Positions 1-64,000 of a DNA stretch of 64,000 nt are shown one piece after another. A program made the position numbers and the translations under genes. The notes beneath the pieces are model-generated. The model was not told the origin of the DNA. It saw only the letters and a program-made list of their open reading frames with translations, and did not search any database. The stretch's first letter is position 1, and each line of letters starts with the position of its first letter. The stretch lies in contig OX638379.1 in NCBI GenBank assembly GCA_951813605.1, forward strand, positions 1,746,471-1,810,470. Direction: 5' to 3'. This DNA is from an uncultured Bryobacterales bacterium (GTDB lineage Bacteria > Acidobacteriota > Terriglobia > Bryobacterales > UBA6623).

Positions 1-318
1 GACCGAATTCGCAAACCTCTTGACCGCTTCGTGATGCTCGGCCTTCGTGAACATCCGGTACCCGCCACCGACCGGACGAATCTCCACGCCTCGGCCCTCG
101 CCTCGGTAGGATTCGCACAGTATCTCCAAGTCCTTGCGCAAGACCTCTTCCGGCAGATCGATGGCGGTCACCAGCTGCGCCACAGTCGGTGGAGTCTCCG
201 CGGCGAATATGATCGCCTCGAGCACGCCCAGCCTTTGCGCTCGCGGGACATCCTGTTCCTCCAAGACGGCTTGACTCGGGGCGGCCGGAGCCGGAAAGGT
301 GACGACTGAATCGCTCAA
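1..318 (-). CDS. scpB: Segregation and condensation protein B, N-terminal part (cut by window edge)
   Basis: ScpB is the winged-helix kleisin-associated subunit of the SMC-ScpA-ScpB condensin, which organises and segregates the chromosome in the cytoplasm. Translating the minus strand from a TTG at 318 gives 106 codons open to the window edge. They contain ScpB hallmarks: LEAIIFAAETPPTVAQL near residues 29-45, then GVEIRPVGGGYRMFTK near 77-92. The start shares TTGA with the scpA stop (TGA at 317-315), the usual translational coupling of this pair. There is no in-frame ATG near the N-terminus, so TTG is the best start. The C-terminal half lies outside the window. Identity is firm; the exact start is slightly uncertain. 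Confidence 0.9.
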   Translation of the reverse strand, partial: MSDSVVTFPAPAAPSQAVLEEQDVPRAQRLGVLEAIIFAAETPPTVAQLVTAIDLPEEVLRKDLEILCESYRGEGRGVEIRPVGGGYRMFTKAEHHEAVKRFANSV

Positions 319-1184
319 GCCAAATGCTCCAGTTCGGAGTCGGAAGACGGTAAGAGTTCCTCTGCTTGGAACGCCTGATCGAAAAGGGCGTGCTTTCGGA
401 TCACAATCTCGCCGAAGGTCTCTTGCTGCTTCAGCTCGACCGCTTGCGCTTTAACCATTTCGAGCAAGGCGAGAAAGGTCGCGACAACAGAGCGGGCGGT
501 TCGTTGATTGAGGAGGATATCGCGAATCGGGAGGGGCCCCTCCGAGGCCTTCAGCAGATTCCTAAGGTACCGAATCCGACTTGCCACAGACTCGGTCTCC
601 CGGTCCATTTCGACGGTCGGCTCGTTGCGAATGCGTTCTAAGACATCACTGAACGTCCTGACCAAGTCGATGAGGGAGACTTCAAGCTGTCGGGAATCGT
701 CGCCCTCTCCGGGGTCAGACTCCCTCACGCCAGCAGTCCAGACGCTTTCCTCAACCACGCGCTTTTCTTGAAGCATCTGCGCTGCCTGGAGGAATCGCTC
801 GCGCTCGAATAACCGTTGCACGAGATCCTCGCGGAGATCCTCCTCTGATTCCTCTTCGACATGAGGCGGCGTTGGTAGAAGCGCCTTCGACTTGATATGA
901 ATGAGTGTCGCGGCCATCATGAGGAATTCCGCGCCAATCTCGAAATCCAATGCTTCCGCACGCCGGATTGAATCGAGATACTGCTCGGTGATCTTGGCTA
1001 TCGGAAGTTCAAGAATGTCCAGCCGCTGCTTCTTGACCAAGTCGAGCAGGACGTCCAAGGGACCCTCGTAATGCTGAAGGTCAACATGAAACGAGTCCGA
1101 TCCCTCTTCGCTGTCCGATTGCCGTTGGTCCTGTCTCGATGGAGACTCGGAGTCGGCGAACGGTTTTGCTTGATTCGATGGCAT
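315..1184 (-). CDS. scpA: Segregation and condensation protein A
   Basis: ScpA is the kleisin of the bacterial condensin: it bridges the SMC ATPase heads and recruits ScpB. The 289-residue product carries the typical N-terminal kleisin block, with FHVDLQHYEGPLDVLLDLV starting near residue 32, then RLDILELPIAKITEQYL and a helix ending in IHIKSKALLP. The C-terminal part matches the winged-helix end (ETFGEIVIRKHALFDQAF). The acidic, low-complexity first 30 residues make it a little longer than most ScpA proteins. It lies directly upstream of scpB, with which it overlaps by four bases. The 219 bases upstream, before the end of the next minus-strand gene, hold no other gene and probably contain the promoter. 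Confidence 0.93.
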   Translation of the reverse strand: MPSNQAKPFADSESPSRQDQRQSDSEEGSDSFHVDLQHYEGPLDVLLDLVKKQRLDILELPIAKITEQYLDSIRRAEALDFEIGAEFLMMAATLIHIKSKALLPTPPHVEEESEEDLREDLVQRLFERERFLQAAQMLQEKRVVEESVWTAGVRESDPGEGDDSRQLEVSLIDLVRTFSDVLERIRNEPTVEMDRETESVASRIRYLRNLLKASEGPLPIRDILLNQRTARSVVATFLALLEMVKAQAVELKQQETFGEIVIRKHALFDQAFQAEELLPSSDSELEHLA

Positions 1185-1403
1185 CGACTAGTGGCGCGTC
1201 TGTCAACACCGCATTCCGAGCGACCATGGCGAAACGCACGTCAAGCCATTGCACGCATCGAACTAGAACTCCACTCTAGCACTCGCATCGACGGCTGAAT
1301 CCCGAATAGCTGCCCTAGGGAACGCAGTCCGCGCCGAAACGAATCGCCGTAGCGCCAGCGCTCGGAATCGCCGACGCCTCAGAGTTACTGTCTCAATGTC
1401 CAC

Positions 1404-2267
1404 TCAACCCAGCGCGACCTCAGGGATCTCCGCAGTCGAGCGCGTGGTCACGATTTGGTAGTCGGAATGCCCCCGCACCCACGTGACGGGGTAGTCGTCT
1501 CCCGGACTCCCGAGCAGTGCAAGGCGCAGGACAGTCTTTGCCCAATCCAAGCCATAATCGCTGCGACAGTAAAGCTCTATCCGGCGCGCGGCAAGACATT
1601 GGCGCATGCCGAGTGTCCATGCCCAGCGGGGGAAGTTTTCCAGATCGCCGCCGACACCTGCTCGGATCGAGTTGATGGTTCGTGAGAATTCGTTCAGCGC
1701 CACCAGACGCACCCCGGTTTTCGAGACGTCCGGCTCTGGTTCGTTAAACGCGATGTGACCGTGGATGCCGATGCCTCCGAAGCAGATGTCGATCCCCCCC
1801 AAGTCCCGCATCCGGCTTTCAATTGATTCGGCGTTCGACTCGTTGGGAAAAACGACATTCTCGGGGAGAGGACGCAGCGCCTTTTCCACCGACTGCAACC
1901 AGCGTTCGGCGGCTCCTCGGAAGCTCAGCGGGTGACTCGACGCTAGGGCCTTCCCAGCGGGGTCGGCATACTCGTCCATGAAGAACAGCGTGGAATTCCG
2001 CAGCGATAGGCCCTCCGTGGCCAATACATGGCCGAGGACGCGATACTGTCCAACCGGGCCCCACGGGAGAATCAGCGCTGCGGAACGGCCGCCGCTACGC
2101 ACTGCAGCAGCGATGGAACGGGCGAAGTGCGCGTGCAGGGCGTCGACATCGCTGACGATTCGCAAGTGCGGACCGGCACGGGTGGCCAGCCGCTGGGAAT
2201 CGCAAGAATTCAGACGGAGGATTTCTGCGGCGCGTCCGCCGCCCACGCATTCAGTCGTGGTCTCCAT
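1404..2267 (-). CDS. NagB-like glucosamine/galactosamine-6-phosphate deaminase-isomerase family protein
   Basis: The 287-residue protein belongs to the glucosamine-6-phosphate deaminase/6-phosphogluconolactonase fold. Visible motifs are MDEY (residues 97-100, matching the catalytic Asp72 region of E. coli NagB) and GGIGIHGHIAFNEP (164-177), matching GxGxDGHxAFNEP. The Asp of that loop (Asp141 in NagB) is His169 here, while His171 and Glu176 are kept, so deaminase activity is not assured. I chose the ATG at 2267; a GTG at 2300 is in frame but would leave only 5 bases before the divergent MFS gene. The neighbours (MFS carrier, Gfo/Idh, sulfatase) suggest a role in amino-sugar or related sugar phosphate catabolism, which is inference. 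Confidence 0.75.
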   Translation of the reverse strand: METTTECVGGGRAAEILRLNSCDSQRLATRAGPHLRIVSDVDALHAHFARSIAAAVRSGGRSAALILPWGPVGQYRVLGHVLATEGLSLRNSTLFFMDEYADPAGKALASSHPLSFRGAAERWLQSVEKALRPLPENVVFPNESNAESIESRMRDLGGIDICFGGIGIHGHIAFNEPEPDVSKTGVRLVALNEFSRTINSIRAGVGGDLENFPRWAWTLGMRQCLAARRIELYCRSDYGLDWAKTVLRLALLGSPGDDYPVTWVRGHSDYQIVTTRSTAEIPEVALG

Positions 2268-2305
2268 TCTGCGTAGAGTATGAACGAGAGAGGGGGGCAC
2301 TCTCA

Positions 2306-3688
2306 GTGAGCAAGCATCCGACCAAGTGGTACGAGGGGATCACACGCCACCAGTGGACTGTCCTGGTTATCGCGTCGCTCGGCTGGATCTTCGACACGTT
2401 TGAGGGCCAGGTCTATGTCTCGAGCATGAACGAGGCCATGCCGGATCTGCTCGCGGACATCGAAGGTCTTGGAGGCGCCGAGCGAGCCGGCCGGCTGGCC
2501 TACTTCAACAACATTGCCTTTGGTGCGTTTCTCTTGGGAGGGGCAGTCGGGGGGATCGCCTTCGGAATCCTCGGTGACCGGATCGGCCGTGTGAAAACGC
2601 TCATGCTGACGATTGCTGCCTACTCGGCATTCACGTTCCTGTCCGCATTCTCCACGCAATGGTGGCATTTGGTCGCCTTCCGGTTCCTGGTCGCCACGGG
2701 TGTCGGCGGCGAATGGGCTGTCGCCGCCGCTCTTGTAGCCGAGGTCTTCCCAAACCGTGCCAGAGCTCGTTCTCTCGCAATCTTTCACGCCTCGAGTGTT
2801 TTCGGAACCTGGCTCGCGATCGCGGTCGGAGCATTCATCGTTGCGGGAAGGGAATTCGCGCTTCCGTTTCCAGGAGGCGAGGCGGTAGCGAGCTGGCGGG
2901 TGGGATTCGCGGTAGGAGCTCTGCCGGCGCTCTTGATCCTATTGATTCGCTGGAAGCTTCGCACCGAAACGCCGGCTTGGAGCCAGTCAAGGCAACGGCG
3001 GCAGGGCGCTGGAGGACTCTCCCTAGCGCTGGAACTGTTCCGCCCCGACCTAAGGAGACGCACTCTTGTGGGGGTTTCCTTGGCTTCAATTGGCTTGGCG
3101 ACGTTTTGGGGCGTCCATATATACGGCAAGGACTTGCTCCGAGTCGAGATCGAAAGCAGAATCTCTGAAGATAGCGGCCCCTCGACCGAGGAGATTCTGG
3201 GCGACGAGCGGTTCGCGACGCTGAAGCGCTGGGAAATGCTGGGCATGCTGCTGACGACGACCGGAGGGGGAGCGGGCCTGCTCGCGTTTGGCGCACTCGC
3301 GGAAGCACTGGGTCGCCGACGGGCCTTCGCGCTGTACCATCTCGCCGGACTCGGGGCCGCGCTAGTCGTTTTCCAGTGGATTTCCTCGCCGCTGGCATTG
3401 ATGCTCGCCCTCCCGCTTTTCGGGTTCTTCACGCTCGGGATGCACGCTGGCTACGCGGTCTACTTCCCGGAGCTATTTCCAACACGCGTGCGCAGCACGG
3501 GCGCGGGCTTGTGCTTCAATGTCGCCCGCATCCTCGCCGCTCCGGTACTCTTCGGCTCGGGCTGGCTGCAAAGAAATGCGGGCATGTCTTTGCGCGGCTC
3601 GGCATCGCTGCTCAGCTTGCTATTCCTGTTCGGAGCTGCCGTTATCACCGCGGGCCCGGAGACGAGGGGAACTGACCTGCCAGAATAG
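2306..3688 (+). CDS. MFS transporter
   Basis: The 460-residue integral membrane protein has about 12 hydrophobic segments and the MFS motif A, GDRIGRVK, at residues 90-97. The second half has a matching LAEALGRRRAF segment. The N-terminal WTVLVIASLGWIFDTFEGQ stretch resembles organic-acid or sugar carriers of the metabolite:H+ symporter type. A charged loop of about 40 residues (roughly 258-300) precedes TM7. The GTG start at 2306 follows a strong purine-rich ribosome site (GAGAGGGGGG) at a suitable distance. It is divergent from the NagB-like gene by under 40 bases, so they may share a promoter region, and Gfo/Idh follows 22 bases after its stop. Substrate is unknown; a sugar or uronate derivative is inferred from the neighbours. 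Confidence 0.8.
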   Translation: MSKHPTKWYEGITRHQWTVLVIASLGWIFDTFEGQVYVSSMNEAMPDLLADIEGLGGAERAGRLAYFNNIAFGAFLLGGAVGGIAFGILGDRIGRVKTLMLTIAAYSAFTFLSAFSTQWWHLVAFRFLVATGVGGEWAVAAALVAEVFPNRARARSLAIFHASSVFGTWLAIAVGAFIVAGREFALPFPGGEAVASWRVGFAVGALPALLILLIRWKLRTETPAWSQSRQRRQGAGGLSLALELFRPDLRRRTLVGVSLASIGLATFWGVHIYGKDLLRVEIESRISEDSGPSTEEILGDERFATLKRWEMLGMLLTTTGGGAGLLAFGALAEALGRRRAFALYHLAGLGAALVVFQWISSPLALMLALPLFGFFTLGMHAGYAVYFPELFPTRVRSTGAGLCFNVARILAAPVLFGSGWLQRNAGMSLRGSASLLSLLFLFGAAVITAGPETRGTDLPE

Positions 3689-3710
3689 TTCCGTCAGGCC
3701 GTCGGAAGGA

Positions 3711-4850
3711 ATGGAGCTTGAGCACGTGAAAGACCAACTGTCGAGAAGATCCTTGGTAACGGGGGGGCTGACGGCAATCGCGGCCCAAAGCGCGCTGGGA
3801 CAGGTCGAAAATCTCGAAAACCCGCCCAAGATAGGCCTGATCGGATTAGGAAGCCGCAGCGCGAGACATCTGGGCGCCTACCGAGAACTCGGCAATGTGG
3901 AAGTTGTCGCCCTTTGTGACGTCCAAGGGGAACGTGTGCGAGCGGCGCGGAGCGGGCCGGCCGCCAATGCCGAGCTCTACACGGACTACCGCGAGCTGAT
4001 TTCCGACGACCGCGTCCAGGCTGTTGCCATCGCCGTGCCGAATTACCTGCACGCCGAGATGGCCATTGCCGCGCTCAAGGCGGGGAAGGACGTTCTGCTC
4101 GAGAAGCCGATCGGTCTCACCTACCAGGAGGCACTCGAAGTCGCCGCGGCTGCTCGCGAGAGCGGGCGCGCATTGGCAGTTGGGATGCAGCGCTATTTCG
4201 ATTCGACCTTGCGGCGGATCATCGAGACCGTGGGCTCTGGAGAGATCGGGATGCCGTACCTGTTCGCACTCAACGAGTACCGTGGCGACTGGAATCCTCG
4301 CACGTGGCGCTGGACAGACCCGCACAGCGGGCAGACGACGCCCTGGCGCCACCTCCGTTCCTTGGCGGGATCGAGCCTCCTTGAATTCTCGGTGCATTCC
4401 TACGCATTCCTCTACGAAATGATTGGCCAGCCTCTGACCTACTGCGCTGCCACGGGGGGCCCCATGCGCTGGCCCGAGCGCACTACTGAGGACAACATCG
4501 CCGTCGTCGGGGAATTTGGAAATGTAAGGGTGCAGCATACATTCTCGGCCAGCGCGCCCGGAGCCCAGTGGCACCTGACCGTGATAGGAAGCGAGGGCTC
4601 CCTTCAATACGACCGGCAAAGCGCCACTGTGCGGGCAAATGGCAGCGAACCTCGGGACTTGGACCTGGGTGATCGGACAAATCACCCAAGCTTGGAAGTC
4701 CAGATGTATGAAGATTTCTTTCGCGCCGTGCAACAGCGCTCGCAGCCCGCGCTGAACGCGGAGTTTGCTATCGAAGCGTCCAAGCTCGCGTTCGCCGCAT
4801 GGACCAGCATCGACGAGCGCCGCATTGTGACGGACGCGGATTTCGCTTAA
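3711..4850 (+). CDS. Gfo/Idh/MocA family oxidoreductase with Tat signal
   Basis: This NAD(P)-dependent oxidoreductase is of the glucose-fructose oxidoreductase/inositol dehydrogenase type. The leader has SRRSLVTGG (residues 11-19) followed by a hydrophobic stretch, a twin-arginine signal as in exported glucose-fructose oxidoreductase. The Rossmann loop is GLIGLGSRSARH (42-53), and the EKPIGLT motif carries the conserved Lys. Length is 379 residues from ATG 3711, where GGAAGGA sits almost against the ATG. A GTG at 3726 has better ribosome-site spacing and is an alternative start. It follows the MFS gene closely and converges with the sulfatase gene 13 bases downstream. It probably acts on a sugar in the periplasm; the substrate is unknown. 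Confidence 0.85.
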   Translation: MELEHVKDQLSRRSLVTGGLTAIAAQSALGQVENLENPPKIGLIGLGSRSARHLGAYRELGNVEVVALCDVQGERVRAARSGPAANAELYTDYRELISDDRVQAVAIAVPNYLHAEMAIAALKAGKDVLLEKPIGLTYQEALEVAAAARESGRALAVGMQRYFDSTLRRIIETVGSGEIGMPYLFALNEYRGDWNPRTWRWTDPHSGQTTPWRHLRSLAGSSLLEFSVHSYAFLYEMIGQPLTYCAATGGPMRWPERTTEDNIAVVGEFGNVRVQHTFSASAPGAQWHLTVIGSEGSLQYDRQSATVRANGSEPRDLDLGDRTNHPSLEVQMYEDFFRAVQQRSQPALNAEFAIEASKLAFAAWTSIDERRIVTDADFA

Positions 4851-4863
4851 CGCTGGTCAAGCG

Positions 4864-6204
4864 CTAGGGGAGGCTTGCCTCGATGGCGCTCTCCCACTCT
4901 GCGAGCGCTTCGGAGAGCTCCTGGACAACGTCCGGTCGCGAAGCCGCCAGGTTTTCGCTTTCGCCGAGATCGTGTGTGAGGTCGTAGACTTCGGGAGACT
5001 TGTTCGGCATCTGCACCAGCTTCCAGTTCGCTCGGCGAACGGCCGCCTCGGAGCGCATCCTCCAAAAAAGCGTCCGCGGAGCGAGTTGCCGCCCCTCGAA
5101 CAGGGCAGGAGAGAGGCTTGTGCCATCGAACGCAGGGGCATCGGTGCCAGTGTCGGCGAGTTCCCAAAACGTGGGGAACAGGTCAAATGTTGCCGCCAGC
5201 GCTTCGATGGTTCCGGGCTGAATCCGCCCAGGCCACCAAGCTATCGCTGGCACGCGGTGACCGCCTTCATAGACATCGGTCTTCTGGCCTCGCAGAGGGC
5301 CGTTATTGGAGATGTTGTGGTAACCGCCTTGATAGGTGAGGTAGCCGCCGTTGTCGGACGTGAAGAACACGAGAGTGTTCGTGTCGAGACCCTGCTCTTG
5401 AACAGCAGCTAGAATCGCGCCCACGCTTCCGTCCACCGCCTCGACCATCTTGGTTACTTGCGAGGAGACATCGAAGCTGTTCAATTCCCCCAGCTTCGTC
5501 AGATTGTGGTAGTTGCCGCCTTCCACTCGGTACCCGCGGTCATCCGGGCCCTGCCATGGGAAATGAATTGCTAGGTGGGCCACGTAAAGGAAGAACGGCT
5601 CCTCGCGATGGCGCTCTATGAACTCGACGCTGTGCTGCGTAATTAGGTCGACTCCGTACCCTTCTTCCGGCACGAGTTCGGAGTTGTGCCACCAGTCCTT
5701 GCGTCCCGAGCGGTCGATGTGGGAATGGTGGTCGCCGTCCCCACTTGCGAGCCCGCGAAAGTCGTCGAAGCCTTGGTCGACCGGCATGAAAGGCGGGTGG
5801 TACCCGAGGTGCCATTTGCCGTACATTCCGGTTGCGTATCCAGCCTCGCCAAGCGACTCGGCGATTGTCACCGCGTCGTGCGGCAGCCCTGTGTCGTACT
5901 CGTCAATTCCCGACAGCGCGCTTTCGAATCGCTCGCCGAACCGCTGGGGGTAGCGCCCCGTCATCAGTGCCGCACGTGTGGGTGTGCACATTGGGCCGTT
6001 GGAATGGAAGTCCGTGAAGCGCAGTCCCTCCGTCGCCATGCGGTCGAGGTGCGGGGTGCGATTGCGCTCGCTACCGTACACGGCGAGGTCCGCATAGCCC
6101 AGATCGTCGGCCAGGATTACGACGAAATTCGGACGAGGCGCGCGATCGACATCACACGCTGAGCCCGCAACAAGGACCGCGCTGAGAAGGCATGGAAGTT
6201 TCAT
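4864..6204 (-). CDS. Sulfatase (arylsulfatase A family), secreted
   Basis: Sulfatases hydrolyse sulfate esters with a formylglycine made from Cys in the motif C-x-P-S/T-R. Here CTPTRAALMTGR begins at Cys73, and the metal-binding start LADDLGYADL (residues 31-40) and late TSDNGGY motif are present, so the enzyme looks active. The ATG at 6204 gives 446 residues beginning with a signal peptide; Cys17 could be a lipobox Cys, but Gly at -3 is unusual. Upstream in-frame codons to 6534 are arginine- and serine-rich and not protein-like. It converges with the Gfo/Idh gene. Substrate is probably a carbohydrate or aryl sulfate. An anaerobic sulfatase-maturating enzyme or FGE is not in the window. Confidence 0.88.
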   Translation of the reverse strand: MKLPCLLSAVLVAGSACDVDRAPRPNFVVILADDLGYADLAVYGSERNRTPHLDRMATEGLRFTDFHSNGPMCTPTRAALMTGRYPQRFGERFESALSGIDEYDTGLPHDAVTIAESLGEAGYATGMYGKWHLGYHPPFMPVDQGFDDFRGLASGDGDHHSHIDRSGRKDWWHNSELVPEEGYGVDLITQHSVEFIERHREEPFFLYVAHLAIHFPWQGPDDRGYRVEGGNYHNLTKLGELNSFDVSSQVTKMVEAVDGSVGAILAAVQEQGLDTNTLVFFTSDNGGYLTYQGGYHNISNNGPLRGQKTDVYEGGHRVPAIAWWPGRIQPGTIEALAATFDLFPTFWELADTGTDAPAFDGTSLSPALFEGRQLAPRTLFWRMRSEAAVRRANWKLVQMPNKSPEVYDLTHDLGESENLAASRPDVVQELSEALAEWESAIEASLP

Positions 6205-6505
6205 CGACAGCAGTGTATACGACGGCGAAGAACGATGACTGCCCTTCTTCTGAGAGCGCGTTCGCAGTACTAACGGACCGAACTTCATTGCCGTGAGCCG
6301 TTTCGTTTCGACCATCGAATGCTCAGATATGGCATCGAGTCGTGCATCCTGACGCCAGCTAAGACTCCGGCCAAGTCTGCTACGGGTTCTACACCTTGAG
6401 CGAGTTCTGCATCGCGCATCGTCGCCTTCTCGTTCCTCGGTCAAATCCTTCGAGTTCCCGACCGAACACCGGCAAGGCGACGGGCTCGCAGAAAGTGCAG
6501 GTGCA
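6205..6505. other. Intergenic, no gene recognised
   Basis: These 301 bases separate the sulfatase start from the end of the enolase-superfamily gene. Open frames here give only biased, Arg/Ser-rich translations. The stretch should hold the sulfatase promoter, but I see no convincing -35/-10 pair. Confidence 0.4.
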
Positions 6506-7750
6506 TCACGTCGAGAGTTGTCTCTTGACGACATCCTCGTTGAGCTCGACCCCCAAGCCAGGTCCGGGGGGCGGCGTGATGAACCCTTGTTCTAACCGGA
6601 TCGCTTCCTTGAAAATCTCACTATGAAGTCTGTTTGCGTTGAATTCCTGCACGAGGAAGTTCGGGGAGCAGGTGTCGAGCTGCACGGCCGCCGCGGCCGC
6701 AACCGGACCGCAGTACATGTGCGGCGCGATCATCGCGTAATGAGCTTCGGCGATTCCGGCAATCTTCTTCGATTCCAGTATCCCTCCGCACTGACCGACA
6801 TCGAGTTGAATGATCTGGGCGGCCTGCTTCTCGAGGACCTCCGCAAACTCGAATTTGGTCACCAGCCGCTCGCCTGTGGCTATTGGGATGGTCGTGTGTG
6901 CCGCGACTCGCGCCATTTCATCCACGTTTTCTGGCGGAACAGGCTCTTCGAACCAGTAAGGGTTGAATTCCTCTAAGATGCTCGCAACGCGGATCGCTCC
7001 GGCCGTGCTGAACTGGCCGTGGGTCCCGATTCCGATCTCCAGCTCGTCGCCGACGGCGTCGCGAATGGCGCGGAATATCTTTGCCACGTGGCGAATCGTC
7101 GCGAGCGGAAAATCGCGGGGAGGACCGGTTATCGGCCGGAACGGGTCCAACTTGCAGGCAGTGTTGCCGTCTTTGACCAATTGGGCGGCTCTTTCACCGG
7201 CAAGTTCCGGGTTTTCCCAAACGCCTTGGGTATTCATGTACGCATAGGCTCGCAGCTTGTCGTGGTACTTGCCTCCTAGCAAGTTGTAGACGGGTTGGCC
7301 GGTCGCCTTGCCAATGATGTCCCAGCAGGCCATCTCGATGGCCGAGAATGCCGGTATGGCATAGAGGCCCGGATGGCGATAGTCGTGAGAAGAGGTGTAC
7401 ATGCTCTGCCAAATCTTCTCCACGTCGAAGGGGCTCTGGCCGATTACGAAACGCTCGCAAAGGTCGTGGAGCAAGTTAATCTGCGACTTCAGATTGGTCA
7501 CACCGCCCGTTGGCCGCTCGCCCAAGCCGACTATGCCCTCATTTGTGGTGAGCTGGATGAACAGCCACTTCGAATGGCCGATGTACGGACGGATATTGTC
7601 CAGCAAAATAGTCTTGAGCCCGGTAATCTTCATATTTCTTGCCCTCAAACCTTCGGCCTCGCCGGTCGCCGCCGCAGACACGATATTGCTACCGGCCCCC
7701 GAGCCCGCCGCAAGCATGCCGGAGCCTTGGCGGAATCTACGTCGATTCAT
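6506..7750 (-). CDS. Mandelate racemase/muconate-lactonizing (enolase superfamily) dehydratase-like protein with Tat-like leader
   Basis: The product is 414 residues. The N-terminal domain contains GLGERPTGG (residues 75-83) and the barrel begins with SAIEMACWDIIGKATGQP. Catalytic-type Lys200 (CKLDPF), the ligand Glu in WFEEPVPPEN (266-275), Glu294 in ATGERLVTKFEF and His344 in IAPHMYCGP are visible, resembling galactonate dehydratase relatives. The first metal-ligand position, Asp in DxHGR, reads Gly242 in IGTHGQ. The ATG at 7750 has an AGAAGGA ribosome site, and the start MNRRRFRQGSG plus a small-residue stretch looks like a Tat leader; a start near residue 40 would give a cytoplasmic form. 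It probably dehydrates an acid sugar; substrate unknown. Confidence 0.8.
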   Translation of the reverse strand: MNRRRFRQGSGMLAAGSGAGSNIVSAAATGEAEGLRARNMKITGLKTILLDNIRPYIGHSKWLFIQLTTNEGIVGLGERPTGGVTNLKSQINLLHDLCERFVIGQSPFDVEKIWQSMYTSSHDYRHPGLYAIPAFSAIEMACWDIIGKATGQPVYNLLGGKYHDKLRAYAYMNTQGVWENPELAGERAAQLVKDGNTACKLDPFRPITGPPRDFPLATIRHVAKIFRAIRDAVGDELEIGIGTHGQFSTAGAIRVASILEEFNPYWFEEPVPPENVDEMARVAAHTTIPIATGERLVTKFEFAEVLEKQAAQIIQLDVGQCGGILESKKIAGIAEAHYAMIAPHMYCGPVAAAAAVQLDTCSPNFLVQEFNANRLHSEIFKEAIRLEQGFITPPPGPGLGVELNEDVVKRQLST

Positions 7751-8323
7751 GTTCCTTCTCGTTGTCCCGGAAAACCTGGCGTCTGGCGTTGACCCGCTAC
7801 CAACCAAATCGTCCGGGAATCGGGCATTATTCTAGACCAAGGCGAACTGGCGACTATCCGTTTTTTATGTCGCGAGAGGGAATCTCCTCCAGGGGTTCTC
7901 CTAGGATCACGTCGAGCCGACTGCCCGAAAGTCCGAGAGAGTGCCGCACCCTTTGGGCCTGTCGGAGCAGAAGCGTCCGCCGAGGTGCCCCTGTGGCACG
8001 CGCAACGCCATCGCAAGAGCGCATGTTCAGAGGCGATTCCTCAGAGAGGGGCTGGCCTGGATTCTCGGTCCTTTTCCGCCGCCGGACCGACCGTCACATC
8101 GACCGCGTCAAGCCACCCCCGCCAATTCGCAGCATGCCGCCTCGACTCGCCATGGGACAGCACCACGACGTTGGAAGTTCAATGAACGCCAACGACCTCT
8201 GGGCATCCAAGCACGAAGAGACGGGTATCGGTTCCTGAATGCAAGCGCATTAGCCCAGCCGCTGGATTCGTGCGTTTTCAGCAAGATTCTGTATACTCTC
8301 GCCAACAAGGTAATAGCAGCTCA
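7751..8323. other. Divergent intergenic region, no gene recognised
   Basis: These 573 bases lie between two divergent genes (enolase-like, minus; AtoE-like, plus). No frame gives a protein-like translation. A TATACT hexamer at 8292-8297, 27 bases before the AtoE-type start, resembles a -10 box, but no good -35 lies at the right distance. Confidence 0.35.
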
Positions 8324-9724
<1,401 letters not shown>

Positions 9725-9950
9725 GCCCGTGGCCAACGTGTCGCCAGCAATGTTCTTAGGAGGGAATTGCGCACTTACTCTCTGTCCTTCCGCACAGGGA
9801 CAGTTCGCCGAATCGCTGCGCGTGCCGCGCGGGTGTCCGGAACTTTGAAAAGGCGGAATCTGGCCGCAGATCCTTGCGCGATCGGGAAGGCCGCGCCTCG
9901 AGGATCAGGCATGGGCGCGCGCGACCGCGCATGTGGTAGGCTTTCGCTCT

Positions 9951-11534
9951 ATGGCTAAGAGCAAGCCGCGGGATCTTTCCCGTCGGGGATTTCTCGCAGG
10001 AACTTCGTCCGCCGCCGCTGGCGGCGCCGTCGCCGGCCTGAGCGGCTGCGAGGCGCCGACGGCTTCCGCTATGTCAGGAGGAGTCTGGGAGAGGCCGCCC
10101 AATCAGCGAGGCAAGGGAAATCGGCAGAACCTCATTTTTCTCAACACCGACACGTTCCGGGCTGACAATCTCCAAGCCTACGGCGGAAACGGCCTCGTCA
10201 AGTGCCCCAGACTGGACAGGTTTTCCGAGGACTGCGTGATTTTCGAGGACTGCTATCCCGAGGGCATGCCGACGATCCCGATACGCCGCGTCCTTATGAC
10301 CGGTCGCCGTATCCTGCCGTATCACTACTTTCACCAGCACGAGCCCGTGCAGACTCCGGGATGGCACGAACTGTACTACGAGGATCAAACGATTGCCGAG
10401 GCGCTTCACGAAGCGGGCTACTACACCGCCTTCTTCGCTGACATTCCCCACCTGCAGAGGCCCGGCAAGAACTTCCATCGAGGCTACCGGTACTACGAAT
10501 GGTCGCGCGGCCACGAGGTCGACTACTACGAGCAGGCCCCGATGGACTTGCAGGACATCGTTCCAGAGCACTATCCGAGGGAATACTGGGATCGCTGGCT
10601 AGAGATGGATCCCGGCCGCCCGCTTTTCATGCGGCAGTTCATAGCCAATCGAGAACGCTACGAAAAGGAGTGCGAGGCGATCATCGAGCTCACGGCCAAG
10701 AACGTCATCAACTGGTTGCGCAGGAACCATGACAAGACGCCGTTCTTCCTGCATCTCGAAGCGTTCGACCCGCACGAACCTTGGGATCCGCCGAAGCGGT
10801 TTCTCGACGAGTACATGCCCAACGCCTCCGGACCGCAATGGTGGGAGCCACCGTACTCGGACATCGAAGTGCCGCAGTCCGGCATCGACCGGCTGCGGGC
10901 GAATTATGCGGGAGAGTCGATGTGCGTGGACTACTGGATCGGAGAGATTCTGGCCACGATCGACGAACTGGGACTTTTCGACAATTCCGTCGTAGCGTTC
11001 TTCTCGGATCACGGCTCGCTTCTCGGGGAGCAGGGAGAGTTTCTCAAGGGCCCCAAACGCGTCCGTCGGCAAGTCACGCACAACCCGTTTGTCGTGCGCC
11101 TGCCCGGGAAGGAGAAGGCAGGCACCCGGGCGTCGGGCTTCATCCACCATCCAGACATCTTGCCGACGCTATTCAACTTGCTGGAACTTGACCCGCCGCC
11201 GCGCACGACGGGCAAGAACTTGTGGGGGCTTGCCGACGGCGAACCCAGCCCGCACGAAGGTCTCGTTCAAGGGTATGGCTGGATCGCCGCCATCCGCACC
11301 AAGGAATGGCAGATGTCCAAGATCATCGACCGCGAGAAGCTCGGATACGACTACGAGACGCAGCTCTACAACCGTGCCGAAGATCCCGACGAGTTGACCA
11401 ACGTCGCGGCCCAGCATCCGGATGTTGTCACGCAATTGGGAGCCATGATCGACAGCTACTTGGAGTCTGGCGCCGAGATCACCAAGGGCCACTTCCATGC
11501 GCGCGAGGACTTCTCGCCTCGCAAGGAGCCCTAG
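9951..11534 (+). CDS. Sulfatase-fold (alkaline phosphatase superfamily) Tat lipoprotein with Thr nucleophile position
   Basis: The 527-residue protein has a Tat signal (LSRRGFLAGTSS, residues 9-20) and a good lipobox GLSGC with Cys33, so it is probably a Tat-exported lipoprotein. The sulfatase fold is shown by NLIFLNTDTFRADNLQAYG (60-78) and FFSDHGSLLGEQGEF. At the active site, C-x-P-S-R is replaced by TIPIRRVLMTG, with Thr108 at the formylglycine position. It therefore cannot be a formylglycine sulfatase; a Thr-nucleophile phosphodiesterase or phosphonate-type hydrolase is possible by superfamily analogy. The ATG at 9951 places the RR correctly. The dienelactone hydrolase gene follows after 47 bases, probably in one transcript. 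Confidence 0.82.
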   Translation: MAKSKPRDLSRRGFLAGTSSAAAGGAVAGLSGCEAPTASAMSGGVWERPPNQRGKGNRQNLIFLNTDTFRADNLQAYGGNGLVKCPRLDRFSEDCVIFEDCYPEGMPTIPIRRVLMTGRRILPYHYFHQHEPVQTPGWHELYYEDQTIAEALHEAGYYTAFFADIPHLQRPGKNFHRGYRYYEWSRGHEVDYYEQAPMDLQDIVPEHYPREYWDRWLEMDPGRPLFMRQFIANRERYEKECEAIIELTAKNVINWLRRNHDKTPFFLHLEAFDPHEPWDPPKRFLDEYMPNASGPQWWEPPYSDIEVPQSGIDRLRANYAGESMCVDYWIGEILATIDELGLFDNSVVAFFSDHGSLLGEQGEFLKGPKRVRRQVTHNPFVVRLPGKEKAGTRASGFIHHPDILPTLFNLLELDPPPRTTGKNLWGLADGEPSPHEGLVQGYGWIAAIRTKEWQMSKIIDREKLGYDYETQLYNRAEDPDELTNVAAQHPDVVTQLGAMIDSYLESGAEITKGHFHAREDFSPRKEP

Positions 11535-11581
11535 CACGGCCAACTAGGGCAAGGCCCGCTAGCAACAGGAGGAAACGAACC

Positions 11582-12466
11582 ATGGAACGAGAGCAAGCAA
11601 GTGCCTACCATCCCGAGGTCTTGCGTCTTTTCGACGCATATGTCCACGGCGCACTCAGCCGCCGCGATTTCATCGACCGGGCCAAGCCGTTCACGGCTGG
11701 CGCGAGCGCCGCCGCTGTGCTGGCCAGCCTCAGCCCGAACTACTCCTGGGCGCAGCAAGTCCCCGAGGGTGACTCAAGAATTCGCACGGAAAGGGTCACC
11801 TACGATTCCCCACAGGGGCACGGCTCGATACGGGCGTACGTGGCTCGCCCGGCGTCCGCTCAGGGCAAGCTGCCCGGGGTTGTCGTCGTCCACGAGAACC
11901 GGGGCCTGAATCCCTACATCGAGGACGTCGCGCGACGCCTCGGCTCGGCGGGCTTCCTTGCGTTCGCCCCGGACGGCCTGACCCCTAAGGGGGGATATCC
12001 CGGCAACGACAGCGACGGTCGGCGATTGCAGGCGGAACTTGACCGCAACAAGCTCGTACAGGACTTCGCAGCCGCGGTCGAGCACCTGCAGGACCATCCC
12101 GATTGCACGGGCAAGGTTGGCGTAGTGGGATTCTGCTTCGGCGGGTTCGTCGTTAACGCTCTCGCCGTCCGCATCTCGGACCTCGCGGCGGGCGTTTCGT
12201 TCTACGGACGACAGCCCCCCGCTCAGGCGGTGACCCGGATCTCAGCTCCGCTCCTACTGCACTACGCAGAACTCGATCAGCGGATCAACCAAGGCTGGCC
12301 AGATTTCGAGGCTGCGCTGAAGTCGAACGGAAAGACTTACGCTGCGCACATGTACCCGGGCGTCAACCACGGATTCCACAACGACACGACGCCGCGGTTC
12401 GACGAGGAAGCCGCCAAGCTGGCGTGGGAGCGCTCGCTCGCCTTCTTCGGCGAACATCTGCGGTAG
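11582..12466 (+). CDS. Dienelactone hydrolase family protein, Tat-type leader
   Basis: This alpha/beta hydrolase of the dienelactone hydrolase family has 294 residues. The catalytic triad can be read as Cys185 (GFCFGG), Asp232 (AELDQRI) and His263 (PGVNHGFH), with the family Glu at 105 (VHENRG). The N-terminus carries LSRRDFIDRA (residues 26-35) and a hydrophobic Ala-rich stretch ending near WAQQ, a Tat-type signal with a longer than usual n-region. A strong AGGAGGAAA ribosome site precedes the ATG. It follows the sulfatase-like gene in the same direction. Similar exported proteins are common in Acidobacteriota and Proteobacteria, with unknown substrate; lactone or ester hydrolysis is inferred. 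Confidence 0.87.
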   Translation: MEREQASAYHPEVLRLFDAYVHGALSRRDFIDRAKPFTAGASAAAVLASLSPNYSWAQQVPEGDSRIRTERVTYDSPQGHGSIRAYVARPASAQGKLPGVVVVHENRGLNPYIEDVARRLGSAGFLAFAPDGLTPKGGYPGNDSDGRRLQAELDRNKLVQDFAAAVEHLQDHPDCTGKVGVVGFCFGGFVVNALAVRISDLAAGVSFYGRQPPAQAVTRISAPLLLHYAELDQRINQGWPDFEAALKSNGKTYAAHMYPGVNHGFHNDTTPRFDEEAAKLAWERSLAFFGEHLR

Positions 12467-13027
12467 AGCCGGGGAAGGGGTCTTGAGCGCTTGAGAGCCG
12501 TCTCGGCGTAGGTCAGCGCATTCCAGTCAAGAGTCCATGCCGGCTCTGATTCCGGCCTGGCAGGTCGAGCGCTCTGCGGCGCCGGAGAAAGGTGCAGAAC
12601 GGGGCGATACCCCGCGCAGGGGCTTACCGAGGGCGTGAGAGGCCAAAATGCCGAGCGGTCCTTTGTTCCGGCTCGCCGATCTACTGAACATGGGAGCGAT
12701 GAAGGAGAACAGTAATGCTGGCGGACGCCATCCGGCCATTCCGGCGGTGAGACCAGGCCAGAGCGTGTGCTGCGATCCGCCGATTCCGAGAGATGACCTC
12801 GGACGCTCGCAGGTGCGGGCAGCTCGGGAGGTCCAGAGTTGAGCGAGAATCAAGGATCGGAAGGCAGGGCCGGCGGTGAGGAGCAGGCAGGCTCTGGCGA
12901 GACGGACACGGGCCTGAGCGAGGCCGCCCAGGAATGAGTACGATCGGAAGAAATTCACTCCGCCGAAGAGGCTGGGTATCGTCAGGCGGTCAGGCAGGAA
13001 CTGCGAGGGCGTTCAGCTTGGGACCGA
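12467..13027. other. Gene-poor stretch, no gene recognised
   Basis: These 561 bases follow the dienelactone hydrolase gene. The longest open frame (minus strand, 12527-12958) gives a Ser/Arg/Ala-rich translation without recognisable domains. The last part before 13028 is open in frame with the Yip1-like gene from a stop at 12935 and may contain an upstream piece of it. Confidence 0.35.
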
Positions 13028-13516
13028 GTGGTCGCCATGCTCAAGTTCGAGCCCGGGGTCTTCACTGAAATCGCGTCGGATCCTCGAAGCACAGGACACG
13101 CGGTTCTAGTTTTTGTGATCGCCCAGCTAGGTGCGACGCTGTTCGCTCTGCCACTTGTGCCGATCACGCTGCCGGTCGGGTTCGGGGCTACGGTGGCATT
13201 TATTGGTCTATTCTGCCTTGTTTCTAGGGTCTTCGCCAGTGACCTGCCGGTTTACGTGCATTGGTTTCGAGCAATGTAGTTCGCTACCGCGCCGACAGCG
13301 CTGGGTGTGATTCCGTTGATCGGATCATTTGTCGGCGGGGTTTACGCCATTGTCCTGCAAATCGTCGCGATTAGAGGACTGTCGAGGGCTACGACAGGCG
13401 AGGCGGTTGTTGTGTGGCTGATTGCGGCGATGGTGCCGTTGATTCTGCTGATCACGTTCGGGATGGCACTTGTTACTTGGGTCGTCTCGTTCCTTGGGTG
13501 GGTATTGTTTTCCTAG
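13028..13516 (+). pseudogene. Yip1-family membrane protein interrupted by an in-frame TAG
   Basis: Two open stretches in the same frame, 13028-13279 and 13280-13516, together read as one Yip1-domain protein of about 162 residues. The first half has LKFEPGVFTEIASDPRSTG, typical of the Yip1 N-terminus (DPxxFxEIxxDPxAT), and two membrane segments. The second has FATAPTALGVIPLIGSFVGG and AIRGLSRATTGEAVVVWLIA, matching the conserved second half. They are separated only by a TAG at 13277-13279 where family members usually have Gly after the R-x-M. This indicates a nonsense mutation, a sequencing error, or less likely readthrough. The function of bacterial Yip1 proteins is not established. The start is GTG 13028 or ATG 13037. 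Confidence 0.7.
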
Positions 13517-14054
13517 TAGGACGCTAGGGATGCACAAGGTCCCGTAATTGCAATTCATGGACCGAGGTCGCAGACCTCGGGAGGGACGTGGATATGATGC
13601 CGAAGTCCCGCGCCGGCATTCACCCCTGGATGTCGCTAAGACACGCTGGACTGCAAGTGTCTGGAACATAGAGCCGATACAAGATGAATCCCCTTGGTGT
13701 CACCAAGGATCAAGTCGGGCTCCAAGCACGTGAACCCCCAGATCCGCCAATCCGGTCAGCTTCGCTTTGCCGGCAAGTGTCGGGCACCCGATCCAGCGCC
13801 GTGCGCTACTGCAATACCACAAATCCGATCAACGCAAACGATCACTACGGTGTCTCGACGCTGACCCGCGCGGACTTGGACGAATTCCGATTCGCCGCAA
13901 CAAGCCCGGAACGTTGTCGTGGCTCGCTAGCGATTGGTTCGCCTCGGATGGAATGATCGACTCAAAGCATGGCAGCTGATTCAGGGCCTCCGAAGGACGG
14001 GCCAATCGATCTCGGTCAGTCCAGCCCATGAAGCAGTCCGCAACCCCATCCGGC
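13517..14054. other. Gene-poor stretch, no gene recognised
   Basis: These 538 bases lie between the broken Yip1 gene and the end of the minus-strand DUF1501 gene. Short open frames exist but none resembles a known protein, and codon bias differs from neighbouring genes. The region may be decayed coding DNA. Confidence 0.35.
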
Positions 14055-15467
14055 TCAGCTCGCGATCAGTTCCTTAATCACCTGACCTCCGGTCTGGGAA
14101 AGCTGCTTGAACCGCCCGCCATGAAAATAGGTCAGGTCACTGTCATCCAAGCCCAGTAGGTGCAGCAACGTCACGTGGAGGTCCTTGATGGGATGCACCA
14201 CTTCGACAGCCCTTTGGCCGATTTCGTCGGTCGCGCCGATCACGTGGCCTGCCTGCACCCCGCCTCCGGCGAAGAATATGGACTGCGCTTCGGCGTTGTG
14301 GTCACGCCCAATCGCGACCCCGCCTCCCCGCAGGTGATTATCGGGGCTGCGCCCGAACTCTCCGAGCCAGACGATCAGGGTCTCGTCGAGCAGCCCGCGC
14401 TGCTTGAGGTCCTTGATGAGGGCGGCCACCGGCTTGTCGATGCTGTAGATCCGGGCTTTGTGCGAGCGCTCGAGGTAGTCGTGTGAATCCCAGCCGCCGG
14501 AGAAGATCTGCACGAAACGCACGCCTTTCTCCACTAGCCGACGGGCTAGGAGGCAGCGACGGCCGAACGAGGCCGTGTCCTTGCTGTCAAGGCCGTACAG
14601 CTCTCGGATGGATTCCGGCTCGTCGCCGAGATCGATGATTCCGGGCACCTCGGCCTGCATGCGGAAGGCGAGTTCGTAGTTGGCCATGCGAGCCGCCAGC
14701 TCGTCGTGTTCGGGGTGCCGGGCCTGGTGCGCGCGGTTGAGTTCCGCTAACACATCCAAATTGGCCCGCCGGTGCTCGCGGGTCTTCCACGATTGCGGCT
14801 CGATGTCAAGGATCGGAGAGCCTTCAGCCCGCAGCGGAGTGCCTTGGAAGTAGGCCGGAAGGAAGCCGTTGGACCAATTGCCGGATCCGCCTTGCGGAAA
14901 GCCCGCCTCGGCCAGAACGATGTAACCGGGAAGGTCCTGGTTTTCGCTGCCGAGTCCGTAGGTCACCCACGAGCCCACGGCGGGGTCGCCACCGAACTTG
15001 TTCCCTGTGTTCATGTGGTAGAGCGCGGTCGGATGGTCTACCGACTCCGCGTGACAGCCCCGGTAAACGCAAAGATCGTCTGCCACCTCGGCGAGGTGGA
15101 CGAAGTGCTCGCACATGTCGATGCCGGCCTGCCCGGCTTTCCGGAACTTGTACGGGCTCTGCACGTAATAGCGCAGTCCCGAGGACATCGGCGAGAATTG
15201 CTCGCCGGCCCTTTCGAACCGCTGCATGTGGAGCTCCTCTAGCTTCGGTTTCGGATCGAACGTGTCAATATGGCTCGGTCCGCCCTCCATCACGAGGAAA
15301 ATGCAGGCTTTGGCCTTGGGTGCGTGATGGGCCGCCTTCACTGCTAGGGGACCGGCGGTCTCTCGGGCGAGGAGGTCGCTGAACGCGACGCTCCCCAGGC
15401 TTGCCCCGAGCGAGTAGAGGAAGTTGCGGCGAGTGCCTTGCAACCGGTTCAACTGTCTCGTCTGCAT
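14055..15467 (-). CDS. DUF1501 domain-containing protein, Tat-exported
   Basis: DUF1501 proteins are Tat-exported members of the alkaline phosphatase/sulfatase clan, usually encoded next to a PSD1 cytochrome. Here the leader reads GTRRNFLYSLGAS with RR at residues 13-14. The DUF1501 core is visible as CIFLVMEGGPSHIDTFDPKP, GSWVTYGLGSENQDLPGYIV, FVQIFSGGWDSHDY and LIVWLGEFGRSPDN. I chose the second ATG at 15467: AGGAGG abuts the first ATG at 15476, but lies 9 bases before the second. The protein is 470 residues. It lies 63 bases downstream of the PSD1 gene on the same strand and is very likely cotranscribed with it. The reaction is unknown. Confidence 0.88.
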   Translation of the reverse strand: MQTRQLNRLQGTRRNFLYSLGASLGSVAFSDLLARETAGPLAVKAAHHAPKAKACIFLVMEGGPSHIDTFDPKPKLEELHMQRFERAGEQFSPMSSGLRYYVQSPYKFRKAGQAGIDMCEHFVHLAEVADDLCVYRGCHAESVDHPTALYHMNTGNKFGGDPAVGSWVTYGLGSENQDLPGYIVLAEAGFPQGGSGNWSNGFLPAYFQGTPLRAEGSPILDIEPQSWKTREHRRANLDVLAELNRAHQARHPEHDELAARMANYELAFRMQAEVPGIIDLGDEPESIRELYGLDSKDTASFGRRCLLARRLVEKGVRFVQIFSGGWDSHDYLERSHKARIYSIDKPVAALIKDLKQRGLLDETLIVWLGEFGRSPDNHLRGGGVAIGRDHNAEAQSIFFAGGGVQAGHVIGATDEIGQRAVEVVHPIKDLHVTLLHLLGLDDSDLTYFHGGRFKQLSQTGGQVIKELIAS

Positions 15468-15476
15468 TGTTGCCAT

Positions 15477-15482
15477 CCTCCT
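15477..15482 (-). promoter_or_regulatory. Ribosome binding site that decides the DUF1501 start
   Basis: AGGAGG on the minus strand directly touches an ATG at 15476 and is 9 bases from the in-frame ATG at 15467. The spacing favours the second ATG. Confidence 0.6.
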
Positions 15483-15530
15483 GTTAGGGTCTCGTCTCGT
15501 CGCAAACTCGCTGATTCTGTCGTCACGGCA

Positions 15531-18305
15531 CTAGTAGACGTAGATGAATTCGTTGGAGTTCATCAGCGCCAAGCAAAGATCGGCGAGCGCTCGCGTCGCC
15601 GGGCCGACGTCCCATGGCTTCTTGTGGGGAATGTAATCGTGGTACACATCCAACGGTTCCTTGTAGTGAAGTGCGAGGCCTGACATTTCCTCCACAACGG
15701 TGCGCTCAAGCTCGGCTGGCGGGACGATTGGCTCCACTGGATGACGTTCGTGGTACGAGGTCATCCTCCGTACGTGGGCCGCCATCGAGGCACTTTCATG
15801 CTCTGAAGCGCCCCGTCCCAAGGCGACTCGGAAAGCCCGCTCGATCTGCTCCTCGACTGATCCAGCCTCCCCCTGCAGCCGCAAAGCCATTGCGATCGAT
15901 CGATCGACCGAGTCCTCGCTGTTCATCAGAGTGAACACCTGGGGCGTGACCGTCGAGCTATCGCGACGTTCGCAGGAAAGGTCGTAGCTAGGCTGGTTGA
16001 AGACCTCGAACAGTGGAGACATCTGCATCCGCATCCGATAGACGTAGAGAGACCTCCGGTTTCGCTGTCGGGGCAGTCGCGATGGCTGGTAGGCCGGGGC
16101 TATAGTGACTTGGTTCATCCTCGGCTGCGACTGGAACTCCAGATTGACCTCGGGAAAGACCGGCAGCCCGCCGACTTCCAGGTTGAGTTCGCCGGACGCC
16201 GCTAGCATGGAATCCCGGATCTCCTCGGCCGTGAGTCGTCTCGGCCGAAAATAGCCGAGCAGGTCGTTGGCAGGGTCGCGCTCCTCAGCTGCCGCGACAT
16301 CGGTCGGCCGGTCGCTTCGCTGGTACACCTCCGACGTCATGATGAGCCGGTGCATCTCCTTCATCGACCAGCCTTTCTCGACAAATCGGCGCGCCAGCCA
16401 GTCGAGAAGTCCGGGATGCGTGGGCTTCTTGCCCATCTTGCCGAGATTGTTCGCGTTCTCGGCCAAGCCCCTGCCGAAGTGGTAATGCCAGATCCGGTTG
16501 ACGACGGACCGCGTCGCAAGCGGGTTGTCCGGGCTTGCGATCCACCGCGCGAGCGCCAAGCGGCGGCCCGTCATAGCGTTCGGGATCTTGTAGCGCGGGC
16601 GGGACTCGCCGGGGCTGAATCTCACAGGGATCGCGCTCAGCACGCCGGGCTCGACCGCATTTCCCCGCGAATACACCGAGCCGCCTTGGAGAATGTAGGA
16701 CTCCGGCGGGTCGCCATGCATATCCTCCGCCGGGGGCATGCGCAGCTGGACCGAGTTCTGGACCTTGACGGGCCCTTCGTAGACGCTATGGGCCATGGGC
16801 TGGTAGCGCTCCAGGCGACGCCTCCAGATCCGCGCGTCGTTATTCCGGACCTTGAAGTACCCCTGATTGTCGACGCTCAGCCCGATATGGCGGGGCGGCT
16901 TCTGCCCTTCGGGCTTGTCCTTCAACTCCTCCCGCGGCTGGTACGGGATCCCCCGGTCCGCGCACCAAGTCCGCGCGGCGGCCTCTTCCTTGGCCTTGAT
17001 CTTGGCGACGTCCGCCTCCGCCCACGCCAGGAGTTTCTCGAGGCGCGCCTTTTCCTGCTCGAAGTAGTTGCGGTTCTCCGAATCGAGGAACCCGGTGGGA
17101 AGTTCCGCGAGCTGGGTCGTCGCAAAGACGGAGTAGAAGGAGTAGTAGTCGCGCGTCGGGATCGGGTCGAACTTGTGGTCGTGGCACTTGGCGCAGCGCA
17201 GCGGCAGCGACAGGAAGGTCTCGCCCACGTTGTTGGTGACGTCGTCGAGGTAGTTCTGGCGGGACGCCACCTTCTGCATCATGCCGGTGTGCTCCCACGG
17301 CCCCATGCGAAGATAGCCCGTCGCAACACGCATCTCGGGGTTATTCGGTTCGAGAATGTCCCCCGCCAATTGCTCCAAGACGAAGCGGTGATAGGGCTTG
17401 TCGGCGTTCAAGGAACGAACCACGTAATCGCGATAGCGCCACGCGTTCGACCGCTCCCAGTCATTGGAATACCCCGCGGTGTCGGCGTAGCGGACGACAT
17501 CGAGCCAGTGCCTTCCCCACTGCTCGCCGTAATGAGGACTCTCCAGCAACCTATCGACAACATGGCTCCATGCCTCCGGCGACGTATCGGCCAGGAAAGC
17601 TTCGATATCTTCCGGCCGCGGGGGCAGGCCGGTCAGGTCAAAGCTCGCGCGGCGGATCAGCATCCGTCGGCTTGCTCGAGGCGCTGGGGCTAGGCCTGCA
17701 TCAGCCAGCTTGGCCGAGACGAACGCGTCAATTGGGTGCTGCTCTTCCGATTCGGGAGGCTCGACCACCCGAAGCGGCCGAAATGCCCAAAGGTCTTCTT
17801 CCTTGTATCGACGATTCGTCCAATCGTCAGACAGCCCTCCGCTCGTGGCTATCCTGACACCGGCGGCGGTCCGGGATTTTGCGAGATCCTCCTGAAGGTA
17901 AGCCCGCTCGGTGTCGGCGTCCGGCCAGGGCGCTCCCGCGTTGATCCAGTCTCGAATCTTCCAGGCCTGATCCTCCGTGAGCCGGTCGGTGTCCTTGGGA
18001 GGCATCTGGAGCTTCGGATTCGACCGCCGAACCGCCTCGTACATAAGGCTCGCAGCGGCGTTGCCAGGCACCAAAACCCTTCTTGAGGATGCGCCGCCCC
18101 GGAGCATCGATGCGCGTGTGGTCAGGTCGAGCCCGCCAAGAATTGCAGCGGGCTCGCCGCCGTGACAGGCGAGGCATTTCTCTGCCAGCAGGGGCTTGAC
18201 CTGTACCGCGAACAGCCGCTGGGCGGATTCTGGCCCGGACTGGGCCAGCAATGACCCCGTTCCTAGCAGGAAGACTACGGCAAAATGAGGTTGAATGCGG
18301 GGCAC
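15531..18305 (-). CDS. PSD1 (planctomycete cytochrome c, DUF1549, DUF1553) protein
   Basis: This large secreted protein (924 residues from GTG 18305) begins with a signal peptide ending near LLAQS. The N-terminal cytochrome c-like domain has the heme motif CLACH (residues 44-48) and the PSD1 pattern LQMPPKDTDRLT. DUF1549 follows (LTGLPPRPEDIEAFL, GRHWLDVVRYADTAGYS), with a second heme-type motif CAKCHDHKFDPI. DUF1553 is at the end (LARWIASPDNPLATRSVVN, RPRRLTAEEIRDSML). The GTG at 18305 is chosen because it starts a clean signal peptide. An open frame continues to 18509 but overlaps the divergent gene and is not signal-like. It is followed by its DUF1501 partner. Role unknown; electron transfer coupled to extracellular degradation is a guess. 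Confidence 0.87.
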   Translation of the reverse strand: MPRIQPHFAVVFLLGTGSLLAQSGPESAQRLFAVQVKPLLAEKCLACHGGEPAAILGGLDLTTRASMLRGGASSRRVLVPGNAAASLMYEAVRRSNPKLQMPPKDTDRLTEDQAWKIRDWINAGAPWPDADTERAYLQEDLAKSRTAAGVRIATSGGLSDDWTNRRYKEEDLWAFRPLRVVEPPESEEQHPIDAFVSAKLADAGLAPAPRASRRMLIRRASFDLTGLPPRPEDIEAFLADTSPEAWSHVVDRLLESPHYGEQWGRHWLDVVRYADTAGYSNDWERSNAWRYRDYVVRSLNADKPYHRFVLEQLAGDILEPNNPEMRVATGYLRMGPWEHTGMMQKVASRQNYLDDVTNNVGETFLSLPLRCAKCHDHKFDPIPTRDYYSFYSVFATTQLAELPTGFLDSENRNYFEQEKARLEKLLAWAEADVAKIKAKEEAAARTWCADRGIPYQPREELKDKPEGQKPPRHIGLSVDNQGYFKVRNNDARIWRRRLERYQPMAHSVYEGPVKVQNSVQLRMPPAEDMHGDPPESYILQGGSVYSRGNAVEPGVLSAIPVRFSPGESRPRYKIPNAMTGRRLALARWIASPDNPLATRSVVNRIWHYHFGRGLAENANNLGKMGKKPTHPGLLDWLARRFVEKGWSMKEMHRLIMTSEVYQRSDRPTDVAAAEERDPANDLLGYFRPRRLTAEEIRDSMLAASGELNLEVGGLPVFPEVNLEFQSQPRMNQVTIAPAYQPSRLPRQRNRRSLYVYRMRMQMSPLFEVFNQPSYDLSCERRDSSTVTPQVFTLMNSEDSVDRSIAMALRLQGEAGSVEEQIERAFRVALGRGASEHESASMAAHVRRMTSYHERHPVEPIVPPAELERTVVEEMSGLALHYKEPLDVYHDYIPHKKPWDVGPATRALADLCLALMNSNEFIYVY

Positions 18306-18447
18306 TTCGGGATCCTGATCGCTCCTGCCCAATGCTAGCAATTCCGCGTCCAATCCGAGGGTTGTTCGATGCGAGTATTCTTGCGATTCCGGTTCAGGCT
18401 GTCGAAAAACGGGGCTTCGTGGCTGATACACTTGAGGGAATTCGCTT

Positions 18448-21400
18448 ATGCGGTCGCGAGCATTTGTGCACGGAATAGCCTTCCTGTTCTCCGGGTCGTT
18501 TGCCATCAACGCAGCGGACAGGGCAGGGACCGACTTCTTCGAGAATTTCGTCCGGCCGGTTCTAGCGGAGCAGTGCTACGCCTGCCATAGCAGTCAGATT
18601 TCCGTGCCGCAAGCCGGCCTGAGAGTCGATTCGCTCGAGGGGCTCCTTGCAGGCGGCAACAGCGGTCCGGCACTCGAGCCGGGAGATCCGGAAGCAAGCC
18701 TGCTGGTCCGTGTGTTGCGCCACACCGACCGCGTCAGGATGCCTCCGACGGGGAGGCTGGCCGATACGGAAGTCGACCGCATCGCGACATGGATCCAAAT
18801 GGGTGCCCCGTATCCCGAGCCCGACGCGACGGAAGCGCCAGAAGTGTCCGTGGACGCCCGGCACTGGGCGTTCGCACCCCCGGCAGAGGCGGAACTCCCG
18901 CCCGAAGTCGGCGGTTGGGCCAAGACCGCCATCGACCGGTTCATCGAGGCGCGTCTCAATCAAGAGAGTCTCAGGCCATCTCCGCCGGCCCCGCCTAGAA
19001 AGCTCGTCCGGCGCCTCTACTACGACCTGACAGGCTTGCCGCCCGATCCGAGCGAATCCGATGCGTTCGTCCGGTCTCCCACGCTGGAAAGGTACGAAGC
19101 GCTGGTCGACTTGCTGCTGGCGTCGGATCGTTTCGGGGAGCGCTGGGCCCGCCACTGGCTGGATGTCGTGCGCTACGCGGACGAGGGCCATTTCGCTCGC
19201 CCGTTCCCGATTGCCTGGACCTATCGGGACTGGGTCGTTCAGGCATTCAACGACGACCTGCCGTACGACGATTTTGTCCTTTACCAACTGGCAGCTGACT
19301 TGGCCGGCGAGGAAACTCGCCACCTGGCGGCCCTAGGGATGCTCACGCTCGGCATCAACCTTCCCCGAGCAATCGAGCTGCCCCAGAATCTAGATGACCG
19401 GATTGATGTGGTCACGCGCGGCTTTCTCGGACTATCGGTCGCCTGCGCGCGATGCCACGATCACAAGTTCGACCGCATCACCCAACAGGAATACTACTCC
19501 CTGTACGGCGTGTTCCTGAACTCGCCCGACGCCCTAGAACCGGTCCCCCTGGAACCGCCGGGCTCGGGCAAGACTGAGGAATTCTTTCGCAAGAAGCTCG
19601 CCATGCGCCGCGAGTGGCTTGACACGTACCGGGTGGAACGTCTCGCCGATCACATTCGCGAATTTCGCCGACCCGAGACCCTGGCCCGCTATCTCGAGAC
19701 GGCATGGGAAACGCGCGATCTCTCCAATAGCGAAGCGGAGGCTCTATCCAAGGAAAGAGATCTCAACCTCTATATGCTGAACCGCTGGCGAGCGTACTTG
19801 AGCGGTCTGGTAGGTCCGTCTGTGGTCGCATTCCGGGAACTCGACGCACCGGACGGTGCCGAGCGGGTCGCACGTCGCATGGCAGAATCCGACAGCGAAT
19901 ATCGATGGCCGGACCCGCAGCGAGAGGCCTTGCGCCTGGCCCTGCGTGGGAACGGATCGCCCACAGACGTCCCGTTTGACGATTTCTGGTGGGTCCAGAA
20001 CGAAGGCGATAGCAACGTAGTGAACGCCTTGCGATGGCAATACCAAGCCGTCATGAATGACTGGAGTCACAGGGACGGACCGAGGCACGCCTCTGTCGTA
20101 ACCGACGCGAAGGCTCTGCAACCCGCATTCGTCTTCGTTCGAGGGAATCAGCACGACAAGGGCGTGGAAGTCACGCGTCGCTTCCTTTCGGCCCTGCCCG
20201 GGCCGGAAGCCTTCCGGTCGGGCAGCGGACGGCTCGAGCTCGCCCGCGCCATTGCCAGTGCTGAGAACCCGCTTACGGCACGGGTGATGGTGAATCGGAT
20301 CTGGGTGCATCTCTTCGGCGAGGGCATCGTGAGGACGCCCAGCGACTTCGGTGTCCGCGGGGAGCGCCCCACGCACCCGGAGCTGCTGGACCACCTCGCC
20401 AGGGAATTCGTCGCGGCCGGATGGTCAGTCAAGGGCATCATCCGACGCATCGTGCTTTCGCAGGCCTATCGCCAGGCCAGCTCCGATTCCCCAGCCGGCC
20501 TGGCGAAGGATCCGGCCAATCGCATGCTGTGGCGGCAGAACCGGACTCGGCTGGATTTCGAGGCGCTGCGCGACTCGATGCTCGCGGTCGCGGGCAAGCT
20601 CGACACGAGCATGGGAGGTGCACCGTTCGATCTGAGGGCACGCCCAGCCTCCGCCCGGCGGACGCTCTACTCGTACGTGTCGCGCGAGCATCCCTCCGAG
20701 CTAATGCGAGCCTTCGATTTTTCGAATCCCGAGGAGCACACTCCCCGACGGCAGTTGACCACGGTCCCCCAGCAGGCGCTGTTTCTCATGAATAGCCCGT
20801 TCTTGGCTGAGCAGGTGCGTGCCATCGCCGCAAACTGCGGCACGACGGAGCAATGTGTCGATAGCATTCATAGGAAGGTGTTGGGCCGCTACCCGGACCC
20901 GCAAGAGCGGAGCGACGCGATGGATTTCGTTCAACACGGAGGAAAGGTGGATCCGATACCCGCAGCGGGGATGGCCAGTGACGGAACATGGCGTCAGGGA
21001 ACGGCGCGAATCGATCCGCTCACGGGCAGCGTCAGCGCCTTTCAACGCATGGAATACAGGGTCGAGGACAGGCTGCAGCCCTTGCCAATGCTTCCCTCTC
21101 CGGCTTTCGGCAGGGCAAGTCTGACACCCCAGGGAGGGTTCCCGGGCGACGGGGCGGATTGCGCTGTGGTTCGGCGCTGGAAAGCTCCACGCGCGATGCG
21201 GGTCGCCATCGACGGGACTTTGAGCCACGCGATGACCAGCAAGGCTTTGAGGTTCGACTATTCGAACGGCATTCGCGGATGGATCGTATCGAGCCGACGC
21301 GGAGTGTTGGCGAGCTGGATCGTTCGCGGATACGAAGCGCAAACCACGGTCAGAAACCTGGTCGTCGACGAGAGCGAGCACCTCGACTTCGTGGTGGATT

Positions 21401-21606
21401 CACTCGGGGACTATGAATCTGACTCGTTTCGCTGGGCGCCTCGGATCGAGGAAGTGCTGCCGGCGGACGGGCAGCGTGCCGGGATGGAGCCCCAGGCTTG
21501 GAGCGTCGAGGAGGGGTTCGCCGAGCCATTGGAAGAGCCGCTCGGGGTGCTTGAGCAGTACGCGCAGGTGCTGCTCATGACGAACGAGTTCGCGATCAGG
21601 GATTAA
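18448..21606 (+). CDS. PSD1 (planctomycete cytochrome c, DUF1549, DUF1553) protein with extra beta-rich domain
   Basis: This 1052-residue secreted protein starts at ATG 18448 with a signal peptide (residues 1-22). The cytochrome motif CYACH is at 43-47 and MPPTGRLADTEVD follows. DUF1549 has LTGLPPDPSESDAFV, GERWARHWLDVVRYADEGHF and CARCHDHKFDRI. DUF1553 has ARAIASAENPLTARVMVNR, EALRDSMLAVAGKLD and TVPQQALFLMNSPF. Between the usual penultimate helix (LGRYPDPQERSDAMDFV) and the terminal LLMTNEFAIRD there is an insert of about 170 residues (roughly 831-1005), rich in beta-type sequence such as GIRGWIVSSRRGVLASWIV, possibly carbohydrate-binding. It is divergent from the first PSD1 gene by 142 bases and lacks an adjacent DUF1501 partner. 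Confidence 0.86.
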   Translation: MRSRAFVHGIAFLFSGSFAINAADRAGTDFFENFVRPVLAEQCYACHSSQISVPQAGLRVDSLEGLLAGGNSGPALEPGDPEASLLVRVLRHTDRVRMPPTGRLADTEVDRIATWIQMGAPYPEPDATEAPEVSVDARHWAFAPPAEAELPPEVGGWAKTAIDRFIEARLNQESLRPSPPAPPRKLVRRLYYDLTGLPPDPSESDAFVRSPTLERYEALVDLLLASDRFGERWARHWLDVVRYADEGHFARPFPIAWTYRDWVVQAFNDDLPYDDFVLYQLAADLAGEETRHLAALGMLTLGINLPRAIELPQNLDDRIDVVTRGFLGLSVACARCHDHKFDRITQQEYYSLYGVFLNSPDALEPVPLEPPGSGKTEEFFRKKLAMRREWLDTYRVERLADHIREFRRPETLARYLETAWETRDLSNSEAEALSKERDLNLYMLNRWRAYLSGLVGPSVVAFRELDAPDGAERVARRMAESDSEYRWPDPQREALRLALRGNGSPTDVPFDDFWWVQNEGDSNVVNALRWQYQAVMNDWSHRDGPRHASVVTDAKALQPAFVFVRGNQHDKGVEVTRRFLSALPGPEAFRSGSGRLELARAIASAENPLTARVMVNRIWVHLFGEGIVRTPSDFGVRGERPTHPELLDHLAREFVAAGWSVKGIIRRIVLSQAYRQASSDSPAGLAKDPANRMLWRQNRTRLDFEALRDSMLAVAGKLDTSMGGAPFDLRARPASARRTLYSYVSREHPSELMRAFDFSNPEEHTPRRQLTTVPQQALFLMNSPFLAEQVRAIAANCGTTEQCVDSIHRKVLGRYPDPQERSDAMDFVQHGGKVDPIPAAGMASDGTWRQGTARIDPLTGSVSAFQRMEYRVEDRLQPLPMLPSPAFGRASLTPQGGFPGDGADCAVVRRWKAPRAMRVAIDGTLSHAMTSKALRFDYSNGIRGWIVSSRRGVLASWIVRGYEAQTTVRNLVVDESEHLDFVVDSLGDYESDSFRWAPRIEEVLPADGQRAGMEPQAWSVEEGFAEPLEEPLGVLEQYAQVLLMTNEFAIRD

Positions 21607-21740
21607 CGACACCGGTGTCGAGCTAGCAGCCCAGATTCATTGGGGACGCCAGGGACGGGGCGGGGGTGCCGCAACCGATAGCCGCGAGGTCGCTTCGAGA
21701 GTCTTGATCCGAGTGCTACGATCTTGACGGGCCAGTGTAG

Positions 21741-24125
21741 ATGAGTCTCTGGGCAGATCGATCGAACAACCAGGCGATATCCGCGCTGGTTATCGTGATT
21801 CTGGCTTCGCACTGCATCCATCAAACGTGCGCAGCGGCGGAGCGTCCAGGAGACACATCGCCTTACGGCGATCTCCTGAGCCAGTACTGCGTGGCCTGTC
21901 ACAGTGGTTCAACCGCCACAGCCGGTCTGGACTTGAAGTCACTTGGGGCCACCCCCGTGTCCAGCCACGCCGAAGCCTGGGAGAAGGTTGTGAAGAAGCT
22001 GAGGGGCAGGCAAATGCCTCCCGCGGGCTTGCCGAGACCCAGCGAAGCGGAATATCGTTCCGTAGTGTCGTCGCTCTCGTCTTTGCTTGATCACGCAGCG
22101 GCCGCCTCTCCCCGTCCAGGCCGGACAGACACATTTCGAAGGCTGAACCGCACCGAGTACCGCAACGCGATCCGAGATCTGCTGGCGCTGGACGTGAAGG
22201 TTGACTCCTTGCTGCCCAGTGACGAGGCAAGCCATGGCTTCGACAACGTGACGGTGGGAGACCTTCCTCCGATGCTTTTGGAGCGCTACGTTTCGGCCGC
22301 CGAAAAAATCAGCCGGTTGGCCGTAGGGCGCGCCGGCCGCGTCCCCGACGCCGTGACGATTCGCGTCCCTCCCGATCTCACGCAAGAGGGACACATTCCC
22401 GGACTCCCGATCGGCACGCGAGGCGGCGTGGCGGTGGCTCATGTGTTCCCCGTCGATGGGGAGTACGAGATCGCGGTGCGGCTCTCGCGGGATCGCAATG
22501 AGGACATCGAAGGCTTGAGCCGGCCGCACGAGCTGGAATTGCTGGTGGACCGCCGAAGGCTGGCATTGTTCGATGTGAAGCCGCCGCCGAGAGGCGACGA
22601 CCATCGCAACGCGGACAGCCACCTCAGAGCGCGCGTACGGGTGCCCGCGGGCCCGCACGACATCGGAGCGACATTCCTCAAGGATCCCTCGCGCCTACTT
22701 GAAACGCAGCGCCAGCCATATCAAGCGCACTTCAATTTCTACAGGCATCCGCGCATCCAGCCCGCCGTGTACTCTCTCTCCGTCGTCGGCCCGCATACGG
22801 CCGAGGGAGCGGGGAACACGCCCAGCCGCGAACGGATTTTCATATGCGAGCCGACGAGCCCGTCCGCGGACGATGCCTGCGCGAAGAAGATCGTCCAAAC
22901 TATCGCGACGAGGGCATTCCGCAGGCCGGTGACCGACGCGGACATCCAAGGGCCCATGCGGTTCTACAAAGAGGCCCCGGGCAAAGCGGGGGCCGAGAAT
23001 GGATTCGAAGCGGCGATCGAGAGCGCCCTTTCAGCCATTCTCGTGAGCCCGCAGTTCCTGTTCCGTATCGAAAGGGATCCGCCTGGGATTGCTCCCGAAA
23101 CCCCCTACCGCATCAGCGAGTTGGAACTCGCTTCGCGACTGTCATTCTTCCTGTGGAGCAGTCTGCCGGACGACGAGCTCCGCGAGGCCGCACTGCGCGG
23201 TGATCTAGCGACACGAAATGGGCTGGACCGCCAAGTCCGCCGCATGCTCTTGGATCCCAGATCGCAGTCGCTAGTCGACAATTTTGCATCACAGTGGCTG
23301 CATCTTCGCAACCTGGCGTCGGTTAGGCCAGACATGCGCCGTTTCCCCGACTTCGACGACAACCTGAGGCAAGCTTTCCGCACCGAGACAGAACTGCTGC
23401 TGCGAAGCGTAGTCCAGGAGGACCGGAGCATCCTCGACCTGTTAAAGGCCGATTATACTTTCGTCAACGAACGCCTCGCGAAGCACTACGGGATTTCCAA
23501 TGTGTACGGCAGTCGGTTCAGGCGGGTCGACTTGGGGGAAGGCAGCGTGCGAGGCGGCCTGCTGCGACATGGCAGCGTCCTGACAGTGACCTCCTACGCC
23601 ACTCGCACTTCTCCCGTGATTCGCGGCAAGTGGATTCTCGAGAACATTCTTGGGATGCCTCCGCCTCCGCCACCCGCGGACGTGCCTGAATTGCAGGACA
23701 ACACTGTGTCGGGGAAACTGTCTGTTAGAGAACGCCTTGCCGAGCACCGCGCTGATCCAGCCTGTGCCAGCTGCCACAATCCGATGGACCCGCTGGGATT
23801 CGCACTGGAGAATTTCGATGCCGTGGGGCGTTGGCGGACCCACGATGGAGGGGAAGCCATCGACCCTTCGGGGGAACTGTTGGATGGCAGACAAATTGAA
23901 GGCGTGTCGGATCTGGAGAATGCGCTGCTTGATCGCCCGGAACTGTTTGCGGGAGCCATGGCCGAAAAGCTGCTGACGTTCGCCCTCGGGAGGGGTGTCG
24001 AGAATTTTGACGCCCCTGCAATCCGAAAGATAGTTACGGGTGCGAAGGAAAACGGCTTTCGCTTTTCTTCGCTTATCCTAGGGATAGCCTCGAGCACCCC
24101 GTTTCAGATGAGGAGGTCGCGATGA
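21741..24125 (+). CDS. DUF1587/DUF1592/DUF1588/DUF1585 secreted cytochrome-like protein
   Basis: The 794-residue protein begins with a signal peptide ending near residue 33. A cytochrome-like segment follows with CVACH (50-54) and a QMPPAGLPRPSEAE stretch. DUF1587 is seen as DTFRRLNRTEYRNAIRDLL and ASHGFDNVTVGDLPP; DUF1592 as ELELASRLSFFLWSSLPDDE and FASQWLHLRNL; DUF1588 as RHGSVLTVTSYATRTSPV through CASCHNPMDPLGFALENFD (second heme-type motif at 675-679); DUF1585 lies at the C-terminus (EKLLTFALGRGVENFD). This is the standard partner of DUF1552 in Acidobacteriota and Planctomycetota. Its stop overlaps the DUF1552 start (ATGA). The reaction is unknown. It is probably periplasmic or surface-exposed and heme-binding. 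Confidence 0.88.
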   Translation: MSLWADRSNNQAISALVIVILASHCIHQTCAAAERPGDTSPYGDLLSQYCVACHSGSTATAGLDLKSLGATPVSSHAEAWEKVVKKLRGRQMPPAGLPRPSEAEYRSVVSSLSSLLDHAAAASPRPGRTDTFRRLNRTEYRNAIRDLLALDVKVDSLLPSDEASHGFDNVTVGDLPPMLLERYVSAAEKISRLAVGRAGRVPDAVTIRVPPDLTQEGHIPGLPIGTRGGVAVAHVFPVDGEYEIAVRLSRDRNEDIEGLSRPHELELLVDRRRLALFDVKPPPRGDDHRNADSHLRARVRVPAGPHDIGATFLKDPSRLLETQRQPYQAHFNFYRHPRIQPAVYSLSVVGPHTAEGAGNTPSRERIFICEPTSPSADDACAKKIVQTIATRAFRRPVTDADIQGPMRFYKEAPGKAGAENGFEAAIESALSAILVSPQFLFRIERDPPGIAPETPYRISELELASRLSFFLWSSLPDDELREAALRGDLATRNGLDRQVRRMLLDPRSQSLVDNFASQWLHLRNLASVRPDMRRFPDFDDNLRQAFRTETELLLRSVVQEDRSILDLLKADYTFVNERLAKHYGISNVYGSRFRRVDLGEGSVRGGLLRHGSVLTVTSYATRTSPVIRGKWILENILGMPPPPPPADVPELQDNTVSGKLSVRERLAEHRADPACASCHNPMDPLGFALENFDAVGRWRTHDGGEAIDPSGELLDGRQIEGVSDLENALLDRPELFAGAMAEKLLTFALGRGVENFDAPAIRKIVTGAKENGFRFSSLILGIASSTPFQMRRSR

Positions 24126-25465
24126 TCATTACCAAGAAGGCTTTGCCGCGCCGGACATTTCTCCGCGGGACGGGTGCGGCTCTCTCGCTGCCCTTATTGG
24201 ACGCGATGGTGCCGTCGCTGACTGCCCTATCCAAGACTCCCGCCAAGCCCGTCAGGCGTCTGGGTTTCGTCTACGTACCGATGGGCAGCGACATCTCGCG
24301 ATGGACACCGCCCGGCGAAAACGACCTGAGTCAGCTTTCGCCAAGCCTTTCTTCGCTAGCTCCCGTGGTCGAACACGTCACGGTCCTCTCGAATTTAGAA
24401 CTTAAGAATTCCTACCCTGGAACGCACGCTACCTCGAACGCAGGCTTCCTGAGCGCAGCTAAGGCGAAGTGGACCGAGAGCACCGACTACTACTTGGGAA
24501 CGACGGTCGACCAGATCGCCGCGAAAGAGATCGGCCAAGATACGAGCCTCCCCTCGCTAGAAATGGCCATGGACCTGATGTCCATGGTGGGCCAATGCGA
24601 CAACGGCTTTGCGTGCGTCTACCAGAACAATCTCTCGTGGTCGTCGCCCACTACGCCTTTACCTTCGGAAGCCCATCCGCGAATCGTCTTTGAGCGACTG
24701 TTCGGCGACGGCGGAACCCCCGAGGAGCGACGGGAGGCCCTCCGGCGCAAAGCGAGCCTGCTCGATTGGGTCATGGAAGACACGGCGCGCTTGCAAGCGG
24801 AACTGGGGACAGAGGACCGTAGTCGGGTTGCCCGGTACCTCGACTCCATTCGAGAGGTCGAGAGGCGAATTCAGAAGGCCGAGGCATCGACGTTGGATCA
24901 AGAACTGCCGGACTTGGACCGCCCGACCGGCGTCCCCGCAGCCTACGCGGACCATGCGAAGCTGATGTTTGATCTGCAGGTCCTCGCCCTGCAAGCCGAC
25001 ATCACTAGGGTCATCACATTCCAGCTTGCTCGGGAAACCAGCACGCGCACCTATCCGGAAGTCGGCGTGCCCGAGCCGCACCACCCGCTGACCCACCACG
25101 GGAACAATCCGAAGAAAATCGCCAAGGTTGCCAAGATCAATGGCTTTCACGTGTCGCTGTTCGCGGCATTCCTTGAAAAGCTCGCAGCCACGCAAGACGG
25201 CAACGGCTCACTTCTGGACCACACGCTCTACCTCTACGGAAGCGGTATGGGGAACCCCAATGTCCACGATCACACGAACCTCCCGGTCCTCGTGGCAGGT
25301 GGGTCCGCCGTCGGGATGCGCGGTGGCCGCCACATCAAGTACGAGGAACCGACGCCTTTGGCAAACCTCCACCTGACACTGCTCGACAAAGCGGGGATCC
25401 ATCTCGACCGTTTCGGCGACAGCACCGGCAAGCTGGACGAGTTGACCGAGCCGCTGAATGTCTGA
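24122..25465 (+). CDS. DUF1552 domain-containing protein, Tat-exported
   Basis: DUF1552 proteins are exported partners of DUF1587/DUF1592 cytochromes and have no known activity. This 447-residue example has a Tat leader (ALPRRTFLRGTGAALSLPLL, RR at 10-11). Family blocks include RLGFVYVPMGSDISRW, TVLSNLELKNSYPGTH, SVDQIAAKEIG-like text (TTVDQIAAKEIGQDTSLPSL) and LYLYGSGMGNPNVHDHTNLP near the end. The start ATG at 24122 shares ATGA with the preceding stop, so the pair is translationally coupled. The ankyrin gene begins 12 bases after its stop, completing a three-gene operon. The fold is thought to be related to the DUF1501/alkaline phosphatase group, but I cannot verify metal ligands by eye. 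Confidence 0.88.
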   Translation: MIITKKALPRRTFLRGTGAALSLPLLDAMVPSLTALSKTPAKPVRRLGFVYVPMGSDISRWTPPGENDLSQLSPSLSSLAPVVEHVTVLSNLELKNSYPGTHATSNAGFLSAAKAKWTESTDYYLGTTVDQIAAKEIGQDTSLPSLEMAMDLMSMVGQCDNGFACVYQNNLSWSSPTTPLPSEAHPRIVFERLFGDGGTPEERREALRRKASLLDWVMEDTARLQAELGTEDRSRVARYLDSIREVERRIQKAEASTLDQELPDLDRPTGVPAAYADHAKLMFDLQVLALQADITRVITFQLARETSTRTYPEVGVPEPHHPLTHHGNNPKKIAKVAKINGFHVSLFAAFLEKLAATQDGNGSLLDHTLYLYGSGMGNPNVHDHTNLPVLVAGGSAVGMRGGRHIKYEEPTPLANLHLTLLDKAGIHLDRFGDSTGKLDELTEPLNV

Positions 25466-25476
25466 GCCCCAAGGCG

Positions 25477-26997
25477 ATGAGGCGAGTATCGATGGTCCGT
25501 CCGCTGCGCTACCTCGCTAGCTTTGGCGTCGCGGCATTGTCCGTCATCGCAGCGCTGCAAGGAGCGAGTTCGGTCTCGTCGCTGGCGGACGCGGCTGAGC
25601 AGGGCAGGGGGGATGCAATCCACAGCCTTGTGGAGCAGGGATCCAATCCGAATCTGGCGCAAGTCGACGGAATGACTGCCTTGCACTGGGCTGCCTACCA
25701 CGACGATCTGGCCACCGCGAAGGTGCTGGTCCGCGCAGGAGCTGACGCAGGGGCAGAGAACCGCTACGGTGTTACGCCGCTGTCCTTGGCCTGTGAGAAC
25801 GGCAGCGCAGACCTGATCGAACTCCTCGTCCGAGCCGGGTCGGATCCCAACGCCGTCCTCCGGGGCGGGGAAACGCCCCTGATGACCGCTTCGCGGACAG
25901 GCAGAATCAGCGCGGTCAGGGCCCTTTTGGCCCACGGGGCCGAAGTCGGAGCCACCGAGAGCCTCGGAGGACAGACTGCTCTGATGTGGGCGTCCGCGGA
26001 AGGCCATGCGGAGGTCGTGACGGAGTTGATTGCCGCCGGAGCCGATATCGGGGCCCGCTTGCCGTCAGGATTCAGCCCCTTGTTTTTCGCGGTGCGCGAA
26101 GGACGGATCCCGGCAGTCAAAGCTCTGCTGGCCGCAGGTGCGGATCCAAACGATTGGATTCGCCCTCCGCCGAACACTGTCAGCCAAGCCCGCGGCTACC
26201 GCGGAGCGCCGCCGTATGGTGCGAGCGCGCTGCTCGTCGCTGTCGAGAACGCCCATTTCGAACTCGCCAAAGTGCTGCTTGACGCCGGCGCCGATCCCAA
26301 CGCCGCGAAACCCGGATACACGGTGCTTCACGCCATCGCGCGAGTTCGCAAGCCAGGCGTGGGCGACAACGATCCACCGCCCGACGGATCGGGGAGCATG
26401 ACAAGCATTGAATTCGTGAAGGAAGTCGTGGCGCGCGGGGCCAATCTGGAGGCTAGGATGACCAAGAAAGTGAACTTGGGCAACACTCGGCTCAACAAGC
26501 TCGGTGCGACGCCGTACTTCCTTGCCGCTCAGAGCGCCGATGCCGAATTGATGCGTGCCCTGGCCGCGCTTGGCGCGGACACGGATGCCCGTAATGCGGA
26601 CAACAGCACGCCGCTGATGGCCGCAGCCGGGCTCGGCACGAGGTCCCCCGGGGAAGATGCCGGGACGGAACCCGAGGTCCTGGAAGCGGTGCAGGCCGCA
26701 TTGGAGCTCGGGGCGGACATTAACGCAACAGACGACAACGGCGAAACTGTCATGCATTCGGCTGCCTATAAGAACCTCCCGAGAGTCGTCGAGTATCTCG
26801 CAGCGAACGGCGCCGAAATCACCCTATGGAATCGGCCCAACCGCTACGGATGGACACCGCTCGCCATCGCCACCGGATACAGATTTGGGAACTTCAAGCC
26901 ATCGACTGTGACGATCGACGCGTTACGACGAGTGATGATCTCCAACGGCGTCATTCCGCCGGACCGAGTGGAAGCCAATACGCAACAGATCTACTAG
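25477..26997 (+). CDS. Secreted ankyrin-repeat protein
   Basis: The 506-residue product has a signal peptide (through about residue 30) and roughly nine to ten ankyrin repeats from residue 35 to the end. Examples are DGMTALHWAAYHDDLATAKV, YGVTPLSLACENGSADLIEL, GGETPLMTASRTGRISAVRA and GQTALMWASAEGHAEVVTEL. Each ends in a GADxN/GADIG type turn. Longer spacers around PNDWIRPPPNTVSQARGYRG and the NLGNTRLNKLGATPYFLAAQ repeat match proteins regularly found beside DUF1552 genes. Position directly after DUF1552 suggests that it binds the secreted cytochrome/DUF1552 pair or its substrate in the periplasm. That is inference, as no enzymatic motif is visible. ATG 25477 is used; ATG 25492 is an alternative. 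Confidence 0.85.
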   Translation: MRRVSMVRPLRYLASFGVAALSVIAALQGASSVSSLADAAEQGRGDAIHSLVEQGSNPNLAQVDGMTALHWAAYHDDLATAKVLVRAGADAGAENRYGVTPLSLACENGSADLIELLVRAGSDPNAVLRGGETPLMTASRTGRISAVRALLAHGAEVGATESLGGQTALMWASAEGHAEVVTELIAAGADIGARLPSGFSPLFFAVREGRIPAVKALLAAGADPNDWIRPPPNTVSQARGYRGAPPYGASALLVAVENAHFELAKVLLDAGADPNAAKPGYTVLHAIARVRKPGVGDNDPPPDGSGSMTSIEFVKEVVARGANLEARMTKKVNLGNTRLNKLGATPYFLAAQSADAELMRALAALGADTDARNADNSTPLMAAAGLGTRSPGEDAGTEPEVLEAVQAALELGADINATDDNGETVMHSAAYKNLPRVVEYLAANGAEITLWNRPNRYGWTPLAIATGYRFGNFKPSTVTIDALRRVMISNGVIPPDRVEANTQQIY

Positions 26998-28189
26998 TCC
27001 GTGCGGCGTCCGATGGATGGGCGGCGGAGCGGAGCCCCAGCGGCCGGCCTCATACCATGCTGGAGCGTCACCGGACACGGGCAAGCTATCGTCTCGGCGC
27101 GCTGGCCTGAGCGGGGTGGAATTGAGAACCGGCCGTGTCCGTTCAGGCGCAGATCCGCACCCGCGCTATCGTTCCAAGTCTCCTGACACGCTCATGAAAT
27201 CCACGCTGGATTGCAATCAGGGTTGCCACTACTTCAGCGGTGGTTCCAATGCCTGTGTGGGCAATGGGCCCATCACGGCCTGTGGCCGACTACCCGGCCT
27301 TTGTCGAAATCACGGATGCACTTCCTCAAGGCTTCGCGCGCGTCTACCGCGAATCGAATTCAGAGCGTTTTGAAAAGCGGAGAATTGACGCCGCGCGTAA
27401 CTGAACCACCCTTTGCACCGGAAAAACGACTAGGAATCCTTCGGGATTGAACTCCATCCAAATTCCACGGTCCATCGAGGCGCACCCAAAGGGGGCTGCC
27501 GCTTGGGATGCTCACCGCCACCTCGCCTTGGCCAGTAGGCCACTCCAGAGCAGCTAGCCGAGAGTTGCGAGGATCACTGCAGTCCAGACCACTGAAGACC
27601 GGGTCTCAGGCTGGATTTTGCCGCCGGATTGGGGTTGCTCTTGCGGCTCCGTGCGGGAACCGTTGCTCAACAAGACCACCATGAGCGTGACTACGGACGA
27701 AGACAACGGGGACGCGGAACGGGCACTCTATCGAAATTGCGAAACGTCAACGGACCTAGCGATCTCGAGCGACTCTCCGCACCAATCGCCGTCGATGGCT
27801 CGCCCAGCATAGGGCCCGGGTCGGTCCGTTACGGTTAATGGCAGCCCCGGACCAAGTTAAAGGCTTTGGAGAAACGACGGTCCGGAACTTCCGTGAAGCG
27901 TTTCCACTGAAAATAGCCGACACGCCGTGGAATTCTCGGGTGGACTGCTGTGAACAAATGCGGATCAGGGAAGTCCCGAGCAGGATCAAGCGAGGCGGCT
28001 GGCTGAAATGCAAGGCCATTGCCGGTCACGCTATTGGGAAAGATCCACTCCTACGAAAACGCGAGCAGCCAGCATTCTTGCTGTATCGTATGATTGGTTA
28101 GGGCGCCAGGTCGAATCGCTAGAGAATGATTCGAGACCTGCCCCCAGATACGCTCGACATCTGCAACGCACGAGAGGGGACCGAAGGGC
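26998..28189. other. 1.2 kb without a recognisable gene
   Basis: Short open frames occur on both strands but none gives a domain or signal peptide I recognise. A small perfect hairpin (AATCC-TTCG-GGATT, 27435-27448) has no T-run and is not a convincing terminator. The last 100 bases should contain the promoter of the following DUF1501 gene. Confidence 0.35.
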
Positions 28190-29614
28190 ATGCAATTCAG
28201 CCGCGCGACTTCACGCAGGGAGATCTTGCGGGATGCAACCATGGGCATCGGCTCCTGCGCGCTTGGGACCATCCTCGCTTCCCAGCAGGCTCACGCCAAT
28301 CCGAGCTACGACCCTACGAACCCGCTCGCGCCAAAGTTCCCTCCGCAGCCGCCCAAGGCGAAGCGAGTGATCCATATTTTCATGAACGGCGGGCCGTCCC
28401 AAGTGGACACTTTCGACCCGAAGCCTGCTCTGAAGAGATTCGGCGGCAAAGCGCTGCCCATCCACCTCAGGACTGAACGGGCTACCGGCACCGCCTTCCC
28501 GTCGCCATTCGAATTCCGAAAACACGGCGAGAGTGGCATTGAAGTTAGCGAGATCTTCCCCGAGGTCGCCAAGCACGCAGACGATCTTTGCGTGATCCGG
28601 TCAATGCACACCGACGTTCCGAACCATGGGCCGTCCCTGATGCTCATGAACACCGGGACAACACAGCAATCCCGCCCGAGCGTCGGCTCATGGCTAACGT
28701 ACGGGCTCGGGAGCGAGAACCGAAACCTCCCAGGGTTTGTGGTGCTATGCCCGGACGGCTATCCGGTCTGGGGGGCCAAGAACTGGCGCTCGGCATTCCT
28801 GCCAGGCGCGTTTCAAGGGACGCACATCGATACTCGCCATACGTCGCCGGACAAGCTGATTGCCAACGTCCGGAGCCGTTTCGCCAGCCAAGAGTCCCAG
28901 CGCAGGCAATTGGACTTACTCGGGAAGCTAAATCGAGCCCATAGCGCCCAGCGACCTGGCGACGACCTGCTTGAGGCCAGAACACAATCGTACGAACTCG
29001 CGTTCCGCATGCAGATGGAGGCGGCGGATGTATTCGACATCGGAAACGAGCCGAAGACGGTCCGCGAGATGTACGGAGACACGTTGCACGGCAGACAGAT
29101 GCTCATCGCGCGTCGGCTGCTAGAAAAGGGTGTTCGATTCGTGCAGGTCTGGCACGGTGCCGGACAGCCTTGGGACTCCCACAGCGAGGTGGAGAAGAAC
29201 CATCGGATGCTGGCAGGCCAGTGCGACCGGCCCATCGCCGCGTTGCTTGCCGATCTCAAGCAACGGGGCATGCTCGATGACACGCTGGTGGTCTGGGGCG
29301 GGGAATTCGGACGCACACCGGTGGTTGAACTTACGTCCTTCGGTTCAAACCATGGCGAGAACGGACGGGACCATAATTCCTACGGGTTCTCGATGTGGCT
29401 GGCCGGCGGCGGTGTCCGGCCGGGACACGTTCACGGGGCGACCGACGACTTCGGCTTCCGGGCGGAACAGGACAAGGTCCATGTCCACGACCTTCACGCC
29501 ACCCTCCTGGCCTTGCTGGGGTTCGACCACGAGCGATTCACATTCCGCTACGCGGGGCGGGATTTCCGCCTGACGGATGTGCACGGGCGGGTTGTGCGGG
29601 AACTGATCGCTTGA
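28190..29614 (+). CDS. DUF1501 domain-containing protein, Tat-exported, without adjacent PSD1 gene
   Basis: This 474-residue protein starts at ATG 28190 after a GAGGGGACC purine stretch. The Tat leader is TSRREILRDATMGIGS (RR at residues 9-10). DUF1501 motifs are VIHIFMNGGPSQVDTFDPKP, GSWLTYGLGSENRNLPGFVV, VRFVQVWHGAGQPWDSHSE and LVVWGGEFGRTPVVE. The pattern GRDHNSYGFSMWLAGGGVRPGH is typical for the family. Unlike the DUF1501 gene at 14055, it has no PSD1 gene next to it: about 1.2 kb upstream and 0.7 kb downstream hold no recognised gene. The unpaired PSD1 gene at 18448 lies about 6.6 kb away on the same strand and could be its functional partner (inference). Confidence 0.88.
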   Translation: MQFSRATSRREILRDATMGIGSCALGTILASQQAHANPSYDPTNPLAPKFPPQPPKAKRVIHIFMNGGPSQVDTFDPKPALKRFGGKALPIHLRTERATGTAFPSPFEFRKHGESGIEVSEIFPEVAKHADDLCVIRSMHTDVPNHGPSLMLMNTGTTQQSRPSVGSWLTYGLGSENRNLPGFVVLCPDGYPVWGAKNWRSAFLPGAFQGTHIDTRHTSPDKLIANVRSRFASQESQRRQLDLLGKLNRAHSAQRPGDDLLEARTQSYELAFRMQMEAADVFDIGNEPKTVREMYGDTLHGRQMLIARRLLEKGVRFVQVWHGAGQPWDSHSEVEKNHRMLAGQCDRPIAALLADLKQRGMLDDTLVVWGGEFGRTPVVELTSFGSNHGENGRDHNSYGFSMWLAGGGVRPGHVHGATDDFGFRAEQDKVHVHDLHATLLALLGFDHERFTFRYAGRDFRLTDVHGRVVRELIA

Positions 29615-30319
29615 AACGCGTCGGCTGGGCACCGCGGGAGTTCCAAGCGCTCTGGGCGACGCAGGGGTTGACGAACGCAAGATAACGCTGTGCCCGTAGC
29701 GAGTCCGGAAACGGACAGCGCCCCGTGTCTGCCGAGCCGGAAGTTCGCGTCGATAGTGGTCTATAGAAAGAGGCCGACCCAGAATGCCGTGCTTCCAATA
29801 CGAAAGCCGTTTCTCGAGGACTTGATAGCCGCCGAGCTTGTATCGCCAAGCCCGCCAGAATAGTCCGCAATAAGGTCTTTTTATTCAGATTGATATCAAG
29901 CGTCCCATCGTCTATCACATCGGTTATCCCACTCATAGCATCGCGCTCGATACGCGTGTATGGACGCGCAATGCGCCGTCCTTGACCCGGCATCACAGCC
30001 CGGACGACTCCCCTGTGCCCTCACCCTGCGGCAACGCGGAAGTTGTCAGCGACCATGTTGCGTCCGGCGGCCATGGCTGGCAATGCAATCAACTTCATCC
30101 CGTGTCGGAGGGCCCCTTGGGTCACGCCTGGAACACAACGGAAGCCCCCCCTCGCCGCACCCGGCACGCCACCGGCCAACTGACGCTTGGATTGCTTACG
30201 AGCCGATTGTCCAAAGCTGGCAGCGAACCCGATTCGCAGTCCGAAAAAACCCGGCTAGAATAGAAGAAAGTGCTGGCTCGATCCGAGTCGGTGCGGTGGT
30301 TTGAAGGTAGGGTGATCCA
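29615..30319. other. 0.7 kb without a recognisable gene
   Basis: No frame gives a recognisable product. A minus-strand frame (29538-29996) overlaps the end of the DUF1501 gene and is Arg/Ser-rich in its second half. The region probably holds the promoter of the YfgM-like gene, but no clear box was found. Confidence 0.35.
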
Positions 30320-31024
30320 TTGGCAAGGCTTCGTCGCAAGGACCTAAAGCGTGACCGTTTCGTAGAGGAGGTCACACACCAGGTCGAGTATGTCTCGGGG
30401 CATCGAAAGCAGTTCATAGCGGCAGGCACTGCCATTGTCGTGGCCCTGGTAGGCGGAATCGGATATTGGACGTACTCTCGAGGGAGAGCGATCAACTCCA
30501 GCGCCGCCTTGCAGGAAGCGATCAATCTCTTCCACGGTGTCGTGAGCTTGGAAGAGAGCCCCGGCCTCGAGACTTTCACGACCGAAGCCGAGCGGATTGA
30601 CGAGGTGACGCGAGCCCTGGACGCGATCATGCTGGACTATTCCGGCACGGCCTCCGCTGCAGGAGCCTCGTACTATTCGGGTCTTTTGGACCGTGAGGAG
30701 GGAAACCTCCCTGAGGCGCAATCTCATTTCGAGCAGGCCGTCCGCGGGAACGGAACCGAATATCCGGCTCTGGCGCGCTTGGCCTTGGGCGCCCTACTGC
30801 TTGAAGGCGGCGACGCAGAAGCCGCTCGAGAGCAATTCCGAGCCGTAGTAGAGAATCCGACCCGTATCGTGTCGAGGGATCGCGCGTCGATCGAGTACGC
30901 GCGGACATTCATCGAGAGCGATCCCCAGCAAGCCCGTGACTTGCTAAGCGAGATTCAGTCCGAGAACGGACCGGCCAGCTCGATTGCCGCGGCCCTTTTG
31001 GAGACGCTCCCCGAGGGTGGCTGA
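30320..31024 (+). CDS. YfgM-like membrane-anchored tetratricopeptide protein
   Basis: The 234-residue protein has a basic cytoplasmic N-terminus, one membrane helix (about residues 31-52, FIAAGTAIVVALVGGIGYW) and a C-terminal helical domain with TPR-like periodicity (SYYSGLLDREEGNLPEAQSHF, ARLALGALLLEGGDAEAARE). This organisation matches the TPR_21/YfgM family, ancillary to the Sec translocon and periplasmic chaperones in E. coli. The TTG start at 30320 is supported by AGGTAGGG 8 to 12 bases upstream and by the lysine/arginine start of the family. dgt starts 14 bases after its stop, so the two are probably cotranscribed. Confidence 0.72.
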   Translation: MARLRRKDLKRDRFVEEVTHQVEYVSGHRKQFIAAGTAIVVALVGGIGYWTYSRGRAINSSAALQEAINLFHGVVSLEESPGLETFTTEAERIDEVTRALDAIMLDYSGTASAAGASYYSGLLDREEGNLPEAQSHFEQAVRGNGTEYPALARLALGALLLEGGDAEAAREQFRAVVENPTRIVSRDRASIEYARTFIESDPQQARDLLSEIQSENGPASSIAAALLETLPEGG

Positions 31025-31038
31025 ATCATAGGAGCACA

Positions 31039-32190
31039 ATGACGGCTCGCCTGGGATTCCCTACAAGGCGGTCACGCCTGCGGAAGCATCCCGAGCCTGC
31101 GGATCCAGACACTTACCGGCGTCCCTTCCAGCACGACCGGGACCGCATCATTCATTCGCGCGCGTTTCGGCGCCTTGCGGCCAAGACGCAAGTCACGACG
31201 CTGCCAGACTCGAGCCATTGCAGGACCCGCCTCACTCATACCATCGAAGTCTCGCAAGTGGCCCGCACGGTCGCGACCGCCTTGGAACTGAACGTCGAAC
31301 TGGTTGAAGCGCTTGCCCTGGGGCACGACTTAGGGCATCCCGCATTCGGGCACACCGGAGAATCGGCGCTTGACAAGGAGATGCGGCGTTTCGATTCGTC
31401 GTTCGATCACAACTTCCACGCCCTACGTATCGTGGAGCACTTCGAGCGGCGTTACGCCGCGTTTCGTGGTCTGAACCTCACCTTTGAAGTGCGCGAAGGC
31501 CTCGTCAAGCACTCGCGCGATCTCGACCCGAACGACCCGCGCCATCACGAGTACCTTCCGCATCTACTACCACCGCTTGAAGGGCAACTCATTGACGGCG
31601 CGGACGAAATCGCGTACCTGACTGCGGACATGGAAGACGCCGTCGAGGAAGGGTTCCTCTGCATCGAGACTTTCAGCAACAGAGTGCCCGCTTTCGCAGG
31701 AATTCTAGAGACGGTGCGGTCCGTACATCCTGACATCAGTGACCGGCGCGTCTTAAACGAGACCCAGCGACGACTGGTCGGCGTTTTGGTGCATGGCTTG
31801 ATCGAAGGCACGCAAGCTGCCGCAGAGGCGTCTGGCGCTCGGAACTTCGAGGACGTTCGCCACTTGACGGAGCGGATCGCCGTCCCCACCGACGCCACAG
31901 CTCGAATCATGCGCGACATCCGCGCTGTACTGTCCCAGAAGTACTACAACGCGGTCTCCATGCAGCGAATTGCGCGCGGTTACGCGGAGACTCTGACTGA
32001 ATTGTTCCGATACTATCTCGACAGTCCCGAGTCGCTCCCGAGCAGCTACTTGGAGCAATTGGGCAAAGAGCCCTTGCATCAACTCGTGTGCGACTACATC
32101 GCGGGCATGACTGACATTTTTCTCCTGCGACGTCATGCAGAGATATTCGGAGGCCGGGACCGTGCGGAATACCGTGAGACCCCGGCTTAG
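31039..32190 (+). CDS. dgt: Deoxyguanosinetriphosphate triphosphohydrolase (dGTPase), HD family
   Basis: dGTPases hydrolyse dNTPs to the deoxynucleoside and triphosphate in the cytoplasm, adjusting nucleotide pools. The 383-residue protein shows the N-terminal signature DRDRIIHSRAFRRLAAKTQV (residues 33-52) and the HD-domain ligands: His67 (RLTHTIE), His96-Asp97 (ALGHDLGHPAFGHTGE) and the later Asp in IDGADEIAYLTADMEDA. The start ATG at 31039 has GGAGCAC upstream. Length and order match type-2 (shorter) dGTPase-like proteins of non-enteric bacteria. It overlaps the downstream HIT-like gene by 29 bases. Confidence 0.92.
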   Translation: MTARLGFPTRRSRLRKHPEPADPDTYRRPFQHDRDRIIHSRAFRRLAAKTQVTTLPDSSHCRTRLTHTIEVSQVARTVATALELNVELVEALALGHDLGHPAFGHTGESALDKEMRRFDSSFDHNFHALRIVEHFERRYAAFRGLNLTFEVREGLVKHSRDLDPNDPRHHEYLPHLLPPLEGQLIDGADEIAYLTADMEDAVEEGFLCIETFSNRVPAFAGILETVRSVHPDISDRRVLNETQRRLVGVLVHGLIEGTQAAAEASGARNFEDVRHLTERIAVPTDATARIMRDIRAVLSQKYYNAVSMQRIARGYAETLTELFRYYLDSPESLPSSYLEQLGKEPLHQLVCDYIAGMTDIFLLRRHAEIFGGRDRAEYRETPA

Positions 32191-32746
32191 AGGCCGCTGG
32201 GCTGGGCGCGTCGCGGTCGCGGCATTGGCATGCTTCGGCTTGGTCCCGCTTGTACCGATGCCAGTCCTGAGCTGTCCGTGCGATCACGCCTTGCCTGGCA
32301 CCATGGCAAACCGCGTCTGCAGCCTATGCCGGACCGCCGAGAAGCGAACCGCAGAAATCTACTTCCTCAAGGACATAAACCCGCACAAGCCGAACCGTTA
32401 CCTCGCGCTCCCCAAGGCGCACGGCAGCGGCTACCAGTCAACTGCCGATTTGTCCGAAGCGCTTCGCTCGCAGCTTTGGGAGCAAGCGGCGAAACGCGCC
32501 GAGGAACTGTATCCGGGGCGCTGGGGCCTAGCCCAGAACAGCCATTTCTTCCGGACGCAATGCCATGCCCATATCCACATTGGGCCTCTGAGCCCGGATG
32601 TCGAAGACACTCTGGGAACGGTCTACGCTTCCGTTGACAAGTTTCCCAATGTCGGTGCAGAGCAGGGGATATGGGTACACCCGAAGGATGGCCAGTTCTG
32701 TGTCCATCTCGATCGAGACCTCGCCGAGATCATCCTAGTGCGCTGA
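32162..32746 (+). CDS. Secreted HIT-like protein
   Basis: The 194-residue product carries an N-terminal basic region and hydrophobic signal (RVAVAALACFGLVPLVP) followed by a Cys-rich start (SCPCDH and CSLCRTAE). The core reads FLKDINPHKPNRYLALPKAH and QCHAHIHIGPL, the H-x-H-x-H of histidine-triad proteins, which hydrolyse or transfer nucleotidyl groups. Export of a HIT protein is unusual; CDP-diacylglycerol hydrolase is the known membrane-side relative, so a nucleotide or CDP-lipid substrate is possible. GTG 32162 is preferred because GGAGG (32149-32153) stands 8 bases before it. It overlaps dgt by 29 bases. The Cys after VLS could be a lipobox. Confidence 0.62.
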   Translation: MRNTVRPRLRGRWAGRVAVAALACFGLVPLVPMPVLSCPCDHALPGTMANRVCSLCRTAEKRTAEIYFLKDINPHKPNRYLALPKAHGSGYQSTADLSEALRSQLWEQAAKRAEELYPGRWGLAQNSHFFRTQCHAHIHIGPLSPDVEDTLGTVYASVDKFPNVGAEQGIWVHPKDGQFCVHLDRDLAEIILVR

Positions 32747-32763
32747 TCCGGACGCTCTCCCGC

Positions 32764-33765
32764 CTAAGGCGTTTCCCATTGCCCGCTAGCTGCGGAGCGA
32801 AAGACGGCGTCGATGATGCGCATTCCCTGGACGGCGTTCTCCAGAGGGAATTCCAGCGGTTGGCCGGTGCGGATCGCCTTCGAGAAGACATCTCCTTGCG
32901 CCGTGTACTGGTCGGTGACGGGAAGCGTCTCGACCCGAACGCCGGCGTTACCAAGCTCGCGGCCATCGTCTAGGAATACCCGGCATGGCCTTTCCGGAGG
33001 GGCGTTGAACGGGATTTCGATTTCGATGCGGCCTTGTGTCCCGAAGATCTGCATGCGCTGATAGGGCGTGAGCTGGGTTGCGCAGGTGAAGGTGGCATGG
33101 CCGCCCGGAAAATCGAGGATCGCCGAGGTGAGCCGGTCAATCCCCCAATCGGGATCTCGCTCGATCAAGCTCACCACGCGGGTCGGCTCGCCTTCAAAAA
33201 GGAACCGCGAGCCAGTGATCGGATAGCAGCCGATGTCGTAGAGGCCGCCTCCGCCGATCTTGGCAATGTTCCTGATGTTGCGCGGATCCCGGTTGTTGTA
33301 GCTGAACGATCCCTGAATCGACCGCAACCGGCCGATCTCGCCGGATCTGACCAGTTCCCGCACGCGCAGCCACTGCGGGTGGTACCGCACCATGAACGCT
33401 TCCTGAACCAAGACCCCCGCTCCATCGCGCGCGTCGATGAGGGTGCCAGCTTCCGCGGAGTTCAGGGCGATCGGCTTCTCGCAGAGCACGTGCTTGCCGG
33501 CTTGGGCCGCGGCAATGGAGAGAGGCACATGGAGGTGGTTCGGAAGCGGGTTGTAGATCGCTTCGATCTCGGGGTCCGAGAGCAAGTCCTCGTACGAGCC
33601 GAATGCCTTGGGGATGCCAAGGGAACTTGCCGCCTCCTGGGCCTTGTGCAGGTCGCGAGACGCGATCCCCACGATTTTGCACGACTCTGCGCGCTGCATC
33701 GCGGGAATGACCTTCAGCAGGCCGATCTTGGCGGTACTTAGAATGCCCCATCGGACGGGTTTCAC
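32764..33765 (-). CDS. Gfo/Idh/MocA family oxidoreductase (cytoplasmic)
   Basis: This NAD(P)-dependent sugar or cyclitol dehydrogenase-like protein has 333 residues. The N-terminal Rossmann fold has RWGILSTAKIGLLKVIPAM, and the catalytic EKPIAL motif (VLCEKPIALN) is present. The C-terminal part carries GGGGLYDIGCYPI, where Asp and the following Tyr region match the family's dehydrogenase/xylose dehydrogenase-like branch. GTG 33765 was chosen because GAGGTG stands 6 bases upstream; a GTG at 33783 is an alternative. No signal peptide is seen, unlike the Tat-exported homologue at 3711. The HpcH-type aldolase lies upstream on the same strand with a 61-base gap, and the two may form a small acid-sugar catabolic unit. 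Confidence 0.87.
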   Translation of the reverse strand: MKPVRWGILSTAKIGLLKVIPAMQRAESCKIVGIASRDLHKAQEAASSLGIPKAFGSYEDLLSDPEIEAIYNPLPNHLHVPLSIAAAQAGKHVLCEKPIALNSAEAGTLIDARDGAGVLVQEAFMVRYHPQWLRVRELVRSGEIGRLRSIQGSFSYNNRDPRNIRNIAKIGGGGLYDIGCYPITGSRFLFEGEPTRVVSLIERDPDWGIDRLTSAILDFPGGHATFTCATQLTPYQRMQIFGTQGRIEIEIPFNAPPERPCRVFLDDGRELGNAGVRVETLPVTDQYTAQGDVFSKAIRTGQPLEFPLENAVQGMRIIDAVFRSAASGQWETP

Positions 33766-33826
33766 GGATTCACCTCGTCGCACCTACCAATAGTGGTGTG
33801 CCAGGCACATGCTCGAGCCCAGGCCG

Positions 33827-34639
33827 CTACATGTAGCCGCCGGCCTTGCCCGTGCCTGCAGCCTGCGGCACGGCGGCGTCCATCTCGGATCGCATCGACC
33901 GGAATCCGCTCAGCAGGACTGACATGTCCGTGCCGCAGACGAGAAAGCGGGCGCCGTGGTCGCGGGCGCGTTGCAGCATCTTCGTGTTCCCGAAGTGAAC
34001 GCCCGGCGCGACGCCGACTCGGTTGCAGGCCTCCACCATGCGGTCGAATGCCGACCAGAACTTGGGATGCTCGAAATTGCCAGGGATTCCCAGAGACACT
34101 GAGAGGTCGAACGGGCCGACCATCGTGGCATCCACGCCCTCGACCGCGACGATGTTCTCGATATCGTCCACGCAGGATTGCGTCTCCATCTGGATAATGA
34201 CCATGGATTCGCGGTTCGCGGACTCCATTTCCGCAGCGGCGCCGTGGAAATCGAGGTCAGTGACAATGCTGCGGAGCCCGTACCCGCGCCGCCCCTGGGG
34301 CGGGAACTTCATCGCGGCGACGATTCTGCGAACCTCCTCGACCGACTCGGTGCGCGGGTTGATGACGCCCATCGACCCCACGTCAAGCATTCGGGCGAGG
34401 AAGAAATACTCGGATTGCGGGACGCGCACCAGTGGAACGACCCCGGTTGACTTGGCCACGCGCGCGAAGCCTTGGACATCGTCGAAGGTAGTTCGGGCGT
34501 GCTCGCTATCGATGAAGAAGAAATCCAGGCCGGCCGCTTGGATGGCCACCACTATCTCGGGATTGAAGCAGTCTGTGATGCAAGTCCCGAGTACCGTGCC
34601 GCCCGTTTGCAGTGTCGCTTTGATGGCGTTTCTCTGCAT
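33827..34639 (-). CDS. HpcH/HpaI family aldolase
   Basis: HpcH/HpaI (class II, metal-dependent) aldolases cleave 2-keto-3-deoxy acids such as 2-dehydro-3-deoxyglucarate or 4-hydroxy-2-oxoheptanedioate. The 270-residue protein has the family order: GTCITDCFNPEIVVAIQAAG, FFFIDSEHARTTFDD, PLVRVPQ, GVINPRTESVEEVR, IIQMETQSCVDDIENI (metal Glu) and VGPFDLSVSLGIPG (metal Asp). Start ATG 34639 is clear. It sits between tRNA-Asp and a Gfo/Idh oxidoreductase gene on the same strand. The exact substrate cannot be set from sequence; a keto-deoxy sugar acid fits the dehydratase and oxidoreductase genes elsewhere in the window. Confidence 0.88.
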   Translation of the reverse strand: MQRNAIKATLQTGGTVLGTCITDCFNPEIVVAIQAAGLDFFFIDSEHARTTFDDVQGFARVAKSTGVVPLVRVPQSEYFFLARMLDVGSMGVINPRTESVEEVRRIVAAMKFPPQGRRGYGLRSIVTDLDFHGAAAEMESANRESMVIIQMETQSCVDDIENIVAVEGVDATMVGPFDLSVSLGIPGNFEHPKFWSAFDRMVEACNRVGVAPGVHFGNTKMLQRARDHGARFLVCGTDMSVLLSGFRSMRSEMDAAVPQAAGTGKAGGYM

Positions 34640-34704
34640 GAGAAATTAAGACCCGCTATCGCTGCAGACAGAAATCACGGGCTAGCGGATAGCGACGGGA
34701 TGCT

Positions 34705-34782
34705 TGGCGGGAGCGACGAGACTCGAACTCGCGACCTCCGGCGTGACAGGCCGGCGTTCTAACCAAACTGAACTACGCCCCC
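34705..34782 (-). tRNA. tRNA-Asp (GUC)
   Basis: Minus-strand cloverleaf with acceptor arms GGGGGCG and CGCTCCC, discriminator G and encoded CCA (34707-34705). The D arm begins TAGTTCAG. The anticodon stem CCGGC/GCCGG holds loop CTGTCAC, with anticodon GTC at 34747-34745. The T arm is GCGAGTTCGAGTCTCGT. Length is 78 bases. Confidence 0.96.
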
Positions 34783-35266
34783 GCGAATCGAACCCCGTCT
34801 CCTGCTGCGGGGCTCCAATTGGTTTGAGAATAGCACATCCCCGAATACTGTAGTGCCCGCTTTGCACCACCTCTGTAACCGCCAATCCTCGTATCGACAC
34901 GCGCCCCCGCCGGGGGGGCCAATCAGTCCCTTGCCCCGCCGATTCGGTCGCGCTCGTACTCAGCGGCGGCCGATATGGATTTGGCCGGATCCATCCGGCC
35001 AGAATCATCGGCGGTCATCGGCAAACCTAGGCGTAGCATTCAAATCAACACCATAGATATTCGTTCGTAACATACTAATATGAATGATGTTGCATGTTAC
35101 AATCCAACGTGTGGCATCCAACTTGATCCCTCCGCCACTAAGGCTTTTGGCATCACTCAGGATGCCAAGGCGCGACCCCGGTCCCGAGGAACCTGCCAGA
35201 CCCTCCACTATGCCGCACTGCTAGCGCAACGCAAGGGATCGAGCCGCTAGCGGTGCCGCCGGGACC
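34783..35266. other. Intergenic region beside tRNA-Asp, with an AT-rich patch
   Basis: No gene is recognised. Around 35040-35100 the sequence becomes AT-rich relative to its surroundings and contains a 7-base inverted repeat (GTAACAT at 35067-35073, ATGTTAC at 35094-35100). This could be a regulatory or old integration scar, but no integrase or att duplication is visible. Confidence 0.35.
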
Positions 35267-36574
35267 TCACACGCCCGGCATGGCCTTCTTCAGAGGCTTG
35301 AGCAGCCCGGCTAGGATTCCGGCGACCGCGACGCACATCAACCCAAGCACGGCAAAGAACGCCGAGTGCGGCCATCGAGTCCAGTAAACCCCGATCGCTG
35401 TCAGCTTGTTTCCAATAGCGGTCGCGACGAACCATCCGCCCATCATCATGCCCCGCGACTGTTTCGGGGCGACCTTGGAAACTAGCGAGAGACCCATTGG
35501 CGACAGCAGCAGCTCTCCGAGCGTCACTACACCGTAGGACGCGATCAGCCAAGCAGGCGACACCTTGTAGTCGTACATGTCCAAGCCGGTTACGCTCGCC
35601 TCGCCGATCTTTGCTGCCCAGTACAAGATGAAAAAGGAAAGCCCTGTGAGCAGCATTCCGATGGTCATCTTCGTGGGGGTCGAAGGCTCCTTGCCCCGCT
35701 CCCCAAGCCAGCGCCACAGAGCCACTAGCGGGAACGACAGGATCAGAATCCAAGCGGGGTTAATGGCATTCGATATCGTCCCCGACACGTCCCAGTCGGT
35801 GTTGTCGTCGGCCCAGTAGGTCAGCGTTGAGCCGTTCTGGTGAAACGCCATCCAGAACACGATGACGATGAGGAAAACGACCAGCAGCGCAATGATTCGG
35901 CGAGATTCCGGCACGCGGTCCAACGCGCTCTGACCGGCTGCGGCGCTTTCGTCTGCCAGCAGGGGAGCATCGGTGTCCCGCACGTGCTTTCTCAAAAAGC
36001 AAAGGGTGCAAAGGGAGATGACCATGCCGACACCCGCGACCGCGAACGCAGGATGGTAACCCGCCTGCCGCTTGATTACCTCCATCGCGACGGGCGCGCA
36101 GAACGCACCGACATTGATGCCGAAGTAGAAAATGACGAAGGCTTGATCCTTGAGCGGGCTGCCGTCGGGGTAGAGGTTGCCGACCATGGTCGAGACGTTT
36201 GGCTTGAATAGTCCGTTGCCGACGACAAGACAGCAAAGAGCTAGGTAAACAATATTCAGCGATTGAAAGGACAGCAGGAAATGGCCTGCCACGAAGAAAA
36301 GAGCTCCGATGAGGGTGGTGCGAAGGTAGCCAAGGTATCGGTCCGCCAGCAACCCTCCGACAAAGGGGCTCGCGTACACGAACGTCAGGTACCAAGAGTA
36401 GAGGCTGGTCGCTTCGGCTTCGGTCCAGCCGAATCCTTGTTCGCCATCCCGCAGATAGAGCACGAACAGCGAGAGCATTGAGTAGAAACTGAACCGCTCC
36501 CAAGCCTCTGACGCGAAGAGTACGTACAGGCCCCGCGGGTGGCGCGCTTGCTTCTGAATCTGGGAGTGTTTCAT
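35267..36574 (-). CDS. Proton-dependent oligopeptide transporter (POT/PTR2 family)
   Basis: POT carriers import di- and tripeptides with protons. The 435-residue protein begins MKHSQIQKQARHPRGLYVLF and contains the family signatures EAWERFSFYSMLSLFVLYL (E-x-x-E-R-F-x-Y-Y-like) and FYFGINVGAFCAP (F-Y-x-x-I-N-x-G, PTR2 signature). About 12 to 14 membrane helices are present. ATG 36574 was selected because it begins the conserved start; the open frame continuing upstream to 36670 has no protein-like content. It is divergent from the MFS gene at 36933. The ExxERFxYY motif has Ser where a Tyr is usual (RFSFYS), with little consequence expected. Confidence 0.87.
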   Translation of the reverse strand: MKHSQIQKQARHPRGLYVLFASEAWERFSFYSMLSLFVLYLRDGEQGFGWTEAEATSLYSWYLTFVYASPFVGGLLADRYLGYLRTTLIGALFFVAGHFLLSFQSLNIVYLALCCLVVGNGLFKPNVSTMVGNLYPDGSPLKDQAFVIFYFGINVGAFCAPVAMEVIKRQAGYHPAFAVAGVGMVISLCTLCFLRKHVRDTDAPLLADESAAAGQSALDRVPESRRIIALLVVFLIVIVFWMAFHQNGSTLTYWADDNTDWDVSGTISNAINPAWILILSFPLVALWRWLGERGKEPSTPTKMTIGMLLTGLSFFILYWAAKIGEASVTGLDMYDYKVSPAWLIASYGVVTLGELLLSPMGLSLVSKVAPKQSRGMMMGGWFVATAIGNKLTAIGVYWTRWPHSAFFAVLGLMCVAVAGILAGLLKPLKKAMPGV

Positions 36575-36932
36575 TCGGTGACCCGCTCGGCCGGTTTGGG
36601 AACCAGTTCGCTGGATGCCCGGCCGGTACGGTAGGACCATAATATCCCCGGTTCGCATACTGCTTACCAACGGGATGATTCGTTCGGTTATTTCGCCCTC
36701 CGCCTAAGTCGACGGGTTCGGCAGACCCAATCGGTCTCGGAACCTAGCCGGAAGCGTGAAAATTGGCATGAGCGTGCCTGCACGGGACCGGCTACCACCC
36801 GTTGCAAGGATCAGCGCTTCGGCTGCCGGGGATTGCGCCCGTTGACGGAGGCAATTTCATATTGCTGTGGGAAGATAAGGTTCCGGCAGCTGCGGGTCGG
36901 GCCCGCAAGATGCCGGCCTGTCGACGCAATAG

Positions 36933-38171
36933 ATGGATCCGCCCCTGAGGAAACGAAAGATCGGGCTGGCTGTCCGCACGTTTCGCTCATTCCGATACCG
37001 CAACTTCCGCTGGCTATGGTTCGGCGCATTCACTTCGACCACCGGCTTCTTCGTGGCCCAAGTCGCTGAAAGCTGGTACATCTACCAACAGACTGGTTCG
37101 GAAAGCCTGCTAGGCCTGACCCTGTTTCTGAACGGACTGCCGATCCTGTTGCTCTCTTTAGTCGGGGGCGTCCTAGCGGATCGAATGGACCGCAGGCACC
37201 TATTGATCGGATCGCAAGTGCTCCAAATGGCCGCAGCCTTTGGCCTGACCATACTCTTCTTCACGGAGAGGATCGAAGTGTGGCACATCTTGGCGGCCGC
37301 GTTCCTTTCGGGCTTGGGACAGGCTTTCGGGGGACCGGCTTACCAAGCGCTGACTCCCTCGCTGGTGCCCAAGAGACACTTGCCTAACGCCATCGCCCTG
37401 CTCTCGATCCAATTCAATCTCGCAGGGACGGTGGGGCGCCCGATCGGAGGAATTGTATTCAAATACTTCAGTCCGGCAGTGTGCTTTTTGGTTAACGGGC
37501 TGAGCTTTTTGGCAGTAATCGTCTCACTGCTGGTTCTGCGTGTCCCGTTCGTTCCGCGGCGGGGCCAAAAGAATATGTTCCGGAGCCTAGTCGAAGGCCT
37601 ACGGGCGGTGCAGGCGAGCACCAAGCTACGGTCCCTGATGCTGCTCGCAGTCGTCACGGCATTCTGCGGCGTGCCGATCAACCTCTTGCTACCAGTGTTC
37701 GCCCAGGATGTCTATGGCTTGGACGCCGGAGGATACGGCGGGATGGGCGCGGTGCTGGCCGTGGGCTCCGTTCTCGGGGCATTGGCCGTCGCGAGCTTGG
37801 GCAATGCTCCCAGGAAAGGGCGAAATTCCCTGAACATGCAATGGTTGCTCGGCCTGTCGATACTGGGTTTCGCGCTCTCGACCAACCTCTGGGCGGGCAT
37901 GACGCTGCTGCTGTTCTGTGGCGCCGCCATTCTGGCGGTGTTCACCATGGTGACGTCGTTAGTGCAGCTGAACGTCACGGAGGAGATGCGGGGAAGAATC
38001 TTGAGCGTGCATAACACGGCGTTCCGTGGAGTGATGCCCCTCAGCAATGTCAGTTGCGGCTTTGCCGCCGAGAAGATCGGCGCGAGCAACGTCCTAGGCT
38101 TGAACGGGATTGTGCTGGTCTTGGTCGCTCTCTGGTACATCGCAGGCGGCAACGAGGTTAAGGACCTCTGA
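36933..38171 (+). CDS. MFS transporter (MFS_3/enterobactin exporter-like)
   Basis: The 412-residue membrane protein has the start FRSFRYRNFRWLWFGAFTS followed by about 11 to 12 hydrophobic segments, the layout of the MFS_3 (EntS-type) subgroup. Motif A is GGVLADRMDRRHLLIGS, and QALTPSLVPKRHLPNAIAL is the subgroup's conserved loop. EntS exports enterobactin, but homologues of this kind are mostly of unknown substrate; no siderophore genes are nearby. ATG 36933 sits before the conserved amphipathic start. It is divergent from the POT gene. Confidence 0.82.
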   Translation: MDPPLRKRKIGLAVRTFRSFRYRNFRWLWFGAFTSTTGFFVAQVAESWYIYQQTGSESLLGLTLFLNGLPILLLSLVGGVLADRMDRRHLLIGSQVLQMAAAFGLTILFFTERIEVWHILAAAFLSGLGQAFGGPAYQALTPSLVPKRHLPNAIALLSIQFNLAGTVGRPIGGIVFKYFSPAVCFLVNGLSFLAVIVSLLVLRVPFVPRRGQKNMFRSLVEGLRAVQASTKLRSLMLLAVVTAFCGVPINLLLPVFAQDVYGLDAGGYGGMGAVLAVGSVLGALAVASLGNAPRKGRNSLNMQWLLGLSILGFALSTNLWAGMTLLLFCGAAILAVFTMVTSLVQLNVTEEMRGRILSVHNTAFRGVMPLSNVSCGFAAEKIGASNVLGLNGIVLVLVALWYIAGGNEVKDL

Positions 38172-38555
38172 GCCGAACACCGCACACTCGGTCAAGCGCT
38201 CAGTCGACAGTTCATCGACGCAGCCGTCCTCAGTTGCAATAACGCGCCTGCGAACAGTTTGATGCGTTTCTGTGCGCTATTTCGCGGGACGAATGCGATC
38301 GTCCCGATCCAGCAACCGGCGAGGCTCCGCCCTCGGCGCGCAGTATGCGTGAACCTAGCCAATCGCAACCGTAATCTCGCGGGACAGGACGCAGGCGCAC
38401 TCCGCGCCAAACCTTCCCACGCATGCCAATTCCCTAGGCAGAGCGACCGATCACGTACGAGACCAAGATGATCGAGACTAACAGAATGCCGCACAACGGC
38501 ACGATCATCTTATTGGACGGCGATCTCCACCAGCCGTAGTGGCTCGACTCATCCG
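38172..38555. other. Intergenic, no firm gene
   Basis: These 384 bases lie between converging MFS and the frameshifted small gene. A minus-strand frame at 38434-38508 could encode a 24-residue hydrophobic peptide (starting MIVPLCGILLVSIILVSYVI), but there is no ribosome site and it may be chance. Confidence 0.3.
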
Positions 38556-38845
38556 CTAGCCCGTCACGTCCATCGGATAATCGATCTCCTCGTTACCGAT
38601 CTCGCGCACCGAATCATAAAGCCTCTTGTAAAGCCGTTCCTTCAAGAGAGAGTGTCCGTCCAATCCCCACAAGACGATGACATGCAAGCTCGCCAACGCC
38701 ATGATCCCTGCGCGAGACTCCCGAAATGCCAGAGCAAGGAACGCCAAGCCAGAAGGACCGTCCACCGCTTGATTGCAAACGAGTTGCCCGCCAGCCTCGC
38801 AATGACCGCTTCAATGAACTCTAAGTGCTTTTGCTTGTGGCCCAT
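38556..38845 (-). pseudogene. Frameshifted small conserved membrane protein
   Basis: Two minus-strand frames join into one conserved family of about 96 residues. The ATG at 38845 opens MGHKQKHLEFIEAVIARLAG and NSFAIKRWTVLLA. The reading then continues in the next frame as LAFLALAFRESRAGIMALAS, then VIVLWGLDGHSLLKERLYKR and YDSVREI. This order (KxxHLEFIQxVIxRMAxNSFxLKGWxV ... FWxLDGYFLxQERLFRxLYDxV) is a widespread uncharacterised bacterial protein. Adding one base in 38742-38758 (GTCCTTCTGGC then TTGGCG) restores a continuous frame and the alignment. It is either a real single-base deletion or an assembly error. The function of the family is unknown; two membrane helices. Confidence 0.75.
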
Positions 38846-39086
38846 TCGAGACTCGCCGCAGCCCATAACGCTTACGCACTCGAGTTGACCAAGCCCGTGT
38901 TGTCTGGGACTCGGCCAGTTTTAGCAGGAATCCTACAGAATCGAAACCAGTGGGAAGTGAATGGGACAGCGGATTTCCGATTGCAGCCTCGCCGCTGTTC
39001 CGGTGAACGGATCGAGCAATGGCGTTACGACCGCTGCCTTAGATGGAGGTCAATGCGCCCGTCAGCAGTCTTGTAAACTCTTTCTC

Positions 39087-39545
39087 ATGGCGAAACAAGT
39101 CCCAGTCGAAGAGCTTCGTGCCAAGGTTGGCCAAGAGATCGCCGTCAGCGACTGGTTCGAGATCAGTCAGGACCGGATCGACAACTTCGCTGACACCACC
39201 GAGGATCATCAATGGATCCATGTGGACATCGAGCGAGCCGCCAAGGAGTCGCCCTTCAAGACCACCATCGGCCACGGATTCCTCAGCCTCTCGATGCTCG
39301 CGCCCATCATGATCGGCACAGTCAGGGTGGCAGGTGACTTCAAGCACGGTATCAATTACGGCCTCAATCGGGTGCGCTTCCCTGCGCCGGTGCCCGCTGG
39401 CAGCCGGATTCGAGGGCATATCACGCCGCACGAGGTCGAGGAGCACGAGTGGGGCGTGCAGACCATTTGGCTGATCAAGGTGGAGATCGAGGGAATGCCC
39501 AAGCCGTGCGTAGTCGCCGAGTGGGTCACCAGGGCCTACCGCTAA
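39087..39545 (+). CDS. MaoC-like (R)-specific enoyl-CoA hydratase
   Basis: MaoC-fold hydratases add water to trans-2-enoyl-CoA. The 152-residue protein starts at ATG 39087 and has the hydratase signature: Asp and His in TTEDHQWIHVD, followed by GHGFLSLSML, matching the NodN/PhaJ-like group. A full hotdog fold is expected from the length. There is no fatty-acid or polyhydroxyalkanoate gene adjacent. It converges with polA. It could act on side-chain acyl-CoA catabolism or PHA precursor supply. Confidence 0.88.
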   Translation: MAKQVPVEELRAKVGQEIAVSDWFEISQDRIDNFADTTEDHQWIHVDIERAAKESPFKTTIGHGFLSLSMLAPIMIGTVRVAGDFKHGINYGLNRVRFPAPVPAGSRIRGHITPHEVEEHEWGVQTIWLIKVEIEGMPKPCVVAEWVTRAYR

Positions 39546-39625
39546 GCCAGGCGGTGTAGCTCGCTTCCAACCGCGAATTCCCGTCGTCCGAATCCCGCTC
39601 GATTGTCGAAGCGACGGGCATCCCA

Positions 39626-42217
39626 TCACTCGAAACGCTCAAGATCCCGCCAGTTCGGCCCAGTCTTGACGTCTGCCACGAGCGGGACGCTTAGTTCCGC
39701 GGCCTTTTCCATCTCGCGCTTGACGAGGTCAGCCACCGTTTCGACCTCTTCTTGCGGCGCTTCGATCAGTAGCTCGTCGTGAACCTGGAGGAGCATGCGG
39801 GCCCGCAATGCACGTCCGCGCAACTCGCCGTCGGTCGTCACCATCGCCTTCTTGACTAGGTCCGCCGCCGTGCCCTGGATCGGGGAATTGACGGCGATGC
39901 GCTCTGCGAAGCGCCTTGCAGTGGCGTTCCTGCTGTTGAGGTCCCGCACCGGCCGGCACCGCCCGAAGAGCGTTTGACTGAATCCTTTCTCCTTCGTTCT
40001 TTCGACGGTCTCGGAAATGAAATCCTTGATCGTGCCGTATCGCTCGAAGTATCGGTTGATGTAATCGCGCGCGCTCCGCTGGGTTATCCCAAGCTGCTTC
40101 GCGAGCCCGAACGGGCTCAAGCCGTAGATGATCCCGAAGTTCACCGCCTTCGCCCTATAGCGCTCTTCCGGCCCCACCAGTGCGGTGGGAATGCCCAACA
40201 CTTCCGCAGCCGTCCGGACATGGATATCGGCACCGCTTCGGAAGGCGTCGAGCAGCTTGGGGTCGCCCGACATGTGCGCGAGGACGCGGAGCTCGATTTG
40301 CGAGTAGTCTGCCGCAACCAGCTGCCACCCAGCTTCCGCCACGAACGCCTTGCGGATCTCGCGGCCTAGCGCAGTCCGGGCGGGGATGTTCTGGAGGTTC
40401 GGATTCAACGAGGAAAGCCGGCCAGTCGCCGATCCGGTCGGATTGAACGTCGTATGCAGGCGTCCGTCCGCTCCAACCAGCTTCGGGAGCACATCGACAT
40501 AGGTGTTCCTGAGCTTGGAAAACTGGCGCCAGTCCAGCACCTTCCCGGCAATCGGATGCTTGTCGGCAAGCGATTCGAGTATGTCGGACGCGGTCGAAGG
40601 AGCCTTGGTCTTGCCTCGCTTCCCGGGTGCCGGCAAACCTAAATCTTGATACAGCACTTCGCCCAATTGCTTTGGCGAGCCGATGTTGAAGTTGCGACCG
40701 GCGAGACCGTGGATCTCGTCGCCGAGGGTGGCAATGTCTTGCCCCAGCCGTGACGAAAGGTCGGCCAGGACGCTTGGGTCGAGGAGGATTCCGGCCGACT
40801 CCATGCGCGCCAGCACTGGAACCAACGGCAATTCCACTGACTCGTACAGCGGCCGAAGCCCCATCTTGTCGATCTCGCTGTCCAGTCGCTCTCGAAATGT
40901 CCGAGTGTGGGCCGCCGCAACCGCAGCATCGGGCTTCCATTTCTTGCCCAATCGACGCTCCACCGTCTTCGCGAGCGAATAGTTGGTCCGGCTGGAGTCA
41001 ACGAGGAATGCCATGAGCATCGTGTCGTCAGCAGCCTCGCGGAATGCGATTCCAAATCCGTCCAACGCATGAATCGCCGACTTCCAGTCGTGAACCCAGA
41101 TCTTGCGCTCTCCGGCCTCGAGCAATTCCTTCGCGTGCGGCACCAAGTCCGCGGGAAGTCGCCGCAACTTGCCACCCTGCGACGAAAAGCCGATCCCTCC
41201 GGCAAGCGTGTCGGCAGCCCGCCGTTCCTCGGGCCCCAGCACCGCGATGGCGATTGGGCCGCTCGATTTGTCGAGCCATTCCCGGAATTCTTCCGCCGAT
41301 TCGAATGTTCTTGCCTGGGACTCGGCCTCTTTCTCCCCGAATGTCACCTCCATCTGGCTCGCCAAGCTGTTGAACTCGAGTTCTTGGTAGAACTCGAGCA
41401 GTTGCTCGGGCTCAGGTGGACGCTGCTTGGCTGCCTCGAGATCGAGATGCAGGCCGCCGGTGATGTCCAGAGAGGCGAGGCGCTTGCTCAGGCGGATTTG
41501 CTCAGCATGATTCTGCAGGCTTTCGCGGTAAGTCTTGCGCTTGACCTCGTTCGCGTGCTGGATGATCTGTTCGATTTCGCCGTAGGCTTTGATCAGCTGC
41601 TGCGCACCCTTGACGCCGATGCCTGGGGCGCCGGGGATGTTGTCAACCGAATCCCCGCGTAGAGCCAGATAGTCGCTGACGTGCTCCGGCTTGACTCCTA
41701 GAAATCTCTCGACATCCACCGATTCGTAGCGCTGCTTTTTCATGGGGTCCAGCATGGACACCCCCTCGCGAACCAGCTGCATGAGATCCTTGTCCGAGGA
41801 GATGATCCAGACCTCGACATCCTGGTCGACGGCTTGGCCGGCCAAGAGGCCGATCGTGTCGTCCGCCTCGTAGCCGTCCTCATCCAGCACTTGGACATTC
41901 CAGCACTCCAGCAGGCGTTTAATATACGGCAATTGTGTCAGCAGGTCCTCGGGGATTTTCTCCCGATTGGCCTTGTATTCCGGGAAGATCTTCTCCCGGA
42001 ATGTCGGCCCCTGGCCTTCCCAAACGGCGGCTACGTGCTCCGGGCGGTAATCTTCAAGAATCCGCTTGAGCATGTTGTTGAAGACGAAAACCGCCTCAGT
42101 GGGCAAGCCTGCCGAAGTCCTCATTGCTTGCACTGACGATCTCGCGCGTCCGTAGTACGCACGAAATATCAACCCAAAGGTGTCCACTAGGAACAGGCGG
42201 GGGCGCGTGACCATCAT
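39626..42217 (-). CDS. polA: DNA polymerase I with degenerate proofreading domain
   Basis: Pol I of 863 residues. The N-terminal 5' nuclease (1 to about 290) shows LFLVDTFGLIFRAYYGR, EADDTIG, SSDKDL and GDSVDNIPGAPGIG. The middle domain (about 305-460) corresponds to the 3'-5' exonuclease, but where the DTE catalytic motif should be it reads GPIAIAVLGPE (320-330), so proofreading looks lost; a DDTM motif remains at 398-401. The polymerase domain has DYSQIELRVLAHMSGD, AVNFGIIYGLSPFG (with the Phe typical of bacterial Pol I) and QVHDELLIEAP. It is divergent from ilvE, sharing a 166-base intergenic region, and converges with MaoC. The start ATG-ATG at 42217 is clear. Confidence 0.95.
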   Translation of the reverse strand: MMVTRPRLFLVDTFGLIFRAYYGRARSSVQAMRTSAGLPTEAVFVFNNMLKRILEDYRPEHVAAVWEGQGPTFREKIFPEYKANREKIPEDLLTQLPYIKRLLECWNVQVLDEDGYEADDTIGLLAGQAVDQDVEVWIISSDKDLMQLVREGVSMLDPMKKQRYESVDVERFLGVKPEHVSDYLALRGDSVDNIPGAPGIGVKGAQQLIKAYGEIEQIIQHANEVKRKTYRESLQNHAEQIRLSKRLASLDITGGLHLDLEAAKQRPPEPEQLLEFYQELEFNSLASQMEVTFGEKEAESQARTFESAEEFREWLDKSSGPIAIAVLGPEERRAADTLAGGIGFSSQGGKLRRLPADLVPHAKELLEAGERKIWVHDWKSAIHALDGFGIAFREAADDTMLMAFLVDSSRTNYSLAKTVERRLGKKWKPDAAVAAAHTRTFRERLDSEIDKMGLRPLYESVELPLVPVLARMESAGILLDPSVLADLSSRLGQDIATLGDEIHGLAGRNFNIGSPKQLGEVLYQDLGLPAPGKRGKTKAPSTASDILESLADKHPIAGKVLDWRQFSKLRNTYVDVLPKLVGADGRLHTTFNPTGSATGRLSSLNPNLQNIPARTALGREIRKAFVAEAGWQLVAADYSQIELRVLAHMSGDPKLLDAFRSGADIHVRTAAEVLGIPTALVGPEERYRAKAVNFGIIYGLSPFGLAKQLGITQRSARDYINRYFERYGTIKDFISETVERTKEKGFSQTLFGRCRPVRDLNSRNATARRFAERIAVNSPIQGTAADLVKKAMVTTDGELRGRALRARMLLQVHDELLIEAPQEEVETVADLVKREMEKAAELSVPLVADVKTGPNWRDLERFE

Positions 42218-42383
42218 GAGCGATTCAGTGTACGCCCTCGGAGAGACACGAGCCCGGCTCCGGACTTTCTATCCAATGCGCAACGGCGACTTCGTCGGCG
42301 AGGCAGAGTCGCGCAGCCGCGGACGTCTCGCAGCCGAGCCGACTTCGATGCAATACTAGGGGTAGGGGTCCGACGTAGTTAAC

Positions 42384-43328
42384 ATGATCCAGCCGACAGC
42401 CAAGATTTGGCACAACGGTGAATTGATCAACTGGGACGATGCCAAAGTGCACGTGCTAAGCCACGCGCTCCACTACGGCACCAGCGTGTTTGAAGGCATT
42501 CGGTGCTACGACACGCGAAACGGTCCCGCCATATTCCGCTTGCCCGAGCACGTGCGGAGGATGTTTGACTCGGCGAAAATCTATCGAATGGCGGATCTAG
42601 GGTTCTCGCAGGACGATGTCGCCGAGGCATGCAAGCACGTGGCGACCGTCAACGGCCTTTCATCGTGCTACATCCGGCCGATCGCGTTCCGTGGCTACGG
42701 TGATGTCGGAGTTCGCTCTCTCAGAAATCCAATCGAGGTCTATATCGCGTGCTGGGAATGGGGCCGGTACCTGGGCCCCGAGGCTCTTGAGAATGGGATC
42801 AGCGTTTGCGTCTCGTCCTGGACCCGGATCGCTCCGAACACCCTTCCCGCAATTGCGAAGGTTGCAGCGAACTACATGAACTCGCAACTGATCCTGATGG
42901 AAGCCGAAATGCATGGCTACACAGAGGGCATAGCGCTCGACGCGGCGGGCTATGTCTCCGAGGGTAGCGGCGAGAACATCTTCTTGATCCGGGACGAAGT
43001 CATCTACACACCGCCGCTGGGCACTTCAGTGTTGCCCGGGATCACGCGCGATTCGGTGATCCGCCTCGCCTCGCATCTCGGCTACCCCCTCAAGGAGCAA
43101 GCGATACCGCGCGAATGGCTGTACATCGCAGACGAGCTGTTCTTCACCGGCACGGCAGCGGAGGTCACACCGATCCGCGAGGTCGACAAGATTGAGATCG
43201 GCCGCGGTAGCCGGGGACCGATCACCGAGCACATCCAGTCGGAGTTTCTAGCCATCACGGCTGGCGAGAAGGAAGACCGCTTCGGCTGGTTGAGCGTCCT
43301 CCCGGCCCGTGCTTCTGCGGCGGCGTGA
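42384..43328 (+). CDS. ilvE: Branched-chain amino acid aminotransferase
   Basis: IlvE is the PLP-dependent fold-type IV transaminase for Leu, Ile and Val. The 314-residue protein has the classic start IWHNGELINWDDAKVHVLSH and ALHYGTSVFEGIRCYDT. The PLP lysine is Lys159 in LPAIAKVAANYMNSQL. Further motifs are GYVSEGSGENIFLIRD and ELFFTGTAAEVTPI. It is divergent from polA, and its stop overlaps the M50 peptidase start by four bases (GTGA), so the two are translationally coupled. No other ilv genes are nearby. Confidence 0.95.
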   Translation: MIQPTAKIWHNGELINWDDAKVHVLSHALHYGTSVFEGIRCYDTRNGPAIFRLPEHVRRMFDSAKIYRMADLGFSQDDVAEACKHVATVNGLSSCYIRPIAFRGYGDVGVRSLRNPIEVYIACWEWGRYLGPEALENGISVCVSSWTRIAPNTLPAIAKVAANYMNSQLILMEAEMHGYTEGIALDAAGYVSEGSGENIFLIRDEVIYTPPLGTSVLPGITRDSVIRLASHLGYPLKEQAIPREWLYIADELFFTGTAAEVTPIREVDKIEIGRGSRGPITEHIQSEFLAITAGEKEDRFGWLSVLPARASAAA

Positions 43329-44293
43329 TTCGGGCACGAAGCTTGCCGGACGATTCGCGATCCGCCTCCGGAGACGCGGAGTGGCTGCCGCCTGACCGTG
43401 ACCCACGGTACCAAGGCCGCTGGGACAGCGCTTCGGCGACCAATCCGGGACCGCCTGTCGAGACGGATTCGCCCCCGAGCCTCGGTGCCTCCGTGCGCTA
43501 CAGGGAGCCGAAGCGACGCTTGTGGCTGCACGTGGCGCTGTTCTTGGCCACCATTGCCTCGACGAGCTGGGTTCAGTCGCCGCTTTATTCGGCCTGCCTG
43601 ATCAGCATACTGACCGCGCACGAGTTCGGGCACTACTTCGCCGCGCGCCATTACCGAGTCCCTGCCACGCTGCCGTTCTTTATTCCCGCTCCGTTCTTCT
43701 TCGGCACGATGGGTGCGCTCATCCGCATGTCGCCTTTCATTCCCAACCGAAGGGCGCTATTCGACATCGCCGCGGCGGGCCCCCTGGCGGGCGTCGTGCT
43801 GGCGATTCCAATCAGCTTCGTCGGCATGTTGATGTCCGAGCGGATCCCGATACGGGAAGACACGCCTGGCGTGCTGCTCGGAGACCCTTTGCTATTTCAG
43901 TTATTCGAGCGGATCATCTACGGCCCTCCCGGCGAGGACATGCATGTGCTGCTGCACGATGCGGCCTTCGCGGGCTGGGTTGGCCTGTTCGTAACCGCTC
44001 TGAACCTCCTGCCCATCGGGCAATTGGACGGCGGGCACATTTCTTACGCGGTCTTCGGACGACGCAGCTTGCTTGTGGCGCGAACGGCATTTGCGGTCTT
44101 ATTCCTCGTCTGCGTCTTGCAGGACTTTGCATACGTAGGGTTTCTGATCCTGCTCTACTTCATGGGAATCCGTCACGGACAGACATTGGACGACACTGTT
44201 CCACTTGGCCGGGGCAGGACGAAGCTAGCGGTGGTCCTGCTAGCGGTGTTCGCGCTGTGCTTCACCCCCGTGCCGATAACCCTCAACCTTTAG
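43325..44293 (+). CDS. M50 family (site-2 protease-like) membrane metalloprotease
   Basis: The 322-residue protein has a disordered N-terminus (to about residue 60) and six or more membrane helices. The zinc motif HEFGH is at 99-103, with the third ligand Asp235 in NLLPIGQLDGGH (227-238), as in site-2 proteases. Such enzymes cleave transmembrane substrates. The product lacks a PDZ domain, like the shorter bacterial/plant EGY-type branch. The GTG start at 43325 shares GTGA with the ilvE stop. It converges with the quinone reductase gene with only 12 bases between. Physiological substrate is unknown. Confidence 0.87.
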   Translation: MIRARSLPDDSRSASGDAEWLPPDRDPRYQGRWDSASATNPGPPVETDSPPSLGASVRYREPKRRLWLHVALFLATIASTSWVQSPLYSACLISILTAHEFGHYFAARHYRVPATLPFFIPAPFFFGTMGALIRMSPFIPNRRALFDIAAAGPLAGVVLAIPISFVGMLMSERIPIREDTPGVLLGDPLLFQLFERIIYGPPGEDMHVLLHDAAFAGWVGLFVTALNLLPIGQLDGGHISYAVFGRRSLLVARTAFAVLFLVCVLQDFAYVGFLILLYFMGIRHGQTLDDTVPLGRGRTKLAVVLLAVFALCFTPVPITLNL

Positions 44294-44305
44294 TGCGGCG
44301 CGGAA

Positions 44306-45283
44306 CTAGCCTGCCGTGAGGACGGCCTTGCCGCGGACTTTCCGGTTCGCCAGGTCGCGGATCCCGTGCGGCGCTTCGTCGAGTGCGTAGGTCGCTCCGA
44401 CGGGAGGGTCGATCTTGCCGGCCCCGTACAAAGCGATCAATTGGTCGTGGAGGGACGCCATGAAGCCCCGGTTCTCGTCGCAATGACGGCCCCAGAACAC
44501 GCCGACGAGCGACATGTTCTTGAGCAACGCACGGTTGGCGGCCAAGGAAGGGATGCGCCCGCTGGCGAATCCAACCACCAACAGCCGTCCGTCCGGGGCT
44601 ATGACCTTGCTTGACAAGTCGAACACATCGCCGCCGACAGGATCGTAGATCACGTCCGCGCCGAATCTGCCTGCAATCTCCTTGACGGCATCGACCCAGC
44701 TGGGATCCCGGTAGCCTAAGACGTGATCGGCACCCTGAGCCTTGCAGAATTCGAGCTTCTCGGGACTGCCCGCCGTGGCGATCACCCGTGCACCCATAGC
44801 CTTCCCAAGCTGGATGGCGGCCGTCCCAACACCGCTCGCCCCTGCGTGGACCAAGAGCCACTCGCCCGCTTTCAGCCTGCCGCGATAGTCCAGCGCGAAA
44901 AGCGAAGTTTGGAATACCACCGGCATGCTCGCAGCCTGTTCGTATGACATCGACTCCGGAATCGGGTACGTCCGAGACGCTTTTGCGAGGGTGCATTCGG
45001 CGAAGCCCCCTCCGCGGGGCAGGGAAAGCACGCGCTGGCCGACAGCCAGGTGCTCGACACCCTCCCCGACCGCGGCCACGGTGCCGGCCACTTCGGCTCC
45101 GATGGTAAAAGGAAAAGCTGGCCGCGACTGATACTTCCCCTGGCACTGGAGAAGGTCGAAGAAGTTGAGGCCGCACGCCCGGTTGCGAATCAGCACCTGC
45201 CCCGCACCGGGAGAGGGCGTCTCGACCTCCGCAAAGGTCATTTCCTCGGGCTCGCCGAAATGCATGACTTGCCAAGCCTTCAT
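44306..45283 (-). CDS. Zinc-independent NADPH:quinone oxidoreductase (MDR superfamily)
   Basis: The 325-residue medium-chain dehydrogenase lacks the zinc ligands of alcohol dehydrogenases and follows the QOR pattern: CGLNFFDLLQCQGKYQ, PFTIGAEVAGTVAAVGEGVE, VHAGASGVGTAAIQLGKAMG (NADPH loop) and VIYDPVGGDVFD. It reduces quinones or similar carbonyls in the cytoplasm. The start ATG 45283 is followed by MKAWQVMHFGEPEEM, typical of the family. It lies 83 bases downstream of clpP in the same direction, so could be read through from it, though it is not functionally linked. Confidence 0.9.
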   Translation of the reverse strand: MKAWQVMHFGEPEEMTFAEVETPSPGAGQVLIRNRACGLNFFDLLQCQGKYQSRPAFPFTIGAEVAGTVAAVGEGVEHLAVGQRVLSLPRGGGFAECTLAKASRTYPIPESMSYEQAASMPVVFQTSLFALDYRGRLKAGEWLLVHAGASGVGTAAIQLGKAMGARVIATAGSPEKLEFCKAQGADHVLGYRDPSWVDAVKEIAGRFGADVIYDPVGGDVFDLSSKVIAPDGRLLVVGFASGRIPSLAANRALLKNMSLVGVFWGRHCDENRGFMASLHDQLIALYGAGKIDPPVGATYALDEAPHGIRDLANRKVRGKAVLTAG

Positions 45284-45366
45284 GGGCCGTAGGGTATCAA
45301 AGTCAGGCGAACGCCCTGCCGGGGGCTCGCGGACCCTCTGGAAGCCCTCGGGCGGGCGCTCTGGGC

Positions 45367-45975
45367 CTATTTCTTGGTGATGATTTCGTCGATCAGGCCA
45401 TAGTCCTTGGCCTGGGTTGACTCCAGGATGAAGTCGCGCTCGACATCCCGCTCGATACTCTCGACTGTCTGGCCGGTGTGACTGGCCAGCAAATGGTTCA
45501 AGTTCTTGCGCATGCGGAGGATCTCGCGCGCATGAATATCGATGTCGGTAGCCTGGCCGGCCAGACCCGAGAGCGAGGGCTGGTGCAGGAGGAAGCGGGA
45601 GTTGGGTAACGCGTAGCGCTTGCCCTTGGCTCCGGCAGCCATCAGCACGGCCGCCATCGATGCGGCCTGACCGATGCAGACGGTTGTGATGTCGGGCTTC
45701 ACGAACTGCATCGTGTCGTAGATGGCCATCCCAGCAGTGATCGAGCCGCCGGGAGAGTTTATGTAGAGCCAGATGTCCCTCTCGGGGTTCTCGGCCTCAA
45801 GGAAAAGCAATTGCGCGGTGATCAGGTTTGCGATCGAGTCGTCAATCGGGTAGCCGACGAAGATGATGTTGTCGCGCAGCAGACGGGAGTAAATGTCGTA
45901 AGCGCGCTCGCCTCGAGTGGTTTGCTCGACGACCATCGGCACGAGGCCGGACTGCGGCACTGGTGGGCGGTACAT
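45367..45975 (-). CDS. clpP: ATP-dependent Clp protease proteolytic subunit
   Basis: ClpP is the serine peptidase barrel that degrades proteins fed by ClpX/ClpA. The 202-residue protein has the triad Ser106 ([10 protein letters not shown]), His131 (FLLHQPS) and Asp181 ([10 protein letters not shown]), and the family block [20 protein letters not shown]. It starts 9 bases after the tig stop and is cotranscribed with it, the common tig-clpP order. clpX does not follow, as the next gene is a quinone reductase. The N-terminus ([20 protein letters not shown]) is standard, with a short propeptide-like start. Confidence 0.96.
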
Positions 45976-45984
45976 TGGCGTTCC

Positions 45985-47271
45985 TTAATCGGCTTCTTCG
46001 GCAGCCTCGGCGTGTTCGTGGCTATGCGCCTCCGGCGGTGGCAGAGGGACGCGCTCCGCTTCGTCGACTACGAGTTCCAGGGCCTTGGAGCGCCGCCGCT
46101 GGCTGCGCCATGCCGAGATCATGCCGTTCTCGTCCAGCTCCTTGCGGGCACTCTCGGGCGTCATCTGGTGGGACTGCGCGTACCGTTGGATTTCAGATTC
46201 AGTCTCGTCATTCGAGACCGTCAGGTTCTCGACATCGGCGATCCGGTCCAGAACCAGATCCGCGCGGACCCTCATTTCCTCAATGGAACGCTGAATTTCT
46301 GCATTCTCGCTCCCGGGCTCCGAGCCCGACGAATCCTCTTCCGCCTGCCGCAAGCGCTGCTCCATGTACCTAGCCGGCAGGGGCATTGGATGCGAATCGG
46401 CGAGTTGCCGGAGCGCTTGGTTCTGTGCAAACTCCAGAGCTTGTCGCTGCGCGTACGCCTCCATGCCCGCCCTGACATCGGCCTCTAGAGCTTCGAGGCT
46501 GTCGAATCTGTTGTCCACGTCCTTGGCGAATTCGTCGTCGAGGTCCGGCAGCTCGAGTTCGCTGATGCTTCGAATCTCGACGCTGCAGCGCAGGGTCTTG
46601 CCGGCTAGTTTCTCGGTGACTTGCTCGGTGGGATAGGTGACCTCGAACTCGGTTTGCTCGCCGGGGCTGAGCCCGCGCAACGCATCGTTAAAGACGGCAA
46701 GCGTTGCCTCGTGTCCAATAGCGACTTGCGTCTCGTGCTTCTCGATTTCGGGCTCTTCACCGCCCGACGTACCCTCGATCACAATGGTGACGGTGTCGCC
46801 GTCGCGAATGGGCCGAGGGTCCACGTTGCGGTACGAGCCATGGCGATGGCGCAGCTGCTCCAGCTGGCCCTGTACCATCTCGTCGGTAATGATCGGGGAT
46901 TCATACATGACCCGAAGTTTGCGGTATTCCCCGAGTTCAAAGTCCGGAAACACTTCGAATCGCGCCTTAACCACCAGCGGGCTACCCTCCACCAACCGCA
47001 TTTCGTCGATCATGGGGCCGTAGGCGACCCGCAGGTCCCGCCGGCCGATCTCCTTAACGAGATGGAGCCTGACCAGGCCATCCTTCAAGGTCTCTAGGAT
47101 CTCCCGCTCGTAATACCTGCTCAGGACAGTCGCGGGAGCCTTGCCTTTTCGAAACCCGGGTATTGTCGTCGTCCTAGCGACTTGCCTTATGAGACGCCTG
47201 CGCTCGTCGTTGACTTCGTTCCAAGGGATCTTGACGGACACCTTGCGCACGCATTCGTCAATCGCTTCCAA
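45985..47271 (-). CDS. tig: Trigger factor (ribosome-associated chaperone/PPIase)
   Basis: Trigger factor binds L23 at the ribosome exit and folds nascent chains. The 428-residue product has an N-terminal ribosome-binding domain with the signature GFRKGKAPATVLSRYY (residues 38-53), then the FKBP-like domain with VRDGDTVTIVIEGTSGGEE-like text and FEVTYPTEQ, and a helical C-terminal domain ending in an acidic tail with HSHEHAEAAEEAD. Start ATG 47271. It is the first gene of the tig-clpP unit, divergent from rsmA by 112 bases. The FKBP loop is short, suggesting weak prolyl isomerase activity. Confidence 0.94.
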   Translation of the reverse strand: MEAIDECVRKVSVKIPWNEVNDERRRLIRQVARTTTIPGFRKGKAPATVLSRYYEREILETLKDGLVRLHLVKEIGRRDLRVAYGPMIDEMRLVEGSPLVVKARFEVFPDFELGEYRKLRVMYESPIITDEMVQGQLEQLRHRHGSYRNVDPRPIRDGDTVTIVIEGTSGGEEPEIEKHETQVAIGHEATLAVFNDALRGLSPGEQTEFEVTYPTEQVTEKLAGKTLRCSVEIRSISELELPDLDDEFAKDVDNRFDSLEALEADVRAGMEAYAQRQALEFAQNQALRQLADSHPMPLPARYMEQRLRQAEEDSSGSEPGSENAEIQRSIEEMRVRADLVLDRIADVENLTVSNDETESEIQRYAQSHQMTPESARKELDENGMISAWRSQRRRSKALELVVDEAERVPLPPPEAHSHEHAEAAEEAD

Positions 47272-47383
47272 TTCCTACTACCTCCCGAGCCCGAACTCGG
47301 GTGCCGGGGCCAAGGCCAGAATTCAAGTCTATCGCAGTGACGGCAGCCCCCGTTTGGGAACGCAAGGCGCTTAGACTCGAAGA

Positions 47384-48157
47384 ATGGCGATCCGACCCAA
47401 GCTCGGCCAGCATTTCCTTAGCGACGAAGCAGCCCTCGAACGAATCGCCAAGGCTGCCTCCCGGCCCGGGGACACGGTGGTCGAAATCGGGCCGGGCCAC
47501 GGCGCGCTGACCAGACACTTGGTCAGCACGGCCAGGCGTGTCGTTGCTGTCGAGCTTGATGCGAAACTGGCCGAGGCATTATCGGACCAATGCGGACGGC
47601 CAGGAAACCTAGAGGTGATTTGCAAGGATTTCTTGCACTGCCATTTGCCCGATCTAGTGAGTCAAGCTACTTCTGATCAAAATGTTGTAACTGGGAATCT
47701 TCCGTATTACATTACATCCCCTATCCTGCGTTCGGTGTTCTCCGCGCATCATTTGTTCCGATCCGCAACCTTTCTCGTCCAGGAAGAAGTCGCCAACCGC
47801 ACCGTTGCGGGCCCCGGGAGCAGAGCCTACGGCTTTCTCAGTTGCCTTTGCCATCTGTACAGCGAGCCCCGCAAGCTGTTCACGGTGCCGCCGGGCGCGT
47901 TCTCGCCGCGTCCCAACATTCGCTCAGCCGCAGTGCAGTTCGTGCTGCGCAAGCAAGCCCCCCCGCGCGGACTGCTGGCATTCCTCAGCGCGTGCTTCCG
48001 TGCCCCGCGAAAGACGTTGCGAAACAACCTCGTCCGGAGGTATCCGCGGGACAGCGTGGCGGCGGACCCCTGCGCAGGACTGCGGGCGCAGCAGCTCGGA
48101 ATCGAGGAACTTGCCGCGATGTGGCGGCGGATCCAGCCGAGCCCTTCAACAGACTGA
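47384..48157 (+). CDS. rsmA: 16S rRNA dimethyladenosine transferase
   Basis: RsmA (KsgA) dimethylates two adenosines in helix 45 of 16S rRNA using SAM. The 257-residue protein has the SAM-binding sequence VVEIGPGHGALTRHL (residues 32-46), the start KLGQHFLSDEAALERIA and the catalytic NLPYYITSPIL. The C-terminal domain ends in PRKTLRNNL. It is divergent from tig and followed by a TPR gene after 79 bases. Start ATG 47384 matches the family start. Length is typical. Confidence 0.95.
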   Translation: MAIRPKLGQHFLSDEAALERIAKAASRPGDTVVEIGPGHGALTRHLVSTARRVVAVELDAKLAEALSDQCGRPGNLEVICKDFLHCHLPDLVSQATSDQNVVTGNLPYYITSPILRSVFSAHHLFRSATFLVQEEVANRTVAGPGSRAYGFLSCLCHLYSEPRKLFTVPPGAFSPRPNIRSAAVQFVLRKQAPPRGLLAFLSACFRAPRKTLRNNLVRRYPRDSVAADPCAGLRAQQLGIEELAAMWRRIQPSPSTD

Positions 48158-48236
48158 GGCCAGACGGTGCCTGCCCGCTCGAAATCAGGCTGCAAAGCCA
48201 GCGTTGATGTGCTTCACTATAGGCACGGGGATTTCC

Positions 48237-49040
48237 ATGCTTAGTGGCGGGCGTTTGCTGTGGGCGGTGCTCTTAGGGGCGGGAACATGGTGTGCGCTGC
48301 AAGCGCAACTGATCGACCGGACGAAGCAGCCCGACGGACCGGACCTAACCGCCACGGAACTTAGCTTGGAGCGGCGCGCGGACATTTATATGGCCCGGAA
48401 GATGTACCGGGAGGCCGGAGACGCCTACAAGGAAGCCATACGTCTGGAGCCGGGCTCGGCCAAACTAGTCAACAAGCTCGGCATCTCTTACCACCAGCTG
48501 CTGCTCTTGCCGCACGCACGCAGGCAGTACGAGCGATCTTGGAAACTGGACAGAAGCTACAGCCAGGCCCTCAACAACCTAGGCACGGTGCACCATGCGC
48601 AGGGCAATTACCGGCGAGCCATCCGCACCTACAAGAAGGCCTTGGAGATATCGCCGTACTCGGCTTCCATTTACAGCAACCTCGGCACCTCATACTTCGC
48701 CAGGAGGAAATTCAAGGACGCTACGCAGTCCTATCTCCGCGCCTTGGAGCTCGACCCGAATGTGTTCGAGACGCGCGGCACCTTCGGAACGCTGCTGCAG
48801 GAGCGGTCCGTGGCCAACCGCGCCAAGTACTACTACTTCATGGCCAAGGCGTACGCCGGAGTCGAAATGTGGGACCGCGCCATCCTGTACCTTCGCAAGT
48901 CACTCGAAGAAGGCTTCGGGAGCCTTCGAAAGGTGGCAAAAGATGAGGCATTCGCGGGAATGTACGAGTTGCCGGAGTTTCAGCGACTCATATTCCCCGA
49001 GACTTTCGCGAAGGCATCCGGGGGCCCGCAGGCACAGTGA
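48237..49040 (+). CDS. Secreted tetratricopeptide-repeat protein
   Basis: The 267-residue protein starts with a signal peptide (GGRLLWAVLLGAGTWCALQA). It contains about four TPRs from residue 53, for example ADIYMARKMYREAGDAYKEA, LNNLGTVHHAQGNYRRAIRT and YSNLGTSYFARRKFKDATQS, and a C-terminal segment with KVAKDEAFAGMYELPEFQRL. ATG 48237 is preferred because GGGGAT stands 6 bases before it; ATG 48207 is in frame. No enzyme motif is present. TPR proteins of this kind are common in Acidobacteriota; the partner is unknown. Confidence 0.78.
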   Translation: MLSGGRLLWAVLLGAGTWCALQAQLIDRTKQPDGPDLTATELSLERRADIYMARKMYREAGDAYKEAIRLEPGSAKLVNKLGISYHQLLLLPHARRQYERSWKLDRSYSQALNNLGTVHHAQGNYRRAIRTYKKALEISPYSASIYSNLGTSYFARRKFKDATQSYLRALELDPNVFETRGTFGTLLQERSVANRAKYYYFMAKAYAGVEMWDRAILYLRKSLEEGFGSLRKVAKDEAFAGMYELPEFQRLIFPETFAKASGGPQAQ

Positions 49041-50407
49041 GAGTCAGTAACGGGCTCTCTCTGACTGACAAGCGGGGCATTCGGGCACTTGCCCCAAAGA
49101 CGTATTTCCGTCTTGGAGTGGCCTGACACGACCGCTTGGGATCCGTACCGCAGGACAGATGGTTCGACTCGCCTTCCGGCAGCCCTAGTGATTCTTTCGG
49201 CTTGCCTAGGCGAGCAACGCGAAGAGAGGCCTTGTGCCTGACCGCGCGAAACAGAAGAGAATTGGCGTTTTCGGAGTATTGGCTTCTGAAGGCGACTCTG
49301 CTCCACCCCGTGGTGAGTTTGCGTCGATCTTCCGGCATTTGAATGGTTGGCAAACCCGGAGCTTGGACGTCGAGACTCAGTTGGGAGCGAGTTCGATCTT
49401 TGACGGTCACGGACTTCAAACGCCAGACCGGCGTCGCCCAAGCCTTGTTCAAAGACCCTTGTCTCCGCAAGGGGTGGGCGCTCACGTCGTGTTCGCGTAT
49501 GGCTGTCGGGCGAGCCGCCTGAGCTGAAATGAACTTGGCGATTCGCTGGGATGCCAACCGAGGGCAGTGTCGCGGCTCGTCTTACACGGGCTATTCCACC
49601 TGGGGACGCTCCCAGGATGCGATCAAGAATTCCCAAGCCCTGCCGGCGACGAAGCCGACCGTGATGAACAGCGCAGCCTTCCAGAAGAGACATAGCAGGA
49701 AGACCAATGGGAATGCAGGGATCACGAAGCCCGCGAACTCGTTCCAAGCCGAGTCTACGAACCCATCCCAAGCAAGTCCAGGATTGCCTCCAAGATTCTT
49801 ATTGCGGAGACGCATTTGTATGCAATAGCGCCACTTGCGCACTCTCGAGCGCGAACACGCTGAAGGCTGTCACCTCAATGACGGGCACCCGAGCTGCCGA
49901 GCGAGGAGGCCAACTCGCTATTGGCCTCCGTTTCGAAGTTCGCGGTCAAAGCACCCGGCGACCCGGGACCGGGGACCTAGCGGCATTCTGAACCTGCGCG
50001 CCTGGATGCGCCAAGATCGAGGCACTGATCGAAGATCGCTAGTTGATCTCAGCGAGTTGACATCGCCTAAGCGATTTGTTGCAATAGCGCCCGCGTTCAA
50101 GGCGATCCGAGCGTGCTTGCCCGGAAAAGCGGCAAGGTTTAAGCCAATCCGCCAGGCCGCTTTATTAGACCCCGTCGCCGACGACACAGCCGCCAGTGGC
50201 CAACTCGAAGTCCATCGCCCGCACTCCCACGTTAGAGAACTTCGCGGCCAAGGAAAAGAAGGACGCTGCCATGGATAACCTACGGCTCGAGTCCGGTGCG
50301 GACTGGAACTGCCTAGGCATCGTCGAAGAGAGCGACCGCCACGTCCCGGCCCGTCGGCCGGTTGACGAACAGCGCGGCACCCACTACCGGCACTGCTAGA
50401 GGTCAGC
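49041..50407. other. 1.4 kb gene-poor stretch
   Basis: The largest stretch without a confident gene. A bulged hairpin (CCAAAGACG, TATTTC, CGTCTTGG, 49095-49116) lies about 55 bases after the TPR stop but has no T-run. A weak minus-strand membrane frame at 49591-49842 is listed separately. Other frames are short and composition-biased. AGAGGT just before 50408 is the ribosome site of the next gene. Confidence 0.35.
49591..49842 (-). CDS. Possible small membrane protein (weak)
   Basis: This minus-strand frame of 83 residues (GTG start; alternative ATG at 49815) has a hydrophobic C-terminal half (FAGFVIPAFPLVFLLCLFWK and AALFITVGFVAG) that could form two helices. No ribosome site or recognisable family is visible. 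It may be real or chance; the plus-strand frame over it is Ser/Arg-rich and less protein-like. Confidence 0.22.
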   Translation of the reverse strand: MRKWRYCIQMRLRNKNLGGNPGLAWDGFVDSAWNEFAGFVIPAFPLVFLLCLFWKAALFITVGFVAGRAWEFLIASWERPQVE

Positions 50408-50569
50408 ATGGAACACCTTCCCGAGCCGCGGCACCGACCTAGCAATTCTCGTCGTCCGAGTCCGTCGGCTAAAGGCTGGAGGCGGATCTACGTCTCCGTG
50501 CTGGCTCACCTTGGGCTCTGGATCGCGGGCCTTTGGTGGTTTTCTCGCTGGTTCGGTTCCGCTCCATGA
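50408..50569 (+). CDS. 53-residue membrane peptide coupled to the SSS transporter
   Basis: A short gene from ATG 50408 to a TGA at 50567-50569. It has an AGAGGT ribosome site 5 to 6 bases upstream. Residues 1-26 are basic and Pro/Ser-rich, followed by one membrane helix (VSVLAHLGLWIAGLWWF, about 29-45) and a short tail SRWFGSAP. The stop shares ATGA with the start of the sodium:solute symporter gene. Small accessory peptides with one or two helices upstream of SSS symporters are known (for example DUF4212-type), and position, coupling and topology fit such a role. I cannot assign the family from sequence. It probably assembles with or stabilises the transporter. Confidence 0.7.
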   Translation: MEHLPEPRHRPSNSRRPSPSAKGWRRIYVSVLAHLGLWIAGLWWFSRWFGSAP

Positions 50570-52272
50570 ATGCTCTCGACTGGTTGGTCCTAGGGGCGTC
50601 TTTCGCCCTCATCATTGGCTACGGCCTGAAACGTGCAGGCGGTGAATGGTCGGTCGACTCCTACGTCTCCGCTGGAAAGAAGATGCGCTGGTGGGTGATC
50701 GGCTTGTCGATCATGGCCACACAGGCCAGCGCGATCACGTTCATCGGCACCACCAGCCAAGGCTACTCGGACGGTCTCCGATTTGTTCAATTCTACTTCG
50801 GGCTGCCGATCGCAATGGTGCTGATCTCCGCGTTCGCAGCACCGGCCTTCCATCGATCCGGCGTGCGCACGGCTTACGAATACCTCGAGAGGCGTTTCGA
50901 TGCAAAGACCCGCACGCTTGCGAGCTGGGTGTTTCTGATCCAGCGCGGCCTCGGCGTTGGCCTGGCCTTGTATGCCCCGGCTGTGGCCCTCTCCGTCATC
51001 TTTCAGGTTCCCGAGTGGCCGACGATTCTGGCGATGGTCGCGCTTGTCTCGGTCTATACGGTCCTAGGCGGCATTCGCGCCGTGATGAGGGCCGATGCCT
51101 TGCAGATGTGGATCATGTTCGCCGGGATCGCTATCGCGTTCGGCTACGCGGCGTTCGGGCTGCCCGAGGGAGTGTCCGTGCGGGACGCTCTCTACCTAGC
51201 CGGAACCGCCGGAAAGCTCAACGCAGTCGAAACCGGCTTTGACTGGGACAGCCGCTACACACTTTGGTCGGGCCTGATCGGAGCCACTTTCCTCTCTCTC
51301 GCGTACTTCGGCACCGATCAATCCCAAGTCCAGCGCTACTTGACTGCGAAGTCCTTGTTCCACAGTCGTATGAGCCTCCTGTTTAATGCATTGCTGAAGG
51401 TCCCTCTACAGTTTTTCATCCTATTGACGGGCGTGCTCGTATTCTGCTTCTTCCTGTTCGAGGCACCTCCATTGCTCTTCCATCCCGCCGAACGGGAGCG
51501 CCTCGAGCAGACGGACGCCAGCGAAATCGCACGTCTGGAGGAGCGATTCTCTCAAGCGCTTGAACAACGGCGCGCAACCGCCGAGAACTTCCTCGCATCG
51601 CGCGGGAGCGCGGAGCAAGAGGCATTCGCAGCCTCGGATCGAAGGGTGCAACAGGTGCGTCGCGAGGCCATCACCCTCGCTGAGAGGGAAACCGGACCCG
51701 GGAGCTACAGCGACACGAACTACGTTTTCCTGACCTTTGTGCTGACTCAGTTGCCGGCCGGCCTTGTCGGCCTGATCATGGCAGGGGTCTTCGCGGCGGC
51801 CATGTCGACGATTTCCTCGGAGCTCAACTCGCTCGCCACCGCTACCGTCGTTGACCACTACGCTCGCTACGTAAGACCGCGCTTGAGCGAAGTCGGCATG
51901 CGACGGGCGCTGCAATGGGCCACCCTGGCCTGGGCCGCCTACGCGGGGGTCTTCGCCAGCTACGGCGGCAGGCTCGGGTCCTTGATCGAGGCGGTTAACT
52001 TCGTGGGTTCCCTGTTCTACGGGCCGATGCTGGGCGTGTTTGTACTTGCGCTCATGTTTCGGCGGGTGACGGCCGACGGAGCGTTCTGGGGCACCGCATT
52101 CGGCTTGATCGCGGTATGGGGGACCAAGCTGGCATTCCGGAGACTCGCATTTCTGTGGCTCAACCCCCTCGGTTGCATGGCCACCGTACTGGCGGCTGTC
52201 CTTCTGTCGCGCAAGCGCAACGAGCCCGGAGAACAGGATGCAATTCGAGCCTCTACAATGGGAGGTCCATGA
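50566..52272 (+). CDS. Sodium:solute symporter (SSS family)
   Basis: The 568-residue transporter has about 13 to 14 helices and SSS features: SVDSYVSAGKKMRWW (residues 29-43), SAITFIGTTSQGY, VYTVLGGIRAVMRADALQMW (164-182, the family GGxxAVxxxDxxQ signature) and YFGTDQSQVQRYLTAKS. Between helices lies a charged, coiled-coil-like insert (about 305-385; ERERLEQTDASEIARLEERF), unusual in short SSS proteins but seen in some sugar/uronate carriers. ATG 50566 shares ATGA with the preceding small peptide, and its own stop shares ATGA with the sulfatase start, so the three are translationally coupled. The substrate is probably the desulfated sugar or another anion (inference). Confidence 0.9.
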   Translation: MNALDWLVLGASFALIIGYGLKRAGGEWSVDSYVSAGKKMRWWVIGLSIMATQASAITFIGTTSQGYSDGLRFVQFYFGLPIAMVLISAFAAPAFHRSGVRTAYEYLERRFDAKTRTLASWVFLIQRGLGVGLALYAPAVALSVIFQVPEWPTILAMVALVSVYTVLGGIRAVMRADALQMWIMFAGIAIAFGYAAFGLPEGVSVRDALYLAGTAGKLNAVETGFDWDSRYTLWSGLIGATFLSLAYFGTDQSQVQRYLTAKSLFHSRMSLLFNALLKVPLQFFILLTGVLVFCFFLFEAPPLLFHPAERERLEQTDASEIARLEERFSQALEQRRATAENFLASRGSAEQEAFAASDRRVQQVRREAITLAERETGPGSYSDTNYVFLTFVLTQLPAGLVGLIMAGVFAAAMSTISSELNSLATATVVDHYARYVRPRLSEVGMRRALQWATLAWAAYAGVFASYGGRLGSLIEAVNFVGSLFYGPMLGVFVLALMFRRVTADGAFWGTAFGLIAVWGTKLAFRRLAFLWLNPLGCMATVLAAVLLSRKRNEPGEQDAIRASTMGGP

Positions 52273-53693
52273 GGAAAGGCATCTTGTGGCTCGCGTTGGG
52301 CCTTCTCCAAGCCAGCGTGTGGGCAGAACCCCCTAATATTCTGTTCATTGCGGTGGACGATCTCAATGATTGGATTGAGCCGATGGGCGGTCACCCGCAG
52401 GCAAGAACGCCCAATCTGGCGCGACTCGCCCGTCGCTCGACACTGTTCGCCCGAGCCTACACCGCTGCTCCGTCCTGCAACCCCTCGCGAGCGGCGCTGA
52501 TGACCGGGGTCGCGCCGTACCGCTCGGGCATCTACTCCAACTCGCAGGCTTGGCGACCGGCGATGCCAGACGCCGTGACCCTGCCTCAGGCGTTCAGGAA
52601 GAGCGGATATTGGGCCGGAGGGGCAGGGAAGATCTATCACGGCGTTTATCCGGACCCTCCTTCCTGGGATGAGTACTGGCCGTCCAAGTCGCAGCAACGA
52701 GCGCCAGACCCGCTCCCCCCGCAGCGGCCCGCGAACGGCATTCCGAATACTGGCAATTTCGACTGGGGACCGTTGGAAATAGACATAGCCGAGATGTCCG
52801 ATTACAAGGTGGCCGAATGGGTTGCAGGAAAGTTGCGCGCAAGGCACGACAAGCCGTTCTTCCTGGCCTGCGGCATCTTCCGGCCGCATCTGCCTTGGTA
52901 TGTTCCGAAGAACTATTTGGACCGCTTTCCCAGCGATTCGATCGAACTTCCCAGGGTCTTTAGCCGCGATCTCTTGGACGTCCCGACGGCCGGTGTCAAG
53001 ATGGCGAGGCCGGAGCGGGACCACGCCAGCGTCGTCGAACACGGCCAATGGAAGGAAGCCGTGCGGTCGTATCTTGCTTCCGTGAATTTCGCCGACGAAA
53101 TGATCGGCACGGTATTGGACGCGCTAGACGAAGGCGGTCATGCGGACAACACCGTGATCGTCTTGTGGGGTGACCATGGATGGCATCTGGGCGAGAAGCA
53201 TCACTGGCGCAAGTTTGCTCTTTGGGAGGAGGCAACCCGGGTGCCCTTGCTGATTTATGCCCCTCCGGGGACACCGGGTCTTGCCGAGGGTACGCGACAA
53301 GGTGCCGTGTCCCCGAGACCGGTCAATCTGCTCGACATTTACCCAACTTTGCTGGATCTCGCGGGACTCGAGCCCCTAGCCGAGCTGGACGGTCGAAGCC
53401 TCGTGCCACTGCTGCGGAATCCTGAGCAACCATGGCAACCCACTGTAACGACCTACGGCCGCCTGAACCACGCGGTGCGCTCCGAGGATTTCCGGTATAT
53501 CCGGTACGCCGACGGGAGCGAAGAGCTGTACGACCACCGGGTGGACTCGATGGAGTGGACCAATCTGGCCGGCGACGAGTCGTACGCCCAGGCCAAGCGA
53601 GAGCTGTCGAGGTGGTTGCCCGAGACGAATGTGCCGGAGGCACCGGACCAGCCGCGAGACCGTCGCACGAACGAAGTAGCGGTGCCTCGCTAG
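52269..53693 (+). CDS. Sulfatase (iduronate-2-sulfatase-like), secreted
   Basis: The 474-residue protein starts at ATG 52269 with a perfect GGAGGT ribosome site and a signal peptide ending near WAEPP. Metal-site text NILFIAVDDLNDW (residues 23-35) and the formylglycine motif CNPSRAALMTG (Cys70) are present, as are LWGDHGWHLGEKHHWRKFAL and the iduronate-2-sulfatase-like GGAGKIYHGVYPD. It should remove a sulfate ester from a glycan or uronate-containing sugar. Its start overlaps the stop of the SSS gene, indicating cooperation with that importer. About 0.25 kb downstream the PQQ dehydrogenase gene begins, in the same direction. Confidence 0.9.
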   Translation: MRKGILWLALGLLQASVWAEPPNILFIAVDDLNDWIEPMGGHPQARTPNLARLARRSTLFARAYTAAPSCNPSRAALMTGVAPYRSGIYSNSQAWRPAMPDAVTLPQAFRKSGYWAGGAGKIYHGVYPDPPSWDEYWPSKSQQRAPDPLPPQRPANGIPNTGNFDWGPLEIDIAEMSDYKVAEWVAGKLRARHDKPFFLACGIFRPHLPWYVPKNYLDRFPSDSIELPRVFSRDLLDVPTAGVKMARPERDHASVVEHGQWKEAVRSYLASVNFADEMIGTVLDALDEGGHADNTVIVLWGDHGWHLGEKHHWRKFALWEEATRVPLLIYAPPGTPGLAEGTRQGAVSPRPVNLLDIYPTLLDLAGLEPLAELDGRSLVPLLRNPEQPWQPTVTTYGRLNHAVRSEDFRYIRYADGSEELYDHRVDSMEWTNLAGDESYAQAKRELSRWLPETNVPEAPDQPRDRRTNEVAVPR

Positions 53694-53831
53694 CACTGTC
53701 CGTTCTCGCGTAAAGAACCACGCCGGTTAGGCGCTCGCTCGCCGGTGCGAGTAACAATCAAGAACCGGGTACTCGGCCAAGGGGGGCTCGGAGAACAGAC
53801 CGCTATCGACGAGCGCCCGGCACGGCCCTCC

Positions 53832-53916
53832 TTCGTCTGCCGGCGCACGCCGACGAGATCTCACCGGAGTTGGGTTGACCGTTCCTAATCGCCCGGCGAG
53901 AGCGCCGGCAGACGAA
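53832..53916. repeat. 15-base perfect inverted repeat in the leader of the PQQ dehydrogenase gene
   Basis: TTCGTCTGCCGGCGC (53832-53846) and GCGCCGGCAGACGAA (53902-53916) are exact reverse complements separated by 55 bases. The right arm ends 21 bases before the ATG at 53938. No T-run follows on either strand in the orientation needed for an intrinsic terminator, so a leader RNA structure or protein-binding site is more likely. Confidence 0.7.
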
Positions 53917-53937
53917 AAATCCGCTACGCTAATAGCC

Positions 53938-55131
53938 ATGAGAAATTGGTTGAAACTCTCGCTCTCCGTTCTTTGCGTCGCGGCGATCGCAGCTGGGGAA
54001 CCCAGCAAGCCCGTGAACTGGGAAGGCCTGCCCAAGCCGTTCCATAGTCCTTCGGCCAGAAACCGGCCGAACGTCATCGATCGTCCAGCAGATGGCAAGC
54101 TCATGGTTCCCGAGGGGTTCAAGGTCGAGGAGTACATAACTGGTGACTTTCAGCGGCCGCGGTTCATGACTCTCGGGCCTAGCGACGAGCTGGTGTTTTC
54201 AGATTCGGGCTCCCGCAACCAACCCGACGGCGCGGTTTACGTGAGCCGCGAGGGCCAGGTAAACAAGCTGATCGAGGACTTGGACCGCCCCTTCGGACTT
54301 GCGTTTCACGACAAGTGGCTCTACGTCGCCGAGACGACGTCGGTGAAGCGCTACGTCTACGATGCCAATGCGATGAGCGCAGGCAAGGGCGAGGAGATCA
54401 TTTCTTTCAAGGACTTCGGCAAGGGGCACTGGACTCGCTCCCTCTTATTCGACAAGGATCACGTCAAGCTGTACGTGACGGTCGGATCGGAATCCAATAT
54501 CGATCTCGGCGAGGACCCCATGCGTGCGGCGCTTCACCGCTACAATCCCGACGGCAGCGGTCACGAAACAGTGGCGACGGGCCTCCGAAACATCATCGGC
54601 TTGCAGTGGTATCCCGGATCGGATCAGATTTGGGCGGCGGTTCAAGAGCGGGACGGCCTAGGCGACGATCTCGCCAACGACTTCTTGGTCAACGTCCAGG
54701 ACGGCAAGTTCTATGGATGGCCACACGCCTACAACGGCCCTCACGCAGAGCCTCGTCACGAGGGCCAAGGCGCTGACATGGTCGAGAAGACGCTTTACCC
54801 GGACGTCCTGCTAGGGGCGCATGTGGCCGTTCTCGACATCCGGTTCTACACGGGCCATCAGTTCCCCGATAAATACAGGGGAGGGCTGTTTCTCGCCTTC
54901 CATGGTTCGTGGAATCGCGCCGAGCGTGTCGGATACAGCGTCACATTCATCCCGTTCAAGGACGGTCGACCCCAGTCTGGACCGCAAGACTTCCTGACTG
55001 GTTGGATGATGGCCCCTGAGAAGAGCGAGGTCTGGGGGCGTCCGGTGGGGCTGCTGCTGCTGAAGGACGGATCGATGCTGGTGAGTGACGATGGCGGCAG
55101 GAAGATCTGGCGTGTGAGCTACGGCGAGTGA
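53938..55131 (+). CDS. PQQ-dependent sugar dehydrogenase (sorbosone dehydrogenase-like), secreted
   Basis: These beta-propeller enzymes oxidise sugars using PQQ in the periplasm. The 397-residue protein has a signal peptide ending near AIAAGEPSK, and propeller text RPFGLAFHDKWLYVAETTSV, TVGSESNIDLGEDPMRAALH, WAAVQERDGLGDDLANDF and FHGSWNRAERVGYSV (typical of the GSDH/sorbosone branch), ending SMLVSDDGGRKIWRVSY. ATG 53938 is preceded by a large inverted repeat rather than a clear ribosome site. It lies downstream of the SSS-sulfatase operon. Free sugar from sulfatase action is a plausible substrate, but this is inference. Confidence 0.85.
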   Translation: MRNWLKLSLSVLCVAAIAAGEPSKPVNWEGLPKPFHSPSARNRPNVIDRPADGKLMVPEGFKVEEYITGDFQRPRFMTLGPSDELVFSDSGSRNQPDGAVYVSREGQVNKLIEDLDRPFGLAFHDKWLYVAETTSVKRYVYDANAMSAGKGEEIISFKDFGKGHWTRSLLFDKDHVKLYVTVGSESNIDLGEDPMRAALHRYNPDGSGHETVATGLRNIIGLQWYPGSDQIWAAVQERDGLGDDLANDFLVNVQDGKFYGWPHAYNGPHAEPRHEGQGADMVEKTLYPDVLLGAHVAVLDIRFYTGHQFPDKYRGGLFLAFHGSWNRAERVGYSVTFIPFKDGRPQSGPQDFLTGWMMAPEKSEVWGRPVGLLLLKDGSMLVSDDGGRKIWRVSYGE

Positions 55132-55164
55132 GATTGACGGCCAGACACGGAATAGGTCCCTAGC

Positions 55165-55530
55165 ATGGGCTTGCTGAACCGATTGCGCCCCAAGTGGCGG
55201 CACTCGAACCCGGATGTCCGTATGGAATCCATATCAGAGGTCGAGGATCCCGCGATCTTGGTGGAGATGATCGTCACGGACGGAGAATGGTTCGTGCGGC
55301 ACCGGGCATTCGACGCATTGCGGGAAATGAATCCGGACGAGGCACATCTTCGCCGCCTGATGCGGGAATCGGAAGACGAAGAGATCAGGCGCAAAGCCGT
55401 CAAGGTCATGACCGACGAATCCGAGATCGAGCGAGTGGCCAGAGAGGACCAGTACCTCTATGTCCGGGACGCCGCCAATCATCGTTTGGAAGAGTTGCGC
55501 ACACGTCTCTGGGACCATCTCGCAAAGTAG
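55165..55530 (+). CDS. HEAT-like repeat protein
   Basis: The 121-residue soluble protein is built of short helical pairs such as RMESISEVEDPAILVEMIV, GEWFVRHRAFDALREMN and DEEIRRKAVKVMTDESEI, resembling HEAT/PBS-lyase repeats that bind other proteins. No membrane segment or signal peptide is present. It begins 33 bases after the PQQ gene stop. The start ATG at 55165 has a weak ribosome site. Function unknown. Confidence 0.6.
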   Translation: MGLLNRLRPKWRHSNPDVRMESISEVEDPAILVEMIVTDGEWFVRHRAFDALREMNPDEAHLRRLMRESEDEEIRRKAVKVMTDESEIERVAREDQYLYVRDAANHRLEELRTRLWDHLAK

Positions 55531-55621
55531 CTACCCTTTCCTGCGAGAAGCGTGGGCCCCGGTCCCTAGGGGCCGATCAGTTGATGCTTAGGTGTTGGAG
55601 GGTTTCGCGCGACAGGGCACC

Positions 55622-56884
55622 ATGGGATCAGCGAAACATGTAATGACCGAGCCGGGCGTGGCGGCAGCCGGTTTAGATTCGGTTTGCCCGTCGGGTCCGG
55701 GCACCTCGGTGTCTGGGCAGTCAAGCCACAGAACCGAAGCGTTCGTGCTATTGCTCGTAACGCATTTCTTGGTCGATTGCTTCTCCTCGGCGCTCCCGAC
55801 AGTGCAGCCTCTTCTGGCCGAACGGTTCAGCCTGAGCCTGGCTCAGGCCGGCGTGCTGGGGGGATTCTTTCTTTTCTCCTCGTCGGTCCTGCAACTTCCG
55901 TTCGGGCTGGTCAGCGACCGCCTGCAAAGCCGCCACTTCACAGTCTTCAGTCCACTGGTCGCCGCCGTCTTCCTTTCTTCGCTGGGACTTGCCTCTGGGT
56001 TCGGCGGGCTGATCGGGCTGCTCCTCATCGGTGGCATGGGAGTTGCGGCGTACCACCCGCACAACACCAGCCAAGCCGGCCGCCTGGGAGGCCGCCGCCG
56101 TGGATTTGCCACGGCGATCTTCATCACGGCCGGAACAGCCGGCTTGGGCCTCGGACCGCTCTATCTGACATTGGTATTCGATATTGTCGGGCTCGAGGGC
56201 CTTTGGATGGCGGCGATTCCAGTCGTCGTCTCGGTTCCGATTCTGCTCTGGCGGTTGCCTCGCCCCATCGAGAACAGCCACAAAGCGAGAGCGGCGGTCG
56301 ACTGGCGGGCTTTGCGCGGGCAGGGCAGGGCGCTGTTGACGCACTATGCATTCGTTGTGTTTCGTTCGATCATCCAAGTCGGGCTGGCACAGTTCCTGTC
56401 GCTTTACATGGTTCGCGTTCGTGGTGCGAGCTTCGAAACGGCAAGCGTTGCACTGTCCGTCTACCTCCTCAGCACCTCCATCGGTGCATTCTTAGGGGGG
56501 GCCGCCGCAGACCGGTACGGCGGCCGGAATGTGTGCGTAGCTTCGTGCGTGGGTTGCGTCCCCCTCCTGGCGGTGTTCATGGCCTTCGATGGATGGCTAT
56601 CGCTCGCGGCGCTGTTCGTTGGCGGCGTTGTCCTGCTTACCACGGTTCCAGTCAATGTAGTCATGGCTCAAGAACTCGTTCCGTCTCAGGCGAGCACGAC
56701 CGCCGCTATGATGATGGGCTTCGGTTGGGGCATGGCCGGAATCGTGTTCATGCCGATCGTCGGCCTGCTGGCCGACGCCATTGGACTCGGTCCTGTGTTC
56801 TGGGGACTCTTGGCAATGCCGTTGCTGGCGCTTCCGATTGCTCTGGCCCTTCCGAGTCCGGGAGGAGATCAGCGAGCCGACTGA
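55622..56884 (+). CDS. MFS transporter, fosmidomycin-resistance (Fsr)-like
   Basis: The 420-residue membrane protein has about 12 helices. It resembles the Fsr subfamily: HFLVDCFSSALPTVQPLLAE (residues about 40-59), QLPFGLVSDRLQSRHF (motif A-like), GVAAYHPHNTSQAGRLGG and ASTTAAMMMGFGWGMAGI. E. coli Fsr exports fosmidomycin; physiological substrates of homologues are unknown. The start is uncertain: GTG 55592, ATG 55622 and ATG 55643 are in frame, with about 35 disordered residues before helix 1. It lies between the HEAT-like gene and rpmB. Confidence 0.85.
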   Translation: MGSAKHVMTEPGVAAAGLDSVCPSGPGTSVSGQSSHRTEAFVLLLVTHFLVDCFSSALPTVQPLLAERFSLSLAQAGVLGGFFLFSSSVLQLPFGLVSDRLQSRHFTVFSPLVAAVFLSSLGLASGFGGLIGLLLIGGMGVAAYHPHNTSQAGRLGGRRRGFATAIFITAGTAGLGLGPLYLTLVFDIVGLEGLWMAAIPVVVSVPILLWRLPRPIENSHKARAAVDWRALRGQGRALLTHYAFVVFRSIIQVGLAQFLSLYMVRVRGASFETASVALSVYLLSTSIGAFLGGAAADRYGGRNVCVASCVGCVPLLAVFMAFDGWLSLAALFVGGVVLLTTVPVNVVMAQELVPSQASTTAAMMMGFGWGMAGIVFMPIVGLLADAIGLGPVFWGLLAMPLLALPIALALPSPGGDQRAD

Positions 56885-57072
56885 TGGAGTCCGCCGAGTC
56901 CGGCCGCCCTAAGCGCTTTGGGGCCGTGTGGACCCAAATTGAACTCCCGAAACTGTGGTAGGATGAACCACAGCGGGGTTGGGTCGGCGAAGTATATGGC
57001 AGCCGATTGTCCCTCCTTGCTCAGCCACTTGCGTCGTGACTAGCGCAGGGTCGAGCTTACAAGGACTTCAGC

Positions 57073-57309
57073 ATGGCAAGAGTTTGCGTCGTCACCGGAA
57101 AGCGCCCGATGTCGGGCAACAATGTCTCTCACGCGAATAACAAGACAAAGCGTCGCTTCTATCCCAACTTGCAGGACAAGCGCTTCTGGTCCCCGCGTCG
57201 CAAACGTTGGGTCAAGCTGCGGATCAGCGCGAAGGGCATCAAGATCATCAACCGCCGCGGCGTGGACCGCGTCCTAGACGACCTTCAGCGAAAAGGCGTC
57301 AAGTTCTGA
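57073..57309 (+). CDS. rpmB: 50S ribosomal protein L28
   Basis: L28 is a small ribosomal protein of the large subunit. The 78-residue protein contains [20 protein letters not shown] and [15 protein letters not shown], plus the C-terminal [18 protein letters not shown], all standard. The start ATG at 57073 has AAGGAC 6 bases upstream. It carries Cys at position 5 only, so the CxxC zinc motif of some homologues is absent. Possible upstream -35-like TTGAAC (56939-56944) lacks a properly spaced -10. No rpmG gene follows in the 0.4 kb downstream. Confidence 0.96.
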
Positions 57310-57736
57310 GAATCAGCTGGCTTGCGCGCCTAGGCGCGATCCGCTGGTCTACGGCACGATAGCTCGCCCGATCAGCGTAAGGCATTCGTCCGAACTTCCG
57401 CGCCGCTGGATCTTAAGGCAGGTCGATCCGGTGCCTGTCGCAGGAACGTCGCTCTCGACTTAGTGCGGTGCCGCTGGACCCTGCAAATCTCCCCTCACAT
57501 TTCATAGGAAGACTGATTCTTCGAGGGAGAGGAGTGCTGATTGACCTAACCGCGATCTCGACCGCTGGGACGATAGCGGAGGGCACCGCATCCAAGAGGA
57601 ATCGGAGATGCGTGAAGTGGACTGCCACCCTATCGGCTCGCGACAACGCAGCTCGAAGCAGCCTGCCGTCCGCCGCAATCCGCGGAGTGTCGGCTGACAC
57701 AACCTCGACGAGATTCTGCGGCGCCCAATCGAATCC
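57310..57736. other. Intergenic between convergent rpmB and serA
   Basis: No gene is recognised in these 427 bases. A perfect 14-base palindrome CGCGCCTAGGCGCG (57325-57338) lies 16 bases after rpmB and could form a short hairpin, though without a T-run. Confidence 0.35.
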
Positions 57737-59320
57737 CTAGAGTTCGACCGCCTTGGCGTAGACCACGGCGTGCATGCGGTAGAGCCGGTCTAGCACCGCG
57801 GCGGGCAGGGACTCGTCGGTATGCACGACGGCGACGGCGTTGGCGGGCTCGTTTTCGGATTCCTTTTCCCCTCGCCCCAGCGAAAAATCCGAAATATTGA
57901 TTCCGCTCTCACCTAGCACTGTGCCAAGCCGACCGACGACGCCAGGCACGTCCTTGTTCGTGACATAGAGCAACGACCCGCTCAGCAGCGCTTCCACGTA
58001 AATCCCGTCGACGCTCAGCAGCCGCGGGGACCCGTCGGGAAAGACCGTGCCCTCGATCACTCGGTCGATGTCCTCCGTCTTGAGCGCGAGCTTGAGGGAG
58101 TCAGTGAAGTGCGCCCGGCCTCGCCGCACTTCGCTGATTCCAATCGCCCGATCACGGGCAAGTTGAAAGGCGTTGATCAGGTTCGCCTGTTGGGACAGGA
58201 AGCAGTTCAAGACACCGCTAAGCGCCGCATTGCGGAGCATCGTCGTGTCGGTTTCGCTGAACTCGCCCGAATACGTGATCTTGACGCGCACGGGCCGCCC
58301 GATCGAGGTCTGCGCGGCGAAGGACCCCAGTCGTTCGGCGAGACGCAGGTACGGAGCTAGGCGCCCGAATTGGTCGGCGGTCACGGACGGTGTGTTCACG
58401 GCGTTGACCACCACACCCGACTTGAGGAAGTCACGAACTTGGCCGGCGATGTTGATACCAACGTTTGCCTGGGCTTCCGCCGTGGAACCGCCGATGTGGG
58501 GAGTCGCCACGACTTCCTCGTGCGCCAGCAGCGCGGACTCAGCGGGCGGCTCCTTCTCGTAGACATCCAACGCCGCTCCACCGACCTTGCCCTCGCTGAT
58601 AGCGGCTTCCAGCGCGTCGGTGTCTATCAGCCCTCCGCGCGCGCAGTTGATGATGCGAACGCCGTCCTTCATCTTGGCGATCGTCTTGGAGTTGATGAAA
58701 CCGGCGGTCTTCGGTGTCAGCGAAAGGTGGAGGCTAATGTAGTCGGACCTTGCAAGGAGCGGTTGGAGTTCAATCAGTTCGACGCCGCAATCCCTAGCCG
58801 CGTCGCTCGAGACAAAAGGGTCATATGCGCAGACTTCCATGCCGAAGGGCTTCGCCCTCTCGGCCACTTGCCGTCCGATACTGCCAAGTCCTACGATCCC
58901 CAGCGTCTTGCCGAAGACCTCGTTGCCTTTGAATCTCTTGCGCTCCCAAAGCCCCGCCTTGGTCGACGCATTCGCGGAAGGAACAGCGCGAGCGAGCGAC
59001 AGGATCAGCGCCAATGTATGCTCCGCGACCGAGGTGGCATTCCCGCCAGGTGTGTTCATGACGACGATGCCGCGCTTGGTCGCCTCGTCACAGTCGATGT
59101 TGTCCACCCCGATGCCCGCGCGCCCGATCACTCGAAGGCGCGGGGACTGCTCCAAGACGTCCTTGGTCACTTTGACACCGCTGCGCACGATCAGGGCCTC
59201 GGCCTCGTTCAGATGGGCACGGTATTCCGCCGGATTCGAGACCACGACTTCGAATGCCTCTTCCGCACGCAGGATCTCGATGGCAGCCGCGTCCACGGCA
59301 TCAGCTACTAGGACCGTCAT
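57737..59320 (-). CDS. serA: D-3-phosphoglycerate dehydrogenase
   Basis: SerA oxidises 3-phosphoglycerate to 3-phosphohydroxypyruvate, the first step of serine synthesis. The 527-residue protein is the long (type I) form: the substrate domain has EALIVRSGVKVTKDVLEQ and GRAGIGVDNID, then LGIVGLGSIGRQVAERAK (NAD loop), CARGGLIDTDALEAAI (catalytic Arg), and ATPHIGGSTAEAQANVG (His). A long ASB domain and C-terminal ACT domain with VGRLGTVLGESGINISDFSL follow, the latter providing serine feedback. Its ATG at 59320 overlaps the upstream aminotransferase stop (TGATG), so the two are coupled. Confidence 0.96.
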   Translation of the reverse strand: MTVLVADAVDAAAIEILRAEEAFEVVVSNPAEYRAHLNEAEALIVRSGVKVTKDVLEQSPRLRVIGRAGIGVDNIDCDEATKRGIVVMNTPGGNATSVAEHTLALILSLARAVPSANASTKAGLWERKRFKGNEVFGKTLGIVGLGSIGRQVAERAKPFGMEVCAYDPFVSSDAARDCGVELIELQPLLARSDYISLHLSLTPKTAGFINSKTIAKMKDGVRIINCARGGLIDTDALEAAISEGKVGGAALDVYEKEPPAESALLAHEEVVATPHIGGSTAEAQANVGINIAGQVRDFLKSGVVVNAVNTPSVTADQFGRLAPYLRLAERLGSFAAQTSIGRPVRVKITYSGEFSETDTTMLRNAALSGVLNCFLSQQANLINAFQLARDRAIGISEVRRGRAHFTDSLKLALKTEDIDRVIEGTVFPDGSPRLLSVDGIYVEALLSGSLLYVTNKDVPGVVGRLGTVLGESGINISDFSLGRGEKESENEPANAVAVVHTDESLPAAVLDRLYRMHAVVYAKAVEL

Positions 59321-60492
59321 CAAGCGCCACTCTCCTCGCTCGCGACCGCCTCCAGGTACACGGCTTGCGCGGCCTCGACGCCTCTACCGAGCTCGACCTC
59401 GTGACCTAGGAGCTGAAGGATCATCTCCAGTTCCGCTACGGTAGCGAACAGGTCGTGGAAGTCGAAGTAGCCCAAGTGGGCGAACCGGAAAATCTGCCCC
59501 TTCATCGAACCCTGCCCGTTGGCGATGATCGATTCGAACCGCTCCCTGAAGGCGCGCACGATCTCGCTGGAATCCATGCCTTCCGGAGGCCGGATTGCGG
59601 TGACGGCGCCGGCTGGGATGGCGTTTCGGATGAAGAGCCTGAGGCCGACCGCCCCGGCAGCCTCCCGCGCCGCCCGGGCCAGCAGCTGGGCGTTGCGTAC
59701 CATCCGGTCGCGCCCGACTTGCCGGACAAAGCGAAGTGATTCGGCAAGGCCGAGTATCAGCGACGACGCAGGCGTCCACGGGGAATCGCCCCGGGGGCCC
59801 GCATCGATGTGCTTGCGGAGGTTGAAGTAGAAATTGGGATTCGTTGCAGTCTCGGCTCTCTTCAGCGCCTTTTCGCTGACGGAGCAATAGGCAAGCCCCG
59901 GCGGAATCATCAGTGCCTTCTGCGATCCGCCGATTACGACGTCGAGCCCCCAATCGTCGATGTTCAGTGTGCTGCTGCCCAGCCCGGTGATCGCGTCGAC
60001 CACGAGAATCGCGTCGGTGTGGCCAACGATCTCTCCCATGGCTTCGACATCGTGGGAAACTCCCGTCGATGACTCGGTCGACTGCACCAAGACCCCTTGG
60101 ACGTCGGGATGGACGCTTAGCGCCGTCCGGACATCGTCCGGCGCGACCGACTCCCCGTAGGGCCTTCTGAGAATGACGCTGTCCAGGCCGTACCGTTCCG
60201 CGATCTGCACCCAGCGCTCGCCAAATTTCCCTGCGACGCAGACCACGACTTCGTCTCCAGGCGAGAACAGGTTCGAGACGGCGGCCTCCATGGCGCCGCT
60301 TCCGGACGACGCGAAGAGCCCAATCCCGTTCCTCGTGCCCATGAAATAGTGCAGATCCTCGATGACACCGCTGTACACCGAACGGAATTCGCTGGTGCGG
60401 TGATGCCGGTCGGCTGCCGCCATAGCATGCACCGCCGCAGGCAGCAACGGCGTCGGCCCAGGTGTTAGCAAGCGGCTCTTGCGGACATACAT
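59320..60492 (-). CDS. Class V aminotransferase, phosphoserine/serine-pyruvate type
   Basis: The 390-residue PLP enzyme belongs to the serine-pyruvate/alanine-glyoxylate aminotransferase group. Motifs are LTPGPTPLLPAAVHAM (residues 9-24), FASSGSGAMEAAVSNLF, the pyridine-Asp VVDAITGLGS and Lys192 in IGGSQKALMIPPGL. Being directly upstream of serA with TGATG coupling, it is best read as the transaminase of the serine pathway (phosphoserine aminotransferase role), as in Thermotoga- or cyanobacteria-like serA neighbours. A serine-glyoxylate role cannot be excluded. Start ATG 60492 is clear. Confidence 0.88.
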   Translation of the reverse strand: MYVRKSRLLTPGPTPLLPAAVHAMAAADRHHRTSEFRSVYSGVIEDLHYFMGTRNGIGLFASSGSGAMEAAVSNLFSPGDEVVVCVAGKFGERWVQIAERYGLDSVILRRPYGESVAPDDVRTALSVHPDVQGVLVQSTESSTGVSHDVEAMGEIVGHTDAILVVDAITGLGSSTLNIDDWGLDVVIGGSQKALMIPPGLAYCSVSEKALKRAETATNPNFYFNLRKHIDAGPRGDSPWTPASSLILGLAESLRFVRQVGRDRMVRNAQLLARAAREAAGAVGLRLFIRNAIPAGAVTAIRPPEGMDSSEIVRAFRERFESIIANGQGSMKGQIFRFAHLGYFDFHDLFATVAELEMILQLLGHEVELGRGVEAAQAVYLEAVASEESGA

Positions 60493-60734
60493 GGATAGAC
60501 CGTCCTAGGGTGGGTGTAATTACTGTGGAAAGGCTGGAACCGCTGCGCCAGAAGCGAGGGGTTCCGCACGCAGTGTCAATGTTCCCGGAGACTCGGAGCC
60601 TCCCGCGATCAAACGCAGAGTCTGGTGGAGAAGGGATGGTTGACGGAGGATTCCGGCGTCCATTCCGTAGTCTATCGCAGCGAGCAGCCGGGCTAGCAAG
60701 AAAGGCGCGAAACAAGTCTAGTGCAAGACGTTGC

Positions 60735-61952
60735 CTAGCTGACCGCTCGGGCAACGACTTCGACGCCGTCTTGGATCTGATCTCCCGGGTAAGCGATCAC
60801 TTGGTTGCCTTCCTGCAAACCGTCCAGGATCTGCGCCTCGCGCGCGTTCCTCTGCCCGATCTCGACGATCCGAAGGATCGCCTTTGCCTCCTCATCGACA
60901 GTGTCGACAGTGTAGACCGCCCATCGTTCGCCTTCTCGGAAGAGGCTGCTGGTCGGCACTTTCAAGACGTTGTCTTCTTCCCAGATCACGACGCGAATTT
61001 CGACTCGATAGCCATCTCCAAGCGCCTTCCACGCATCCCTTACGTCGTCAAAGTCCACGATGACATTGACTCTTTGCTCTTCCACGCCGAGAGCCGAGAT
61101 CTTCGTGAAGCCGAAGGGCTCGACCCTGCGCACCGTACCGCGAAGGGTCCTCTCGCCGCCCCATTGCTCGATCAGTACGGCGTCTCCAGGACTGATCCGT
61201 ACCGCGTCTGTCGAAAGCATGTCCGAGACGATCTCCAATTTCTCGGGATCGGCAATTTCAAGCAGCGGCTCCCCGGAAGGCACGACCGCTTCGCTCTCGC
61301 GCAGCCGCTGCAACACAACGCCGCTTATGGGCGACCGCAACGCGATCACATTCCGCTCGGTCCGCGGAGCCTCGCTTGCCCGGATCAGGCTGGTTCGGGC
61401 CCGGTCCAGTTCGGCCTCGGCAACGGCGATGCTCGATTCTGCCGCCCGAACCGCTTCGCGCGCTGTTTCCGCACGCAGGCGCGCGGATTCAAGGCGGTCG
61501 TCCGAAAGCAGCCCTTCCCGATGGAGATTCTCGTACCTTTCCAGCTCGGACCTGGCGTGATCCCGCTCGGCTGTCGCCCGGTCGAGCTCGACACGGGCAC
61601 GGTCAATCGAGGCCTGGCTCGTCTTGACCCGAGCTTCTGCCTCCGCGCGGGCCCTGGTGTCCAGGAAGTTCGGATTCGAAGGCAGGAACCTGGCCACTAC
61701 GGTTGACCCTCCGCGCACCTCGTCTCCCGGCTCGTGGTCAATCCGCAACACCCTGCCAGCCAAGGGGGCTGAGACCATAAAGCGATCGCGCACGCGAGTC
61801 TGCCCTTCTTCGTCCAGAGTCACCTGCAACGACCCGCGAACCACGGTTGCGAAGTCGGCCTCCTGAGGCTTCGGCTGAAACGCAAAGTAGAAGGCTGTCG
61901 CGACACCCGCCACTATGAGCCAAACGATAATTCGCGTCGGTCGAATCTTCAT
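60735..61952 (-). CDS. HlyD-family/RND-type periplasmic adaptor
   Basis: The 405-residue membrane-fusion protein has one N-terminal helix (about residues 8-25) and the adaptor layout: an N-terminal barrel-hybrid half (VTLDEEGQTRVRDRFMVSAP), a long coiled-coil hairpin rich in RARVELDRATAERDHARSEL, then the lipoyl-return text VIALRSPISGVVLQRLRESE and a beta-barrel. It starts 3 bases after the stop of the FtsX-type permease gene, with AAGGAAT inside that gene as its ribosome site, so the pair is one operon. It bridges an inner-membrane transporter to an outer-membrane channel; no TolC gene is in the window. Confidence 0.88.
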   Translation of the reverse strand: MKIRPTRIIVWLIVAGVATAFYFAFQPKPQEADFATVVRGSLQVTLDEEGQTRVRDRFMVSAPLAGRVLRIDHEPGDEVRGGSTVVARFLPSNPNFLDTRARAEAEARVKTSQASIDRARVELDRATAERDHARSELERYENLHREGLLSDDRLESARLRAETAREAVRAAESSIAVAEAELDRARTSLIRASEAPRTERNVIALRSPISGVVLQRLRESEAVVPSGEPLLEIADPEKLEIVSDMLSTDAVRISPGDAVLIEQWGGERTLRGTVRRVEPFGFTKISALGVEEQRVNVIVDFDDVRDAWKALGDGYRVEIRVVIWEEDNVLKVPTSSLFREGERWAVYTVDTVDEEAKAILRIVEIGQRNAREAQILDGLQEGNQVIAYPGDQIQDGVEVVARAVS

Positions 61953-61955
61953 GAT

Positions 61956-64000
61956 CTATTCCTTGGATTTCAGGACCTCCAAGAGGTCAAGGTGATCCAG
62001 TTTTTTCCGCACCAGCAGTCCAGACAGAGCCGACGCCACAAGAATCGCCAGCGCACACCACGCGTAAGTGGGTGGAGATGCTGCGAATGGAATGACGTAT
62101 AGCTCCGTTTCGAACGCCTTCACCACCAAAGCTGACAGACCGTAGCCCAGCAGCATCCCCAAAGGTAGCGCAAGCAGCGTCAAAACACCCAGCTCTCCCA
62201 GCAGAATTGCCGAGATCTCCTTGCGCGTGAAACCCATCACGCGAAGGCTCGCCAGCTCCCTGCTGCGTTCGGCAAGCGAGACACGCGCCGCGTTGTACAC
62301 AACCCCGAAAGCGATGATGGACGCGAACAGGACATTGAAGAAAATCATGATGCCGATGTTCTCGGCGAATGTCTCGGTGAAGGCTTCCAAGGCAGCACCC
62401 TTCAGGCCGCTTCCGGCGATCGCCGGCGTCTCCTTGATGGAACGGAAAAGCTCGGGGAGATAGGCGGAGTCGACGGTCAGATATCCGCCTGACAGGGTAG
62501 GTCCCTCTCGAAGGAGGCGCCGAACCGCGTCAATCTCCATGTACGCAGCGAGGCCCATGTACTGACCGACGACGTCGGTGACCATCACCTCGCGGACTGG
62601 GCGGCGGCCCACCAGAACCTCGACCGTCACCTCGTCACCGGGGGAAATGTCGAGGACGTCGGCGAGGCTCGTGGAGACGACCATCCCGTCCCGCGGCAGC
62701 AGGACCTGGCGCATGGAATTGACGTCGAACACGCGGTAGAGCTCCGCCGTTTCAGGCAGGCCCGTAATGGCCAGCTGCCGGACGTTCTTGCCTGACCTGA
62801 GTCGCGCTGGGGCACTGCGTGTCGGCTCGGCAGCAACCACGCCCGGCAGGCTCTCCAGCGAATGGATGCCGGCTGGCGAAACCGCTTCAACGAACGTGAG
62901 CTGGACATCCTGGCGTTGAGCCAGCCGGAATTGAACGTCCATCATCAGGTCGAGAGAGTCGATGGAGAACGTACCGAGGATGAGAATTGCCATTGAGCAG
63001 GCGATGCCGCCGACCGCGATGAGCGAACGCAAGGGCTGGCGCTCTATATTGCGCAGTATGATTCGCGCGGGCTGTGATAAGAGCCTTCCCAACCCCAGGC
63101 GCTCGACTAGGCTGACCCGGTACTTGGCAGGGGGCTCGGGCCGCATGGCCTCGGCGGGCTGAAGCCGAACTGCCTGGCGCACAGCCGAGTTCGCCCCGAA
63201 GATCGCGGCTACGATCCCGATGATGACCGCCCCGGCCACGACATCAGGCTCGACGCTGTACGTAAGGATAGGGAATCGGAAGAAATCGTTGTACATCGCG
63301 AGCATCCCGCGCCCGAGCAACGCGCCGCCCACAGTCCCCGCGAACGTCCCGCCGAGGCTGATCGCCAATGCCCAATAGGTGTAGTGCATGGCGATCAGGC
63401 GATTCGGATAACCAAGAGCTTTCAGCGTGGCGATTTGCTCGCGCTGTACGGCCACGATGCGCTGCAGCACGACGTGCAGGAGGAAAGCTGCCACGGCCAG
63501 GAAAACCATTGGAACGGCCACGCCCGCCCCCTGCAGCCCCTTCAGTTCGTTTTCCACCGACCAGTGGGAGAGTTGCAGATCCCGCGGGATCGCACCCCAA
63601 CCTCCGTACGGCCTTAGCAACTCGTCGAGATCCTCGATCACCGCTTCGGGCAGCGCGCCCGGCATCAGTAGCAGCGCGACGTCGTTGAACCCGCCTTCCA
63701 TGTCGAAGGCGGCCGCGAGGGCCCTGCGTTCCATCCAAAAGATTCCGAAGCGCGCATCGTCCGGGATAAGATCTCCGGGACGGATGGTGTAGATGTATTC
63801 CGGCGACAAGCCTATCCCGACGATCTGCAGGCTGCGGCGGCGCCCGTTGAGGATGGCGCCAACCGCGTCCCCGGGCTGCAGGCTGTGGGCCAGCGCGAAG
63901 CCCTCGCTGACGATCACTTCGTCCGGCCGCTTCGGCTCGATGTATCGCCCGCTGCTCAGGACGATGTCGTTGAGGATTTCCCTCCTTTGTTCCGGAATCG
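61956..64000 (-). CDS. ABC transporter permease with two FtsX domains (N-terminal part cut by window edge)
   Basis: The frame remains open to the window edge, so the N-terminus is missing and at least 681 residues are present. MacB_PCD-like soluble segments alternate with membrane helices. The first FtsX-type domain contains RIVAVQREQIATLKALGYPN, the second SLAERSRELASLRVMGFTRK, both with the classical charged cytoplasmic loop between helices. Two tandem FtsX domains without a visible ATPase resemble the ABC permease of lipoprotein or peptide exporters (YhgE/MacB-like architecture). The HlyD-type adaptor starts immediately downstream. The ATPase would lie upstream of the window. Substrate is unknown. 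Confidence 0.85.
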   Translation of the reverse strand, partial: IPEQRREILNDIVLSSGRYIEPKRPDEVIVSEGFALAHSLQPGDAVGAILNGRRRSLQIVGIGLSPEYIYTIRPGDLIPDDARFGIFWMERRALAAAFDMEGGFNDVALLLMPGALPEAVIEDLDELLRPYGGWGAIPRDLQLSHWSVENELKGLQGAGVAVPMVFLAVAAFLLHVVLQRIVAVQREQIATLKALGYPNRLIAMHYTYWALAISLGGTFAGTVGGALLGRGMLAMYNDFFRFPILTYSVEPDVVAGAVIIGIVAAIFGANSAVRQAVRLQPAEAMRPEPPAKYRVSLVERLGLGRLLSQPARIILRNIERQPLRSLIAVGGIACSMAILILGTFSIDSLDLMMDVQFRLAQRQDVQLTFVEAVSPAGIHSLESLPGVVAAEPTRSAPARLRSGKNVRQLAITGLPETAELYRVFDVNSMRQVLLPRDGMVVSTSLADVLDISPGDEVTVEVLVGRRPVREVMVTDVVGQYMGLAAYMEIDAVRRLLREGPTLSGGYLTVDSAYLPELFRSIKETPAIAGSGLKGAALEAFTETFAENIGIMIFFNVLFASIIAFGVVYNAARVSLAERSRELASLRVMGFTRKEISAILLGELGVLTLLALPLGMLLGYGLSALVVKAFETELYVIPFAASPPTYAWCALAILVASALSGLLVRKKLDHLDLLEVLKSKE

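What the first reader, a model, noticed from the sequence alone, without database searches (positions are those of the whole stretch)
50408..53693. Three-gene coupled operon: 53-residue membrane peptide, SSS symporter, sulfatase
Both junctions are ATGA overlaps, and the first gene is too short to be called by length-based gene finders. Seen: ribosome sites AGAGGT and GGAGGT, ATGA at 50566-50569 and 52269-52272, single helix in the peptide. Inference: the peptide is an accessory subunit of the symporter, and the sulfatase supplies its substrate.
Basis: partly seen in the sequence, partly recalled or inferred. Interest (0 to 1): 0.65.

Follow-up and report, generated by a model that had tools for sequence, protein, structure and literature searches.

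The report
Microprotein partner of a sodium symporter
A 53-residue single-helix membrane protein that is in no family library sits directly before a sodium-driven importer gene, and the same tiny partner accompanies this importer in nearly every bacterium examined across several phyla, so it is very probably a dedicated, overlooked subunit of the transporter.

Summary
In detail: a 53-codon ORF (50408-50569), an SSS/SLC5 symporter (50566-52272) and an S1-type sulfatase (52269-53693) are joined by two ATGA overlaps. The peptide is real. An HMM finds one homologue, always upstream of this symporter, in 104 of 110 related loci (Acidobacteriota, Bacteroidota, Ignavibacteria, Calditrichia, Gemmatimonadota and others). 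40 of 41 close genomes carry exactly one copy; the exception lacks the symporter too. In 297 genomes of the phylum, all 80 carriers also carry the symporter clade, 76 with the peptide immediately upstream. The core is under purifying selection (dN/dS 0.26; 0.84 and 1.5 in the other frames). It persists where other genes have inserted between it and the symporter, which argues against a mere leader peptide. It matches no Pfam, NCBIfam or PDB family. Best reading: a dedicated single-helix auxiliary subunit that works like MAP17 on SGLT2, without detectable homology to MAP17. The sulfatase is specific to this genus and one sister genus. The usual partner is a secreted PIG-L deacetylase, and bacillithiol genes lie nearby in several lineages, so "the sulfatase supplies the substrate" is plausible but untested. 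Substrate and mechanism remain inferred.

The parts
50408..50569 (+). 53-aa single-TM microprotein gene, proposed symporter subunit; conserved core about residues 24-50 (W24, Y28, V31, L35, I39), variable basic/proline-rich N-terminus
   Evidence: ORF; homologues upstream of the orthologous symporter in 104/110 loci; dN/dS of core 0.26; no Pfam/NCBIfam/PDB hit
50566..50569 (+). ATGA overlap of microprotein stop and symporter start
   Evidence: sequence; in the phylum sample 52 of 73 pairs have the frame offset that such an overlap requires
50566..52272 (+). SSS/SLC5-family sodium:solute symporter, 568 aa, 13 predicted TM helices plus a helical-hairpin insert (residues about 307-376) between M7 and M8
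   Evidence: PF00474, TIGR00813; AlphaFold2 model pLDDT 89.6, best PDB folds NIS, SiaT, SMCT1, SGLT1/2 with Z 35-45
51484..51693 (+). insert typical of this symporter clade, charged helical hairpin (symporter residues about 307-376)
   Evidence: alignment and model
52269..52272 (+). ATGA overlap of symporter stop and sulfatase start
   Evidence: sequence; overlap of 1-4 nt kept in most genus mates
52269..53693 (+). S1-type sulfatase, 474 aa, signal-peptide-like N-terminus, CNPSR formylglycine motif
   Evidence: PF00884/PF16347; PDB relatives arylsulfatase 6hhm, choline-sulfatases, iduronate-2-sulfatase; 75-80% identical orthologue after the symporter in 11 relatives
53938..55131 (+). glucose/sorbosone dehydrogenase-like protein; a ~397-aa ORF in the same place in most genus mates (likely neighbour, not shown to be part of the unit)
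   Evidence: PF07995; ORFs of 397-422 aa at this position

Best explanation
The first gene encodes a translated single-helix membrane microprotein that is a dedicated auxiliary subunit of the co-encoded SSS/SLC5 symporter. It is predicted to be N-in/C-out and to pack beside the 13-helix transporter, where it promotes insertion, stability or activity, as MAP17 does for human SGLT2. Translational coupling through the ATGA overlap would give roughly equal amounts of both. The symporter then takes up a small organic solute made available by a periplasmic enzyme: in this genus plausibly the coupled sulfatase, in the probable ancestral operon a secreted PIG-L deacetylase. SHOWN: sequence conservation, near-perfect co-occurrence and adjacency, purifying selection, retention when other genes intervene, fold of the symporter (as a confident model). 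INFERRED: translation, physical contact, topology, effect on the transporter, substrate and role of the sulfatase.
For: Upstream homologue with motif PPxxxxWxxxYxxVxxxLxxxIxxxYxxT in 104/110 loci; one hit per locus at E<0.01 among 22,748 ORF segments, always upstream on the same strand. Exactly one copy in 40/41 close genomes; G018 lacks the peptide and its best symporter hit is only 1.8e-34. 297 phylum genomes: 117 have the symporter clade, 80 the peptide, none has the peptide alone, 76/80 are immediately adjacent and two of the other four lie at contig ends. Of the HMM-negative symporter genomes, 31 of 36 examined have a divergent TM-ORF in the same slot (judged by eye). One copy in a genome with about 23 SSS genes. 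dN/dS of core 0.26 against 0.84 and 1.5 in shifted frames. Kept upstream although cutC (L057 clade) or bshC-bshB1-bshA (L083) lie in between. In a read-through model the peptide helix has pLDDT 92-97 and the linker below about 50.
Against: No physical interaction was tested: the models come without coordinates or PAE here, and a lone TM helix can also score a high pLDDT. A paralogue subclade (L029, L032, L048, L051) and L031 lack an adjacent peptide, so the fold can exist without it; at least in G026, G032, G034 and the L048/L054 genome another copy keeps it. The N-terminal third is nearly unconstrained (dN/dS 0.73). Solved SLC5 relatives such as NIS, SMCT1 and SiaT are known without such a subunit (general knowledge).
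Confidence: 0.82

Rival explanations
1. The small ORF is only a leader peptide or coupling device: its translation opens the symporter start, and the peptide itself does nothing.
For: ATGA overlap, no convincing ribosome site before the symporter, weak constraint on the N-terminus.
Against: Strong conservation of a TM motif; purifying selection on amino acids; kept where cutC, bshCBA or 164 nt separate it from the symporter, so that it cannot couple directly.
Confidence: 0.07
2. The microprotein serves the PIG-L deacetylase (or another membrane process) and is only a neighbour of the symporter.
For: In many loci the order is PIG-L, microprotein, symporter; in L083 the peptide stays next to PIG-L while bsh genes separate it from the symporter.
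Against: In this genus and many others PIG-L is not adjacent while the peptide still abuts the symporter; in the cutC clade it lies near the symporter without PIG-L; peptide presence implies symporter presence in 80/80 genomes.
Confidence: 0.06
3. The microprotein is a negative regulator or degradation tag of the symporter (as MgtR is for MgtB) rather than a supporting subunit.
For: Bacterial single-helix proteins of either sign are known (PMC10710835); sequence does not give the sign of the effect.
Against: It is encoded in the same operon and nearly universal in the clade, as expected of a subunit and not of a conditional inhibitor; absent mainly from duplicate copies.
Confidence: 0.1
4. Chance ORF with no product.
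For: Short, in GC-rich DNA where long ORFs are common; start codon varies (ATG/GTG/TTG).
Against: All comparative evidence.
Confidence: 0.01

Closest known systems
MAP17 (PDZK1IP1) with human SGLT2/SGLT1 (SLC5)
   Same: Single-TM auxiliary subunit of an SLC5/SSS transporter; MAP17 is needed for full SGLT2 activity and binds TM13 (PMC10803289, PMC9616851).
   Different: No sequence similarity to any PDB chain with the profile. The bacterial symporter model aligns to SGLT2 only up to residue ~549, so helix M13, which MAP17 binds, appears to be missing; the contact site must differ. Bacterial, operon-encoded, about half the length.
Bacterial SSS companions DUF485 (YjcH-ActP), DUF997 (YhdT-PanF), DUF4212 (pairings from general knowledge)
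   Same: Small membrane proteins encoded next to SSS symporters.
   Different: Those are larger, with two TM helices; none of the 61 peptides scanned hits these Pfam families at E<0.1.
AcrZ, MgtS, MgtR, MgtU and similar single-helix regulators of transporters
   Same: 30-50 aa, one helix, bind a transporter (PMC10710835).
   Different: Other transporter families; the passages of that review shown list no small-protein partner of an SSS symporter; here the peptide is part of the symporter's operon and nearly universal in the clade.
SSS/SLC5 symporters NIS, SiaT, SMCT1, SGLT
   Same: Same fold (Z 35-45) and family profiles.
   Different: Clade-specific ~70-residue helical hairpin between M7 and M8 and an obligate-looking microprotein.

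Membership tests
SSS/SLC5 sodium:solute symporter (symporter gene) | PF00474 / TIGR00813 above curated cut-off | tested here: met
   144.8 bits (cut-off 22.8) and 231.6 bits (cut-off 184)
SSS/SLC5 sodium:solute symporter (symporter gene) | LeuT-type fold of the SLC5 kind | tested here: met
   Model pLDDT 89.6; Z 44-45 to NIS and SiaT over about 460 residues
SSS/SLC5 sodium:solute symporter (symporter gene) | Na+-coupled transport of a solute | not testable with these tools
   needs uptake assays
S1 sulfatase (third gene) | Sulfatase domain and C-x-P/A-S-R formylglycine motif | tested here: met
   PF00884 168.3 bits; CNPSR in the translation
MAP17/PDZK1IP1 | Sequence homology | tested here: inconclusive
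   Profile finds no PDB chain at E<=10 although SGLT-MAP17 entries are in the library; short helices lose similarity fast
MAP17/PDZK1IP1 | Binding to TM13 of an SLC5 transporter | not testable with these tools
   complex not predicted with coordinates; equivalent helix seems absent from the symporter
DUF485 / DUF997 / DUF4212 SSS companions | Match to the Pfam model | tested here: not met
   no match for any of 61 members at E<0.1
DUF485 / DUF997 / DUF4212 SSS companions | Two TM helices | tested here: not met
   37-56 aa with one hydrophobic segment; one helix, residues 25-50, in the read-through model
Any named NCBIfam small-protein family | Hit above cut-off | tested here: not met
   none of 61 members; best chance hits E 0.02-0.08

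The most novel reading that the evidence does not exclude
The microprotein-symporter pair together with the secreted, Mca-like PIG-L hydrolase is a recycling/import module of the bacillithiol (or another glucosamine-containing thiol) pathway: the hydrolase trims an exported glucosaminide or conjugate, and the symporter with its obligate micro-subunit takes the product back. In this genus a sulfatase has taken the hydrolase's place in the operon.
Probability: 0.15. Interest if true: 0.75.

Novelty: new variant of a known kind. Interest (0 to 1): 0.6.

Why it matters
It would add a dedicated single-helix subunit to a whole clade of bacterial SLC5 transporters in several phyla, a bacterial counterpart in function of MAP17-SGLT2, found only because a short overlapping ORF was taken seriously. 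It gives a family profile, a conserved helix motif and a natural experiment (paralogues without the peptide) to study how one-helix subunits act on symporters. It also ties an orphan transporter to PIG-L hydrolases, sulfatases and bacillithiol genes, which makes its substrate searchable.

Tried and rejected
Plasmid search with the symporter: no match. PDB sequence search with the peptide or its profile: only chance hits. Pfam/NCBIfam on 61 homologues: nothing. Bacillithiol as the universal partner was tested: BshC is enriched (98/117 symporter-positive against 88/180 symporter-negative genomes, Fisher p 5.5e-10) and lies within 10 kb on the same strand in 17 genomes (0.4 expected), but 19 symporter-positive genomes, most of them one family, have no detectable BshC and 88 BshC genomes lack the symporter, so it is not obligatory; the phylum counts are not corrected for relatedness. 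Natural fusions of peptide with PIG-L or symporter: none seen; long open frames around some peptides are only GC-rich open frames. An alignment with peptide-only rows was misaligned by MAFFT and discarded. Structural superposition of the read-through model did not show where the peptide helix packs, because the alignments begin at the symporter. Literature searches found no description of this peptide; subscription papers are not covered.

Full report
OBSERVATION. The three genes exist as described. Peptide: 50408-50569, 53 aa. Symporter: 50566-52272, 568 aa. Sulfatase: 52269-53693, 474 aa. Both junctions are ATGA. The symporter scores 144.8 bits to PF00474 and 231.6 bits to TIGR00813; the sulfatase 168.3 bits to PF00884, with CNPSR. 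The peptide matches nothing in Pfam, NCBIfam or the PDB. The Shine-Dalgarno-like strings sit only 4 and 2 nt before their starts, and AGAGGT is not kept in sister species, so they are weak evidence.

IS THE PEPTIDE REAL? Orthologues of the symporter (50-78% identity) were taken from 40 related genomes and, with organism names, from a scan of 84,980 species (80 loci from Acidobacteriota, Bacteroidota, Ignavibacteria, Calditrichia, Gemmatimonadota, Aminicenantes and MAGs labelled otherwise). Nearly all have a 37-56 codon ORF just upstream with the pattern PPxxxxWxxxYxxVxxxLxxxIxxxYxxT, mostly with the same ATGA overlap. An iterated HMM finds it in 104 of 110 loci, once per locus at E<0.01, always on the plus strand upstream of the symporter, among 22,748 ORF segments. 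dN/dS over five close pairs is 0.26 for the 33-codon core, 0.73 for the N-terminal part, and 0.84 and 1.5 when the frame is shifted. The symporter itself is at 0.03.

GENOME-WIDE CO-OCCURRENCE. In 41 close genomes exactly one peptide is found in 40, and the one without it (G018) has no orthologous symporter. The window genome has one peptide and about 23 SSS genes. In an even sample of 297 genomes of the phylum, 117 have the symporter clade and 80 a peptide by HMM; all 80 are among the 117, 76 have the peptide immediately upstream on the same strand, and two of the other four are at contig ends. Of the 37 HMM-negative symporter genomes, 36 were examined and 31 have a divergent TM-ORF in the same slot (judged by eye). 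The peptide survives when unrelated genes intervene: cutC in the L057/L072/L085 clade (one event by tree; cutC by PF03932 in L057), and bshC-bshB1-bshA in L083. A few symporter copies lack it. Four of them form one paralogue subclade, and for G026, G032, G034 and the L048/L054 genome another copy keeps the peptide.

ANATOMY. The AlphaFold2 model of the window symporter (50 sequences, pLDDT 89.6, pTM 0.88) has the SLC5 fold with 13 TM helices and a confident ~70-residue helical hairpin (residues 307-376) between M7 and M8. Closest solved folds are NIS (Z 44.7, 458 residues, rmsd 2.1), SiaT (44.1), SMCT1 (44.0) and SGLT1/2 in complex with MAP17 (up to 37.1). Alignments to SGLT2 stop near its residue 549, so helix M13, which MAP17 contacts, seems to be missing here (inference and PMC10803289). 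In peptides, K/R are more frequent on the N-side of the helix (63 of 96, against 8 the other way), which predicts N-in/C-out. In species where peptide and symporter lie in one frame apart from a single stop, that stop was read as a residue to give a one-chain model. The peptide helix then has pLDDT 92-97 and the linker below about 50. No coordinates or PAE were available, so packing is not shown.

NEIGHBOURHOOD AND FUNCTION. The sulfatase orthologue (75-80% identity) follows the symporter in all 10 genus mates and one sister genus, mostly with overlapping or abutting stop and start, but was not seen next to it elsewhere. Of 73 scored named loci, 42 have a long PIG-L-like protein upstream. It has the PIG-L domain, an N-terminus that looks like a signal peptide, and mycothiol-conjugate amidase Mca as its best (sub-threshold) NCBIfam match. 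In this genus that protein is encoded elsewhere. BshC lies within 10 kb on the same strand of the symporter in 17 phylum genomes against about 0.4 expected, yet 19 symporter genomes lack BshC, so bacillithiol is a lead and not a rule. This genome has at least 151 sulfatases, so a sulfatase neighbour alone says little; conservation of the order in 12 genomes says more. A secreted sulfatase that exposes a solute for a coupled importer is reasonable, but no substrate can be named.

MECHANISM (marked). Shown: conserved, selected, co-occurring, adjacent microprotein; SLC5 fold. Inferred: it is a stoichiometric auxiliary helix that stabilises or activates the symporter, as MAP17 does for SGLT2. MAP17 is described as an essential auxiliary subunit, with TM13 contact and loss of thermal stability without it. 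Not known: sign and strength of the effect, substrate.

VERDICT. Single-helix partners of transporters, and of SLC5 proteins in particular, are a known kind; this one is a new, apparently undescribed variant with wide distribution. The sulfatase half of the idea is a lineage-specific detail.

Noticed in passing
L005 (G000:C1:5722084-5723277, another SSS gene of this genome): A different 44-aa hydrophobic ORF (MFELPLSTALLLLGFPLFWVVYTGIFLLATRNW...) overlaps the start of another symporter; L008 has a 35-aa one. No Pfam/NCBIfam match. Several SSS clades may have unrelated micro-subunits.
   Followed up: partly
L083 and L104 (Aminicenantes); G293, G299, G199 of the phylum sample: Bacillithiol genes (bshA, or bshC in G199) directly before this symporter; L083 reads PIG-L, microprotein, bshC, bshB1, bshA, symporter.
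   Followed up: partly
symporter residues 307-376 (window about 51484-51693): A clade-specific charged helical hairpin between M7 and M8, predicted with high confidence; could be a docking site for a periplasmic partner.
   Followed up: no
L012-L019, L021, L026 just upstream of the microprotein start: TAAGAT/TACGAT/TACACT-like -10 boxes about 7 nt before the TTG/ATG/GTG start and no ribosome site: the operon may begin with a leaderless mRNA.
   Followed up: no
window 53938-55131: Glucose/sorbosone-dehydrogenase-like gene after the sulfatase; an ORF of similar length lies there in most genus mates; may belong to the same pathway.
   Followed up: no
G000 whole genome: At least 151 PF00884 sulfatases in a 6.2 Mb genome, an unusually large set that suggests life on sulfated polysaccharides.
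   Followed up: no
L057, L072, L085: A cutC-family gene (tested in L057) inserted between microprotein and symporter; in L072 and L085 the inserted ORF overlaps the symporter start.
   Followed up: partly
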